Assembly: GCA_030068145.1 (NCBI GenBank)
Contig: JAPJBO010000302.1
Span: forward strand, 104,501 to 168,500
Source: Diplonema papillatum
Lineage: Eukaryota > Euglenozoa > Diplonemea > Diplonemida > Diplonemidae
Direction: 5' to 3'
DNA length: 64,000 nucleotides
Position numbers and translations under genes: made by a program
Notes under the pieces: model-generated
Database searches by the model: none
What the model was told of the DNA's origin: nothing
The model's input: the letters and a program-made list of their open reading frames with translations, nothing else
In this document: one piece after another, positions 1-64,000 of the stretch
Layout of the letters: each line of letters opens with the position of its first letter
Numbering within the stretch: position 1 is the first letter of the stretch

Positions 1-196
1 TGCGTCGTGAGCTGCCCGCCGATGTAAATGCAGCCGCCGCTTCCCCAGTACCAACCCGAGGAGTGAGCCACGTTCCCTCTGAACTCCAACAGCGGGCGCG
101 ATTGCGGCTCGAGGTCGGTCTTCGATGCGTACACCCCAATAGGCTTCGGCAGCCCGGGAAACCCGAAGCCCGACCAGCCACCGGACGCAACGTTAC
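1..196 (-). CDS. Gene A exon 3 (partial, runs off the left edge)
   Basis: Acceptor ATCAG precedes position 196. It encodes NVASGGWSGFGFPGLPKPIG onward to CIYIGGQLTT at the window edge, matching exon 3 of genes B, C and D. The exon joins exon 2 in phase 1, restoring a Gly codon. Confidence 0.8.
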
Positions 197-2382
197 CTGA
201 TTTTGGTTGCGTAAGCTTGGTCGTGCCGGCCACTACATACACATGCTCCAACGCATCGTGCTCAAAGTCTTGCTTTTGATCAGTTTATCAGATTGCCATC
301 CGATTCCTGCTTCTGTCAAGCAACGGGGGGAGAAGAATGGAGCACACCAATAATGCGATTGTTGGCATTCGAGAAGTAGAACCCGGCGGCGCTGTGGTCA
401 GCTGGCTGAACCGTGTCATCAGATGTGATGCCGCCTGGGTTGGCAGCCTGAGTGAACTTGTCACCGTCCTGCGAACCACCCGCAGCTGGCGTACCGATGG
501 GCTTCACATACGATGCGAGGTTGTAAGAGATGGTGTTGTTCTCTTCAACGCCGTCTTCCACGTAGAAGCAGTTGCCAGTGGCGTTAAACGCAACGTTTTC
601 GGTGTTCAGAAGCCCGTGCGTTCCGTGGATCACCACACAGCGGAAGTACGTGTCACGCATCGTGTTGTCTGACAGTAATGAGTCAGGCTGATTCTCCATG
701 AGATGCGTATGCATCGGGTATCTCGCCATGACGTTCGTCTGACCCATGTAACGTGTGGCCACTCCTGCAATGCGAGCACGGCTGCTGGAACCTGCCACAA
801 GAAGATGCCCGCCGAAGCCGTCTGCGTCGGGTTCACCTTCCAACATGACGTGTCGTGACAGCAATGCTACCTCACCTTGGTACTCTGTTCCTGCATAGTG
901 CGTGTATCTGACTGGTTCTGTGAACTGGACCACCTTGCCGTCGGCACTGACAGCTTGAATAATACGCACTTCGTTCTGGTTCGGCTGCCCTATATCGGTG
1001 TCATCGTGGATAGTCGTTGTCAGGAGGATCTCTTGCCCGGGGTACCAGTTGACAGCTTCTTGCAGGTACGCTCTGTCGTCGTCTGCACGCACAATGCGTG
1101 CGAGGCGCGACCACGTCGGGTAGAACCGACGACCAAAAATGTCGACCTGTGGGGGTTCTTTTGATGAACAATGCGATTGACCATGAAGATGTAACATGAG
1201 CTCGAGAGCTGAAGCAGAAACATCTGATGATTTCTTTCATCCCCGGAGTGCATCGTGTGCTTTTTGGCCGATTGAACAAAACAATGTTGACTGAGAAGGT
1301 TGACACACCTTGCTTCCATTGAGACCAGCGAAACCCTTCGTACCGTACCCGTTGAGTGGTGCGTCACCGTCGGACTTCGACCCGAAGAACGTGATGCGGA
1401 TAGGCCCCTCCACACGGCACGTCGGCGACCCGATGAGCAGTTCTCCTGCCACAACGAACGCCTTCACCGAAAAGGAGATCTCTTCGTCGGCGAACACCAG
1501 CGTCGACGTAGCGGGCACCTCAATCTTATCAAACCGAGCGTCGGCATCCAGCGAAGCTTTGCTGAGGAGGATCTTTTTCCCCGCAGGCAACGTGACAGAA
1601 CCAGACGACTTGCCTACCTCGTTCTCCCAAGACAAAAAACCGGCTCCATCCCACGGACAGTCCGTTTGCTTCGTGAGAACGGCGTCGCCTGGGTGCGGTG
1701 GAACCAACAGGTCGGTCAGCTCGGAATAGCGGGGGATGGGTGGCGGTGGGTCAATGGACTCGGGTTGCTTGGCAATGCAGACTTCGCTGAAGCGGTAAGT
1801 GACCGGATCGGTTTCGGGCTTTTCGGCCAATTGGACGTACACCCACAACGACCCGTTTGCGCTGCCGAAGTTGACTGGACTCAGCCATTCTACCTCGTAC
1901 TGGTTGCTTCCCGCTACGGTGGTGAACTCAAGGTTGACCCCGTCGTAGATAGCATCCGGCGTCTCTGCCGTGAAGTTCACGGGCCACACGTAAGCTCTCT
2001 CGTAGTAAGCTTCTTGCCCCTTCTTATACCGAAGCAACTGCGGTGCACCAGCCAAGTCACGTGTAGCATTCTTCGAGTCGGAAACGTTCATCGAAAAGCT
2101 AACTCTGTACCGCCTGTCCCTGACAAAGTCTGGGTACTCTCCGGTGAGCCGAAGGTAGATGTAGGAAAAGCCCCACGCGTCCGTCGTGAACGACGTGCTG
2201 TCAGCTGCGACCGTCATGTTCCTGCCGGCAGCAACCCACTCACCAGCACTGGTGGCGACTCTGTAGTCCATGCTGCACTTCGACACCGCATCGATCTCTA
2301 TCTTCGACGGGATGGCAGGACTGGCCGGAGTGCTGAACTGCCCCACTGCCAAGGCGGCGATGACCACCAACAGGGCCGCCAT
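1..2382 (-). CDS. Gene A: G8-domain/parallel beta-helix surface protein, 3'-partial (gene span)
   Basis: Reads right to left with visible coding parts 2382-1309, 1146-348 and 196-1; the remainder of exon 3 and all of exon 4 lie beyond the left edge. The start is the ATG at 2380-2382, opening a short hydrophobic signal peptide. Exon 1 encodes a beta-rich domain and then a G8 domain; exons 2 and 3 encode a right-handed beta-helix like that of fibrocystin-L, CEMIP and TMEM2. GT-AG introns of 162 and 151 bp have phases 0 and 1, exactly as in genes B, C and D. Exon 1 matches gene B more closely than C or D, for example in the stretch beginning GEWVAAGR. The family includes cell-surface proteins, and CEMIP/TMEM2 act on hyaluronan; the ligand here is unknown. 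The open frame looks intact, so I treat it as functional. Confidence 0.85.
348..1146 (-). CDS. Gene A exon 2 (beta-helix, first half)
   Basis: 799 nt between an acceptor ending CACAG and a donor GTGTGC. It encodes VDIFGRRFYPTWSR onward, including GEVALLSRHVMLEGEP, RYMGQTNVMARYP and VVIHGTHGLLNTENVAFN. These match the beta-helix core of PKHD1L1/CEMIP proteins (LLSR, GQ..RYP.H.H and IHGTHG motifs). It has the same length as exon 2 of genes B and D. Confidence 0.85.
1309..2382 (-). CDS. Gene A exon 1 (signal peptide, beta-rich domain, G8)
   Basis: 1074 nt, 358 codons. Begins MAALLVVIAALAVG, a hydrophobic signal-like segment. The G8 region starts near residue 240 at CPWDGAGFLSWENE and shows the family pattern of a Trp, a polar turn, LPAGKKILL, then glycine-spaced strands ending in RITFFG. 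The exon ends AAG followed by GTGTGT on the minus strand, giving a phase-0 intron; the same donor position is used in genes B, C and D. Confidence 0.85.
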
Positions 2383-3239
2383 CCGGGCAAGCGCCTGCGG
2401 GCTTGCCCCAATGAACGGTGCTCAGTTCCTTTGACGATTGCTGGGTTACCCGATTGAAAGACCTCAGTCCTTATGGAGGGGTGTCAGTATTCATGTAAGC
2501 CGCGTGGAAGTAGTGTGCAACCCACTCACCAACGCCCCCAACGAGCCTTTGTAGTGCATGCACTCGGACACCGCACAATCTCTACCGCACGACGTAATAG
2601 CGGGCTAGTGTTTGACTGCCTGGTTTCAGAACCGCCGCGCGCATCAATGGTGTAGCCACGTGACCACTTTCCTTTTTTCAATTGAGAGAACCCACAAACA
2701 CTTCGATCGAGCTTTCGTTTTCTGGTAAGGATGGGTCACAAGCACGAGCTGCGCCCCTCATCAAAAGCTGCACCGGAGGCCTCTGCGCGTCAGGAGCGTC
2801 AGACGAGGTTACGCGCACGGGCGCTGACCTTGTGAGGCTCGGCTAGCGGGGGACGAACAGCAGTGAAGACCCGTTTGCTGAGGAAACAACGCCTCCCGGT
2901 GAAGACATGTCAAAGATCAATGTCCGCTGCTTCGATGGGTTACGAAGCCTTTCCAACGTTCTCCTTTTTGGAGCCACAACACTCTTGGATTTGACCCAGA
3001 GTCCTTCTAGTAGTCTCTCTTCCTGCGTCCCGGAGAAGAACCCCCCTGCATCGGTAAGGGGATGACCTATGACTGGATGCTGTGTCTTTTCACATGTTGT
3101 GCTGGTATACAACACCTGCAAACTCATAGCAGTGGTCGTGTTGTCAGGGGTGGGATGTTGGCGTTTCGTAGCGCCCGTGGGTTTCCGGGAGGCGTACACC
3201 CCTCGTGTTCGTGTTCAGCTACACGGTGCACTTGTGGGA

Positions 3240-3445
3240 AAAATGAAAAGAGCTTCACAAAATGCACTGGTCACTCGTCATTTCCTAGTCATTCCCCTGA
3301 TCACTAGTAATGACAAATCACTAGGTAAGATATTTTCACTAGCAAGAATAACCAGTGCACTTGTAAAGAACAACTAGTGCATTAGTAAGAATGACTAGTC
3401 ATATTACTAGTAAGAAAGAATGATCACTAGTAAAGGACTAGTGAA
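3240..3445. repeat. ACTAGT-rich imperfect repeat cluster
   Basis: The words CACTAGT, ACTAGTAA and TGACTAGTCA recur many times within about 200 bp in both orientations, so the stretch can fold back on itself. It could be a decayed MITE or a local repeat expansion. No coding potential is seen. Confidence 0.5.
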
Positions 3446-3521
3446 TGGCCTTCCGAGTGCACCGTGTACGCCTTCCCCCTCACCTCTCCCAAGACACGTG
3501 CTTCGCAGCCAGAAGGAAAGT

Positions 3522-3640
3522 TTCGTTGAACGCTTTGCCCTGGACGCTTGTTTCTTGGTACAGGGCGCAAGGAAACGCCGTGGAAGGCCTGTGACGCGTT
3601 CTTATTTCCTCCAACATTGCATGTTTGGTAAAAAAAAAAA
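3522..3640 (+). repeat. Dispersed A-run-terminated repeat, copy 1
   Basis: Closely matches 57303-57421 along about 120 bp, from GTTGAACG through GGTACAGGGCGCAAGGAA to CATGTTTGG. Both copies end in an A-rich run, suggesting a retroposed short element. Type is inferred from the shared ends only. Confidence 0.6.
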
Positions 3641-4665
3641 ACGCTTCGAACGGCCTTTTTGCTAACAGCGGAATTGTACTGTTCTCGGAAAAAGGAGAGG
3701 AGAGTGTCGCGGGCGGAGAAACGAAAGCAACCTTGGATGTATGTGGCGGGAGTTTGGAAGGGGGGCGCAGAGGCCTGCAACCCTTCACGCGCCGGTTCCA
3801 AAAGGCGCGAGAGGAGGCTTCTTTTGTGGTACCGTCGATCCCGAGGGACGATCGGTTAGGTGTCTTGCGACCTTTGTTTGCTTGGGGAAAGGATACTTTT
3901 TGAGGCGATTCTTTTTCTTTTTCACGGGGGGCTCGTCCAGGGTATTAGTTCAGATGTTCCTGGGGGTTTGCAGATCGTTGACCGTTTGTGTGGGGGATGG
4001 CTTCTGGGGGTGCGATTTCGTCTTCGACGCCGTCGTTTCGGTAGCTCGGGGCGGAACTGACACACCTCCACGAGTGTGTGTCCCCAGTGACCGCGGACGC
4101 CGCTGCCTTCCAGCGCTCCCGGCGCCGTCGACGCACCGTTATAAGTGCCACTCCCCCGCCTATCTTTGCTGAAACGCTGGTTCCTTGTGTTCATCCGATT
4201 CCCCCCCACCCCCGACCCCCGGATTTGCAGATGCAGGCCGTCTGGTCTAAATCTGCAAAGTGAACTAATCCCCTAGGGTTCCCCTCGAGCAAAACGCCGC
4301 GGGTCCCTCCCCGTCAAGCAGGGAGGGGTGTGAATGACAATGAGCCATGCCACACGCTCGCACACAACGGGCTGCAGTCTCTCCACGGCCATGTTCCAAG
4401 ATCAAGCCGACCTCGGCAAGGCATTCTCAAGGCACTCGAGTCCCGCTGAAACAGTGGACCCAGAGCATCGTGGTGCTGGCCGGCCCTTCCAGTAGCCTCT
4501 AGTACCAACCTACAACCTATACTGCAGGCTAAAAAAAGCGTGTTTCGTGGTTGACCAGGATCTCAACCTGAAAATGGAACAGGGATGTAACGCAAGTGGG
4601 TAAACGATCAGCCGGCAGGCAGGGAGCGCCTTGTCGGATTCCGTGTGCCGCCGTCTGCAAAGCAG

Positions 4666-5665
4666 CTACGCCGAGATCAGGACAGCCGCCCCGACCGCAA
4701 TGCAAACGCCGAACAGCCAGCCCCCGACGCCGGCGCCATCGCTTGCTAAAGGCGGGGACGGGGTGCTATCCTGCGGCCCGGCGGTTGGGCGATCACTTGC
4801 GGGCGCGGTGTAGGCGTCGCTCCAAGCTGGGACGTTTTCCTGCGGCTTCGCCGTGCAGAACCCCTTCGAGTCAGCCGCGCAGTCCGCCACTACTTCGACA
4901 GTAAACGCGTCCGTCACATCGTAGATCCACGCACCTCCTCTTTCATAGCGGCCGTTGGTCAGCGCCACAGGCATCGTCGGCGCCAAGTACAGCGTCGTTC
5001 CGTCGAAGAAGTACTGCTCCCTTGGATTCGCCCACACGTCGTCAAGGCTAGCCGCCAACGTCATCGTGATGTCGTAACCATTCCAGTGCGCATAAGACCC
5101 CTTTACCGTGAACTTCGTCCCAGACGGGTAGTTCACCGCCAGCCGCACCATCGAACCTTCCGGCACCTGCGACGGCTTCACCTGCATCTTCTTCGGTGCA
5201 CCCCCGTCGAGCCACAGCCACCAGCCGGTGCCGGTGATGCCAGTTATCCCAGCGTTTGCTGTTATGATTGTGGACCGCTTCTCATCCCCGTACTGAGGGC
5301 CGTGCCCCCACAGTGCAACATACCCGACATTGCACGGGGTCCAGTCGGTGTCTGTGTAGTCTCTGCACGCTCCCGGGTCTCCGATACCTCCGTTCGGATA
5401 CGTGATATCAGGAGTCAAGACTTTGATGTGCGCGACTTCCCTCTCAGGGATCCCGGGCGGTGCCTTCGGGCAGAGCCAGACGTGCCAATCGTCGGAAAGC
5501 CGGCAGTCGTCGCCAACTTGCCACCAGTTCAAGTTCGAGCCCACAATTGTGGGGCGTCCCTCGAGGGTGGCTGACCCGTCGAAGTCGATGAAGTTGAACA
5601 TGCGCGAGGCGCCGGTCTCCGCCAATTTGAATGAGATGACAGAGTCTTTGTCGACGTTCGTGTAC
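4666..5665 (-). CDS. Gene B exon 4 (second ectodomain, short linker, hydrophobic C-terminus)
   Basis: 1000 nt. The acceptor AACAG precedes GTACACG; one base completes the split Lys codon. Encodes the conserved FDGSATLEGRPTIVGS, a Cys-rich middle, and WLWLDGGAPKK, ending after a short Pro/Ser linker with a hydrophobic stretch directly before the stop. There is no stalk, Cys motif or cytoplasmic tail. Confidence 0.87.
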
Positions 5666-8600
5666 CTGTTTTCAAGCGTTTTTGTGTTCCCGAATGGGCG
5701 GACGATATCTTTTGTTTTTTAGAGTTAAAGTCGGTGTTCCCGCTAAGGCCGATGGCCCGGTATTTTTTTTTTTGAAATGGCCCCTGGGCATAAGTGAAAA
5801 TCCAAGACGCGACCATCGCTATCGAGGGAAAGGTTAAGCTGCTGCGGCCGCCTCTTCCGCTACAAGATTTCGCTCACAACTTCAAGGAGTACGCTTACAA
5901 GTGCTCGGAAGTCAGTACCATCTTCCTGACAACGGTGAGTGCCGTGGACAACTTCTAGTTTGCTTGTCCTGGGCATAATGGATTATTGTGTCAGTCTTTT
6001 TGACCGTCGTTTGCTTCCTTGGAAAGCGATGTGCCCAATCCTTCTGTTGAGCTCTTTTAGAACTTTTTCCTTACCCCCTCTTCCGTTTTCTCCAGGAGGT
6101 AAAAATATGAAAATTTCAGATCTGGCGAATGAAGGCAAGAGGTGCATCCTCAGGTCCAAAGAACGGCGGCAATGGAAAGATCGAGCTCAAAATAGCCCCA
6201 TTCCGTACCTCAGAACTATTTTTTCCTGACCTGAGGTCCACCTACCAGGGCCGTCCTAGAGGCGACCTCAAAATGGTCGCGTCTTAGATTTTCACTGATA
6301 TATTTCGTGCGCTGGCCGTGGCTGGGGGTTTTCACCAGTATGTGGTTCGTGGGGGAAGAGCTGTACAACACAGCAGCCCAGAGCTTCTTTCTTCTTTGTA
6401 CAACGCTTTCATACGACGTTCACGATCCGAATCTAACGGCCAGTTTGAATGGCATTCGTGCATCGAGTTCCTGAAGGCCCGCAGCATCCACCTGGACGGC
6501 GGAACTGCGCCGAACAGTGTCGTCTGACACAGCTTTTTCTGCGCTCCTTCCTCATCATCCTGACAGCTGCGCTTTTGTCCGGGCGGTTTGTTCACGAGGG
6601 TCTATCTTTCCTGGGTACTGTTTTTGCAACTATTCCACTGCACTGCTACTCAATACCATAACCCACTGCACCAGCCGGTCTTTTTTGACCAAAAAAAGGC
6701 CGGCTCGCCGGTCTTTTTTGCCGGATGTTTTTTAAAAGGTATTTTAGAGTGCAAGTTCGCTTTGGGATCCGGGGGTTTATAGTCTCCGGGTGACCATTGT
6801 CGTAAAGGTTCCTAAGGTATAGTATGTTAGTGTGCGTATCGTATCTGCTGTAGTGGCAGTACGTGTACCTGTGCGTGTATCTTTGTTGCCGATTGCCGAC
6901 TATTCAACTTTTCTTATTGGTGTCATAAAAGGCCGGCTTTTTCCTTAGCGGGAGCACTGACTAACTTAAAGCCGCTTGAGATTTCGGGGTTTTAGGGTCT
7001 CCGTGATCACAGGGCCCGGTTCTCGCCTAACACCGCTACCACCGCAGCAGCAACCTTCGCAATGAAGGCAAACGACAGCTGCATCAGACACAGCTTGATC
7101 CGAGAGCTCGCTAGGGCAGGTGGCGCTCACCTGTCAGTCTCACAATGGCCAATTGCCATTATAGACCATACTTCAAACTTCTGACCCATTATAGACCATA
7201 AGCCAAACTTATGCCCCATTCTATGCGTACAAGACAATGTCCAACAATGCACAAACCTTTTAGCATTTTTGTGGTTTTTGTCAGCTGGCCTCTTGACCTG
7301 AGGCCGTGACTTGCCGTCAAATCCTGAGCCTCCCTCATGAGAGCCTAATACTAGAGGGGCTGCCAGGCTGGCGGCGTCCGGTAACTCAGTCAGTTGTCTC
7401 ACAAGATGCGGCCAGTGATGGCGTCCAAGCCAGTTTCGGCGGTCGGTGATGAGCGTCTTCCGGGTGGTCACGTCAGGTTGGCACGTTGTCGCCTCCTCGA
7501 GGGGGGACGTTGTTATTGGTGCTGATTTTGAGGGATAAGGAAACATTAGAGATCTTTTTTTGCGGTGGTCCGCTGGCCCGGTAGTTTGTGCTACCGCCAA
7601 CTTCTTTTACACTCGTTCTCTTCTCTACTCACTACTGTCCGTACTCTTTCGCTCTTTTTCTCACTTGGCTAGCCAAAAAAAAAGAAACTCCTGCGACCGA
7701 CACCACGAACACATTCGCAATGAATGTGGCCCTGGGCCCCCACGTGCGTACATGTTGAGCATTGAGTTCTTTAAGGTGCAAGTGCCATCAAGGCAGGCGA
7801 GCACTGTTCACGGGCTAGCGTTACTTTATGACGTCGTCCGTCGGGAGAGTCAACGATGATGAGGATGTGGTCAAACTAGCCATTTCCAAGTCAAGTTCAA
7901 TTCCCGCTCGCTTTCGCGGTGCGGACTTTCCGGGCCGGTTTGGCTGTTTCCGGGTCGACGATGGGGAAGAAGTTAGGCATTCCATTTCGTGATCGAGCGT
8001 AGAGTTGTTCACGGCCTGCCGCGATCGCTTCGATCTTCGTGGCTTCCCTGTCGGAGATGCGAGCTTCGAGGACTCCTGCAGGGGTCGCTTCCGCCTCCTT
8101 CTGGGAGGCGCGTCTTTGGGCTCGCCGGTTGGCGTGCGCGGAAGGGTTGTTTGTATGGGGATGATGTTCCCCGTTGATGACGTCTTGGGCGACGGTGATG
8201 ATGACGGTGATGAAGGCGGGGAGGTTGGTGAGCTGGTGAGGTACCGCGCCGTTCGCGTGCGTTGCCGCGTCGCTGCTTTCTTGGCCGGGCGCTTCGGCCC
8301 CCGGTGGGTGGTCGGTCGCGGGGTCTCCTGCAGGATACGCTTCCGCCCCTTCCTGGGCGACTCGGACAGTTGCTCAGCCGCAGGCGAGCGCGGCGTGGCC
8401 GCGGGCGCCGGCGTGTTCGTGTTGGGTGGTGCGGCGGGCTTCGTAGCCTTCGGTTCGTCGGCACTGTGGTGCCCTTTGCCGCAGCACGCGGCGGGTCGTC
8501 GCTCTGCGAGCGTCGGCAGCTGGCGGCACCCTTCGCACGGGCCGCGGTTGTGTTCGCGGCACCCGTGGTGCCCTGCGGCACAGCACGTCTTCGGCGTGTT

Positions 8601-11600
8601 GCAGACCGCGCACCTGGACATTCGGTGTCGGTCGCAGATCGCGATGGGTAGCCCGTCGTCGGCGGCGTGGTGGTGCCGACAGCACGCCTGCACGGTGGGC
8701 CCCTGTTTGTCTCCGAGGCGGCGGCAGACCTCACACTTCCCCTTGTAGTGCGCGACGCACTTCGTCGCGTTCCTCTTGTCGACCACCGCGCCCAGAAAAT
8801 GGACGGGGTCCGGGTTTGCGGCAGGTCTCTGGGGGGCGGGCCACCGGCCTGCCCTCGCGCGTCGTTCGTCGTTGTACACGGGCCCATTGTCGTAGGCTCC
8901 GTTCCCCTTCAACTGTTCCTGGACGATTCCTCCTGTAGCGGGCATCCGGTGTCGGGGTCTGGGTTCCAGGCCCGGCAGGCTGGGCAGTCCAATAAAGGAC
9001 AGTGCCGTGGTCACCGCCTTTATCGATCCGGGCAGGCAGCCGCCGAGCTCTTGCTGGGCCGCCAGCTTCATGACGGCACTGATCATGCATCGCATGCCGT
9101 TCGCTTTCTCGCGAAGCGTTTTCGCCTCCTTCTTGGGCAGCCGTACGTCCAAGCCGGAATACAACTCGAAGTCGACAGCGAGCTCAACCGATGCTACGTC
9201 GCCGGTCGATGACCACTCAAGTCCCGCGAGCCAGTCCACGAGGGCGAGGAAGGTCCGTTCGTCCCAGTACCGTAACCACGCCCAAGCCGGGGCGATCCGC
9301 TGATACGGGAAATCGTACCTTCGCACCGGATTCTGCCCGCAAAGCTCCCACGGAGTTCTCGCTTTGCGGTCCTTCCATTCTTGGTTGACGTGCCTCGCAC
9401 GTTCTGCCAGGATCTCCGCCATAAGGGATTGAACCGGCCCGACCAGATCTCTCGTGCGCGTCGTAGCAACTCCGTGCTCGAGGAGGCACCTGGGCCAGTC
9501 CCTCTTTTCCGCGGCTACGATCGCCGCGTACTCTGCTTTCGCGCGGATCGGGATGTAGGCACCGCACCGCCAGAAGATGTGCGCCTCGTCCTCGACGCTC
9601 CCGTTGCCGCAGCTCGTACATGCGGGGTCACCTCCCTGATGCATCCGCGAAGTGTGCTGCGCCGTGTTGACGCCTCCGGCGATCGCCGATGTTGAGCAGG
9701 GGTTGCCATGTAGCCCGTATCGGCCTGAGTCAACTCTGTTACTTTGATGGGATGTTCACCGGGGAAGGGTCCGACCTGACCGGCGAGGGGGGGCTGCATT
9801 CTTCAAGGGCGGGGATAAAGAGATATGCCACACGTCTTTTCGTTCGCGCCCCTTGAAAGCTGTTTTCGACACACCTATCCCAACTTTCCGGATATCTAAG
9901 AAATGGGCTATCTTACGACCCCTGTGGAGGTCGCTGGTCGGTAAGGGGTTAACCACCGCACTGGTCCCACCTGGGAGGCTCGAGCAGTTCGTTTGCGAAA
10001 AGAATCTCTTGTGGAGGCATACTTGATGTTTTTAACCGCGCTGATCTGCTGCGGCTTGAACTCGTCCGAGTGGTACAAACCCGACCAAATAATGTTGTTC
10101 ATAGTGTACGTGGTGCCGTTAACTCCACAGCGCTCATCGTCATACACCCAGTCGGTGTTCCCCGGTATGGCGACACCACGGCACGCGCTCTGTTGGTAGT
10201 TGCGGAATTCGATGTTCGTCACAACAGACTTCACGCTGATGTCATAGAACTGGAACCCATCGTGATGCTTCGTGATGAAGTCCGCGTCGACGTTGCCGCT
10301 GGCCCCGTTGATGATGGCGTCCGTCAGCCAAACCTCGCCGAACAGTGTGCCGGCCCTCGACACGTCGTGAATTTCAGCTGTGACGATCTCCACGCGGTGC
10401 CCCCAGTGCAGCACGCCCTTGTTGCACCCGTACAGCAGCGTGTTCTCAAACACCTGGACAACGGGCGTCCCCTCCCAGCTCTCGTACCCAGGCTCCTTCT
10501 CCACCCTGGTGTGCCGCGCGAATCGGCCGCTGTTGTAGAACAGCTTGCCGTTGCTCTGCGTCGTGAGCTGCCCGCCGATGTAAATGCAGCCGCCGCTCCC
10601 CCAGTACCAACCCGAGGAGTGCACCACGTTCCCTCTGAACTCCAACAGCGGGCGTGATTGCGGCTCGAGGTCAGTCTTCGATGCGTACACCCCAATAGGC
10701 TTCGGAAGCCCGGGAAACCCGAAGCCCGACCAGCCACCGGACGCAACGTTGCCTGATTTTAATGGTTAATGCTTAGAGAGTTTCGCCCTCCTGGGCCTAC
10801 CCGCCACTAGCTTATTTGTTGCTAACAGTAGCGTGTGTCTGGGTGCACGTCATTTGGCATGCAAATGAGTAACGCTATGGAATTTTCTTGCCAAAACAGA
10901 GGTGAGAGAGCCGGGGATTGGGGCTTTTGCAAGAACGTGCTTGGAATGAGCAACACCGCACTGGTCCTGTCTGCGCCGTGTTTCGGTCCTTTAAGCCACA
11001 GACACATAAGGCGGACCGTCATCAGCGCGGAACCTGAGTGCAGACAGGACAGCGGTGTGAGTCTGGTTTGTCAGGCGGCTAGGCGAATCCGTCACGGGGA
11101 ATGGGGCCGGGCGGTTGGTTTGTGGTGCTGGACAAGGTGAAGGGCCGGGGTTCACGGCGGCAAACCCGCAAAACCCTCGCTGATACTTCGACTCCCTTCC
11201 GAGTAAGGAAAATGGCATTTGCGGGTTCTCATCTTTTAGTGGCTTTGCCGTGATTGCAGATGCCTGTCAGCAATGATGCTGGCTCTGTACGGGCCCCCTT
11301 CGGCAGTCGCACCGAGGCCCAACGTGACAGAGAGAGTTCTTGTGTGTGGCTACGCCGTGAAAAAGACGAGAGCTTTGCTCAAAGTGAATCAACCACTACC
11401 AAGGATCACCGATCAGACAGATGGCTGTAGAGGCTTGCTTGGGCCGCTGATGGCATTGAGGGAATGATGCACGTTCAAGAGAGTATATTCCTGTGGCCGA
11501 TCCTTTCCTCGTTAACGAGGTTGCTACGAGATGCAGCAAGAAGGTGGTACACACCGATAATGCGATTGTACGAGTTCGAGAAGTAGAACCCGGCGGCAGT

Positions 11601-14600
11601 GTGGTCAGCTGGCTGGACGGTGTCGTCAGATCCCAGCCCACGTGGACTGTCAGCCTCGTAGAACTTGGCACCGTCCTGCGAACCACCCGCAGCCGGCGTA
11701 CCGATGGGCTTCACATACGCTGCGAGGTTGTAAGAGATGGTGTTGTTCTCTTCCACGCCGTCTTCCACGTAGAAGCAGTTGCCAGTGGCGTTGAACGCAA
11801 CGTTTTCGGTGTTCAGAATCCCGTGTGTTCCGTGGATCACCACACAGCGGAAGTACGTGTCACGCATCGTGTTGTCTGAGAAGTAAGACTCGGGCTGATT
11901 CTCCATTAAATGCATGTGCAGCGGGTATCTCGCCATGACGTTCGTCTGACCCATGTAACGTGTGGCCACTCCTGCAATGCGAGCACGGCTGTTGGAACCT
12001 GCCACAATAAAATGCCCGCCGAAGCCGTCTGCGTCGGGTTCACCTTCCAACATGACGTGTCGCGACAGCAACGCTACCTCACCTTGGTACTCTGTCCCTG
12101 CATAGTGCGTGTATCTGACTGGTTCTGTGAACTGGACCACCTTGCCGTCGGCGCTGACGGCTTTGATAATACGCACTTCGTTCTGGTTCGGCTGGCCTAT
12201 GTCGGTGTCATCGTGGATAGTCGTTGTCAGGAGGATCTCTTGCCCTGGATACCAGTTAACGGCTTCTTGCAGGTACGCTCTGTCGTCGTCTGCACGAACA
12301 ATGCGCGCAAGACGCGACCACGTCGGGTAGAACCGACGGCCAAAGATGTCGACCTGTTGCGGAGTTCATCAGCATGAGGGGGCTAGCCTGCACCAGAACG
12401 CAATTGGCAGCCTGCGGTGCCAAAACGGACTAGAGAGCAACCCCGCAGCGTTTCGGATTACGGACGCGGCTAAAACCTTTTTCCGAGACAACCAACTTCC
12501 GCTTCACCGTCACCGAGACAGTGCTAAAAAGAACGGAGGCGGCGGTTTGAGCAAACCAGATGTTCGTTAATTTGCACAAACAAATAGTAGAGAGAGAGAG
12601 AGAGAGAGACGAGTTAGAGTGCAGGGACCATCTCTCCGGGGAGTTTCCGGTCTCCTCACTATAATAGTATACAACTACAAATGCTCGCCCAGGCAGTTGA
12701 CTGTGGTGGCGTTCTGTTCTCCCACCCCCTAAGTGACTGGACCTCTGTGTGGAATTCCTCGACTTTTTTTAGCTGGTGCCACATGCAAGTGTGAGGAAAC
12801 TGAACCGCCCGAGTAAGATTGTCACGTGGGTTCAGGTTAGCGCGGTCAACGAGAAACTCCAAGATGACTTTTTTTTGTATAAGCACCTGCTTTGTAGGAA
12901 ATGCTTGAGGTGCCAGTTGCGAAAGATCAAAACGCATAGTGTGGTACTCATCGGCATGTCGATGACTCCCAACTATCGCAACAATATTCCAAGATCAAAG
13001 GAGGTAAATGTGCTAGCACCAACACAGCCAAGCATGTCCAAAGTGGTCTTGCCGCCATTGTCTGGCCGATTTTATTTTCCAATTCTTAGGGCCGGCCACA
13101 CCAAGGAAATGAAATCTTAATCGTGGGGGGGTTCCTCGATCTTCTTCGAGTTTCCTTTGTGTGCAGTCGGTTCATTTGAGAAGCGACTCCTTTGCACAGG
13201 CGTGGAAAGACTTCTGGGTTGTGTTTCCTTGATGCTCTGAGTAGAATCGGAATAAGAAAAAAAAGCGGGGAATTAGCACTGACGATAGATCCACTCCGGT
13301 CAGATTTCTGCTGGTTGCATCTGCTCGGTGCTCTGGGTCGGTTGGAAGAGTTGAGGTGGCAGAAGTGACGACCTTCTTGACAGGATTTTAACAAGTTCTG
13401 CCGGACCCAGCAGTTTAAAGTGGTCTTGGTACCGTGCTGAAGACTCAGGCACCGATCATCGCGGAGACATGTTCGTCGAGATACGACGAGTTCGAGAGAG
13501 AGAGAGACGAGTTAGAGTGCAGGGACCATCTCTCCGAGGAGCATCCGGTCGCCCCACTACTATCCCGTACTACTACGGCGGGCGCAAGTCGTTGCGCCGT
13601 GGGCGCGGAGCGAGCCGTGGCCCTGTCAAAGATGATTGTTGCACCGATGGTGGCGCGTTCGATGCACACAAGACATGGCTCCGTGTTGGGTTGCGGGATT
13701 GTAGGTAAGTTTGCAACAATTTTACGTGGTACAACAGTGCACGATGACATCGAAGGCGCCTTCTGTCAAAAACGGCTGCAGGGATGCAAGGGCATGCACG
13801 GTCACAGGCGGAAGAAAGAGACATACCTTACTGCCGGGGAGACCAGCGAAACCCTTGGTACCGTGCCCGTTGAGTGGGGTGTCACCGTCGGACTTCGACC
13901 CGAAGAACGTGATGCGGATAGGCCCCTCCACACGGCACGTCGGCGACCCGATGAGCAGTTCTCCGGCCACAACGAACGCCTTCACTGAAAAGGAGATCTC
14001 TTCGTCGGCGAACACCAGCGTCGACGTAGCAGGCACCTCAATCTTGTCGAACCTAGCGTCGGTACTCAGCGAAGCTTTGCTGAGGAGGATCTTCTTCCCC
14101 GCAGGCAACGTGACAGAACCAGACGACTTGCCGACCTCGTTTTCCCACGACAAAAGACCAGCCTCATCCCAGGGACAATCTGCTTGCTTCGTCATGACGT
14201 CGTTCCCAGGGTGCGGCGGCACCAGTAGTGTGACTCGCTCCGAGTATGAAGCGAGCGCCGGGGGCGGGTCAACGGACTCCGCATGCTTTTCGATGCACAC
14301 GTCCCCCAGGCGGTAGGTGACCGGATCACTCTCGGGCCGGCTGGCCAATTGGACGTAGATCCACAAAGACCCGGACGCGTCCGCAAACGCCGCCGGACTT
14401 AGCCACTCTACCTCGTACCGGTTGCTCCCCGCAGCGGAGGAGAACTCAAGATTGACCCCGCCGTAGATGACGTGCGGCGTCTCTGCGGTGAAGTTCACGG
14501 GCCACACGTAGGCTCTGCTGTAGTAGGCTTCTTGCCCCTTCTTATACCGGAGCAGCTGCGGTGCAAAGGCCAAGTCGCGGGTGTTGCCTTTCGAGTCGGA

Positions 14601-14900
14601 AATGTCCATCGTGAAGCTCACCTTGTACCGCCTCCCCCGGGCAAAGTCAGGGTACTCTCCGGTGAGCCTGAAATAGATGTATTGGAAGCCCCACGCGTCC
14701 GTCGTGAACGAAGTGCTGTCTGCGGCGACCGTCATCGACCTGCCGGCAGCAACCCATTCACCAGCACTGGTCGCGCCCTTGTAGTCCATGCTGCACTTCG
14801 ACACCCCGACAATCTCTATCGTCGACGGAATGGCAGGACTGGCCGGTGTGTTGAACTGTCCAGTGGCCAGAACGACCATGAACGCCGACAGGGTCGCCAT
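4666..14900 (-). CDS. Gene B: G8-domain/beta-helix surface protein, complete, probably GPI-anchored (gene span)
   Basis: Coding join on the minus strand: 14900-13827, 12353-11555, 10752-10023, 5665-4666; 3603 nt, 1200 aa. Intron phases are 0, 1 and 2 and sizes 1473, 802 and 4357 bp, all GT-AG. Start is the ATG at 14898-14900 before a hydrophobic leader. Order of parts: signal peptide, beta-rich domain, G8 (about residue 240 to 350), beta-helix over exons 2 and 3, and a second conserved ectodomain (FNFIDFDGSATLEGR and following) in exon 4. Unlike C, D and E it has only a 30-40 residue linker, no Cys motif, no basic residues after the last hydrophobic stretch and no tail. It ends GWLFGVCIAVGAAVLISA, as expected of a GPI-attachment signal. 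Intron 3 hosts a LINE. A cell-surface role is inferred; the ligand is unknown. Confidence 0.88.
5666..7509. other. Gene B intron 3, left part
   Basis: No gene recognised. Contains a plus-strand exon-like open stretch at about 5803-5933 followed by a GTGAGT donor-like sequence. Around 6735-6835 lies a repeat shared with 35435-35530 and 57170-57260 (a word near GCAAGTTCGCTTNGGGATCCGGGG). Around 6826-6880 is another shared with 26870-26925. Confidence 0.4.
7510..7735 (+). repeat. Dispersed repeat shared with 19470-19678
   Basis: About 210 bp matching 19470-19678, from GTTATTGGTGC through the CTCGTTCT and TCTACTCACT words to CCTGCGACCGACACCACGAA. Its right part continues into the sequence that the neighbouring LINE interrupts. 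Confidence 0.65.
7762..9688 (-). mobile_element. 5'-truncated non-LTR retrotransposon (LINE) inserted in gene B intron 3
   Basis: Flanked by a 10-bp direct repeat ATGTTGAGCA at 7752-7761 and 9689-9698, a target-site duplication. The flanks join cleanly in a related unoccupied sequence at 35676-35685, whose surroundings match on both sides. Only the 3' part of the element is present: there is no reverse transcriptase upstream of the zinc-knuckle ORF, the usual 5' truncation. Read on the minus strand, the element ends AAGAACTCAAT with no poly-A. It lies in the same orientation as the host gene. Confidence 0.75.
7821..9644 (-). CDS. LINE ORF fragment: zinc knuckle plus long Cys/His-rich and basic C-terminal extension
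   Basis: 607 codons from the first ATG; the frame stays open upstream into the insertion point, so this is not a true start. Residues 9-27 form C-x2-C-x9-H-x4-C, the zinc knuckle that commonly follows RT/RNase H in LINE ORF2. Residues about 75-220 are unrecognised and Trp-rich. Residues about 290-390 hold many CxxC, CC and HH pairs (for example KCEVCRRL, CRHHHAADD, MSRCAVC), apparently several zinc sites. The C-terminal 200 residues are Lys/Arg/Ser/Pro-rich with two repeated motifs, RKRxLQE and M-x-S/C-LT-S/T-S. Nucleic-acid binding is likely by inference. The open frame over 1.8 kb suggests recent insertion. Confidence 0.7.
   Translation of the reverse strand: MHQGGDPACTSCGNGSVEDEAHIFWRCGAYIPIRAKAEYAAIVAAEKRDWPRCLLEHGVATTRTRDLVGPVQSLMAEILAERARHVNQEWKDRKARTPWELCGQNPVRRYDFPYQRIAPAWAWLRYWDERTFLALVDWLAGLEWSSTGDVASVELAVDFELYSGLDVRLPKKEAKTLREKANGMRCMISAVMKLAAQQELGGCLPGSIKAVTTALSFIGLPSLPGLEPRPRHRMPATGGIVQEQLKGNGAYDNGPVYNDERRARAGRWPAPQRPAANPDPVHFLGAVVDKRNATKCVAHYKGKCEVCRRLGDKQGPTVQACCRHHHAADDGLPIAICDRHRMSRCAVCNTPKTCCAAGHHGCREHNRGPCEGCRQLPTLAERRPAACCGKGHHSADEPKATKPAAPPNTNTPAPAATPRSPAAEQLSESPRKGRKRILQETPRPTTHRGPKRPAKKAATRQRTRTARYLTSSPTSPPSSPSSSPSPKTSSTGNIIPIQTTLPRTPTGEPKDAPPRRRRKRPLQESSKLASPTGKPRRSKRSRQAVNNSTLDHEMECLTSSPSSTRKQPNRPGKSAPRKRAGIELDLEMASLTTSSSSLTLPTDDVIK
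10023..10752 (-). CDS. Gene B exon 3 (beta-helix, second half)
   Basis: 730 nt, acceptor ATCAG and donor GTATGC after ATCAA. Encodes GGCIYIGGQLTTQSNG, the WEGTPVVQVFENTLLYGCNKG region and the FKPQQISAV end shared by all copies. Near its 3' end it differs from C and D (SACRGVAIPGNTDWVYDDER). Confidence 0.87.
10929..11105 (+). repeat. Dispersed repeat family R, copy in gene B intron 2
   Basis: Shares the words GCAAGAACGTGCTTGGAATG, TCTGCGCCGT and CACATAAGGCGGA with copies at 18873-19275, 35828-36140, 36291-36600 and 50345-50540. No coding capacity and no clear terminal repeats; class unknown. Confidence 0.7.
11555..12353 (-). CDS. Gene B exon 2 (beta-helix, first half)
   Basis: 799 nt, acceptor CAACAG and donor GTGTGT. 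Same reading as gene A exon 2, including GTHGILNTENVAFN and the conserved YVEDGVEENN. No frame breaks. Confidence 0.87.
12354..13826. other. Gene B intron 1
   Basis: 1473 bp against 160-290 bp in A, C and D, so it has been enlarged by repeats. It holds two direct copies (about 12605-12660 and 13500-13550) of a 55-bp sequence beginning GACGAGTTAGAGTGCAGGG, each next to a GA run, and a minus-strand copy of a SINE-like repeat (about 12830-12940). A plus-strand open stretch at 13434-13703 followed by GTAAGT is unrecognised. Confidence 0.5.
13827..14900 (-). CDS. Gene B exon 1 (signal peptide, beta-rich domain, G8)
   Basis: 1074 nt, identical in length to gene A exon 1. Starts MATLSAFMVVLATGQFNTPA. 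The donor is AAG followed by GTATGT. The G8 segment from CPWDEAGLLSWENE to RITFFGSK is nearly identical to those of A, C and D, while the upstream domain resembles A more than C or D. Confidence 0.88.
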
Positions 14901-15366
14901 TGAGTCGAACCCAGTTTGCGCTCACCTTCCAATTCCTGTGGTGCTAGCTTTTATGTGACTTTCGATCTCTCTCTATTCTAAGATGAGGTACGCGACTCAT
15001 CATCCACCAGCGCTAGCCGCGCCTAGTCGATGTTGCATGTGGACCGAAGGACAGAATTGTCCGATATGGACCATGTGTTTAACTGCCAGTTGTTAACCAA
15101 TGCCCGCCAACAAGGTAGCTTTGAGTGAATTCGGTCCATGCATTGGGGCCCAACTCCGGGAAGAGCGACGCACCGCTCTCTGCATTTACACGACAAGTGC
15201 CGCAGTCTACAGCGTTGTCACCAGAAGCTCCTTCGCCGCCGTCCACAGATCCACCATCATATGAGTCGTTGATGCACTCCCTTCGGGAAGGAACTCGCGT
15301 TGTTTTGATGGTTCGGGCGAACAGTGGTCCGCATGAAGGTTGTGCCAAGATAATAAGGACAAGTGG

Positions 15367-15481
15367 GGAGAAATGTGAAAACGGGTTTTTGCCTAGAGGC
15401 TTTTCGTGTTATACTGCAGATGCTTTGAGCTATCTTTGTGTCTATGCTTTCAGTCGTCTTCTTAACCATGGTTAAGTGCGC
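15367..15481 (+). repeat. Dispersed repeat ending in a TTAACCATGGTTAA palindrome
   Basis: About 115 bp similar to 50674-50784, from GAAATGTGAAAACGG to the palindrome followed by GTGCG. Part of the left end recurs near 49787-49830. Confidence 0.55.
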
Positions 15482-15616
15482 AAATGGTGTCAGCCGAAAC
15501 TGGAAAAGAGGGAGTGCAAGATTCTGTAAGCAAGGAACAAACCCCTCTCTCTTCTGTTATCGTCGATTTTCGCTTTGCGATCCCTCGGGTTCGATTCCTG
15601 GGAAGACTCGAAACTT

Positions 15617-15769
15617 CAGTGGTGCCCTTTCAGAAGCTGGAGCTAAATCTGACCATCACCCCTGCTGGCAGTGTGTCTTTGCACGCGTTTCGGGTGCAAC
15701 GCACCCGCCTTCCATGTGTAATTCGGGCACACCCTCTTTAACACCAGCGTCTGAGGATAGACTCCACTG
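15617..15769. mobile_element. Foldback MITE-like element, degenerate copy
   Basis: Ends CAGTGG and CCACTG with imperfect inverted repeats around CAGAAGCTGGAG and its complement. It resembles the clearer element at 16244-16378 and encloses similar GGGTG/CACCC words. Confidence 0.5.
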
Positions 15770-16243
15770 GGCAACCCGGTTGTAGTGTAAATGTTTGGAG
15801 AAGCCTTTGCTCTTCTCGTCTTTTTCGAGAAGAAAAGGGAAAGAGAAAAGGGAGCGCAGAGGGTACGCTTGCGGTCGCGGATGCTTTCAAATCGGATGGT
15901 GTCGGCCGCATGGTTGCTTGCGTGGAATTGGGCGGGTCGGGCTGTCGAGGCGCGTGGCTATGGACACCCCGCAGAACGCTTTACAGAGCTGAACGGAAGG
16001 CTAGCGGGGGAAGAAGGTAGCACGACGACACGCCAATAAAGACGAAGGAAGCGCTGCGAGATGCCGAGGAGCAGCGGCGCAGCGTGTGGGGGGAGGAGGG
16101 AGTGTAAATGACGCTGCGCAAAACGCATGCAAAGAACAAACCCAATTGCTCGTTCGCCTCTTATTTTCGCCTTTTGTTATCGGCACGTTTTCTTCTTCGC
16201 TTTCTTTTCTGCCGCGCTTGTTGCCCGCCTGGGTGCGCGACTA

Positions 16244-16378
16244 CACGGTGGAGTCCAGCCTCAGAAGCTGGAGGTAAAGCTAGAGTTAAAAAGCGCGGGT
16301 GTCACACCCGCTCTTCGGGTGCGGATTGCCACGCGTTTTGGTCTTTAACTCCAGCTTCTGAGGCTGGACCTCGCCGTG
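16244..16378. mobile_element. Foldback MITE-like element, 135 bp
   Basis: Left end 16244-16273 and right end 16349-16378 are inverted repeats matching at 27 of 30 positions, with core CCAGCCTCAGAAGCTGGAG. The centre carries GGGTGT/ACACCC words. The short hairpin shape and its recurrence at 15617 and 34477 suggest a non-autonomous DNA element. Confidence 0.7.
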
Positions 16379-17689
16379 TGCTTAGGATCTGGATTCTGGT
16401 CTTCGTAGCTCGTCGTTTGCAGTGGGCCCTCGAGTCAGATCGTGTTGCAGGTCTCCACGATGAGGCAAGACAGGCACCTCGTAGTAGATGTTGATCGGTT
16501 TCTCTCTTGTTTTTGCCGTGTTTCATTTCCAGGTTAGGAATGTTGATCAACCAATACCAAAACACGCCGCCGCATTAGAGAGAAAAATCGCTTGAGAATT
16601 CGGGGTTCAAAGTTTTTCTAGCGTTCTTTATGGATTAGAATTTTCGTGTGCAATACGTTGCGGGGCAGCCCGCAAGACTGTTGGTTCGGTAAAAAATATA
16701 GAACAGCTGCTCTTTCTGGCGACAGGGTTTCCTGATGTGTTCATCTCCCATTCCAGCCCTTTCAAAACCCCCTTCCGCCAATGGTGATCCACGGGTCTTG
16801 AATCAGCTCAAAATATCCGTTGGCGAAATAAAGCGGGCGGGTTCTGTAGGCAGTGGGGATTGTACCGAGACATGTCGGTTGCTGCTGAAAACGTGGTGTG
16901 CCGTCACGCATTTTGCTCTTCATTTTGAATGTGTACAAAAACAGGGAAGCTGATCGGGTCTCCGAACGCGTGCCAAATGTGCAGAGCTAAAACACTCAGC
17001 GTTCTTATGGCACTTCTAGCCCCCGAAGTGTGTGCAGTGCAGTACGTGCTTGTCTCATGCTCACGAGTACACACGAAGCTACTTCTCTCGGCTTCGGTTC
17101 AGGGAGTTTCGACTCTTCAGTAGAGGTTGTTCACCACACTGCACTTCGAAGCTACTGGTGCGAAATTGGCAAGGGTTTAGTTATTGCGCAAACCCCGGAC
17201 TCAACCTGACGCTCTTGTGCAGCGGAAAGATCCGGCCTGTTTCAGGAGCCGCGTGGCCTGGCTGGCTCCGGTTGGCGGTGGCTGCGTTTTACGCGAGAGC
17301 CAGATGACGACGGTGTGCGCACCACGAAACTCAAACACCTGCTACCCACGAATCTCGTGAGAATGGTCGGTGTTTGCAATTCTTCGATTGGCCGTGGAGG
17401 ATTGCCTTGATGTGGGGAAGAGAGCAGGGGTGGAGCTTGGCAGGTACCAGATTTTTGTAGTTTGATTTGGGAAAGGCTTGGGAAAGGCTTTTAAGTTCAC
17501 GCTGGTCCTTTGGTGAGGACTTGTGCTGATCGGAAGAAAGCGACGTCTTCCTCAGCAGATTCACCGCAAGTCGCTGCAGATGGGGTTGCAGAGGTCACAT
17601 CATTCTCGGTGGTGACACCTCTGCCTTGATCCCTATAAAAGTAGACCATGCTTTTACACTGCGCACAACCCAAGCCTTAGCCCTGACGG

Positions 17690-17965
17690 AGACGTCGGGG
17701 GAGAAGAAGAAAAAAGAAAGGGCCGCTCTTGGTCCAGGACCGTGACGGTCAACCACAGCTTGCAAGGCTTGAGTCGGAGGCAGCACAGTGCTACAACCCC
17801 GTCCGCTCGACCGCCTCGACGACAGCACAAGCGCCAAGCCCCAAGGTGCGCCACGCCTTGATGATTTAGTTTGGGAAATCGGTAGCCACTTGACCCGTAG
17901 GCCCGTGGCTTTGCCTAACACGTGAAGTTTGGCTCCCGTGTAGCACGCTTTCCCAGGCGTTACCG
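17690..17965 (-). repeat. Dispersed repeat, inverted relative to 42245-42520
   Basis: About 275 bp. Read on the minus strand it matches the plus strand at 42245-42520 (shared words CACGGGCCTACGGGTCAAGT, GGCGTGGCGCACCTTGGGG and GCAGCACAGTG or their complements). Function unknown. Confidence 0.65.
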
Positions 17966-18044
17966 GTCGGGGGAGGAAACCCATTTTCGTGGTTTTGTTT
18001 TGTTCTTGCTGCGTGCGTTCGTGGTCGACGTCTGGTTTTGCGAA

Positions 18045-18150
18045 GATGTCATTTAGATGGAAATCTAAAGCTGCCCACGTCAATTATTTGGCTGCCAAAA
18101 AATTTGCTGTGACACCTGTAGAATGCAAAGCAAAGGAGGAAGGTTGGGGA
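18045..18150 (+). repeat. Dispersed repeat shared with 37300-37530
   Basis: Matches the two halves of the 37.3-kb copy (AAAGCNGCCCACGTCAA and TGACACCT to AAAGGAGGAA). Here the match is continuous, so this copy represents the site without the 125-bp insertion seen at 37350. Confidence 0.55.
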
Positions 18151-18872
18151 TCAAAAAGAAGGAGCCTGAGCGCGCGCTCAGGTGGGGTTTTAGGTAAAGG
18201 ATTTGTCAGGTGCACCAGGTGAGCGCTTGGGAAGGTTTCTGCCTGGACTTAAAAAGTGCGTAGGCTTGTTGTTTGTGAAGGAAGCGTAGTTCGAGATTCG
18301 TCACTCCGTCGTGAAACCCTTGTAGGGCGTCTCGGAACGCGTAAAGGGGGTGCTTGGAATTGGGATGTTGTTTTGTTCTTCGGGCTTTGCGTCGTTCGTC
18401 GGCAATTTTCTCTCTTCACTCTCTCTTTCACTTTAAGGTCAGCGCGGTAGCGATGACCTTCGCATCATGGGACGGGGCCCTGGGAAAAAAAAAGTTTTTT
18501 TCCAACGCCCACCTTGAGTGACTGAGCCGTGGTTTACCCTTTAAGCAGCCAGCTAGACCTGCCAGAACCTGAAGACCTCCTTCAGGTTTCGTGGCTGTGT
18601 CGAAAAACACATTCCGAGGACGTTTTCGAACGCTTTTGAATCCGTTGAGCTCAAGGACAGTCTGGGGCCCTGGAATGGAATTGTAAACGAATTGCATCTC
18701 GTGCCAGAGAGTTTTTCCTTCGGTAATTGTTCAGGCCTGGAAAACTTTCCAGGGCCCGGGCCCCCCCGAGTTACAGGTACCCCTGCTGGGACCCCTGCAA
18801 AGGCGCGTCTCCAAGGATGCCGCCCCGGATCCAGCCCCGGTCCGCCTGGCGGCGGTGTTTTCCGGCGGCGAG

Positions 18873-19275
18873 ATTGCAAGAACGTGCTTGGAATGGATAT
18901 GTGCTCAACACCGCACTGGTCCCGTCTTCTGCGCCGTGTTTCGGTCCTTAAAATTTCGGTCTAAATTTTGGACCCAAAATTTGGACCCAAAATTTGGGTC
19001 CGAGTTTGGCATTTTGGTTCGTCACAGGTTCCCTGCCACCAAAGATTGCTGCAGCGCAAGTGCTTTGTCTTTCTCCAGTCTGCCCTAACTTGGTCCACCG
19101 ATTATAGATCGTCAGAACTTTGAACACACAGACCTCTACAGGTTTGCGTACATAAGGCGGACCGCATCAGCGCGGAACATGAGTGTCGTGTGAGTCTGGT
19201 TTTGTCAGGCGGCTGTTCGTAGCTCGTCACAGCCATGCTACCACGTCACGGGGAGGAGGCCCCTACAACCGTGTC
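18873..19275 (+). repeat. Repeat family R copy, interrupted
   Basis: Left part 18873-18955 and right part 19148-19275 match continuous copies at 36385 and 50345. About 190 bp of other sequence, including a tandem of TTTGGACCCAAAA, sits between them. Confidence 0.6.
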
Positions 19276-19469
19276 TGAGCAATCAGTTAAAAAACTCACG
19301 GCCCTCGCCCTGATTGGCTGCGACTCGCTAGGCAGCACTGACTTGTCTTCTTTTTGCGGCGGCAATCTGCGAAGTAAACTCCGCAGAGCACAGTGGGCAT
19401 GGGGTTGCCGTGTGCAGCACCAATGGTTGAAGTACCAAAAGGAAAAGCCGGCAGGCCGGCGGGGAGTCG

Positions 19470-19678
19470 TTGTTATTGGTGCAGGTTTTGAGGGATAAGG
19501 AAAAGGTAAGAAACCTTTTTGCGGTGGCCTCCGCTGGTCTGGTAGTCGGTGCCACCTCCAATTATTTTGCACTCGTTCTGTTCTCTACTCACTGCTGTAC
19601 GCACTCTTTCGCTCTTTTACCCGATTTGGCTAGCCAAAAAAGACTCCTGCGACCGACACCACGAACACATTCGTAGGC
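19470..19678 (+). repeat. Dispersed repeat shared with 7510-7735
   Basis: Matches the 7510 copy from TTGTTATTGGTGC to CACCACGAACACATTCG. It stops next to the duplicated 3' end of gene C. Confidence 0.65.
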
Positions 19679-19708
19679 CGGCGGGAGGGGGTGTTCTGCC
19701 TCTACCGC

Positions 19709-20155
19709 ACTCGGACGCTGCGGCGCCGCAGAGAAAGCGTGTCGGATGACGAAGCGCGCCGGCGAAACAGGCGCTGCGCCCGCAGAGTTCGCGGGAGAGT
19801 GGGCGCTCGACGGGGGATGGGAGGCGGCGGATCTCGTCGAGCTGCTTGGCGACTCGCCGTATCCCACGGGCGCAGCCCGCCGTCCCGCTTTGTACGCGAC
19901 GGCCCCGCAGGCCGAGAGGACGGCCAGCCTGCCGATGGTGATGGCCGGCACGACCCATCCCTCGACCGCTGCACCCGCCCGGTTCTTCGTCGGTCGCCGC
20001 ACAGCAAACACCGGCGTAGCACTGCTTCGCGACGCCGCCGGCCCCGCAGCTCGCCCCGTCACTGAGGCCGTGGCACGCGATCCGAGCTTGCGCATACACT
20101 TCCTCGCGCGACTCGACGGAAGCTTCTGCAGGGCTCAGAGTCTACCGACCGTCTG
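19709..20155 (-). pseudogene. Decayed tandem duplicate of the gene C 3' end
   Basis: Roughly 430-445 bp closely matching 20156-20600. It encodes the Cys motif (ACHGLSDGASCGAGG), the transmembrane segment and most of the tail, but in shifted frames: at least one frameshift lies between the Cys motif and the membrane segment and another in the tail. The stop codon that ends gene C is changed from TGA to CGA here. Either a failed alternative terminal exon or debris from unequal exchange. Confidence 0.75.
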
Positions 20156-20174
20156 GCGCCGCAGAGAGAGCGTG

Positions 20175-21615
20175 TCAGATGACGAAGCGCACCGGCGAAA
20201 CAGGCGCTGAGCCCGCAGAGTTCCCGGGAGAGTGGGCGTTCGTGGCGACGGGGGACGGGAGGCGGTGGATCTCGTCGAGCTGCTTGGCGAACTCGCTGTA
20301 TCCCACGGGCGCAGCCCACCGCGCCGCTTTGTACGCGACGGCCCCGCAGGCCGAGAGGGCGGCCAGCCCGCCGATGGTGATGGCCGGCACGACCCATCCG
20401 TCGACCGCCGCGCCCACCTCCCCCGGTTCTTCGTCGGTCGCCGCACAGCAAACACCGGCGTAGCACTGCTTCGCGTCGCCGCCGGCCCCGCAGCTCGCCC
20501 CCTCACTGAGGCCGTGGCACGCGATCCGAGCTTGCGCATGCACTTCCTCGGGCGACTCGACGAAAGCTTCTGCAGGGCTCAGAGTTAACCGACCGTCTGG
20601 CGCCGCCGGCGCATCGCTCTGTCCCGGCGACATTGTACTCCGAGGTGACACTGCGGGAAACGTTGTGGTCGCCGGTACTGCCGTGGCAGGAGCCGAGGTG
20701 TCACCGCCACTTGATGGCGGCGTCGCAGTGCCCGGGGCACCGGTCCGAGGCTCAGTGCACCCGGGCGTGGTCCAGGCAGGGATGTTGTCCTGCGGCTTCG
20801 TCTTGCAGAACCCCTTCGAGTCTGCCACGCAGTCCGCCACCACTTCGATGATGTAGGCTTCTTCCGTATCGTAGATCCACGCGCCTCCTCTTTCATACCG
20901 GTCGTTGGTCAACGCCACGGGTACAGTCGGCGCCAAGTACAGCGTCGCTCCGTCGAAGAAGTACTGCTCCCTCCGATGTGCCCACACGTCGTCAAGGCTA
21001 GCCGCATGGGTATACGTGACGTCGTGCTGCCCTCCCCACTTGTGCCACGCCTTGATCGTGAACGTTGTCCCTGACGGGTAGTTCGTCGCCAGCCGCACAA
21101 TCGAACCTTCCGGCACCTGCGACGGCCTCACTTGAAACTTCTTCGGTGCACCCCCGTCGAGCCACAGCCACCAGCCGGTGCCGGTGATGCCGGTGATACC
21201 AGCGTTTGCGGTTATGATTGTGGACCGCTTCTCATCCCCGTACTGAGGGCCGTGCCCCCACAGTGCAACATACCCGACATTGCACGCGTTCCAGTCGGTG
21301 TCTGTGTGGTCTCTACAAGACCCAGACTCGCCGATACCGCCGTTTGGATACGTGATATCAGGAGTCAAGACTTTGATATGCGCGACTTCTCTCTCTGGGA
21401 TCCCCGGCGGTGCCTTCGGGCAGAGCCACACTTGCCAATCGTCGGAAAACCGGCAGTCGTCGCAGACTTGCCACCAGTTCAAGTTCGAGCCTACAATTGT
21501 GGGGCGTCCCTCGAGGGTGGCTGATCCGTCGAAGTCGATGAAGTTAAACATGCGCGAGGCGCCGTTGCCTGCGATCTTGAAACTAACCAGCAGTTTCTCG
21601 TCGACGTTCGTGTAT
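20175..21615 (-). CDS. Gene C exon 4 (ectodomain 2, short stalk, TM, tail)
   Basis: 1441 nt. The acceptor AACAG precedes ATACACG, completing a Lys codon in phase 2. The ectodomain is nearly identical to gene D up to NIPAWT. A stalk of about 80 residues, the four-Cys motif, one membrane helix and a tail ending SPVRFVI follow. Confidence 0.87.
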
Positions 21616-24600
21616 CTGTTTTTTTTGAGCATTCGTTTGCACAACGCTTTCCTTGATTATCCCTCAAGCAAAAACCAAAAAGACGAGGACCTGCTCCTTC
21701 CTGAAAAGATGGTTGCCATCAAACAGCGCTACAGACAACTCAACCACAAGAAGCCGCGAACCTTCGTTTTCACTGACCATGCGTAACATACTCCCAAAGA
21801 TGCGCAAAGAAGGGGTAAAGGCAATCGAAGAATCCAATGAGGCGCTCTCTCTGAACCTGCATGCCAAGGCCTTTTCGCGCAACAACTTGTTTCTCTCATA
21901 CATCGAGCAAGGTGGCAAAACAAGTCAGTAGACTACACCCTGGCAACCTATACTGGTTTGGTTTAGTTTGTGTGGAAGCCGGGTACGATGCTCAACTGGT
22001 AAAGATCCTGCAAAAGCACGCAAGTACGTCGACACGAAAAGACATCGACAACTTTGGCGTACCTCTACCGCCCAAGAGTTTTACCTTACGCAATACAGAG
22101 AACCGACTGTCTCTGAAGATGACGTCGCCAACAATTGGACGCTTTACCGACCGTACACCTAAAAGAAGAAAAGCGAAGTGGGGCACGGGCCACACTATGG
22201 CTATTGGTGATGCTTTTGAAACAGCCCTACATGGTTGTCCAGGCTGAGGCTCGGACTGTCTACTGCTTGGACACGTAGCCCAATGACATTTTCACCTGTC
22301 CTGGTTAAGCTCAACGAAGACACCAGAACGCTTTGCCAGACCGATCGTCGAACACTGGCCGCGTTCCCGATGGGAAGGAGTCGCGCTCTCTAGACGGTCC
22401 ATCAAGGCTTGTCACAGTCGGAACCCGACTCAAAACTTCAACCTGAGTCGCTGCCACGAAGAAAACTGTCTTGCCGACGGTCAATCGCTACCACCGACCT
22501 GAAAGAAACACGCAATAAACTGGCGAGGGATCCCATGGCGATGCACAACCTGTGGTGCAACCGAAAGACCAAGCGATGCCCTGTTGATAACGCACGGGGG
22601 GTTGAAGAACAGGAACGCACCAGTGCAAGACGAAAAAACCTAGCCCAATTATCACTGGAGCGCTGGCCCGGTGGCTACGAGGGAATTTTCTTCTTTTGTA
22701 CAGCAAAACCTCCTCTTCCCCTCATAAAAAAAGCAACCGAAGAGAAAATACTCGACGTTGCTGCTTCGACTCCGAATGGAAGGGAGGAAATATAGAGGTA
22801 AGGGGCAAATACAATACAAACACAATCTGGTTTGTTCTTCGCTTACACCACCGTGTGTTGCTTTCTCACTCAGGACTTTGACCTGTTGTGTTTGTGTGAT
22901 TTGTCCTGTCGGGGTAGACCCGCATGACCTCACGTCCGTTCAACACGTGGTTCGGTAGTTACAGCACTTGGATTCCCTTCTGTTCTTTGTCGGGCAGCAT
23001 CGTCGAGCATTTCCTTTCAAGCTGGCGCTTATGTAAAAAAACGGAGATATGCTTTGGGATACTTGGCAGCCGCTGTTTACCAACCAGAGGGAAGAGGGAG
23101 GCGCTAGCGACGTCGCTGTCGTCGGTACTCGGTCTCTGAGCGAGTGCAGGCCCCGCCCGCTTCCGCGCGCCGGTATGGAGTATCATCATGCGGCAAGTGA
23201 GGAATGCGGACGCATCGACAGCTCACCAGTGTACCACCCGTTGCGCCGCACTTGGCGCCTCACCAGCAGTGCCGAGTCGGGGGTGCTGACCCCCTGCCGA
23301 GCGTTGGCTCGATCGCCAACGCAAGCGAAAGAAACTCGAGGGTGGATTGAAGAAAGAACCTCGCCTCAAACAAACACGGGGGGTATGGTTCTCATCATCT
23401 CACCGGCAAAGCGAGGACATCCCGCAAATCTTTACCTATTTGCTGACCACAGTTCTGCCTGGAAAGCATCATTGCGCTGATCAGCTTGGAACCCGAAATA
23501 CGTTGTCTAATCAAACACAAGGTCAGGTGAAACACGGACGGTATGGTTCTCATCATCTCACGGGCAAAGCAAGGACATCCCACATATCGTTGTCCAATTC
23601 CTCACCAGGTCTCCTAGAAATCACCATCATCGTGTGTTGATCAGCTTGGAACCCGAAATACGTTGTCTAATCAAACACAAGGTCAGGTGAAACACGGACG
23701 GTATGGTTCTCATCATCTCACGGGCAAAGCAAGGACATCCCACATATCGTTGTCCAATTCCTCACCAGGTCCTCCTGGTAATCACCATCATCGTGTGTTG
23801 ATCAGCTTGGAACCCGAAATACGTTGTCTAATCAAACACAAGGTCAGGTGAAACACGGACGGTATGGTTCTCATCATCTCACGGGCAAAGCAAGGACATC
23901 CCACATATCGTTGTCCAATTCCTCACCAGGTCCTCCTGGTAATCACCATCATCGTGTGTTGATCAGCTTGGAACCCGAAATACGTTGTCTAATCAAACAC
24001 AAGGTCAGGTGAAACACGGACGGTATGGTTCTCATCATCTCACGGGCAAAGCAAGGACATCCCACATATCGTTGTCCAATTCCTCACCAGGTCTTCCTGG
24101 AAATCACCATCATCGTGTGTTGATCAGCTTGGAACCCGAAATACGTTGTCTAATCAAACACAAGGTCAGGTGAAACACGGACGGTATGGTTCTCATCATC
24201 TCACGGGCAAAGCAAGGACATCCCACATATCGTTGTCCAATTCCTCACCAGGTCCTCCTGGTAATCACCATCATCGTGTGTTGATCAGCTTGGAACCCGA
24301 AATACGTTGTCTAATCAAACACAAGGTCAGGTGAAACACGGACGGTATGGTTCTCATCATCTCACGGGCAAAGCAAGGACATCCCACATATCGTTGTCCA
24401 ATTCCTCACCAGGTCCTCCTGGTAATCACCATCATCGTGTGTTGATCAGCTTGGAACCCGAAATACGTTGTCTAATCAAACACAAGGTCAGGTGAAACAC
24501 GGACGGTATGGTTCTCATCATCTCACGGGCAAAGCAAGGACATCCCACATATCGTTGTCCAATTCCTCACCAGGTCCTCCTGGAAATCACCATCATCGTG

Positions 24601-27600
24601 TGTTGATCAGCTTGGAACCCGAAATACGTTGTCTAATCAAACACAAGGTCAGGTGAAACACGGACGGTATGGTTCTCATCATCTCACGGGCAAAGCAAGG
24701 ACATCCCACATATCGTTGTCCAATTCCTCACCAGGTCCTCCTGGTAATCACCATCATCGTGTGTTGATCAGCTTGGAACCCGAAATACGTTGTCTAATCA
24801 AACACAAGGTCAGGTGAAACACGGACGGTATGGTTCTCATCATCTCACGGGCAAAGCAAGGACATCCCACATATCGTTGTCCAATTCCTCACCAGGTCCT
24901 CCTGGAAATCACCATCATCGTGTGTTGATCAGCTTGGAACCCGAAATACGTTGTCTAATCAAACACAAGGTCAGGTGAAACACGGACGGTATGGTTCTCA
25001 TCATCTCACGGGCAAAGCAAGGACATCCCACATATCGTTGTCCAATTCCTCACCAGGTCCTCCTGGTAATCACCATCATCGTGTGTTGATCAGCTTGGAA
25101 CCCGAAATACGTTGTCTAATCAAACACAAGGTCAGGTGAAACACGGACGGTATGGTTCTCATCATCTCACGGGCAAAGCAAGGACATCCCACATATCGTT
25201 GTCCAATTCCTCACCAGGTCCTCCTGGTAATCACCATCATCGTGTGTTGATCAGCTTGGAACCCGAAATACGTTGTCTAATCAAACACAAGGTCAGGTGA
25301 AACACGGACGGTATGGTTCTCACCATCTCACGGGCAAAGCAAGGACATCCCACATATCGTTGTCTAATTCCTCACCAGGTCTTCCTGGAAATCACCTTCA
25401 TCGTGCGTTGATCAGCTTGGAACCCGAAATACGTTGTCTAATCAAACACAAGGTCAGGTGAAACACGGACGGTATGGTTCTCATCATCTCACGGGCAAAG
25501 CAAGGACATCCCACATATCGTTGTCTAATTCCTCACCAGGTCTTCCTGGAAATCACCATCATCGTGTGTTGATCAGCTTGGAACCCGAAATACGTTGTCT
25601 AATCAAACACAAGGTCAGGTGAAACACGGACGGTATGGTTCTCATCATCTCACGGGCAAAGCAAGGACATCCCACATATCGTTGTCCAATTCCTCACCAG
25701 GTCCTCCTGGTAATCACCATCATCGTGTGTTGATCAGCTTGGAACCCGAAATACGTTGTCTAATCAAACACAAGGTCAGGTGAAACACGGACGGTATGGT
25801 TCTCACCATCTCACGGGCAAAGCAAGGACATCCCACATATCGTTGTCTAATTCCTCACCAGGTCTTCCTGGAAATCCCCTTCATTGTGCGTTGATCAGCT
25901 TGGAACCCGAAATACGTTGTCTAATCAAGCACAAGGTCAGGTGAAACACGGACGGTATGGTTCTCATCATCTCACGGGCAAAGCAAGGACATCCCACATA
26001 TCGTTGTCTAATTCCTCACCAGGTCTTCCTGGAAATCACCATCATCGTGTGTTGATCAGCTTGGAACCCGAAATACGTTGTCTAATCAAACACAAGGTCA
26101 GGTGAAACACGGACGGTATGGTTCTCATCATCTCACGGGCAAAGCAAGGACATCCCACATATCGTTGTCCAATTCCTCACCAGGTCCTCCTGGTAATCAC
26201 CATCATCGTGTGTTGATCAGCTTGGAACCCGAAATACGTTGTCTAATCAAACACAAGGTCAGGTGAAACACGGACGGTATGGTTCTCACCATCTCACGGG
26301 CAAAGCAAGGACATCCCACATATCGTTGTCTAATTCCTCACCAGGTCTTCCTGGAAATCCCCTTCATTGTGCGTTGATCAGCTTGGAACCCGAAATACGT
26401 TGTCTAATCAAGCACAAGGTCAGGTGAAACACGGACGGTATGGTTCTCATCATCTCACGGGCGAAGTCATCCCGCTAATATCTACCTATTTCTGACCACA
26501 ATTCTGCCTGGAAAGCTACACTCGTGCCTTCGGAATAGGATGACGTGAATGCGGCTCGCCCTTGAAGTCATCTATAGTGCAACAACGGACTGTTCCGCCG
26601 TCGCGCCGTGAAGGCCCGGGTAGAAGGTCGCTGGCCTGCAACATACAGCGGAGTTGGTGGCCCACGTCTTCTGACGTCAGCACGCGATTAGAGCGCGTAC
26701 GTTCGCAAGGGCCCCCCCCTGTAGGCTCTAATGCGGAACAAGCAGCATCAGCATGAAGCTTCGCCGATGAAAGCTGCTGCTCTGACAACAAGAGAAGCAG
26801 CAGACCCGAGGGAAACGGAAGGAGGTGAAGGACTTTCTGACTTGCTTCCAGGGCTTTGTACACACGTATGTTAGTGTGCGTATCGTATCTGCTGTAGTGG
26901 CAGTACGTGTGCTTGTGCGTTGCCTTGCCGACTATTCGACTTATTTTAGCGCGCGCTCTTATTTCCTATGTGCTTTTTTGGCATCTCTTGCGACATTGTT
27001 CGGCCTAATCTAATAATTGACAGGCAGAATAGCAGAAATTGAACATATCCGCATGAAGGATGAAAGAAGGTCAGAGAACAGGGTACGGGTGTGTCAACCA
27101 CTATTTGGCATTTGTGCGCATTGTCCCTTGGGCTGCTGCCACTTCTTTTCTGAGACGCAGACCACGTTTCCTCCGCCGTTCTTCTTCTCGGACGGCTTGA
27201 TTCAATGCCGTGTCCGGGGAGGCACTGTGGTCGCGAAACCCTCCAGCCAACTACATCGGGCGGAGCAGGGCGGCTGAAAATGGAACAATGTTGGACGAGA
27301 ACGTGTTTAACCCGCATACGGTATTCTTGTATCCATAATCAGGGATACAAGAGAAGATCGGATCCGGATTGAAGGGTCTTCAGGACAGGAATACGGTTGG
27401 GGAATGGGAGGTTATTATCAGGCAGTCCCTTTTCGCGCTGGCTCTGAGGAAGGCTTCAGTTCGTTGTTAACTTTTAGACAGAGACGACAAGTTTCGCGAA
27501 ACGACGAACGACGTCGCCCCCTGATTGGTGTCTCCAAACGAGGGGCACAGACCGTGGAAAATACCACAGGCCAAAAAGTGAAACAGCGGTATGCCTGGCC

Positions 27601-30600
27601 CTGCTCGCAGAAAAGAACAAAATTCCGAGCATAGAGTGTTGACAAGAGCTTGAGCGGATGTGTGAGGGAAAGAGGTTAATAGTAATATTTTAAGACTAGC
27701 GACTAGAAAAAGGCAGACGCTTTCATTCCTTGCTGGTAGCCCCTCGAAGCCCCTGGATTGCGTAGTTCCTGCGTATAAGTCGATCTTTGAGTGCGTGAGC
27801 CCCTTCGAAGAAAGGTCCATCACACTTGCGTAGTTCCTGCGTACTTTGTGTGCAGTTCGCGCGGGGGTTGTTACTTTTGGAACACCGCGAGAGTAGGAGA
27901 CAGAAGAAAGGAACCGTAGAGGTTTTCGTTGACCGTACTACCCTTGAACGCAAACCCTGGACGTTCGGTCAACCACCAGAGCACGTTGTTTAGTCATTAT
28001 AGCTAGCACGATACTTTAAAGGGCAACTCGCAAGATTGTTCGTACTATAAGAATTCGCCGATTCCTCGGCCTTTGGCGGGAGGAGGTCTCTCCCTGCTCT
28101 CCTTTTTCGCATTCTCCGCGGAGTGCTTGTTGCCGACGACCAGCGCCGCCTTGGAAAAGAGCTCATGCTCCATCGGGGGAAAGCGGGTCTCGTGCACCAA
28201 GCCGTGAGAGGCCCGCAGCCGCAGCCCTTCGAGGCGCACCACCAGCTTTTGCAAGACTCGGAGCACAGGGGGAGACCCTTCGGCCACACCGAGCAGGGCC
28301 CCCAAGGTACTAAAGTGGACTCGGCACTCATGGTCCATAGCGGTGGCTTCCTCGTGGCGGTCTTTCAGGTATCTCGCTACCCGTACCGCTGCTTCCCTCG
28401 GTAAGCACTAGCTGCCTCCCTTGTGGAGTAGCTAAGTAGCCCAGCCACAAGTACTGACTCGGCGAGGGTTGATGGGGTCCAGTGCACGGTGGGCGCCAAC
28501 CGGCGACGGTTCTGCAGGCGGACTTGCTCGGCCAAGGCGAGAACCGTCTGGACAGGGCCCTCCTCGAGGGCTGCAAACAGGCATCAGGCCCTGGGTGAGA
28601 AGGTCGGCAGGATCCTCGTGTTCAGGGGGAAAATGTTTCATGGGTTTGAAGAGCGCGTGGTGCTTGCACCACTGAGGCCAGGTTATTTAACCGCGAATTT
28701 AGTGAAGGATTGTTCGGGAAACGGTCGCGAGCGAAACCCGACCAGGTAACGACCATTTCACTGTCTTCTTTGTTTTGTGATGCGAACATCACGAGGTGCT
28801 GTCCGAAGGGGGAGGGGGCTCGACTGAGAGCATCGAGGGTACCCACCGAACTTTACTGTTGCCCGAACGTTTAACTGCTGCCTCTGGTCTCGCTGGGCGC
28901 CGGTCTCTTAACGCGCCAACGTGCTCATACAAAAACTTTACTCGAAAAATTCGTTCAGAATTTTACCGGTTCTTGCACCCTTCACGACGCACTGTCAACG
29001 TACGTATACATGTGGTGGAGGCTCCAGTGTTAACAAAAGTCATACTTGATCTGGTTAACTGCGCTGATTTGCTGAGGCTTGAACTCGTCCGAGTGGTACA
29101 AAGCCGACCAAATAGCGTTGTTGTGTGAGTAGACGTTGCCTCCGACGCTGCAGCGTTCACCAGGATTCACCCAGTCGGTCTGCCCTGGGATGACGAACGG
29201 CCCACGGCACAACCCTCGCTGGTAGTTGCGGAATTCGACGTTTGTCACGATCGACTTTACGCTGATGTCATAGAACTGGAACCCGTCGTGGTGCTTCGTG
29301 ATGAAGTCCGCGTCGACGTTGCCGCTGGCCCCGTTGATGATGGCGTCCGTCAGCCAAACCTCGCCGAACAGTGTGCCGGCCCTCAGAATGTCGTGCATTT
29401 CGGCTGTGACGATCTCCACGCGGTCCCCCCAGTGCAGCACGCCCTTGTTGCACCCGTACAGCAGCGTGTTCTCAAACACCTGAATGATGGGCGTCCCCTC
29501 CCAGTTCTGGTACCCAGGCTCCTTCTCCACCCTGGTGTTCCGAGAGAACCGGCCGCTGTTGTAGAACAGCTTGCCGTTGCTCTGCGTCGTGAGCTGCCCG
29601 CCGATGTAAATGCAGCCGCCGCTTTCCCAGTACCAACCCGAGGAGTGAGCCACGTTCCCTCTGAACTCCAACAGCGGGCGCGATTGCGGCTCGAGGTCGG
29701 TCATCCATGAGTAAACCCCGATGGGCTTCGGCAGCCCGGGAAACCCGAAGCCCGACCAGCCGCCGGACGCAACATTACCTGATTTTGGTTGAATAGAAAC
29801 TCTGACTCCGAAGAGAAAAACTCGTCCGGATGAATCCGCAGCTTATCGTACACGGTGAACTCCAGCAAATCTTGCCGAGTGAACCCAGACTCTCCAAAAG
29901 CGGGTGTGCCACACCCGGAAATAGGGTGTGCAATAGGGTGTGAAATAGGGTGTGCACACCCTATTTCCGGGTGTGGTCACACCCGCACTTGAGGCCGGAC
30001 TTTAGCTCGAGCAAAAGTTGCTGGAGTTCACCGTGCAATAGAGTGTGCACACCCTATTTCCGGGTGTGGTCACACCCTCACTTGGGGCCGGACTTTAGCT
30101 CGAGCAAAAGTTGCTGGCGTTCACCGTGCAACAGAGTGTGCACGCCCTATTTCCGGGTGTGGTCACACCCGCACTTGAGGCCGGACTTTAGCTCGAGCAA
30201 AAGTTGCTGGAGTTCACCGTGCAATAGTGTGCACACCCTCTTTCCGGGTGTGGTCACACCCGCACTTGAGGCCGGACTTTTGCTCGAGAAAAAGTTGCTG
30301 GAGTTCCCGTGTATATGCAGAGACTGCCCAGGGGCTCGCGGTCCAAACCTCTTGTCCAAGTACGTGGGGTGTCGTTTGCTAATTCGACCTTGTTCCTGGC
30401 CAAGTGTTGCCCAGAGAGGTACATTACTCTGGTGGTGATTTGCGGGCGACTTAATTCAACTATGGCTGATTGAGTAGCAGCAGCGCACACATCGAGCAGA
30501 CGCGTTCGATGAGTGCGGACTCTCCCGGCTGGAAGGACACATACGGAACGGAATGTGTAGTTTTGTTGTTGGAAACAGGGCAGATGCACACCAATAATGC

Positions 30601-32697
30601 GGTTGTAGGCGTTCGAGAAGTAGAACCCGGCGGCAGTGTGGTCAGCTGGCTGGACGGTGTCGTGAGCGGTATAAAAGTTGTCACCGTCCTGCGAACCACC
30701 CGCAGCCGGCTTGCCAATGGGCTTCACATATGCTGCGAGGTTGTAAGAGATGGTGTTGTTCTCTTCAACGCCATCTTCCACGTAGAAGCAGTTACCAGTG
30801 GCGTTGAACGCAACGTTTTCGGTGTTCAGAAGCCCGTGCGTTCCGTGGATCACCACACAGCGGAAGTACGTGTCACGCAGTGTGTTGTCTGACAAGTACG
30901 AGTTAGGCTGGTACTCCATGAGATGCGTATGGATCGGGTATCTCGCCATGACGTTCGTCTGACCCATGTAACGTGTGGCCACTCCTGCAATGCGAGCACG
31001 GCTGTTGGAACCTGCCACAAGAAGATGTCCGCCGAAGCCATCTTCGTCGGGTTCACCTTCCAACATGACGTGTCGTGACAGCAATGCTACCTCACCTTGG
31101 TACTCTGTTCCTGCGTAGTGAGTATACAAGGCCGGTTCTGTGAACTGGACCACCTTGCCGTCGGTGCTGACAGCTTTGATAATACGCACTTCGTTCTGGT
31201 TCGGCTGCCCTATATCGGTGTCATCGTGGATCGTCGTTGTCAGGAGGATCTCCTGCCCTGGGTACCAGTTGACGGCTTCTTGCAGGTACGCTCTGTCGTC
31301 GTCGGGTCGCACAATGCGCGCGAGACGCGACCACGTTGGGTAGAACCGGCGACCGAATATGTCGACCTGCGGCGTGGGGTTTTTGGTGCACTGTATTTAT
31401 TTCAGCTTTCCAACGGGTTCACTCTCCGTGCTTTATTTTCTCTTTTCAGTAGTCTACCTGCTTCGGATACTGCACAGAATAGGTGACGAGACCCCGCGAA
31501 CGTGGGGGTCAGATACCTCAACATTGCCAAAGCCAGAACCGACCCCAAGCGCCCGCTAGGGCTAGCTGTGCCCTACTCGGCCTCAGTGATGAGACGTCAG
31601 TTCAGTGCCATTTTTGGGAAACACACCTTGCTGCCATAAAGACCGGCTAACCCCTTGGTACCGTACTCGTTGAGTGGAGTGTTACCGTCTGCTCTCGATC
31701 CGAAGAACGTGATGCGGATAGGTCCCTCCACACGGCACGTCGGCGACCCGATGAGCAGTTCTCCGATCACAACGAACGCCTTCACTGAAAAGGAGATCTC
31801 TTCGTCCGCGAATACCAGCGTCGACGTCGCGGGCACCTCAATCTTATCGAACCGAGCGTCGGCATCCAGCGAAGCTTTGCTGAGGAGGATCTTCTTTCCC
31901 GCAGGCAACCTAACAGCGCCAGACGACTTGCCGACCTCGTTCTCCCACGACACAAGACCCGCCTCGTCCCAAGGACAATCCGTTTGTTTCGTCATGACGT
32001 CGTTCCCAGGGTGCGGTGGCACCAGTAGTGAGACTCGCTCCGAGTAGGAAGCGATCGTCGGTGGTGGATCAACGGACTCCCCCACCTTCTCAACGCACAC
32101 TTCTCCCAGGCGGTAGGTGACCGGATCTGCCTCAGGCCTCGTACTCAGTTGAACGTAGATCCACAAAGACCCAGAGGCCCCAGCAAAGTTGACTGGACTC
32201 TGCCACTCAACATCATACCGGTTGCTTCCCGCGACAGAGGTGAACACGAGGTTCGCCCCGCCGTAGATGAGCTCAGGGTTTTCATTCGCGAGGTCCTCTG
32301 GCCACACCACTTCCTTCTCGTACCACGATTTCTCACCTTTCTTGTAGCGAAGCAGCTCTGGTGGTGAAGCGAAGTCACGCGGGCCGTTCGTATCGAAAAC
32401 GTCCATCGTGAAGCTCACTTTGTACCGCCTGTCCTTGACGAAGTCTGGGTACTCTGCAGTGAGTCGAAGATAGATGTACGCGTGATCCCATTGGTTTGTC
32501 TCAAATGAAGTGCTGTCGGCAGCGACGGTCAGCTTTCTGCCCGAGGCTTCCCATTCGCCAGCGCTGGTCGTTCCTTTGTAGTCGATGCTGCATTTCGACA
32601 CGCCACCAATCTCTATCTTGGGCGGAATGGCTGGGCTTGCCGGGGTGCTGAACCGCCCGACGGTCAGAGAAAGCATGCAGGCCATCAGTGACACCAT
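20175..32697 (-). CDS. Gene C: G8-domain/beta-helix transmembrane protein, complete (gene span)
   Basis: Coding join on the minus strand: 32697-31627, 31366-30592, 29778-29046, 21615-20175; 4020 nt, 1339 aa. Phases 0, 1 and 2; introns 260, 813 and 7430 bp, all GT-AG. I use the ATG at 32695-32697 (MVSLMACMLSLTVG), which gives a signal peptide; the frame is open further upstream but without ATG. Domain order as in B, but exon 4 continues through an about 80-residue Thr/Pro stalk, a C-x8-C-x8-C-x4-C motif, a transmembrane helix (WVVPAITIGGLAALSACGAV) and a cytoplasmic tail ending FVI. Very close to gene D in exons 1, 3 and most of 4, so C and D are recent duplicates. Intron 3 contains the 161-bp satellite array. 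Confidence 0.88.
22747..23041 (+). mobile_element. SINE-like repeat with 3' A-run
   Basis: Shares both ends with 35090-35362 and 56680-56975: 5' ATACTCGACGT then GCTGCTTCGACTCCGA, and 3' TTTCAAGCTGGCGCTTATGT followed by A's. Fixed ends with a 3' A-run indicate retroposition. I could not find clear polymerase III boxes or a target duplication. Confidence 0.65.
23480..26520. repeat. 161-bp tandem satellite array, about 19 units
   Basis: The word ATCAGCTTGGAACCC begins at 23480, 23640, 23801 and then every 161 bp to 26377. Units are nearly identical apart from a variable block around CACCAGGTCCTCCTGG. Divergent related sequence flanks both ends (about 23378-23479 and 26460-26515), and these two outer flanks resemble each other. 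In the right part the unit variants follow a period of three, about 483 bp. The array lies inside intron 3 of gene C. Confidence 0.93.
28045..28680 (-). pseudogene. Frame-broken coding relic, possibly retrotransposon-derived
   Basis: On the minus strand three consecutive protein-like stretches lie in different frames: KHFPPEHEDPADLLTQGL (about 28640-28570), a helical Leu/Ala/Gln-rich stretch including QTVLALAEQVRLQNRRR (about 28575-28390), and LGALLGVAEGSPPVLRVLQ to VVGNKH (28338-28048). The PADLLTQG word is reminiscent of the end of retrotransposon RNase H regions, but this is weak. Frameshifts and stops indicate decay. Confidence 0.35.
29046..29778 (-). CDS. Gene C exon 3 (beta-helix, second half)
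   Basis: 733 nt, acceptor ATCAG and donor GTATGA. Carries the C/D-type end CRGPFVIPGQTDWVN and the shared FKPQQISAVNQIK. Confidence 0.86.
29952..30312. repeat. 92-93-bp tandem repeat, about 4 units, in gene C intron 2
   Basis: The word GTGCACACCC or a close variant starts at 29952, 30045, 30138 and 30229. Each unit has CCGGGTGTGGTCACACCC, a GGCCGGACTTT segment and a CTCGAG site. The unit contains a GGGTGTG/CACACCC inverted pair, and an inverted relative of the motif sits just left at about 29905. Confidence 0.85.
30592..31366 (-). CDS. Gene C exon 2 (beta-helix, first half)
   Basis: 775 nt, 24 nt shorter than in A, B and D because eight codons are missing in the variable loop after AAGGSQDG. 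Reading frame and phase are preserved. Acceptor CGCAG, donor GTGTGC. Confidence 0.86.
31627..32697 (-). CDS. Gene C exon 1 (signal peptide, beta-rich domain, G8)
   Basis: 1071 nt, 357 codons. The beta-rich domain is the C/D type (GEWEASGRKLTVAADSTSFE). The G8 segment follows CPWDEAGLVSWENE. The donor is AAG followed by GTGTGT. Confidence 0.87.
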
Positions 32698-34476
32698 GGT
32701 ACTGCGGCTGTGTGCGCCTGGGCGCAATTAGGGCTTGCGAACCGCCCTCTTTTCCTTGTATTGTTTCGTGTTGACAGCTTGTGTCAGACCAGCCCACCCG
32801 GGGGTGGTTAGTTCCTTCCTTCTTTTTTCTTCTGTTCCCCTGTTAGCGTTCTTGTGTGGATTAGAAGGTTCCTTCTCTTCTTTTGTTGAACAAAGTTTCG
32901 TGGAAATGGAGGCGGGCAAAAATGTGCTGCAGCCCTCGCCAGACAGAGGTTCCGTTTCAGCGGACGGAAGGGTATTAATTTGTGGAAACCGCCTCCGTTC
33001 GATATCGAAGTTGGTGCTCACTGACTGCGGAAGCCCGACTTTGCCGGACGGCATTCCGTCCGCACTGTCGAAATGAACCGACGCCCTTTCGACAGCTCTC
33101 GTTAATCCCGTCAGTATGGCCTAAGGACCTTGTGGTTTCGTTCGGCCTTCCATGATCACATCCACGAGGCTTCTCTCCTTGCCAACAATACACCGACGTA
33201 CAGCAATAAGATGTTCTGCCGGGAAGCCTTGTGCGGGGAACTGACCTTGTCCCCACCTCTAGTTGCAGCTGGGTAGCTAATATTGAGCCGGTCCGTCCCT
33301 ATCTCTTGAAACTGCATCGACGTGCATGCCGCTGTTTATCACAGTGCACGGTCCACCACGGTCCATCAGGTCCATCCCTAGTCCGTAGAGCTGCATCGAA
33401 TTGCCCGGTGCTGTATTATTCGGTCTATCACGGTCTATCAAGAGGGGATGGACCGGCTCACTACTGCTTCTAGGTTCCCGTTGCGGACAGAAGTGGCTAC
33501 ATACGACCCGGGTGGGCAGGGGTCCGTAGCACACTCTTACTACGTTGAGTGGATCCTGGTCGCGTTCTTGGAAAACAAGAGCCCTGGAACCGCTCCTCTG
33601 CGAACACAAGGAAATGAACCAGCTCACGCTTGTCGAACCACGCTGCAACCGGTTCAAGTACCTCAAGATCTGCCGCTTGGCTCAGTTGTCAGTCGCAGAC
33701 TTCTCCTTCCCAGGGTAGACGATTCGTTTGGTGTTCCCTTCCGACAACCTGCTTGTTGTTGATTGTTCGCCAGCATCAACCCTCGGCTAACGATGGATTG
33801 CGGACTCGAAAGAGAACGCTTCGGTGGTGTATGTTAAGCAGGCTAATCCTCCCCCGGTACGTACAAACAAACGACGCGCTGGATTCTTTTGGAAGCCAGC
33901 AGCGGACTGGACAACCGACGTTTGGTTGGCCGTTTGACACACAGCAAACTACACCGAAGGTTGCCCGCAACTCCTTCTTTTTCGGCTTCTCCTTCCTTCG
34001 TTATGCAAACTGCGCCTGGAATGCAGGGACACCGAGTGTGCCTCGGCTGGACCACGTTTCATCAAGTCGTCCAGTTTGGAGTTATTTGTGGATTAGAAGG
34101 TCGGTATATTTCGCGGCAGGTTCGACGGGGTCAGATAGAAGCCACTTCCCCTTCTCTTATAACCTTTCGATCAACCATCTAACCACGCCAAGGACTAGAT
34201 TGCCATGAGTCGCAGAAACACGACTGAGTCCTCGTCACCTCAACACAAAGCCCAGTGCATTGGAGGCAGTTTGTATGCGATAGAGCTCCCAATATAAAAC
34301 TTCGTTCTCCGCCACACCAATGTTGCCAAATTTACACAGAAATGCCCAAGAGACAACGATTCAGGCTCCGACTCGAAGAAGTGTGTAGCTTTGTTTTGTT
34401 CTCTTCTATGGGTTGGTGTCGATCCCGGGAGCGACTTTTGTTTGTTTGAAAAGACAGCTCACTTCTTTCTTCTCCG

Positions 34477-34633
34477 CACGGCGGGTCCAGCCTCGGAGGC
34501 TGAAGCTACGAGGGTGAGCCCGAATCACGCCCGAAAAGTGGGTGTGTTACAGCCAAAATGCGTGCATGCAATATTCCGTACCCGAATAAAAGCGGGTTCG
34601 TTAGCTCCGGCTGCTGAGGCTGGACTCCACCGC
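34477..34633. mobile_element. Foldback MITE-like element, third copy
   Basis: Left end CACGGCGGGTCCAGCCTC and right end GAGGCTGGACTCCACCG are imperfect inverted repeats of the same type as 16244-16378. The centre again contains a GGGTGTG word. Confidence 0.6.
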
Positions 34634-35089
34634 CAGGAGGTGAGAAGAAGCGGACGAGATGGGATGGAATGAGAGAGAGAAAGAGAGAGAGAGAGAGGGG
34701 GGGGATGAAACGACAGTGTTTTTGCAAAGGGGCTTGAGGGGGGCGATGGCCTCGCCTCGCCTAGACTGAAGGAGGAGTGGGCAGGGGAGGGTTCGTTTCC
34801 GAAGTCGCCAGTCAAGGGAGTGATACCCGGGAAGGGGGGGTCGCGGTTTCTGGTCAGGTTATCTCCAACACGGAAAGAGGAGGTCGACTCCGTCGTTGCT
34901 TGTGTGGATTGCAGGCGGCATACTGACTTTTTGTTGTGGACCTTGCTGCTGCTTTTTGTTTGTGCGCACTAGCGGAAACTCACCTGATTTGGTAAGTTTC
35001 GTGTAGTACGCTGCCAACTACTCATTTTTAAGAGTTAAAGTTCGCTTGAAATTCCGGGGTTTTAGTACGCAATGCATTGTTAACACAAA

Positions 35090-35362
35090 GATACTCGACG
35101 TAGCTGCTTCGACTCCGATAAGGGGCAAATACAATACAAACACAATCTGATTTGTTCTTCGCTTACACCACCGTGTGTTGTTTTTTCACTCAGGACTTTG
35201 ACCTGCTGGGCTTGTGTGATTTGTTGTGGAGGGGTAGACCCGCATGACCTCACGTCCGTTCAACACGTGTTCGGTAGTTACAGCACTTGGGATCCCTTCT
35301 GTTCTTTGTCGGGCAGCATCGTCGAGCATTTCCTTTCAAGCTGGCGCTTACGTAAAAAAGAA
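35090..35362 (+). mobile_element. SINE-like repeat with 3' A-run, second copy
   Basis: Same ends as 22747-23041, with an internal deletion near the 5' end. It is followed by a segment (AGATTGAGGGGCACAGTGG onward) that is itself duplicated at 36215-36290. Confidence 0.65.
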
Positions 35363-35827
35363 GAGATTGAGGGGCACAGTGGTCATGGGGCGGTTGAGGA
35401 GGCGCCATCCTGGCGCATGTTCCCCTTTTTTTTTTAGAGTGCAAGTTCGCTTAGGGATCCGGGGTTTTATAGTCTCCGGTTGACCGTAGTCATAAAGGTT
35501 CCTTTAAGGTATAGTATGTTTGTGTGTATATCTTTGCTGCCTATTGCCGACTATTCGACTTACTTTAGCGCGCGCTGTTTTTTTTCCTATGTGCTTTGCC
35601 AAGTCCATGGCTCTTGTGGCCGACACCGAGTTCACGTTCGCGATGAAAGCGATCTCGGGTCCCCCACGTGCATACATGTTTAGCAGGGGTTGCCATGTAG
35701 CCCGTATCGGTCTAGTGTCCTGGTAGTTGTTGCCTCGGCGGCAGTCTGATTGTTATCTGTGTCTTCTATTACGTAGTTGTGTGCTAAAGGGACTTATTGA
35801 GCTGATAGTTTTTTTTGTCGTGCTGTT

Positions 35828-36690
35828 GTTGTTTTTCTCATGAAGGTAACGCTGACGTGGGCGTCAGTCGTGTCGTGACCGAGGGCCGCAGCCCGGGGCG
35901 AGCGTGCTTTGCCGCCCGGGGGTGGCGGATTGCAAGAACGTGCTTGGAATGGATACGTGCTAGCACCGCAGTAGTCCCGTCTGCGCCGTGTTTCGGTCCT
36001 TTACGCCACGGACACATCAGGCGGATCAGCATCAACGCGGAACCTGAGTGTCTGCAGACAGGACCCACCCGTGCTACTAGAGCACATGCGAACCGTTCAC
36101 GGGGAGGAGGCCCCTACAACCGTGTCTGAACACGTGGTTGGTAGGTACAGCACTTGGGATCCCTTCTGTTCTTTGTCGGGCAGCATCGTCGAGCATTTGG
36201 CGCTTTCGTAAAAAAGAAGAGATTGAGGGGCACAGTGGTCATGGGGCGGTTGAGGAGGCGCCATCCTGGCGCATGTTCCCCTTTTTTTTTCTCATGAAGG
36301 TAACGCTGACGTGGGCGCCGGTCGTGTCGTGACCGAGGGCCGCAGCCCGGGGCGAGCGTGCTTTGCCGCCCGGGGGTGGCGGATTGCAAGAACGTGCTTG
36401 GAATGGATACGTGCTAGCACCGCACTAGTCCCGTCTGCGCCGTCTTTCGGTCCTTTACGCCACGGACACATAAGGCGGATCATCATCAACGCGGAACCTG
36501 AGTGTCTGCTGACAGGACCCACCCGTGCTACTAGAGCACAGGCGAACCCGTTCACGGGCAGGAGGCCCCTACATCCGTGTCTGAACACGTGGTTGGTAGG
36601 TACAGCACTTGGGATCCCTTCTGTTCTTTGTCGGGCAGCATCGTCGAGCATTTCCTTTCCAGCTGGCGCTTATGTAAAAAAAAAAAACGA
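35828..36690 (+). repeat. Nested duplication block of R-family and SINE-like segments
   Basis: R segment 35828-36140 is repeated almost exactly at 36291-36600. Each is followed by a piece of the SINE-like element (36122-36215 and 36577-36687). The left R copy differs by only a few substitutions, so the duplication is young. Confidence 0.7.
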
Positions 36691-37349
36691 AAACGAGAGC
36701 GAGTACTGAGAGGAGGGCTTGACGCGGTTCGTTCATCCTGCACGGGCGTGGAGCATCTCTGCCTTCGTTGCAACGAAGAAGATGTCGGGGGACGAAGTTC
36801 GCAAGAGACACCGTTGCGTTACCTTTTCGGGGGTTACCCTTGGCAACCGCTTGGTTAGCAGCCGCCCCTTTTCCCATCGAGAACCCCTGAGAGAGGAATA
36901 GTAAGCAGCGCAAAAACTGACGGGCGGGGAACTGTACGGAGGAAGACTATTGAGGAGGAGGGTAGCACGGCGTTGGGTGTACGAGACCCGAAGCGCGTGC
37001 TGCTAATACGAGGCGGAAAGGGGTGTAAATGACGCTGCGCACAGAAAATACTCGGGCGGGGGGTGAGAATCGATACACAACAGCATCGGCGCCAATCCCA
37101 GATTCGCCCTAACATGTTGTTCGTGTGTGGGTGTACACGCACGTTTCCTTCGGTTGCAATTCTAGCTCCTGTTGGTTTTGGAGGAGCGCCGGCAACTTCC
37201 GTGTATTTCCTCCAAAACTGCGTATTCATAAAGGGATGCGTAGTTTTAGCGTTTTGTTGTATTATTTTACTTGTTAGTTGTCGACAACTTCTTTTGTATT
37301 GAGGTGTCATTCAGATGTAAATCCAAAGCCGCCCACGTCAAATTTTGCT

Positions 37350-37475
37350 AAGCATTGAGTTCTTTTAAGTACATGAACCACATGGTTGCCATACATAAAT
37401 AGTATACATACATGGTATACATAAATGGTTGCCATACATGAACCACGTGGTCGCCATGAACCACACGGCGCATTG
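37350..37475 (-). mobile_element. Short LINE-end insertion sharing the 3' terminus of the gene B LINE
   Basis: The insertion begins (plus strand) ATTGAGTTCTTT, the same terminal sequence as the LINE at 7762. It is bounded by TTGCTAAGCA and TTGTTAAGCA, a near-perfect 10-bp duplication. The continuous sequence at 18045-18150 shows the related site without it. Likely a very short dead-on-arrival copy. Confidence 0.5.
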
Positions 37476-37902
37476 TTAAGCAGCGGCTGCCAAAACTTGC
37501 CGTGACACCTATGATCAAGTAAAGGAGGAAAGGAGAGAAAGGCTTGTGAGTAGCTTTGTCGGCATGGAGGGAACAGGACGCACCGGTAAGCTCTCCGTCT
37601 ACGACTACAATTGACTGGTTTATGGATACGCGCGCGGTGTGCGCCGTGCACAACAAGCACTGGCTTCGCATTCAGTTTCGAAACGGTGGCTATCTCGAGT
37701 AATACTTTCCTTCTGTGCTTATGCCACGAAAAGGAAGGAGTACTTCGAAGCTGGTTTCGGGAACGGAGGTGTAGGTGGTCGAGACGTAGCGACAACGGAG
37801 GAAGAAAAGGGATGCGCCGGATGTCATTCCCGGCAAATCCCGCACTAGCTTTTTTAGCCAAAATAGAAACGGCATGCTTTCGGGAACCATGAACCGCCTT
37901 GT

Positions 37903-40822
37903 TCAGACGCTAAAGCGCGATGGCGAGGAAGGGGCGGTCGTTGGAGACGCTAAGGGTGAGTAGGTGCTGGCGGAGGTTGCGGCTTCTATTTGGCTCATGA
38001 AGTCGTTGAACCGCATGGATGAAGGCTTGTGCACCGCCTTGTACACGACGACCCCGCACGCCACGAGGGCGGCCACTGTTGCCATGAGGATGGCCGGCAC
38101 GAACCAACTAACGCTTCTGCCACCTTCCGGTTCTGGGTCCGGCGCCTCGGCGGCAGCACGACAAACGCCAGCCAAGCACCGCAGGTCGTCGCTGCCGGAC
38201 CCGCAGCTCGCCCCTTCGCTGAGACCTTCACACGCGATGCGAGCTTCTTTGTCGTTTTCCGCAGGCGACATGATAGGAGCTTCGGTCACCGCCACCGCCG
38301 TTGTAGGGGCCATGGTGTCCTGAACTCTTGTCGGTGATACGGGGCCCGCGGTGGCAGGGGCTGCTGTCGTGGGGGCCATGGTATCTTGAGCTCTTGTCGG
38401 TGATGCAGGGGCTGCGGTGACAGGTGCTGCTGTCGTAGGGGCCATGGTGTCTTGAGCTTTTGTCGGTGATGCAGGGGCTGCGGTGACAGGGGCTGCGGTG
38501 ACAGGGGCAGCTGTCGTAGGAGCCATGGTGTCTTGAGCTCTTGTAGGTGATGCAGGGGCTGCAGTGACAGGGGCAGCTGTCGCAGGGGCCTTGGTGTTTT
38601 CAGCTCTTGTCAGTGATGCGGGGGCTGCGGTGACAGGTGCAGCTGTCGTAGGGGCCATGGTGTCTTGAGCTCTTGTAGGTGATGCAGGGGCTGCAGTGAC
38701 AGGGGCAGCTGTCGCAGGGGCCATGGTGTCTTCAGCTCTTGTCGGTGATGCGGGGGCTGCAGTGACAGGGACAGCGGTCGTAGGGGCCATGGTGTCTTGA
38801 GCTGTTGTAGGTGATGCAGGGGCTGCGGTGACAGGGGCAGCTGTCGTAGGAGCCATGGTGTCTTCAGCTCTTGTCGGTGATGCGGGGGCTGCGGTGACAG
38901 GTGCAGCTGTCGTAGGGGCCATGGTGTCTTGAGCTCTTGTAGGTGATGCAGGGGCTGCAGTGACAGGGGCAGCTGTCGCAGGGGCCATGGTGTCTTCAGC
39001 TCTTGTCGGTGATGCGGGGGCTGCAGTGACAGGGGCAGCTGTCGTAGGGGCCATGGTGTCTTGAGCTGTTGTAGGTGATGCAGGGGCTGCAGTGACAGGG
39101 GCAGCTGTCGTAGGGGCCATGGTGTCTTGAGCTGTTGTAGGTGATGCAGGGGCTGCGGTGACAGGGGCAGCTGTCGTAGGAGCCATGGTGTCTTGAACTC
39201 GTGTCGGTGATGCAGGGGCTGCAGTGACAGGGGCCACGGTATCCGGAACTCTTGATGACGACGGCACTTCGGTGACGGTCATTGCCGTCGCAGGAGCCAC
39301 CGTGTCAGGAGCGCTGGTGGCAGGAGCTACTGTCGATGGCACACCCGTAGGAGCCACGGTATCCGGAACGGTAGTCGCTGGAGCTGCTGTCGACGGCACT
39401 TTGGTGACGGGCGCTTTCGATGCAGGGGCTACCGTGTCTGGTGCGCTCGTAGCGGGGATAGGCGCAGGCGTTGCTGGGGACGTGGTGTCCGGAGCTCTGG
39501 TGGCAGGAGTTGTCGTCGATGGCACGTCCGTGACAGGCGCAGCTGTGGTCGGGGCCACGGTGTCCGGTGCGGAAGTCGCTGGAGCTGTTGTCGACGGCAC
39601 CTTCGTGACGGGCGCCGTCGTTGCAGGGGCCACCGTGTCTGGAGCGCTAGTAGCGGAGATGATCGGCGCAGGCGTTGCAGGGGCCGTGGTATGCGGAGCC
39701 CTAGTAGCAGGGGCTGTTGTCGACGGCGCGTCCGTGGCAGGCGCGGCCGTAGCCGGAGCCACGGTGTCCGGAACGTTAGTCGCTGGAACCGCTGTCGACG
39801 GCACTTTCGTGGCGGGCGCCGTCGTTGCGGGGGCTACCGTGTCTGGGGCTCTAGTGACGGGAGGCGCTGTCGAGGGTACTTTGGTGACGGGCGCAGCCGT
39901 TGCAGGGATCATGGTATCCGGAGCGCTAGTCGGCGAAAAAACTGGAAAGACTGTCGGGGTCTCAGGGCAGCCCCCGGTCCAGGCCGGGATGTTGTCCTGC
40001 GGCTTTGTCTTGCAGAACCCCTTCGAGTCTGCCACGCAGTCCGCCACCACTTCGATGATGTAGGCTTCTTCCGTATCGTAGATCCACGCACCTCCTCTTT
40101 CATACCGGTCGTTGGTCAACGCCACGGGTACAGTCGGCGCCAAGTACAGCGTCGTTCCGTCGAAGAAGTACTGCTCCCTCCGATTTGCCCACACGTCGTC
40201 AAGGCTAGCCGCATGAGTAAACGTGGCGTCGTGCTGCCCTCCCCACTTGTACCACGCCTTGATCGTGAACGTTGTCCCTGACGGGTAGTTCGTCGCCAGC
40301 CGCACAATCGAACCTTCCGGCACCTGCGACGGCCTCACTTGAAACTTCTTCGGTGCACCCCCGTCGAGCCACAGCCACCAGCCGGTGCCGGTGATGCCGG
40401 TGATCCCGGCGTTTGCGGTTATGATTGTGGACCGCTTCTCGTCCCCGTACTGAGGGCCGTGCCCCCACAGTGCAACATACCCGACATTGCACGCGTTCCA
40501 GTCGGTGTCTGTGTGGTCTCTACAAGACCCAGACTCGCCGATACCGCCGTTTGGATACGTGATATCAGGAGTCAAGACTTTGATATGCGCGACTTCTCTC
40601 TCTGGGATCCCGGGCGGTGCCTTCGGGCAGAGCCACACTTGCCAATCGTCGGAAAACCGGCAGTCGTCGCAGACTTGCCACCAGTTCAAGTTCGAGCCCA
40701 CAATTGTGGGGCGTCCCTCGAGGGTGGCTGATCCGTCGAAGTCGATGAAGTTGAACATGCGCGAGGCGCCGTTGCCCGTGATCTTGAAACTGATCAGCAG
40801 CTCCTTGTCGACGTTCGTGTAC
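37903..40822 (-). CDS. Gene D exon 4 (ectodomain 2, long Ala/Pro/Thr stalk, TM, tail)
   Basis: 2920 nt. The acceptor AACAG precedes GTACACG. The ectodomain runs to about 39975; the stalk from there to about 38240; then the four-Cys motif (ACEGLSEGASCGSGS), one membrane helix and a tail of about 45 residues ending SPSRFSV. The frame stays open through the whole repetitive stalk, which argues that the stalk is translated. Confidence 0.88.
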
Positions 40823-43800
40823 CTGTTTTGTGTTTCCGACGATCCCGAATGGACGTACAGATTGGTGTCTTTCGACCTTTTGTATGCTTGTGGAGTTCAG
40901 CTTAGTACGTGCTTGTGGTGATCGGTGGGGTTCCCAAAAATAAATGTTTTGTGTTATCGTATCTTCGAGCTAGGCTTGTGCATTAGCCAAGTGGCCCATT
41001 CTGTTGCTTTTCCGCTGGGCTCCTGATAGCGGACTCGCGCGCAAACGGACAGTATGACTGCTGTGTTGCGGGCCGCAAATTCATCCAATATTTGCCTGTA
41101 GGTTACCTCACTCTGTCCAAAGATGCGCGTGAGGTTGGCTTCGGGTCCGTAGCTTAGTATATGTCGTTCGTCGCAAGCCGTCAGGACATGATCTGCACTT
41201 CCTCGGTGGTAGCAGCCTTCTACGGCGCACTCGTTGCGGGTTTTGAACGGCATGATGGCTCTACGGGTGAGTGCTTGGAGGAGGTCCGTAGCTCCATGCA
41301 GGTTCCGCAGCGTCCGCAGGGCTTGTGCGCTGAGGCAGCGAGGTGGTACATCGGAAGATAGTCGCTTACGGACCGCGGTGTCGCGACTGTCGGTACGGTT
41401 TCTCCTCACGAAGAGTCCGTTTTCTTCGAGTTGCACCAGGTCACCATTGTCGTCTTCGGTATCGTCTTCTTGCCACCGTTGGCACAGCCTGGCAACGTTG
41501 GCCTTGCGGTAGCACCATTCGACGTTGAATGTGCCGCTGTTTTCGTAAGCGGCGTTTGCTGCGGCGTCTGCTGCGTTGATGTCGTCATTGTCGCTGTGTC
41601 CCCTGGCCCACTGCACATCTGGGAGGGTGCACAGCACCATGGCGACCGGGTCTCCTTTGCGGGGGCTCCTTAACCGGGCGATGGCGCTCATGCTGTCGCT
41701 TCGCGGCTTGGGCTTGACTTCCTTCACAGCAGTCGCTAGAACCATCATCGCGCACAGTTCTGCTTGTGTGCTCGAGCTGATCCTCCCATGGATCTTCGCA
41801 CCGTAGGCCTTGCCGTTGACGCAAATTCCGACAGCGCCTCTGCCTTCTTTTTCCAGGTAGCTTCCATCGGTTGCTACTCTGACGACATCGCCGCTTGCTT
41901 CAGCTTCTCTGAGCGCTCTCTCGGTCCACGTGATGACGTAGGGCTTTCGCACCCTCCGCGGTGGGCGCAGCTCGAATCCGGTTGCTGGGATTCTGCCTTC
42001 CGTCAGGTCGGGGTGGGCGGCCAGGTAAGCCCTTACCTTTTGCTGTTCAGCGAAATCCTTTATCGGTGTCATTCCGTATCCAAAGGAGCAGGCCGGATAT
42101 CCTTAGATTCCATTGCTTCCATGGTGTCTTGGGATGAGCTTTGTGTAAGCGGCTTGCAGCTTGGGGTGCGTCGGGTCGAAGCACTTTGAGACTGCCTGTA
42201 TGGCGAGCGTTGGCAGCGCATAGCGTTTTTTTTGTTTGTGCTGATTTGAAGGTACCAGGGAAAGCCTGCTACCCGGGAGCCAAGCTTCACGTGTTCGGCG
42301 GTACTGCAGAGCCACGGGCCTACGGGTCAAGTGGCTACGGATTTCCAAAACTAAACTTCATGGCGTGGCGCACCTTGGGGCTTGGCGCTTGCGCTGAACA
42401 CAAGCTCATCGAGACGGGCAGCCACAGGGCAGAGCGGACGGGGTTGTGGCACTGTGCTGCCTCCGACTCAAGCTTTGCAAGCTGTGGTTGACAGTCACGT
42501 TCCTGGACCAGGAGCGGCCTTTTTATTTTTCTTCTTCTGTGCTGATTTGACCTGCACGGTCCTCGTTAAACCGCTCCCACCGTTCTTTTTAGCTGTCTCC
42601 AGGGAGGAGGAATTGGTTGTCGCAAAAATAGCAGGCGCCGGAGCACGAGTCCGCGTTCGGACTGCCTTGCAGTACCCCACTGAGAGAATTTGTGTAGAGA
42701 GGAGGTGCAGAAGTGCACGACGAACACAGGTAGTAGTGTTTCTCCTAGTTAACCGTTTGAAATTGCGCACCCTCCCTTTCCCCCAAAGTGACTTCACTGG
42801 GTTGTTTCTCCAACCTTGGTAAGACCTTTTCTTCCATCTCGCAAGTACCAAGTGTTCGGTGATTCGTAAATGACTATTGAACAAGGTTTCCCTTCCTTCC
42901 GCCACCGATTGCACCTACGGACTTTGAAAAGGACCCCGACTGTGCATGCCCCGATCGAGATCGGCTTCGGTAGGAGCAGGCACTCCTCCTCGCCATACCA
43001 GCCGAAGTTGTGCAGGGCTCGCTTCAAAACCGGCGGCGAAGCACGGCTTGGTGGTTCAACGGGGGGCCCTTGTAGCGAAGAGATGACGCGTCGACCGGAT
43101 CGTGAACGCTGGACCGGTGATGGTCGAATCTTGCCAATTCAGCTCAACCCCCGTCTGCGTGGGTGGAAGTATGTTCTGGCGGCGCCATGTCAGGGGAACG
43201 AGGAGACGTTTTCTGACAGAGATGCTGGGTGCTCGTACTGGTTGACGCATCTCGCAGGGGGAGGCCGCGTTCTTTTCAGCGACCCGACAGACGCAGCTTT
43301 GCATGGCAAACATTCTCCGCGGGACAACCAACGTTCTTACAGTTTTACTGGGGACACTAATGCAACAAATTTCCTACTGGGGGTGGTTGCTACGCCCCGA
43401 ATGTCTGAGGGAGCTTCGCACAGCCTACAGGTTGGTTAAATAAAATAAGGGTTCAATGCAAGGTTCAAGTGCCGGCAACCATCTTGGACGGAGCACCAGA
43501 GACAGCTTCGCTGTTGCCGTTGGAGGAAGCAGGCATACTTGATCTTGTTAACCGCGCTGATCTGCTGAGGCTTGAACTCGTCCGAGTGGTACAAAGCCGA
43601 CCAAATAATGTTGTTGTGTGAGTAGACGTTGCCGTCGACGCTGCAGCGTTCATCCGTGTTCACCCAGTCGGTCTTCCCTGGGATGACGAACGGCCCACGG
43701 CAAAACCCTCGCTGGTAGTTGCGGAATTCGATGTTTGTCACAATCGACTTTACGCTGATGTCATAGAACTGGAACCCATCGTGATGCTTCGTGATGAAGT

Positions 43801-46598
43801 CCGCGTCGACGTTGCCGCTGGCCCCGTTGATGATGGCGTCCGTCAGCCAAACCTCGCCGAACAGTGTGCCGGCCCTCAGAATGTCGTGCATTTCGGCTGT
43901 GACGATCTCCACGCGGTCCCCCCAGTGCAGCATGCCCTTGTTGCACCCGTACAGCAGCGTGTTCTCAAACACCTGAATGACGGGTGTCCCCTCCCAGTTC
44001 TGGTACCCAGGCTCCTTCTCCACTCTGGTGTTCCGAGAGAACCGGCCGCTGTTGTAGAACAGCTTGCCGTTGCTCTGCGTCGTGAGCTGCCCGCCGATGT
44101 AAATGCAGCCACCGCTCGACCAGTACCAACCCGAGGAGTGCACCACGTTCCCTCTGAACTCCAACAGCGGGCGCGATTGCGGCTCGAGGTCGGTCTTCGA
44201 TGCGTACACCCCAATAGGCTTCGGCAGCCCGGGAAACCCGAAGCCCGACCAGCCACCGGACGCAACGTTGCCTGATTTAAATTGAACGAAATCGTTTGCT
44301 GCGGTCGAAGGCAGGGCTCGTCTGAAAGAATTGAGTCCCCAGTTGCAAGACAATGTGTCTGAATAGGTGTCGCTATCTGTGGATGACAAATATGCACATA
44401 TCTGGCTTCTCGGCTGTGCAAAAGGAAAGGAAGTGGAACACACCGATAATGCGGTTGTAGGCGTTCGAGAAGTAGAACCCGGCGGCGCTGTGGTCAGCTG
44501 GCTGAATAGTGTCTTGAGTGGTGAGGCCGCCTGGGCTGTCAGCCTCGTAGAACTTGGCTCCGCCCTGCGATGCACCCGCAGCCGGCGTACCGATGGGCTT
44601 CACATACGCTGCGAGGTTGTAAGAGATGATGTTGTTCTCTTCAACGCCGTCTTCCACGTAGAAGCAGTTGCCAGTGGCGTTGAACGCAACGTTTTCGGTG
44701 TTCAAAAACCCATGCGTTCCGTGGATCACCACACAGCGGAAGTATGTGTCACGCAGTGTGTTGTCTGAAAAGTATGAGTCAGGCTGATTCTCCATGAGAT
44801 GCGTATGCAACGGGTATCTCGCCATGACGTTCGTCTGACCCATGTAACGTGTGGCCACTCCTGCAATACGAGCACGGCTGTTGGAACCCGCCACAAGAAG
44901 ATGTCCGCCGAAGCCGTCTGCGTTGGGTTCACCTTCCAACATGACGTGTCGTGACAGCAACGCTACCTCACCTTGGTATTCTGTTCCTGCGTAGTGCGTG
45001 TACATGGCCGGTTCTGTGAACTGGACCACCTTGCCGTCGGCGCTGACAGCTTTGATAATACGCACTTCGTTCTGGTTCGGCTGTTCAATGTCAGTGTCAT
45101 CTGAAATAGTTGTTGGCATGAGGATCTCCTGCCCTGGGTACCAGTTGACAGATTCTTGCAGGTACGCTCTGTCATCGTCGGGTCGCACCTTGCGCGCGAG
45201 ACGCGACCACGTAGGGTAGAACCGGCGACCGAAGATGTCGACCTGTGACGTGGAGTTTTGAACATGTACTGTGGAGATCAGATGGTCGGAGGGTCACCTG
45301 CCGCGATGAAGAAGTCGACCGAAGATCAGAAGCTCCTTCGGCGCAAAGCGGCCACGACACATGCGGATGCAGACAGTCGCACCCACATGCTCTGTGCTGT
45401 GCTTGCATTGACATAAGAACTTTATGGGCACGAAGTTGTAACCCAAAGGCGCTCTCTGACGGACACGGCCGCAACATGCGAGTGTGCAGTGGGCCATCAC
45501 AGTCACAGATTATGAAGAGAGACATACCTTACTGCCGGGGAGACCAGCGAAGCCCTTGGTACCGTATCCGTTGAGTGGGGTGTCACCGTCGGACTTCGAC
45601 CCGAAGAACGTGATGCGGATAGGCCCCTCCACACGGCACGTCGGCGACCCGATGAGCAGTTCTCCGGCCACAACGAACGCCTTCACTGAAAAGGAGATCT
45701 CTTCGTCCGCGAACACCAGCGTCGACGTCGCGGGCACCTCAATCTTATCAAACCGAGCGCCGGCATCCAGCGAAGCTTTGCTGAGGAGGATCTTCTTCCC
45801 CGCAGGCAACGTGACAGAACCAGACGACTTGCCGACCTCGTTTTCCCAAGACACAAGACCCGCCTCGTCCCAAGGACAATCCGTTTGTTTCGTCATGACG
45901 TCGTTCCCTGGGTGCGGTGGCACCAGTAGTGTGACTCGCTCCGAGTAGGAAGCGATCGTCGGTGGTGGATCAACGGACTCCCCCACCTTCTCAACGCACA
46001 CTTCTCCCAGGCGGTAGGTGACCGGATCTGCCTCAGGCCTCGTACTCAGTTGAACGTAGATCCACAAAGACCCAGAGGCCCCAGCAAAGTTGACTGGACT
46101 CTGCCACTCAACATCATACCGGTTGCTTCCCGCGACAGAGGTGAACACGAGGTTCGCCCCGCCGTAGATGAGCTCAGGTTTTTCATTCGCGAGGTCCTCT
46201 GGCCACACCGCTTCCTTCTCGTACCACGATTTCTCACCTTTCTTGTAGCGAAGCAGCTCTGGTGGTGAAGCGAAGTCACGCGGGCCGTTCGTATCGAAAA
46301 CGTCCATCGTGAAGCTCACTTTGTACCGCCTGTCCTTGACAAAGTCTGGGTACTCTGCAGTGAGTCGAAAATAGATGTACGCGTGATCCCATTGGTTTGT
46401 CTCAAATGAAGTGCGGTCGGCAGCGACGGTCAGCTTTCTTCCCGAGGCTTCCCATTCGCCGCCGCTGGTCGTTCCTTTGTAGTCCATGCTGCACTTCGAC
46501 ACGCCACCAATCTCTACCTTCGACGGAATGGCTGGGCTTGCCGGGGTGTTGAACTGCCCGACGGCCAGTGAGGCCATGCAGGCCAACAGCGCAGCCAT
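37903..46598 (-). CDS. Gene D: G8-domain/beta-helix transmembrane protein with giant mucin-like stalk, complete (gene span)
   Basis: Coding join on the minus strand: 46598-45528, 45242-44444, 44271-43539, 40822-37903; 5523 nt, 1840 aa. Phases 0, 1 and 2; introns 285, 172 and 2716 bp, all GT-AG. Start is the ATG at 46596-46598 (MAALLACMASLAVG). Extracellular domains match gene C almost residue for residue. Exon 4 then carries about 575 residues rich in Ala, Pro and Thr, including about 14 copies of a 22-residue unit, followed by a C-x8-C-x8-C-x4-C motif, a membrane helix (WFVPAILMATVAALVACGVVV) and a tail ending FSV. The stalk is probably heavily O-glycosylated and extends the beta-helix head from the cell surface. 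Intron 3 holds a LINE RNase H fragment. The ligand is unknown. Confidence 0.9.
38300..39236 (-). repeat. Coding 66-bp minisatellite in gene D stalk, about 14 units
   Basis: GGGGCCATGGTGTCTTGAGC and close variants recur every 66 bp, so each unit encodes 22 residues of the form APASPTRAQDTMAPTTAAPV. One unit is extended by a short internal duplication near 38480. To the right (39236-39960) the stalk continues as shorter, more diverged Ala/Pro/Thr units. Confidence 0.9.
40954..42072 (-). CDS. LINE fragment: RNase H domain and zinc knuckle, in gene D intron 3
   Basis: 372 codons from an ATG that is probably internal, because no reverse transcriptase precedes it. RNase H signature: D69 in VATDGS, E105 in STQAELCAMM, D126 in SDSMSAI, then WARGHSDNDD and AADAAA with H159 and D169. 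Residues 282-300 form C-x4-C-x7-H-x4-C, the knuckle that follows RNase H in many LINE ORF2 proteins. It is a different LINE lineage from the gene B element, which has no visible RNase H and a different C-terminus. 5' truncated; same orientation as the host gene. Confidence 0.75.
   Translation of the reverse strand: MTPIKDFAEQQKVRAYLAAHPDLTEGRIPATGFELRPPRRVRKPYVITWTERALREAEASGDVVRVATDGSYLEKEGRGAVGICVNGKAYGAKIHGRISSSTQAELCAMMVLATAVKEVKPKPRSDSMSAIARLRSPRKGDPVAMVLCTLPDVQWARGHSDNDDINAADAAANAAYENSGTFNVEWCYRKANVARLCQRWQEDDTEDDNGDLVQLEENGLFVRRNRTDSRDTAVRKRLSSDVPPRCLSAQALRTLRNLHGATDLLQALTRRAIMPFKTRNECAVEGCYHRGSADHVLTACDERHILSYGPEANLTRIFGQSEVTYRQILDEFAARNTAVILSVCARVRYQEPSGKATEWATWLMHKPSSKIR
42245..42520 (+). 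repeat. Dispersed repeat, inverted match to 17690-17965
   Basis: Shares CACGGGCCTACGGGTCAAGT and GGCGTGGCGCACCTTGGGG with the minus strand at 17690-17965. It lies next to the LINE fragment in gene D intron 3; the remainder of the intron (42520-43538) shows nothing I recognise. Confidence 0.6.
43539..44271 (-). CDS. Gene D exon 3 (beta-helix, second half)
   Basis: 733 nt, acceptor ATCAG and donor GTATGC after ATCAA. C/D-type end CRGPFVIPGKTDWVN. Same length as gene C exon 3. Confidence 0.88.
44444..45242 (-). CDS. Gene D exon 2 (beta-helix, first half)
   Basis: 799 nt, acceptor CACAG and donor GTGTGT. Contains GEVALLSRHVMLEGEP, RYMGQTNVMARYP and IHGTHGFLNTENVAFN. Intact frame. Confidence 0.88.
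45528..46598 (-). CDS. Gene D exon 1 (signal peptide, beta-rich domain, G8)
   Basis: 1071 nt, 357 codons. The beta-rich domain is of the C type; G8 begins near residue 241. Donor AAG followed by GTATGT, as in gene B. Confidence 0.88.
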
Positions 46599-47190
46599 CA
46601 ACTCGACCTTTTTTCCTTCCGAGTGCCTCCTTTTTCGGTTCTTCCCCCTTCCGGCTCCCGCTGCGATGTTGTCGATTCAGGCGTTTTCTGCTCACGCGAA
46701 AGGGCGCGGATACGAATGAGGGGACACGAGTTCGGGCCTCAGGCACACTTTTGTTTGTTGTTGGTGAGTTGCATGTAGTACGCTGCCAACTATTAATGTT
46801 TAGTACCAACAATACATTGGTAACACAAAAAAAAAAAAGGAGAGGCCAAGATATGCCGGTGACGCGCGCCGCCTTTCCACTCTAGTTCTCACTTCTGCTG
46901 AGACTCTCGCTTTGGTCGTGGCGCCCTCCCGCGGCTTGGCGAGCACTAGTGTGGGGCGGGTCCAGGGTCTGGCCGGTGCAGCCCCGCGGGGCCGAGGCTG
47001 GGAATGGATGTTCCAAGAAGAGCCGAAGAAAGTGTCTTCCCATGGTGTTCCAGCAGTTCCGTTTCCAGCTTTCAGCCCCGCGGGGCTCTCCAACCGTGTC
47101 TTCGGCAGGGTCGTATGCGACACCTCGCCCGCGTTAACCACCGTCGCCGCCGGTGACATCGTCATACTGGCCTTCCTTCTCTGGTTACAG

Positions 47191-48550
47191 GGGGGAGGGC
47201 TAAATACAACTTTCTTGGAACACAACTACCGCCGTTAAATACAACTACTGCTTTTTTTCCCCCAGTTTTTTCCTGCTTGTTCCGTTGAATACTACTGTCT
47301 TGGAATAGTGCTGTTTCACTGGAGTTCTGCACTATTCTCGTTTCAGTGAAGCCTCTAAGATTGATTTGGGCTCGCTGCGAGTCGGCGTTACCTCTTCGGA
47401 CTGGATGCCGAGAGCCTGGGCCGGAGGAAGTTCGTCCAAACCTCTCCGGCGTCCTCCGACGGATAGCTGGCCTCCGTCGGCACGAACCCAGCCTGGCCCA
47501 GGTGAGCCTGGATGGGGGAGTCTCCCAGGGGTGCCTGGTTGTCTGCGACAAACGGTTGCCGGCGTGTCGACCGGCGAGAGCGATGCTGGCCTACCTTCCT
47601 TGGTTGTGGGGCCCCCGAGCATCCCAGGGCGTCTGGCTGGGTTCCTGTTTCCGCGGCGCCTCGGCCGGCTGCTTCCACTTCGCAACCGGACCAGGAACTG
47701 GTCCGGTTGCGACGCACTCGCCCCCGATCCGCCCACCCCGGGGTCCGGTCCATCCCTGTCCAGCCGGTCGGACCGCGGTCCGCCCGGCCCTCCGCCACTC
47801 GTCGTCAGACTTCGTGGGGGGAGGTCCCGACGAGTCCACTTCCGATTCGGGCTTGTCCGATTCCGAACGATTCGGACTTGGAGTCCTGAAACTTTGTGAA
47901 AGGGTTCCAGCGTGGGGTTCACAGACCTGCCCGACAACGCCGCTCGCGGAGGGGAGGTCCGCCTGGTAGCGGCCTGGCCGGCAGCTGCGTGGTGGGCCTC
48001 GTCGGCCTCGCCGCTTGCGGCGGCGGGGTCAGCCTGGGCGCCGGCTGCGAGTCCGGCCTGTTCGACTCGCCCCTTGGCCAAGTTGCGGCGACAAAGCCGG
48101 CCTGGACGGCGACCGGGGCGGGGGTCCGAGTCAGACCGACTGCGAAGTATGAAATGCTGCTCGAAATCTGCTCCCTTTGTACGGGGGCACGGAAACCCGC
48201 GTTTGATTAGCATGGAAATACTCGAGGGACTGCCTTGTGCTCATTTCGAAGGAGGCTAGAGGGGGATAAAAACAATACAACTACAAAGTGGGCCTTTTTC
48301 GTTGAACGCTTACGCCCGCCACTAAACCCAGATTCACCCGTGTTTCGCGTGGGCTACAGCACATTATCCTCCTTTGATCTATCGCAACTGGCAGTCTCCT
48401 CAAGCATTTTCCTACAAAGCAGGTGCTTATACAAAAAAAACTGTAGTATTCCAAGACAGTTGATTTCGAAGACCACGTTCTGCCACGAACCTGCATTTTG
48501 AGCTTGACGCTTTGAAAACAACGGGCGCTCGTTGTATTTAGCCCCCCCCC
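47191..48550. mobile_element. 1.36-kb element with 20-bp terminal inverted repeats
   Basis: The left end 47191-47210 reads GGGGGAGGGCTAAATACAAC; the complement of 48531-48550 is the same apart from one base. The interior (about 47390-48180) is markedly GC-rich with long open stretches in several frames. One minus-strand frame contains a Ser/Asp/Glu-rich stretch (RSESDKPESEVDSSG) that looks protein-like but soon hits a stop. A SINE-like relic lies at 48262-48438. No target duplication or transposase seen, so it is probably non-autonomous. Confidence 0.55.
48262..48438 (+). repeat. Diverged SINE-like copy ending in an A-run
   Basis: Starts with an AACAATACAACTACAAAG word and ends AAGCAGGTGCTTATAC plus A's. 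Its right half matches the complement of about 12860-12940 and resembles 56495-56680, an older subfamily of the repeat at 22747. Confidence 0.5.
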
Positions 48551-49698
48551 AGGGCCCCCCCCCCGGGCTTCTGCCTCCTCCCGAAGGGCCAGATGCCAAC
48601 TGATCGGTCCCAACGTCCACTGCTAGTTCGTTGTGTAACGACTTGCCCGCGTCCTTTTCCACCGCGTGCCAGCCCTGCTGCGCCCTTCGCACCTCGCCGA
48701 TGGCGGCCACATCGAGATCTTCTGCCGAGCAGGTCTGCTTATTCAAAAGGAAAGAGGTCGTAAGGCAGGGCAATCGGGTTTTCTAGCAGAGCGCCGTTCC
48801 GCGGTCGGAAAGTGGGGCCAAACGGAATGAGGCCGCAACGAGGAGCACGTTGGCGAGAGGATTGGTATACAAGAGGCCCACCCCGCGAACGGTTTTCTCG
48901 AAGGAACAGGGCGGCGGCAAGAAATGCCCAAGAACTCGCTTTCTGGTTGAAACTTCAGAGAGAACCAGCTAATATCTGGTCTCACCTCGCATTCGGTGCA
49001 GTTTGACACCCTAAGCTTCGCACCGTGGGTAGTGGAAGATCGTACGGGGTACTGCTACCGACTTTGAACGCGGTGGGGCTAGGGTGTGCAACACATCACA
49101 ACTCGCCTGTACCCATAAATGCTGGGGTGCTCTGCATTCCACGAACGCGGGGCGTGCGCGTGCGCCTGTGCGTTGGTCGGCAAAGAACCGCCTACGACTA
49201 GCACCGCGTACGAGACAGATGATTATTTTGCCAAGCTCAGGGGTGTACTGCTGTACGGGCCAGGTGACCACGAATTTCCCAAACCCGCTTGAACAACACC
49301 GAGCGGTTCGGCGCGATCGGTGATGACCTTGATATCAGCCACCGAGAGAGCTGATGAGCACTTCTTCGCGGGGGCTGTACTTTCGACGATCTCTTGGTCC
49401 TGCTGCCACGCAAAGAGCGGGTTCAGGGGTGCTTTTGGGGGTCCTGTAAATCACGAATTTCTGTTTCGAACATGTGTTTCGTGAAGGAATTAACTGTTTT
49501 TTCAAGGATTTTGGCGGTCTTCACGAAGTAACTTGGTGACTAGAAATTCATTAATTACAGACTGGAGTGTAATGTCGAGTACACCGTTGGACCTTCGTGT
49601 GACATCGTAACGTGGGCTCAATACGTTCTACGGGCTTTCATGCCTCTCTACTTTCTCTTGGAACAGCAGACGTGCTTTCTGGTACAATTTCCTTTTAG

Positions 49699-49768
49699 AA
49701 AAGCACATTAACTTGAGCGCTGAGCTTGCGTAAAGGAAACTGCTCAACACTCAAGTTAACGTGTTTTT
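49699..49768. repeat. Imperfect inverted repeat (19-bp arms)
   Basis: Arms 49699-49717 and 49750-49768 pair at 17 of 19 positions around ATTAACTTGAG. The loop carries a further TGAGC/GCTCA pair. Could be a small foldback element; function unknown. Confidence 0.6.
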
Positions 49769-50344
49769 CTAACTCTGAGTGCGAAGAAATGTGAAAGCGG
49801 GGTTTTGCCTGAGAGAATTTTCATCGAAACATACGATTCCGGAATAGTCTGGCCCGAGGACAGATCCATCCCAGATTATTCGCCGGGGTACGTACGTCAT
49901 AAGCAAACGCTGAAAGGTGCCGCGAAGGCGTCCGCATGTTTACACCGCGAACCGTATATTGTGATTCATTTCCGGCTAAACCCATTGGTGGTGGAATCAC
50001 GTTGCTTCAAAGTACCCTAGGGTTTTGACTCTGCAATTGTGAGCAGTACAAAAAAGCAAGAGGTCGAGTCAAGTATTCCCTGCAGCAATTGCGTACAAGA
50101 AACTAGGTCGCGGTGCGTGTTTAGCGTTATTTATGTTCTAAAGTGAATGTATCTTGAGGCGCCAAGGTTTTTTGGTGTGATTGAACCCGGCTGGGCAACG
50201 TTCGTTTTGTTCTTTCAAACTTGCGGGCTGCCCTGCCTTGTGAAGGCTAAGAAATGGCAGCATGTTTAGCATTTTCTAACCCGAATGAGAAAGAGGGGTG
50301 TGAAAACGCGGGGAAAGGAAAGCCGAACAACCGGCATGGGGGGA

Positions 50345-50540
50345 TTGCAAGAACGTGCTTGGAATGGATATGTGCTCAACACCGCACTGGTCCCGTCTGC
50401 GCCGTGTTTCGGTCTTCTAAGCCACGGACACATAAGGCGGACCATCACCAGCGCGGATCCTGAGTGTCTGCAGACAGGACTCACCCGTGCTACTAGAGCA
50501 CAGGCGAACCCGTTCACGGGGAGGAGGCCGCTCCAACCGT
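50345..50540 (+). repeat. Repeat family R copy
   Basis: Continuous copy of the family seen at 10929 and 36385, with GCAAGAACGTGCTTGGAATG at the left and GTGCTACTAGAGCACAGGCG near the right. Confidence 0.7.
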
Positions 50541-50673
50541 CCCACCGTCGGGTTTGTCAGGATAAGACATGGGGGGGGCGGCAGAATACCGAGGGGGAAG
50601 ACTCATAGATGCGTGCGCCGGTGCAGGGGGGTTTCGGATTAGGTCAGGGTCTGTGGCAGCCCCCTACTCCACC

Positions 50674-50784
50674 GAAGAAATGTGAAAACGGAGTTTTGCC
50701 TAAAGACTTTTCGTGTTATTCTGCGGACGCTTCGAGCTATACTGGTGTGTAAGTTTTTGTACGCCTTAACCATGGTTAAGTGCG
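50674..50784 (+). repeat. Dispersed repeat shared with 15367-15481
   Basis: Matches from AAATGTGAAAACGG to the TTAACCATGGTTAA palindrome; immediately upstream of the sulfatase 3' end. Confidence 0.55.
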
Positions 50785-50949
50785 AAAGCCCCCCTCGTAA
50801 CGACAGCGAGTGTGCCAGACCCGCCCGGAGGTGGTTGATTCCTTTGGGAGGCGGGAAGTGGTTGCATTCGGCTTCATCTTCTAATGCATCAAGGGCTGCT
50901 TGCAGGGAGATTCTATTTTCTACCGTGATCGATGATCGGCCATGATTCT

Positions 50950-52449
50950 TCAGGGCGAGTCGCACGGCCTCCAAGCCCCTTGCGCGTCGATGATCGGCTT
51001 GCAACCCTGTCCGGACACTAAGGGAACAGCGGTCTTTTGGTACACCTCGAGCTCGCTCACAAGCGAAGCGAGCACATCAGGATACTGTCCGGCGAGGTCA
51101 AGATACTCGCACGGGTCGGCCGTGACGTTGAAGAGGCACCACGTGTTCGAGCAGTTCGACGCTTTGGATGGAGGAGGCCCGCAATCGACGGAGTATTTCA
51201 CCGTGGCCGGATTCTGTCCTGAAGGGGGAAACCACCCTTCTTCCATGGCCGGGGTCTCCGGGCCCGTCCATATAATTTTCATCCCGTCGGCTCTCCTGTA
51301 GGCCGACCCGTGCACGATCGGGTCCGCAAAGTTCGGGTGCGTCTCGTACAGCAGCCACGTCCGAGGGGAGGTGTTGTTGACTTCCGCCAAACTGCTCCAA
51401 ACGGACATCCCGTCGCCCGGCTGCGGGGGTGACGGTGGGGTGGCGCCGACGGCGTCTAATAGCGTGCCGAGCCAGTCGGTGGTGTGCATCAACCCGTCCC
51501 AGACGGCGCCCTTGCGCAGGCCGGGTCCCCGGATGCAGCCGTCGAGCCTCGTCCCGCCCTCCCACAGCGTCGCTTTCCCCCCCCGCAGCGGGTAGTTGTT
51601 GCTCTGTGTCCCCTCGTACCCGTTGCTCGGGCCCCCGTTGTCCGACGAAAACACAACGATCGTGTCGTCGAGCTTCCCGATATCCGCCAGGGCCTGCGTC
51701 ACGTTCCCGATCCCTTGGTCAAGCGCCAGCGCAAGCGCGCAAACAGTCTGCCGCTGCTTGTCCGGAATCTCGGCGCACTGCTGCATGAACTCCTCCGGGG
51801 CTTCGAGCGGCCAGTGCACGTTCTGGTAGGCCAGGTAGAAGAAAAACGGGTTCGAACTTTCATTGGCGTACTGCTCCTTCAAAATACGAACAGCACGGTC
51901 GGTGAAGATGTACGTCGAATACGTGCCGTTGTATTGAAACGCAGTTTCCGTCTGCTCCTGAAAGTCGTACACATGGTTGGTCGAGTGCGTGTAGTAGTCC
52001 TGGCTCCCGCTCCAGTACCCAAGATACGTTTGGAACCCACGGCCAGTCGGCAACGACGCGAGCACGTTCTGCCCCAAGTGCCACTTTCCGACCATGTGTG
52101 TATCGTACCCTTGCTCGGCGAAGTATTGCGGCATCAGTTTCCACGTGATGTTCAAACGAAGGTTCGACGGTTGACCGAACGCGTTGTAAATGCCGCTGTG
52201 GATCACGTGCCGACCGGACATGATCGTCGACCTCGTCGGGCTGCACACCGGCTGGCCATAGTACCTGTTAAGCAGAACACCTTCGTCGCAAATGTTGTTG
52301 ATGTGTGGGGTGGCTATCTGAGGCGAGCCGTGGCGCTCGATATCGTTCCAGCCGAGGTCGTCTGCCAGGATGAAGAGGACGTTTGGCTTACTGGCGGCGT
52401 GTGTCACCGCGGCCAGAAGGACGAGCACCAGCCCGTGTCTGGCGATCAT
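50950..52449 (-). CDS. Secreted arylsulfatase (type I sulfatase, arylsulfatase B-like)
   Basis: 499 aa, single exon. The chosen start is the ATG at 52447-52449, which gives a clean signal peptide (MIARHGLVLVLLAAVTHA); the frame is open 99 codons further upstream but that part is polar and unlike a sulfatase. Mature protein begins KPNVLFILADDLGW with metal ligands D30 and D31. C69-S-P-T-R73 is the C-x-P-x-R motif converted to formylglycine. K122 and H124 lie in GKWHLG, H212 in NVHWP, and D270-N271 in SSDNGG. Length and order fit the arylsulfatase B/I/J group, which hydrolyses sulfate esters on polysaccharides. The substrate is unknown; a secreted or lysosomal role on sulfated matrix glycans is inferred. 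All catalytic residues I can place are present. It is the only non-G8 host gene in the window. Confidence 0.93.
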   Translation of the reverse strand: MIARHGLVLVLLAAVTHAASKPNVLFILADDLGWNDIERHGSPQIATPHINNICDEGVLLNRYYGQPVCSPTRSTIMSGRHVIHSGIYNAFGQPSNLRLNITWKLMPQYFAEQGYDTHMVGKWHLGQNVLASLPTGRGFQTYLGYWSGSQDYYTHSTNHVYDFQEQTETAFQYNGTYSTYIFTDRAVRILKEQYANESSNPFFFYLAYQNVHWPLEAPEEFMQQCAEIPDKQRQTVCALALALDQGIGNVTQALADIGKLDDTIVVFSSDNGGPSNGYEGTQSNNYPLRGGKATLWEGGTRLDGCIRGPGLRKGAVWDGLMHTTDWLGTLLDAVGATPPSPPQPGDGMSVWSSLAEVNNTSPRTWLLYETHPNFADPIVHGSAYRRADGMKIIWTGPETPAMEEGWFPPSGQNPATVKYSVDCGPPPSKASNCSNTWCLFNVTADPCEYLDLAGQYPDVLASLVSELEVYQKTAVPLVSGQGCKPIIDAQGAWRPCDSP

Positions 52450-52839
52450 TTTTATTTTTTCCTTTTTTGAGTGAGCACCTGCTGTTGTAGGGCACGCTCG
52501 ATGAGGCCGCCAGCTGCGAAATGGAGCGAAGTCCGAGCGCGTCGGCACGCACCGCTCGTCGAAGGGGAGTGGCGACAGACCTAACGCGTCCATCAACCCA
52601 CTCTGGGCCTCCAGCCGTGTGTCGTTGGTGCGGTCGCACCTCTTGGTCGAGGTGTTCAACCTGCCACTCAGCACCTTGTGGCCGACACGGTGGGGAAGAC
52701 CTCCTCGCCTAGAGATAGATTCCGCAAAACAAATGAAGTCTTCCACTTTGGACCATCGGGAACTCCGGCGTCAGAGATGTCTGGTCGCCCCGGGCCGCCA
52801 GAGGCGGAGACGAGTGTCGATGGACCGCGGTAGTCGGGA

Positions 52840-53005
52840 CTGGCCTTCAGAGGCTTTGAAACCAGTGAACTTTCTAAAGAGACTGGCCTTCAGAGGCTTT
52901 GAATCCAGTGAACTTTCTGAGGCTTTGAATCCAGTAGTAATTTTTCTAAAGGGACTAGTGAACTTTCCTGAAGGGACTGGCTTTTAGAGGCCTTGAAGTT
53001 AGTGA
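52840..53005 (+). repeat. Degenerate tandem repeat of about 48 bp
   Basis: GACTGGCCTTCAGAGGCTTT, TGAATCCAGTGAACTTTC and diverged versions recur three to four times, with partial units of differing length. Non-coding. Confidence 0.7.
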
Positions 53006-54250
53006 AGCCAGTCCCTTCCCACTAAAGCTAAAGAAATGCGACAGCGGGGAGGGACCAGTCTCCAACCGACCGTTGCATGCTCGCCTTCCCTCGCAACGCA
53101 CGCTGTGGGACTGGGCGAAGTGCGGGTTCCACGAGGGCAGGCAAGCATCGCTGTGAGCATGTCTCGTACCCGCCACCCTGGCGACACTTGAGCATTCCGG
53201 CTGCTTTCTTGGGCTCTGAAGCAACCGTAGTGGGCACTTCTGGTGGAAGAGTCTGGTCCAACTTTTTGAGCTCCTCCTTTTTCCCATCCGCGGCCTCGCT
53301 GTCGTGTACGTGGTCCAGCCGATGACGCAATTCACACGTAGAAAAATGCAATGAGTGTCGCGTGTCTGCCACAAAAGTCACGCAGGGCGGGCGAGCGAGG
53401 GGTGAAGAGATCCGATGTTTTGTTCTTCTTCTGTTTAGCAACGGTGTTGGTACTTGCCAGAGTAGAACGGCACTCCTCCAACATCTGTGATCGACTCAGC
53501 AACGAAAAGCAACGAAAAAGGGCTTCCGGGCAAGACGATACTTTTGTCCTGACCGTTGGCCAGATTCTGAGCAAACGCTGTGTACGGATGTCCGTCTCGT
53601 CGAAGACGATACAGCTATCCCAACCAAACACAAGTTGTCACCTGAGCAAAAACGCCGTGTGTGCCAGTCTGAGGATGCTGTGTCTCGATAGTAGATAAGA
53701 TGCTTTGGTTGCTGGACTCTCAGGTAAAAAAAACCGCTGCCGACCTGGCTGTATGCTCGGATGAGAGAAGGTCGTCTCGTTCAATCATGTACAAATCTGA
53801 GCGTCCGCGCTTCCTTCCTTGAACTACCCTCTTTCAGAAAAGGTCGGCACGGTAGCGACGACTACGAGAACACATGCAGGTGGGTGGGGTAGACCTGGGG
53901 CTGCGAAGGCGTGATTGCCTGTCCCTCCCAGCTTGTGATGTGTTCTCTAAACTGCTGCGTGAAGAAGGGGCCATTGCTTCGCTGGACGTCTTAGATTTGC
54001 TCCAAATAAAGGCGATACCCCCGTGGTGTGATGCAACTACTAAGGGGCGAACCTGGGCAGAATGTAGGCGGATCCTATTTTCCTGGCAACAAGAAAGAAG
54101 CTGTTTTCGACGCCGGACTTGCTGGACTTCTGACATGCAGCTGCGCAAAAAAAGAATACCTCTTGCAACGAAGCAATGATTTCTGACGGGTTTGAGTTGA
54201 AGCTCGCACGAGATTGTTTTCCTGCTCTGAAGAGATACCGCGGCGGGAAC

Positions 54251-54574
<324 letters not shown>

Positions 54575-56494
54575 GCCTAACGGCCTGCAACGGCCGATAA
54601 GAACGGAACAACGAAGAAAGAGGTAGCAAGTATAACGGAAGCGTGGAGGGGTGCAGTGCTCTCCGGAGGAGTAGAGGGGAGGCGGGGTGTAGCGCGGCGG
54701 CATGCAAAAAAAAGAACAAATTCAACTGCTCTTTCGACCTCCCTTTCTCGGTGTGCCCAGGGGTGGCTTCCGTGTCCATTACTGTTGCTGTCGTTTCTCG
54801 CGGGAGGCCTGGGAAATAACTTAAACTAAGAAGATAATGATGATGTACTGGCAGTTTTCGGCTCCGGTGCTGAGAGTATCGTCAGCAGCGGAGGGACGTA
54901 CGTCCCTTTTTGTTTGTGCGCACTTCCTTCAACCCTGCTTTGTTCATCTAACGGGAGTGAGGATAGTACGCTGCCATCGATCTGTTTTTGTTCTTGACAA
55001 ATTGCATTTGTTAGATACAACAATGGCTTCCCTCGATCCTGAAACAATAATATGTAGTAGCTGCGACGGTACATCTTGATCCTAAAATGCTCCCGTCAGT
55101 GTACAGTATTCGCCTCCTTGTTGCGCTCTGCACTGCGATCGGCTCCCGCCTCTGTATCGCTGCAGAAAAGGAAAAGACGCAAGTCCATCGTGGCCACGAC
55201 ACGGAAAGCAAGGGGGAAGGGAGAGGGGGGGTGGCATGAGCGTGAGCGGTTGTGAGGGAGAGAGGTTGAATATTGAAATCTTCTGAGACTAATATCCTAT
55301 ACGGAAAAAAAAAGACAGGGGTCTCAAATCTTCAGTATAGTGGTAGCAAACCGCTGATTCTCTGTTTACTCTCGTGGGGACCCGAATCGCGGTGTGTGCC
55401 ATGTAGTGACGAGGAGGTTAGCCCCCAAGCCGCGGTGCACAACACGGCTGCAACACGAAGATGCAGCCCTGCTTAGGTGCGCACTCAGCCATCGCAGGGT
55501 CCAGGATCCCGCCACAAACCTCACACATGCTGTCACTCATGGTACGAATGCAGCAACCTTCGCGAGAAAGGTGCGCGCAACCATGAGTGTAGGCGATCTC
55601 ATGCAACAGCTGCGTCAGACGCAGGTTGATCCCAGAGCTCAGGAAAGGTGGCGCTCACCTGTCAGTCTTACATCTGACTGCTGCGTGGGGGGTCGTTGTT
55701 GATTGTTCACGCGTTCAACTTGAACCGCTGCCGACGTTCCTTTTTCAGCTGCAACGAGTATGCCCTCTAAGAAGGCGGCTACTGGCTATCGCAAAAAATA
55801 CATCGCTTTCCGAGGACACGAGCTGCATGCTCTGTGAGAAGGCAGTCGGTGGTTTATGCGTGCCGGTCGATCGTTTTCCCACTTGTTTCACCCTGTGTCA
55901 TTTTCAGGTCAGGACTTTGGATCAACCACCAAACACGCGGGCTAAGTCTGTGAAGACTTCACGTTACCGTGTAGGGCAACCCGCAAAATTGCAGTACTAA
56001 CAGCATCACTTACGGAAGTCTTTCCCAGGAAATAAGTGGAGGCGGGCCGGTACATTTTCAGCTTCAGAGCCGAGGTTGCGGCCCATCCCACTCCACTTCC
56101 TCCAGCAAAGTCTCGTTTTGTGGTCGGCATGTGCTACAGTAGTGGTTTTCCTCATTTTTGCGTGTTTCTGACTTTCGCTTCCTTCAGTCTACCCGTCGCT
56201 GTAAAAACGTTGAGTATGTAGAAACCCCCTAACTGCCGATGATCTTCGGGTGCTTCGCCACATTTCCGTCGTGGCGACTCTGACGCAGCAAGCAAGCGGG
56301 TGGAGTGAGAAAGCGAGAGCAAGCGCAAGGTAGTTTCTTTTTAGAGTTAAAGGTTGCTTGAGATTTTTGGAGGGGGAGAAGCTCTGTTCGCAGTTCGTTG
56401 GTAGTCGGAAAGCATTAATTACCACCGTTCATAGAGCACAGGTCTTGATACGAGGCCACCTTTTTTTTTGCAACCGATTTCAAGGAAGGAAACT

Positions 56495-56975
56495 AGAGAG
56501 AGAAACAATACAACTCCACGTGGTTCTGTTTTGCTGAATGTGCTTACGCGACACGAACCCCAGATATACCTGTGATTCGTGTGTGGCTACAGCATATGTT
56601 CCCCTTTTGATACTTTGCATCGGGCGGCCTCCTCGAGTATCCTACAACCAGCTGCTAAGACACCGTGCATGTACCAAAAATACTCGACGTAGCTGCTTCG
56701 ACTCCGAATGGAAGGGAGGAAATATAGAGGTAAGGGGCAAAGACAATACAAACACAATCTGAATTGTTCTTCGCTTACACCACCATGTGTTGTTTTCTCA
56801 CTCAGGACTTTGACTTGTTGTGTTTGTGTGATTTGTCGTGTAGGAGTAGACCCGCGTGACCTCACGTCCGTTCAACACGTGGTTCGGTAGTTACAGCACT
56901 TGGGATCCCTTGGGTTCTTTGTCGGGCAGCATCGTCGAGCATTTCCTTTCAAGCTGACGCTTATGTAAAAAAAAG
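56495..56975 (+). mobile_element. Two adjacent SINE-like copies
   Basis: 56680-56975 has the same ends as 22747-23041, including the GGTAAGGGGCAAA segment and the terminal GACGCTTATGT plus A-run. The sequence just left (about 56495-56680) is a diverged relative, similar to 48262-48438. Confidence 0.6.
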
Positions 56976-57302
56976 AGGAAAGTTGCATGCCACAGGGTGC
57001 AGGCTTCACCATAGGGAGCAAAAAAGGGAGGGTTGCTTTTCAAGGGGGTTGCTTGATAATAGTAAGCAGCGGGTTCAACAGGGAATATCGTTGTCACGAG
57101 CACTTGTTGGAAGAGAAAATAAGGCGCGTCACTGTTGAAACTGGAGAAATGACGAAGGGAGGGAAATGATTAGATTTAATGCAAATTCGCTTAGGGATCC
57201 GGGGGTTTTAAAGTCTCCGGGCAACCATTGTCGTCAAGGTTCCTTTAAGGTATCGTATACCAGTATGTGTCATAGTGGCAGTACGTGTGCTTGTGTGTCT
57301 GC

Positions 57303-57421
57303 TTCGTTGAACGATTTGCCCTGGACGTTTGTTTCTTGGTACAGGGCGCAAGGAACCGGAGTGGATGGCCCGTGACGCGTTCTCATTTCCTCCAACATTG
57401 CATGTTTGGCAAAAAAGAAAA
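57303..57421 (+). repeat. Dispersed A-run-terminated repeat, copy 2
   Basis: Matches 3522-3640 with scattered substitutions and ends in CATGTTTGGCA followed by A's. The perfect hairpin begins 23 bp downstream. Confidence 0.6.
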
Positions 57422-57443
57422 GGCGTCGTTGAGCACGTGTGTC

Positions 57444-57500
57444 AGCGTTGGAACCTGCCATGGACCTGTTTTGTATCTTTACATGGCAGGTTCCAACGCT
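57444..57500. repeat. Perfect 19-bp inverted repeat with 19-nt loop
   Basis: AGCGTTGGAACCTGCCATG at 57444-57462 is the exact reverse complement of 57482-57500. A transcript would form a 19-bp hairpin. It may be a MITE core, a foldback scar or a small-RNA precursor; the sequence does not decide. Confidence 0.8.
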
Positions 57501-58187
57501 GCCAACTTTCTTTTTTGTACTGACATGTCCAGCGTGGTATGCTGTTCCAAAAAGAAAATCGGAGAAAGTTGATGCACGACAGTGTTTTCCAATACTGCGA
57601 GGGGGACCAGTTGTCTTACGCGGGTGGGTGGCGAATGAGGAGGGTGTCTTCCCATCAGTTCACCTGCACAAGGTCTTCCAGCAAGTTGCTGCATGTTGTG
57701 ACAATATTTCCGCGAGCGAGGTACAAACAAGAATAGTTGAGTTGCAGCTCTTGACAAAGATAAATTTTATTCTTCGCTTTTTCTCACGAACGGGGGGGTC
57801 GGTCCTGCTTTTGGCTTTGTAGGTTCTCCCGACTCCCCAATTCGTGGTTAGCACAAACTAGTCAACTATTCCCTGCAGTATTGGCATACTTTCAAGAAAA
57901 AAAGGGGAGGGAAGGTGTTGTGTGGGTTTTGTGGTTGTAGGCGGGAAATAGTTTGGGGGGGGGGGGGGGAATCTTAGTTGAATCTTAGGCAGGACACTGC
58001 CTCTCATAGCACCAAGCCTTCTTCGAAGAAAACGTAAGGAGACGAGTTAGAGTACAGGGACCATCTCTCAGAGAGTTTTCGGTCTCCTCATTTGTAGGTG
58101 ATATTGGTAAACCTTGTGGATGGGTATTCTGACCACGTTGTGGGAAAGTTGTAGGTGAGCAGTACTGGGGTTTTTGAATGTGGTTTT

Positions 58188-58412
58188 TTCTCTCGCGGGC
58201 GGGGCCCGAGACGTGGAAGTTGGGAGAGGTGGCCGGCGACGCCACGGGGGAGTAGGGTGGTGGCGGAGCTGGCGGCGTCCATGTGGTTAACGAACTCGTT
58301 GAAGCCGAAGGACGAAGGCGGGCGCGTCGCCTTGTACGCGACGGCGGCACACGCCGCGACGCCCGCCAGCCCGGCCGCCGGTACAACCCAGCTGTCGGTG
58401 GCCCCGAGATGA
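58188..58412 (-). pseudogene. Decayed duplicate of the gene E 3' end
   Basis: About 225 bp matching 58985-59215. It encodes the TDSWVVPA membrane segment and the YKATRPPSSFGFNEFVNHMD tail, then a 1-bp insertion shifts the frame after AASSATT. The stop codon of the parent is also lost. No Cys motif or stalk is included. Confidence 0.75.
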
Positions 58413-58732
58413 TGGGGACACGCTCCTGAAAGAGTCGAAAGCCAACTTGTGTGCACCTCGTTCTTCGTCTCGGGTTTCGCTCGGTGAACGCAGACCCCAA
58501 AGTTAGAGCTCAACCGTGTGCTCACGTTCAGCTCCGATGAGGAGATTTGTGCAAAATGGACCCAGGGAACCCATAGTATGTGCGTGGTTCGTTGAGGCTT
58601 TCCGATGTTCAGGGCACCAGGCATGAAAACTACACCGCGGAATGCAAAACTTTGCACCACAGAATCACGGTTTTATAACGGTCAATAACGGTTTTTCTGG
58701 ATTTAGGGAAGGGGTAACAAATAACTCCGGGA

Positions 58733-58910
58733 ATAACGTTATATAACGTTATATAACGTTATATAACGGCCATCTATGATAATAACAGTTATTTGACACA
58801 CGTCTGGTTGTCTAAAAACACTACCACTATTTGATCCTGCTACTGTTCGGCTACCCGGAACTATTTTTATTATTCGGCAAATCGAATAATAACACAGCGT
58901 TATTATTCGA
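58733..58910. repeat. Palindrome-rich AT segment
   Basis: Three tandem copies of the self-complementary ATAACGTTAT at 58733-58762. Further right, a perfect hairpin: TCGAATAATAAC at 58882-58893 pairs with 58899-58910 over a 5-nt loop. It lies between the decayed tail and gene E. Confidence 0.75.
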
Positions 58911-59006
58911 CCCCCCCCTTTACTTGCTGCTGTACGTACTCTTTCACTCGTTTTCTCACTTTTGGCTGGGTTGGTTGTGCTTTTTTTTCGCGCGGGCGGG
59001 GCCCGC

Positions 59007-60963
59007 TCAGACGCGGAAGTTGGGAGAGGTGGCCGGCGACGCCACGGGGGAGTAGGTGGTGGCGGAGCTGGCGGCGTCCATGTGGTTGACGAACTCGTTG
59101 AAGCCGATGGACGAAGGCGGGCGCGTCGCCTTGTACGCGACGGCGGCGCACGCCGCGACGCCCACGACCGCGGCCGCCACGGCCACCGGCACGACCCAGC
59201 TGTCGGTGCCCCCATCTTCTTCCGGCTCGTCGGTCGCCTCGGTGGCCCCGAGGCAGATGCCGGTAAAGCACTTCCTCCCGTCGCCGCCGGACCCGCACAC
59301 CGCCCCCTCCTCGAGGCCCCGGCACGCATTCCGCGCTTCTTCCTCGCTTTCCTCAGGCGAAAGCCCGGCAGGGCTCTCGGTCGCGTTGCTGGGCCCGGCA
59401 GGCGCCCCCGTCTCGCCAGGAGCCGGGGCGCTCGTTGCGGGTGCTCTCGTCTCGCCAGGAGCCGGGGCGCTCGTTGCGGGTGCTCTCGTCTCGCCAGGAG
59501 CCGGGGCGCTCGTTGCGGGTGCTCTCGTCTCGCCGGGAGCCGGGGTGCTCGTTGCGGGTGCCGCAGTCGCGGGCGGCAAAGTCGCGCCAGGGGACGCTGC
59601 CGTCGCAGGTGCGGGCGGGGACGGCGCCTGGGTCGGCTCCGCCGGCGCGGACGTGGCAGGGGATGCTGTGGGCGGCGTGGTGGTACTGACGCCAGTCGGC
59701 GCCTCGGTTGGCATTGTTGGCGCTGATGTGTCGGGGGATGCTGTGGGTGACGCAGTAGTCATGACACTGGTTGGCGCCGAGGTTGGCATCGTTGGTGCTG
59801 ACGTGTCAGGCGATGCTGTTGAAGGAGACATGGTGGTCTTGACTACAGTTGGTGCCTCGGTTGGCATTGTTGGCGCTGGTGTGTCAGGCGATGCTGTAGA
59901 AGGAGACATAGTGGTCTTGACGCCAGGTGCTGACGTGTCAGGGAACGCCGTCGGAGGTGACACGGTGTCCGGAGCCTTGGTTACGGGAGCTGGCGCGGTA
60001 GTCGGCGCTGCTGTGGTAGGCGCCGCGGTAGACGGGGCCGCCGTGTCTGGGGCGCCAGTCGGCGGGCTGGCCGGTGCCAGCGAGTCCGGAGCTACAGTGG
60101 GCGAGACAGGGCAACCCCCGGTCCACGCCGGGATTTTTTCCTGCGGCTTCGTCTTGCAGAACCCCTTCGAGTCAGCCGTGCAGTCCGCGACCACGTCTAT
60201 GAGGAACGAATCCTCCACATCGTAGATCCACGCGCCTCCTCTTTCATACCGGTCGTTGGCCAGCGCCACGGGCATCAACGGCGCCAGGTACAGTGTCTTC
60301 CCATCGAAATAGTACTGCTCCCTCGGATTCGCCCACACGTCGTCGAGGCTTGCAGCGAGGGTCATCGTGACGTCGTACTGTTTTCCCCACTTGTAGTACC
60401 CTTTGATCGCGAACTTCGTCCCCGACGGGTAGTTCGTCGCCAGCCGCACCATCGAGCCTCCCGGCACCTGCGCCGGGATCACCCGCAACGTCTTCGGTGC
60501 ACCGCCGTCGACCCACATCCACCAGCCGGTGCCGGTAATGCCGGTGATCCCGGCGTTGGCGGTTATGGCTGTGGAACGCTTCTCGTCCCCGTAATCAGCG
60601 CCGTGCCCCCACAGTGCAACGTAGCCCACGTTGCACGCGGTCCAGTCGGTTCCTGTGTTGTCTCCACACTTCGACTCAGTGAGACCGCCGTTCGGGTACG
60701 TGATGTCAGGAGTCAAGACTTTGATGTGCGCGACTTCCCTCTCAGGGATACCGGGCGGTGCCTTCGGGCAGAGCCACACTTGCCAGTCGTCGGAAAACCG
60801 GCAGTCGTCGCAGACTTGCCACCAGTTCAAATTCGAGCCCACAATTGTGGGGCGTCCCTCGAGGGTCGCAGACCCGTCGAAGTCGATGAAGTTGAACATG
60901 CGCGAGGCGCCGGTGCCCGCGACCTTGAAACTAACCAGCAGCTCCTTGTCGACGTTCGTGTAC
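59007..60963 (-). CDS. Gene E exon 4: G8-family C-terminal exon (5'-partial gene)
   Basis: 1957 nt; acceptor AACAG before GTACACG, phase 2 as in B, C and D. Exons 1-3 must lie beyond the right edge. The ectodomain (FDGSATLEGRPTIVGS) carries its own variants, for example GGLTESKCGDNTGTDW and WWMWVDGGAPKT. A stalk of about 260 residues follows, built of about four 13-residue APATSAPAPGETR units and several longer SPDTSAPTMPTEAP-type units. Then come the four-Cys motif (ACRGLEEGAVCGSGG), a membrane helix (WVVPVAVAAAVVGVAACAAVAY) and a tail ending ATSPNFRV. Higher GC and a different stalk repeat set E apart from C and D. Confidence 0.85.
59395..59560 (-). repeat. Coding 39-bp repeat in gene E stalk
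   Basis: The segment CTCGTCTCGCCAGGAGCCGG recurs every 39 bp, about four times, each unit encoding 13 residues (APAPGETRAPATS). The repeat differs in length and sequence from the 66-bp units of gene D. Confidence 0.85.
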
Positions 60964-61056
60964 CTGTTTTTCGATTCGAGGTCCAAAAGCCCGCGCTTGC
61001 TTTATCCTAACTATGGTTAGGAGACAAGAATTTTGAAGGTGATACCGTAAGCGGGT

Positions 61057-61132
61057 TTAATACGAAACGTGTAAATGTTTCTTAGCTACTTTTTTGGCCA
61101 AAGTGTTTCTTAATTAACACGTTTCGTACTAA
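61057..61132. repeat. Inverted repeat downstream of the transposase ORF
   Basis: Arms 61057-61072 and 61117-61132 pair at 15 of 16 positions around ACGAAACGTGT. It lies 137 bp past the transposase stop and could be a subterminal motif of that transposon; the other transposon end is outside the window. Confidence 0.55.
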
Positions 61133-61268
61133 AAACAAGGGGTCTGACGTACTTAGTGAAATTTGAAAACCCCATGATGATCCCCCATTTTGGTTCCCGA
61201 CAATCTTTGGTGTATCGAGCCTTTGAGCAGGAAAAACGTACCGCGGTCAGAGTATTAGCGACAAGACA

Positions 61269-63914
61269 TCACGATGACAGCAATTGCAGAGCGTTCTGGC
61301 ACTTGTGAATGAAGACGACAGGCGTGGGCGGGATCACCAACGGCTCTGGGATGCAGTCTGTGAACTGCAGCGCCGCAAACAAGGAATGGTAACCGCAGCT
61401 CCAATCGTCTTGTTGACATCCTCGAGCGTCCGTCTCAATGAACCAAGAGTCGGTGTCGGCGGAAAAGACCGTTGCAAGGTGGCTGACTATCTTGCTTCCG
61501 CAAAAGTCAGAAAGCGAGCAAGATACAACGCATCTTCGGAGCGACCGGTCGGTTGTTACAAGCATCCAGTGCCAACCACGAGTTCCTGACACGCTAGTGT
61601 TTACGAAGGTGTTCATTAGGCGGGCACGCGTCAGTGATGACAGGGTAAGCCGGTCGTATGGAAGGGCAGCGCAAGCAAAGGCGGAGTTGTCCTTAAAGAA
61701 GGAGTAAAGCCTCTCCAGGTGATTGCCATCCAGCTTCTTCTCGTGCTCGCCAGCCCCAAGACTAGCATGAACCGCATCCACCTCCACAGCAACGCATTCA
61801 TCGTTTGCCAGTTCTTCAAGCTCTTGGTCAAAATCAGCGAAGTCAGAATCGTTGATGCAATCTGCGCATTCACTCAGTACGAGACATTCATTGAAATTGC
61901 GAAGGAGTTCGGCGAGAACGTTGTCCCCGCAACCGGTGGCCTGGGGGCTGTCTTCAACGAAACCTTGGTCGGCTCCATCTCCTGTTGGATCGGAAACTTT
62001 CTCTTCCAGTAAATTTGCGTCACTCAACCCGGTCACCACGAAACTCGCCCGGATGCTCTCGGGTTTCACTTTCGACAACGCCGTCTTTAGCCACTTCAGA
62101 TGTCGTCTACGCAGAGATTTTGCGCGGAGGTCGAGACGCGCCATCATCTTCAGCATCTCACCTTCCACAACAGACGTGTGTTCTTCAGCAGACACGGTGA
62201 CAAGGGAAGCAAAATGAGCCCCGTCGAACAAGACAACCAGTGAGCTTTGCCGGCACCCGGACTTCAAGTGTTCAGCAGCAGAGAAGGTGCACGTTTCGTG
62301 CAAGCGCACTTTCACCCCAAATAGACGCAGCACTACTTCATTGAGAACGAGCGCGACTAATACATCAAGATGATGTTTTTCTTCAAATTCAGACGACGCG
62401 GGGGTCTTCGCAAATTCGGCTATCAATTCTACAATTGTCGCACGAGTCCTTGTGACGTTGGTGTCGCTTAATGCAGCGAGATCGGCTTCTGTGCACTTGC
62501 TGAGCAGTTGCTTAGCTGTTTCATGCGTTGGTTTATCGCTGGCCTCCTGAACGCACTTTCCGCTGGCAGCCAGCCAGATGCTTTGATAGGCGAACCACCC
62601 ACAAGCGTGCGCCTCTTGCTGTCTCCACCATTCCGGAGCGAAGTGCAGGTCGCCAGCTGCCCCTGCTGCTTCGGACAACGAGACCGTCATACTGCTACGC
62701 TCCCCGAGACTGTCGTAGAGGATGACACTGTGCTTCGTCTTTGAGTGCGCGACTTCACGAAAGAGCACGGGTGTGGGGACAACGGATACACTTTGAAGAC
62801 GTTGGATGTCCTCAGCAGCGTCACCGTCGTTAACACTCTCCACGTCTTTTGTAGCCTTCTTATGCTTCTTGTCTTTCTTGTATTTTTTGTTCTTCATCAG
62901 GTTCTTCGCGTTCTTTGCATTTGCTTGTTTCATCAACTTGAGCACACTGTCGCTGTACCAAGTTGAGTACTCGTCCCGCAAGCTCCGCTTCAGAACACCG
63001 TTTAGACCAACATCCAACGGCTGCAACCTTCCTGTCCAGCCAGCCGGAATGCAGACTGTTGCGATGCGATTGTGCACAAGTAGTTCCTTGATACTTTGTG
63101 TGTGCTGGGCAGAGAAACGATCGAGGATAAGGAGGCCCCACTCTGTCTCTCCTCTCCGTGTGTTCATCGCCGGCAGCAGCACGTCATTTACCCACACCTT
63201 CGTGGTTTGTTCGTTTGCCCATCTGTTAGGATTGGCGACAAAAGACCACCCGTCTGGTCTTTTTGCCTCCGGTGGAAGAACCCTGCTGGTTTTCCCGCCG
63301 TAGATCAACTGCGGGGGTAGCAGCTCCCCTGTTGCAAAGGCCGCAAACAGACCTGTGATCGACCGTTTGTCGTTCAGGTTTGTTAGGGCCACTCGCTTGC
63401 TGCCCACCGGCGCGTAGGTCTTCTTGGGTGCTGGCAGGAGTTGCAACAGTGTGTGGTCGGCGTTTACTACCCTTTCTAAGGGGATGTCGTGGAGCTTCCT
63501 TGCACTCTGTACTTCTGCAACGAATTCTGCACGAGCTTCCAGGAAGGGTCGCGTTGTGGTGGCCACTGCTGTTGTTGCAGCTCTCATGGACCAGCCCAAC
63601 CGTCGCATCCATGCACGCGCCCACTCCTTGTTCAGCGTGGTGGCGTCGTGAATGCGCTCGCTTTCATCACTAGCTTTCACCATGCCTCTAGCTGTTGCTG
63701 ACACGGTTTGTGCCGTCACAGCGCCACCTGATGACCTAGCAGAGCGGATGATGCTGAGCACCTTGTTTTCTTCTGTGGGTGACAGTGTGCACTTCCTCCC
63801 TCGTTTGACTTCCCGGAAATGGCTCTCGCTTTCCTCAACATGCAGCCCCATCTTCCGCTTTGCTACGCGCTCTTGTATTGCTTCTTTGTATTCGGAAAAG
63901 GCTCGAGACGCCAT
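61269..63914 (-). CDS. pogo-like DDE transposase fused to two Ulp1-like cysteine-protease cores
   Basis: 881 aa from the ATG at 63912-63914 (MASRAFSEYKEA); an upstream extension would need a GTG start. Residues about 40-80 look like a helix-turn-helix and 95-115 (WARAWMRRLGW) like the CENP-B/Tigger DNA-binding domain. The catalytic triad is D153 (VNADHT), D265 (LLILDRFSA) and D301 (LQPLDVG), DD35D spacing. A Lys-rich linker lies at 329-357. The first protease-like core has YDSLG with D401 and Q432-x5-C438-G but no His-Trp at the expected place. The second has H782-W, Cys799 where Asp is expected, and Q834-x5-C840-G. The span 438-567 (ACGWFAYQSIW to FDGAHFASLV) could alternatively be OTU-like. 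It probably belongs to an autonomous element in gene E intron 3, same orientation as the gene. Fully open, so young. Confidence 0.8.
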   Translation of the reverse strand: MASRAFSEYKEAIQERVAKRKMGLHVEESESHFREVKRGRKCTLSPTEENKVLSIIRSARSSGGAVTAQTVSATARGMVKASDESERIHDATTLNKEWARAWMRRLGWSMRAATTAVATTTRPFLEARAEFVAEVQSARKLHDIPLERVVNADHTLLQLLPAPKKTYAPVGSKRVALTNLNDKRSITGLFAAFATGELLPPQLIYGGKTSRVLPPEAKRPDGWSFVANPNRWANEQTTKVWVNDVLLPAMNTRRGETEWGLLILDRFSAQHTQSIKELLVHNRIATVCIPAGWTGRLQPLDVGLNGVLKRSLRDEYSTWYSDSVLKLMKQANAKNAKNLMKNKKYKKDKKHKKATKDVESVNDGDAAEDIQRLQSVSVVPTPVLFREVAHSKTKHSVILYDSLGERSSMTVSLSEAAGAAGDLHFAPEWWRQQEAHACGWFAYQSIWLAASGKCVQEASDKPTHETAKQLLSKCTEADLAALSDTNVTRTRATIVELIAEFAKTPASSEFEEKHHLDVLVALVLNEVVLRLFGVKVRLHETCTFSAAEHLKSGCRQSSLVVLFDGAHFASLVTVSAEEHTSVVEGEMLKMMARLDLRAKSLRRRHLKWLKTALSKVKPESIRASFVVTGLSDANLLEEKVSDPTGDGADQGFVEDSPQATGCGDNVLAELLRNFNECLVLSECADCINDSDFADFDQELEELANDECVAVEVDAVHASLGAGEHEKKLDGNHLERLYSFFKDNSAFACAALPYDRLTLSSLTRARLMNTFVNTSVSGTRGWHWMLVTTDRSLRRCVVSCSLSDFCGSKIVSHLATVFSADTDSWFIETDARGCQQDDWSCGYHSLFAALQFTDCIPEPLVIPPTPVVFIHKCQNALQLLSS

Positions 63915-64000
63915 GGTTTGGTTGAGCTGTTTCGTATGTCCTTGGAGAGGACTGTTCCACCACTTGACAGTGTCTCGCACCCCCTTTTCTGCAACAATCT

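Follow-up and report, generated by a model that had tools for sequence, protein, structure and literature searches.

A pogo-type transposase of Diplonema papillatum with a putative OTU-like inner domain and a putative clan-CE-like C-terminal domain

Protease domains of the ubiquitin and SUMO systems recur in unrelated transposons. Ginger1 transposases bear an OTU or an Ulp1 domain, but not both, and it has been suggested that they could influence DNA repair while the element transposes (PMC2836005, in part). Ulp1-bearing Vandal elements have been linked to hypomethylation and to the evasion of silencing, although what Ulp1 itself contributes is described as not known (PMC13317346, in part). 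In the available main texts of two surveys of the pogo superfamily (PMC7386202, PMC7325037), the words Ulp1, protease and peptidase do not occur, and the open-licence full texts of PMC that were searched yielded no report of OTU or Ulp1 in a pogo element. Here, we describe a pogo-type element in a stretch of 64,000 nucleotides of the Diplonema papillatum genome (the window; contig JAPJBO010000302.1, positions 104,501 to 168,500). A preliminary description of this DNA had reported one frame that joins a DD35D transposase to two cysteine-protease-like segments. The frame, the transposase and both segments stand, with a DDE_1 match at E 1e-16 and all of the named residues at the numbers given for them, namely D153, D265, D301, D401-S-L, Q432-x5-C438-G, H782-W, C799 and Q834-x5-C840-G; the nature of the two segments and their relationship are reconsidered below.

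The element to which this frame belongs, designated family A, is a multi-copy, cut-and-paste pogo element with terminal inverted repeats (TIRs) and a TA target-site duplication. The window copy measures 3366 bp in full and its 5' end lies outside the window (Table 1). In the assembly that was searched (D. papillatum, 271 Mb in 2910 contigs) the family A protein has at least 54 matches; among the matches listed, 31 cover residues 1-881, and 30 of these are stop-free, a count to be read with the caution that the interior was probably pooled in assembly and that the intactness of single copies is unproven. When 20 copies picked among the best-scoring matches were compared, similarity was seen to end sharply, on both sides, at CCGTAAGCGGGTTTAATA..., and a strict pattern found both ends in 14 of the 20, with TA on both flanks in every one of the 14. 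The six others retain the right end only, with TA (n=4), or the left end only, with TA (n=1) or with AG (n=1, L022). Full-length copies with terminal repeats and a TA site, for which the preliminary description had proposed a search, do exist, and in the window copy the TIRs are 29 bp long. Two empty sites were also recognized: the joined flanks of one copy (L015) match positions 19439-19315 of the window at 90% identity and meet there in one clean TA, and those of another (L033) match L030:785-903 at 91%, where a gap and a mismatch fall on the TA. Inverted motifs resembling ACGAAACGTG, found in terminal and subterminal positions, are possible binding repeats for the transposase.

Table 1. Features of the family A element and of its transposase in the window.
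Feature	Coordinates	Strand	Evidence and remarks
Pogo-type element, family A	61045..64000	-	Runs beyond the window to computed position 64410; boundaries from 20 copies
TA target-site duplication, 3' element end	61043..61044	.	Read directly
3' terminal inverted repeat, 29 bp	61045..61073	-	One mismatch against the 5' repeat, which sits outside the window
Inverted copies of a ACGAAACGTG-like motif, terminal/subterminal	61056..61133	.	Copies carry similar motifs at their 5' end
Transposase frame, part given in the preliminary description	61269..63914	-	Full frame begins beyond the window; computed position of its first Met, 64181
DDE catalytic domain, residues 153-340 (D153, D265, D301)	62895..63458	-	DDE_1 match at residues 187-340
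Core 1, residues 377-585, putative A20/Cezanne-type OTU-like domain; D401, Q432, C438, H567	62160..62786	-	PDB profile searches, hhalign, family D alignment
Conserved pogo C-terminal segment, residues 599-630	62025..62120	-	In all four families (four-family alignment)
Core 2, residues 705-881, putative clan-CE-like (adenain/Ulp1) domain; H782, C799, Q834, C840	61272..61802	-	PDB profile searches, hhalign, alignment with families B and C

Each of the 20 copies compared has an identical set of 11 key residues. Over 2600 interior columns 15 full copies show zero differences, while the 769 terminal columns differ by 0.73% in mean pairwise comparison; on this discrepancy, the 100% identity of the copies was not accepted as proof of a very recent burst. 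The identical interiors are likely due to pooled assembly of the interior, which makes the intactness and the age of each single copy uncertain.

The frame, which runs on the minus strand from 63914 to 61269, comprises 881 open codons as had been reported and is still open up to the window end, but its start lies upstream of the Met given earlier, and the full transposase from the first Met has 970 residues, within the range of 300-977 aa recorded for pogo (PMC7386202, in part). Family A shares with the pogo superfamily the DDE_1 domain, the DD35D signature (35 residues between D265 and D301), the TA duplication and the TIRs, which in pogo are short (PMC7386202 and PMC7325037, in part). The profile check suggested in the preliminary description was borne out for DDE_1 only, Pfam listing no HTH, Peptidase_C48 or OTU in family A. 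As for the HTH, an N-terminal domain of CENP-B/Tc5 type was looked for; a weak HTH_Tnp_Tc5 match occurs only in other pogo families of this genome (L037, E 0.017; L038, E 0.0038; both under the curated cut-off). A phmmer search of the PDB with the 881-aa frame returned a single hit at E 1.3, treated as chance, and scans of the tail with Pfam, NCBIfam and PHROGs gave no matches or weak, irrelevant ones. No relatives of the frame were found in the phage, viral-contig and genome-contig collections, and a degenerate LQPLDV pattern was met at five loci of the viral contigs, none of which matched the protein better than E 0.5. In AlphaFold2 models of residues 350-881 (pLDDT 33.8) and of core 1 (pLDDT 35.1) no fold is visible.

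The backbone of family A is common to three sister families, B, C and D, of the same genome. They come from a genome-wide DDE_1 search in which 150 of 175 candidates were scored, several pogo families were found and ten places were examined (L034-L043). The C-terminal domain, core 2, occurs without core 1 in families B (L034) and C (L035, whose true end is found in L060); family D (L036) carries the inner domain, core 1, without core 2; family A has both domains on one backbone. Core 1 was found in A and D only. All four families share a segment of the form [KR]-[SR]-x-R-x-x-H-x-x-W-L, and the modules hold constant places around it, core 1 between this segment and the point where the DDE region ends, core 2 behind the segment. 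Element ends of the form (TA)CCGT... were found on both sides in families C and D; of B, the right end was found. In the other pogo frames examined (L037-L040, L042) there was no sign of core 1 or core 2. More than 15 supposed further subfamilies were rejected, the 19 loci examined proving to be fragments, 17 of them from family A and two from family C. In sum, the four families share a single transposase backbone, on which either module can occur without the other.

Core 1 had been taken for an Ulp1-like core devoid of its His, and this has to be corrected: H567-F568 sits downstream of the Cys, 129 residues past C438, and is invariant in family D. Together with D401-S-L and Q432-x5-C438-G this gives candidate residues that run in the order Asp-Cys-His (D401, C438, H567), and in the comparison of families A and D, which are 38% identical over core 1, all four positions (D401, Q432, C438 and H567) are invariant. 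The catalytic order in A20 is Asp-Cys-His, and the usual Cys motif of OTU proteases is Asp-Gly-Asn-Cys (Asp-Gly-x-Cys). Core 1 has the order in common with A20/Cezanne-type OTUs and differs in the Cys motif, the Asp-Gly before the Cys being absent and HACGW standing in its place.

When the PDB was searched with the profile of core 1 built from A and D, OTUD7B (Cezanne) came first at E 0.055, followed by ribosomal eL13 at 0.65, and with that of its C-terminal half only two matches were obtained at E<=10, both to OTUD7B (E 0.0081 and 0.0088); the E-values for a single stretch are weaker, 0.097 for the whole of core 1 and 0.023 for the half. The alignment, GCRQSSLVVLFDGAHFASLV against QCHRSPLVLAYDQAHFSALV, falls at the catalytic-His motif and covers only 26-30 residues. 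Around this His, OTUD7B (PDB 5lrw) and family A have in common C-x-x-S-[SP]-L-x3-[FY]-x3-H-F-x-[SA]-L-V, which family D also fits, except for F in place of the aromatic choice. In hhalign, core 1 scored 39.1 against the His segment of A20/Cezanne (probability 87.5, 26 columns), above the best of 150 column shuffles (25.3), and 13.4 against Ulp1+SENP1 of clan CE (probability 0.3), where it aligns over only 12 residues around the Cys and where the reference is a shuffle median of 11.1 from each of the other two pairs. On these two scores the reading of core 1 as a broken Ulp1 domain was rejected. A plain HMM of the A20/Cezanne segment ranked family D first and family A next against 2000 shuffles; with this OTU HMM and 4000 shuffles family D was still first, and family A (9.7 bits) fell below one shuffle (11.5). 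Pfam, whose filters drop most matches above E 0.1, lists no OTU (PF02338) match in core 1 of either family. We call core 1 OTU-like, of A20/Cezanne type, rather than a proven OTU because of this Pfam result and of the atypical Cys motif, the similarity being remote; since all four of the expected residues are kept, it would be able to act as a catalyst.

For core 2 the earlier attribution to the Ulp1 group holds better, so that of the two segments thought to be Ulp1-like only this one appears clan-CE-like. The alignment of families A, B and C runs through the HW, the acid position, the Gln and the CGY, with identities of 38% between A and B and of 27-28% between A and C. Family A has H782-W, C799 at the place of the Asp and Q834-x5-C840-G; the acid place reads C-S-L in A, D-P-L in B and D-S-L in C, and the complete set of His, Asp, Gln and Cys is present in families B and C. 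The acid place lies 17 positions beyond the His in A and B, a spacing also found in yeast Ulp1 and adenovirus protease, and 20 beyond it in C, which also has one additional residue between Gln and Cys. The arrangement of His, an acid 17 later and Gln-x5-Cys is thus complete in B, while in A it is interrupted at the acid place by Cys. The Cys at the Asp position, already indicated in the preliminary description, is no peculiarity of the window copy: C799 is present in 20 of the 20 copies compared, and among 17 fragments of family A from other parts of the genome the motif is SCSL in 15, SRSL in one and broken in one, so that a Cys in the acid position characterizes family A as a whole.

Among solved structures, 4piq and 4wx4 stand at the top for the core 2 profile (E 0.0012), and 1avp (adenain) follows at E 0.041; XopD is next at E of about 1, with unrelated proteins in between. 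The PDB title of 4piq and 4wx4 is only 'Protease', and we take both to be adenovirus proteases. A profile with a fuller family C again placed adenovirus proteases first (E 0.0015 and 0.046), and the best single-stretch E against adenovirus protease is 0.14. Against Ulp1+SENP1, hhalign gave core 2 a score of 21.5 over 74 columns, in register through the HW, the Asp position and Q-x5-CG; this exceeds all of 150 column shuffles (best 17.7), but the probability assigned to the match is no higher than 5.4. Core 2 did not rise above 4000 shuffles with a plain two-sequence HMM of Ulp1+SENP1, Pfam Peptidase_C48 (PF02902; most matches above E 0.1 dropped by the filters) is not listed in families A-D, and none of the seven Peptidase_C48 matches listed for the genome lies at one of the listed family A places. 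Core 2 has the HW, the acid position 17 later and Q...C-G of adenovirus protease and Ulp1 (4piq, 1euv) in the same order, and in family A it differs from them by the Cys at the acid position and by a similarity so remote that Pfam does not report it. We infer that core 2 is clan-CE-like, and that families B and C probably have a catalytic version of it and family A one that is impaired or serves for binding.

The presence of two such segments could be explained trivially if the tail were an accidental open frame, or a host fragment captured without function, as the capture of gene pieces by plant transposons has been described (PMC13317346, in part). This is highly improbable. An open frame of 512 codons occurred in none of 2000 base shuffles, in which about 22 stops are expected, whereas the tail is open in the 30 of 31 full-span matches, subject to the caveat of pooled assembly; both cores are conserved across families at the identities given above (38% for core 1, A vs D; 38% and 27-28% for core 2, A vs B and A vs C), and most of the candidate catalytic residues are kept. 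As for the motifs, in 100,000 shuffles of residues 350-881 at least two Q-x5-C-G were found in 28, DSL at 20-50 residues ahead of Q-x5-C-G in 45 and HW-x16-S-L ahead of it in 2. No more credible is the reading suggested by the preliminary description, in which two broken Ulp1/C48 domains with complementary losses bring D401, H782 and either C438 or C840 together in one composite site. The occurrence of Q-x5-C-G in both segments and of D-S-L in core 1 speaks for it, but core 1 aligns to clan CE over those 12 residues only (score 13.4, probability 0.3) and keeps a conserved His of its own, and families B, C and D have one segment each; the existence of sister families bearing one segment alone means that neither segment needs the other and that a composite site is unnecessary. 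The apparently complementary losses probably reflect, instead, two different types of protease.

The best explanation overall, to which we give somewhat better than even credence, is that a pogo transposase gained two different cysteine-protease-like modules, an OTU-like domain inserted between the DDE domain and the conserved pogo C-terminal segment and a clan-CE (adenain/Ulp1-like) domain appended behind that segment. Core 1 would function as a deubiquitinase, removing ubiquitin either from the transposase itself or, at the donor or target site, from proteins of chromatin and repair, and this removal would keep the transposase alive or block silencing; core 2 of family A, having lost its Asp, might be slowed or reduced to the binding of ubiquitin-like tags. 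The domains would most likely serve to remove or to recognize ubiquitin-like tags carried by the transposase or by chromatin; a de-ubiquitin/SUMO-like role, as envisaged earlier, is plausible, and the element may interfere with the protein-tagging system of the host while moving. A bolder version, to which we give less than even credence, holds that within one eukaryotic lineage pogo transposases gained two unrelated ubiquitin/SUMO-protease-like modules on repeated, independent occasions, at two fixed places of the protein, and that family A combines an active OTU-type deubiquitinase with a clan-CE tag reader in a dual anti-host module. It is unlikely that both domains are pseudoproteases which only read ubiquitin-like tags and so steer the transposase to tagged chromatin: Cys replaces Asp in core 2 of all 20 family A copies and Pfam lists neither domain, yet families A and D, at 38% identity, both keep Cys, His, Gln and Asp in core 1, as do B and C in core 2. 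Adenovirus proteases cut viral precursors, and their being the best solved matches of core 2, with the domains in cis in a single frame, might suggest self-processing, in which adenain-like proteases cut the 970-aa precursor and free the DNA-cutting transposase. This appears rather improbable, as a cut at core 1 would part the conserved pogo segment from the DDE domain and core 2 of family A is without its acid residue.

Families A-D constitute a natural series of domain swaps. Within one genome, the shared backbone bears the inner domain alone, the C-terminal domain alone or the two together, which would allow the share of each domain in transposition or in escape from silencing to be measured directly. 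In the oomycete elements CryptonF and CryptonS a eukaryotic transposon is likewise associated with a C48 peptidase related to Ulp1; Cryptons have a tyrosine recombinase, whereas family A has a DDE transposase, the CryptonS peptidase is an additional protein, and in the part of the source consulted an OTU-like domain is not mentioned for Cryptons (PMC3212892, in part). The Ulp1-carrying Mutator/Vandal elements (KIU) resemble family A in having an Ulp1-like domain in a transposon, but they belong to the Mutator superfamily and their Ulp1 is encoded by a separate gene, no OTU-like domain being mentioned in the available part of the source (PMC13317346). Ginger1 resembles family A in that a DDE transposase and an OTU or Ulp1 domain are joined in one protein, within an element bounded by TIRs; it differs in that its DDE domain is of the Gypsy-integrase type and not pogo, and in that its domains are C-terminal, whereas core 1 of family A precedes a conserved transposase segment (PMC2836005, in part). 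In family A, an OTU-like and an Ulp1-like domain would be combined in one transposase, which the authors of Ginger1 did not see in their elements (PMC2836005, in part), and protease-like fusions would thus be extended to the pogo superfamily.

In 15 of the 20 fetched copies of family A, the multi-copy pogo element of the window (L014-L033), the alignment holds 0 differences over the 2600 columns of the interior (element positions about 350-2950), whereas the terminal columns (n=769) differ pairwise by a mean of 0.73%. This invariant interior between varying ends is probably an artefact of pooled assembly, masking the real state of the individual copies.

The copy in the window probably sits in an intron. 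Repeated pieces of CEMIP/G8-type genes occupy several frames of the reverse strand between positions 4669 and 61001. In a paralogous gene copy, the frame with the weak RNase_H match lies directly upstream of the corresponding CEMIP_X-like exon, and is perhaps a second mobile-element insert at the matching gene position.

Features in the surroundings of the family A element (window positions)
Feature	Position	Strand	Remarks
CEMIP_X-like exon	59010-60970		family A element immediately upstream
Frame with weak RNase_H match	40957-42102	-	E 2e-4, under the curated cut-off
Long trinucleotide repeat	54214-54600		several frames open through the repeat

Elsewhere in the genome, at L043 (G000:C1033:14600-19600), a long Ser-rich open frame, of 2096 codons in the DDE_1 search of the genome, contains an in-frame segment of the DDE region of family A (RVLPPEAKRPDGW...NAKNAKS); this Ser-rich frame is possibly a chimera of a host gene and a transposase. 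The transposases of pogo families E/G (L037, L039) and F (L038) carry Cys-rich C-terminal tails in place of protease-like ones, that of L037 with a weak zinc-ribbon-like or IBR-like resemblance.

Pfam OTU matches were found in at least 150 places in the genome (150 scored among 656 candidates), many of them inside open frames of 1500-2100 codons. At the one OTU place that was read (L070, G000:C840:34300-37400), an Exo_endo_phos domain is present as well, as in a non-LTR retroelement, and therefore another class of mobile element in Diplonema papillatum seems to carry OTU-type domains.
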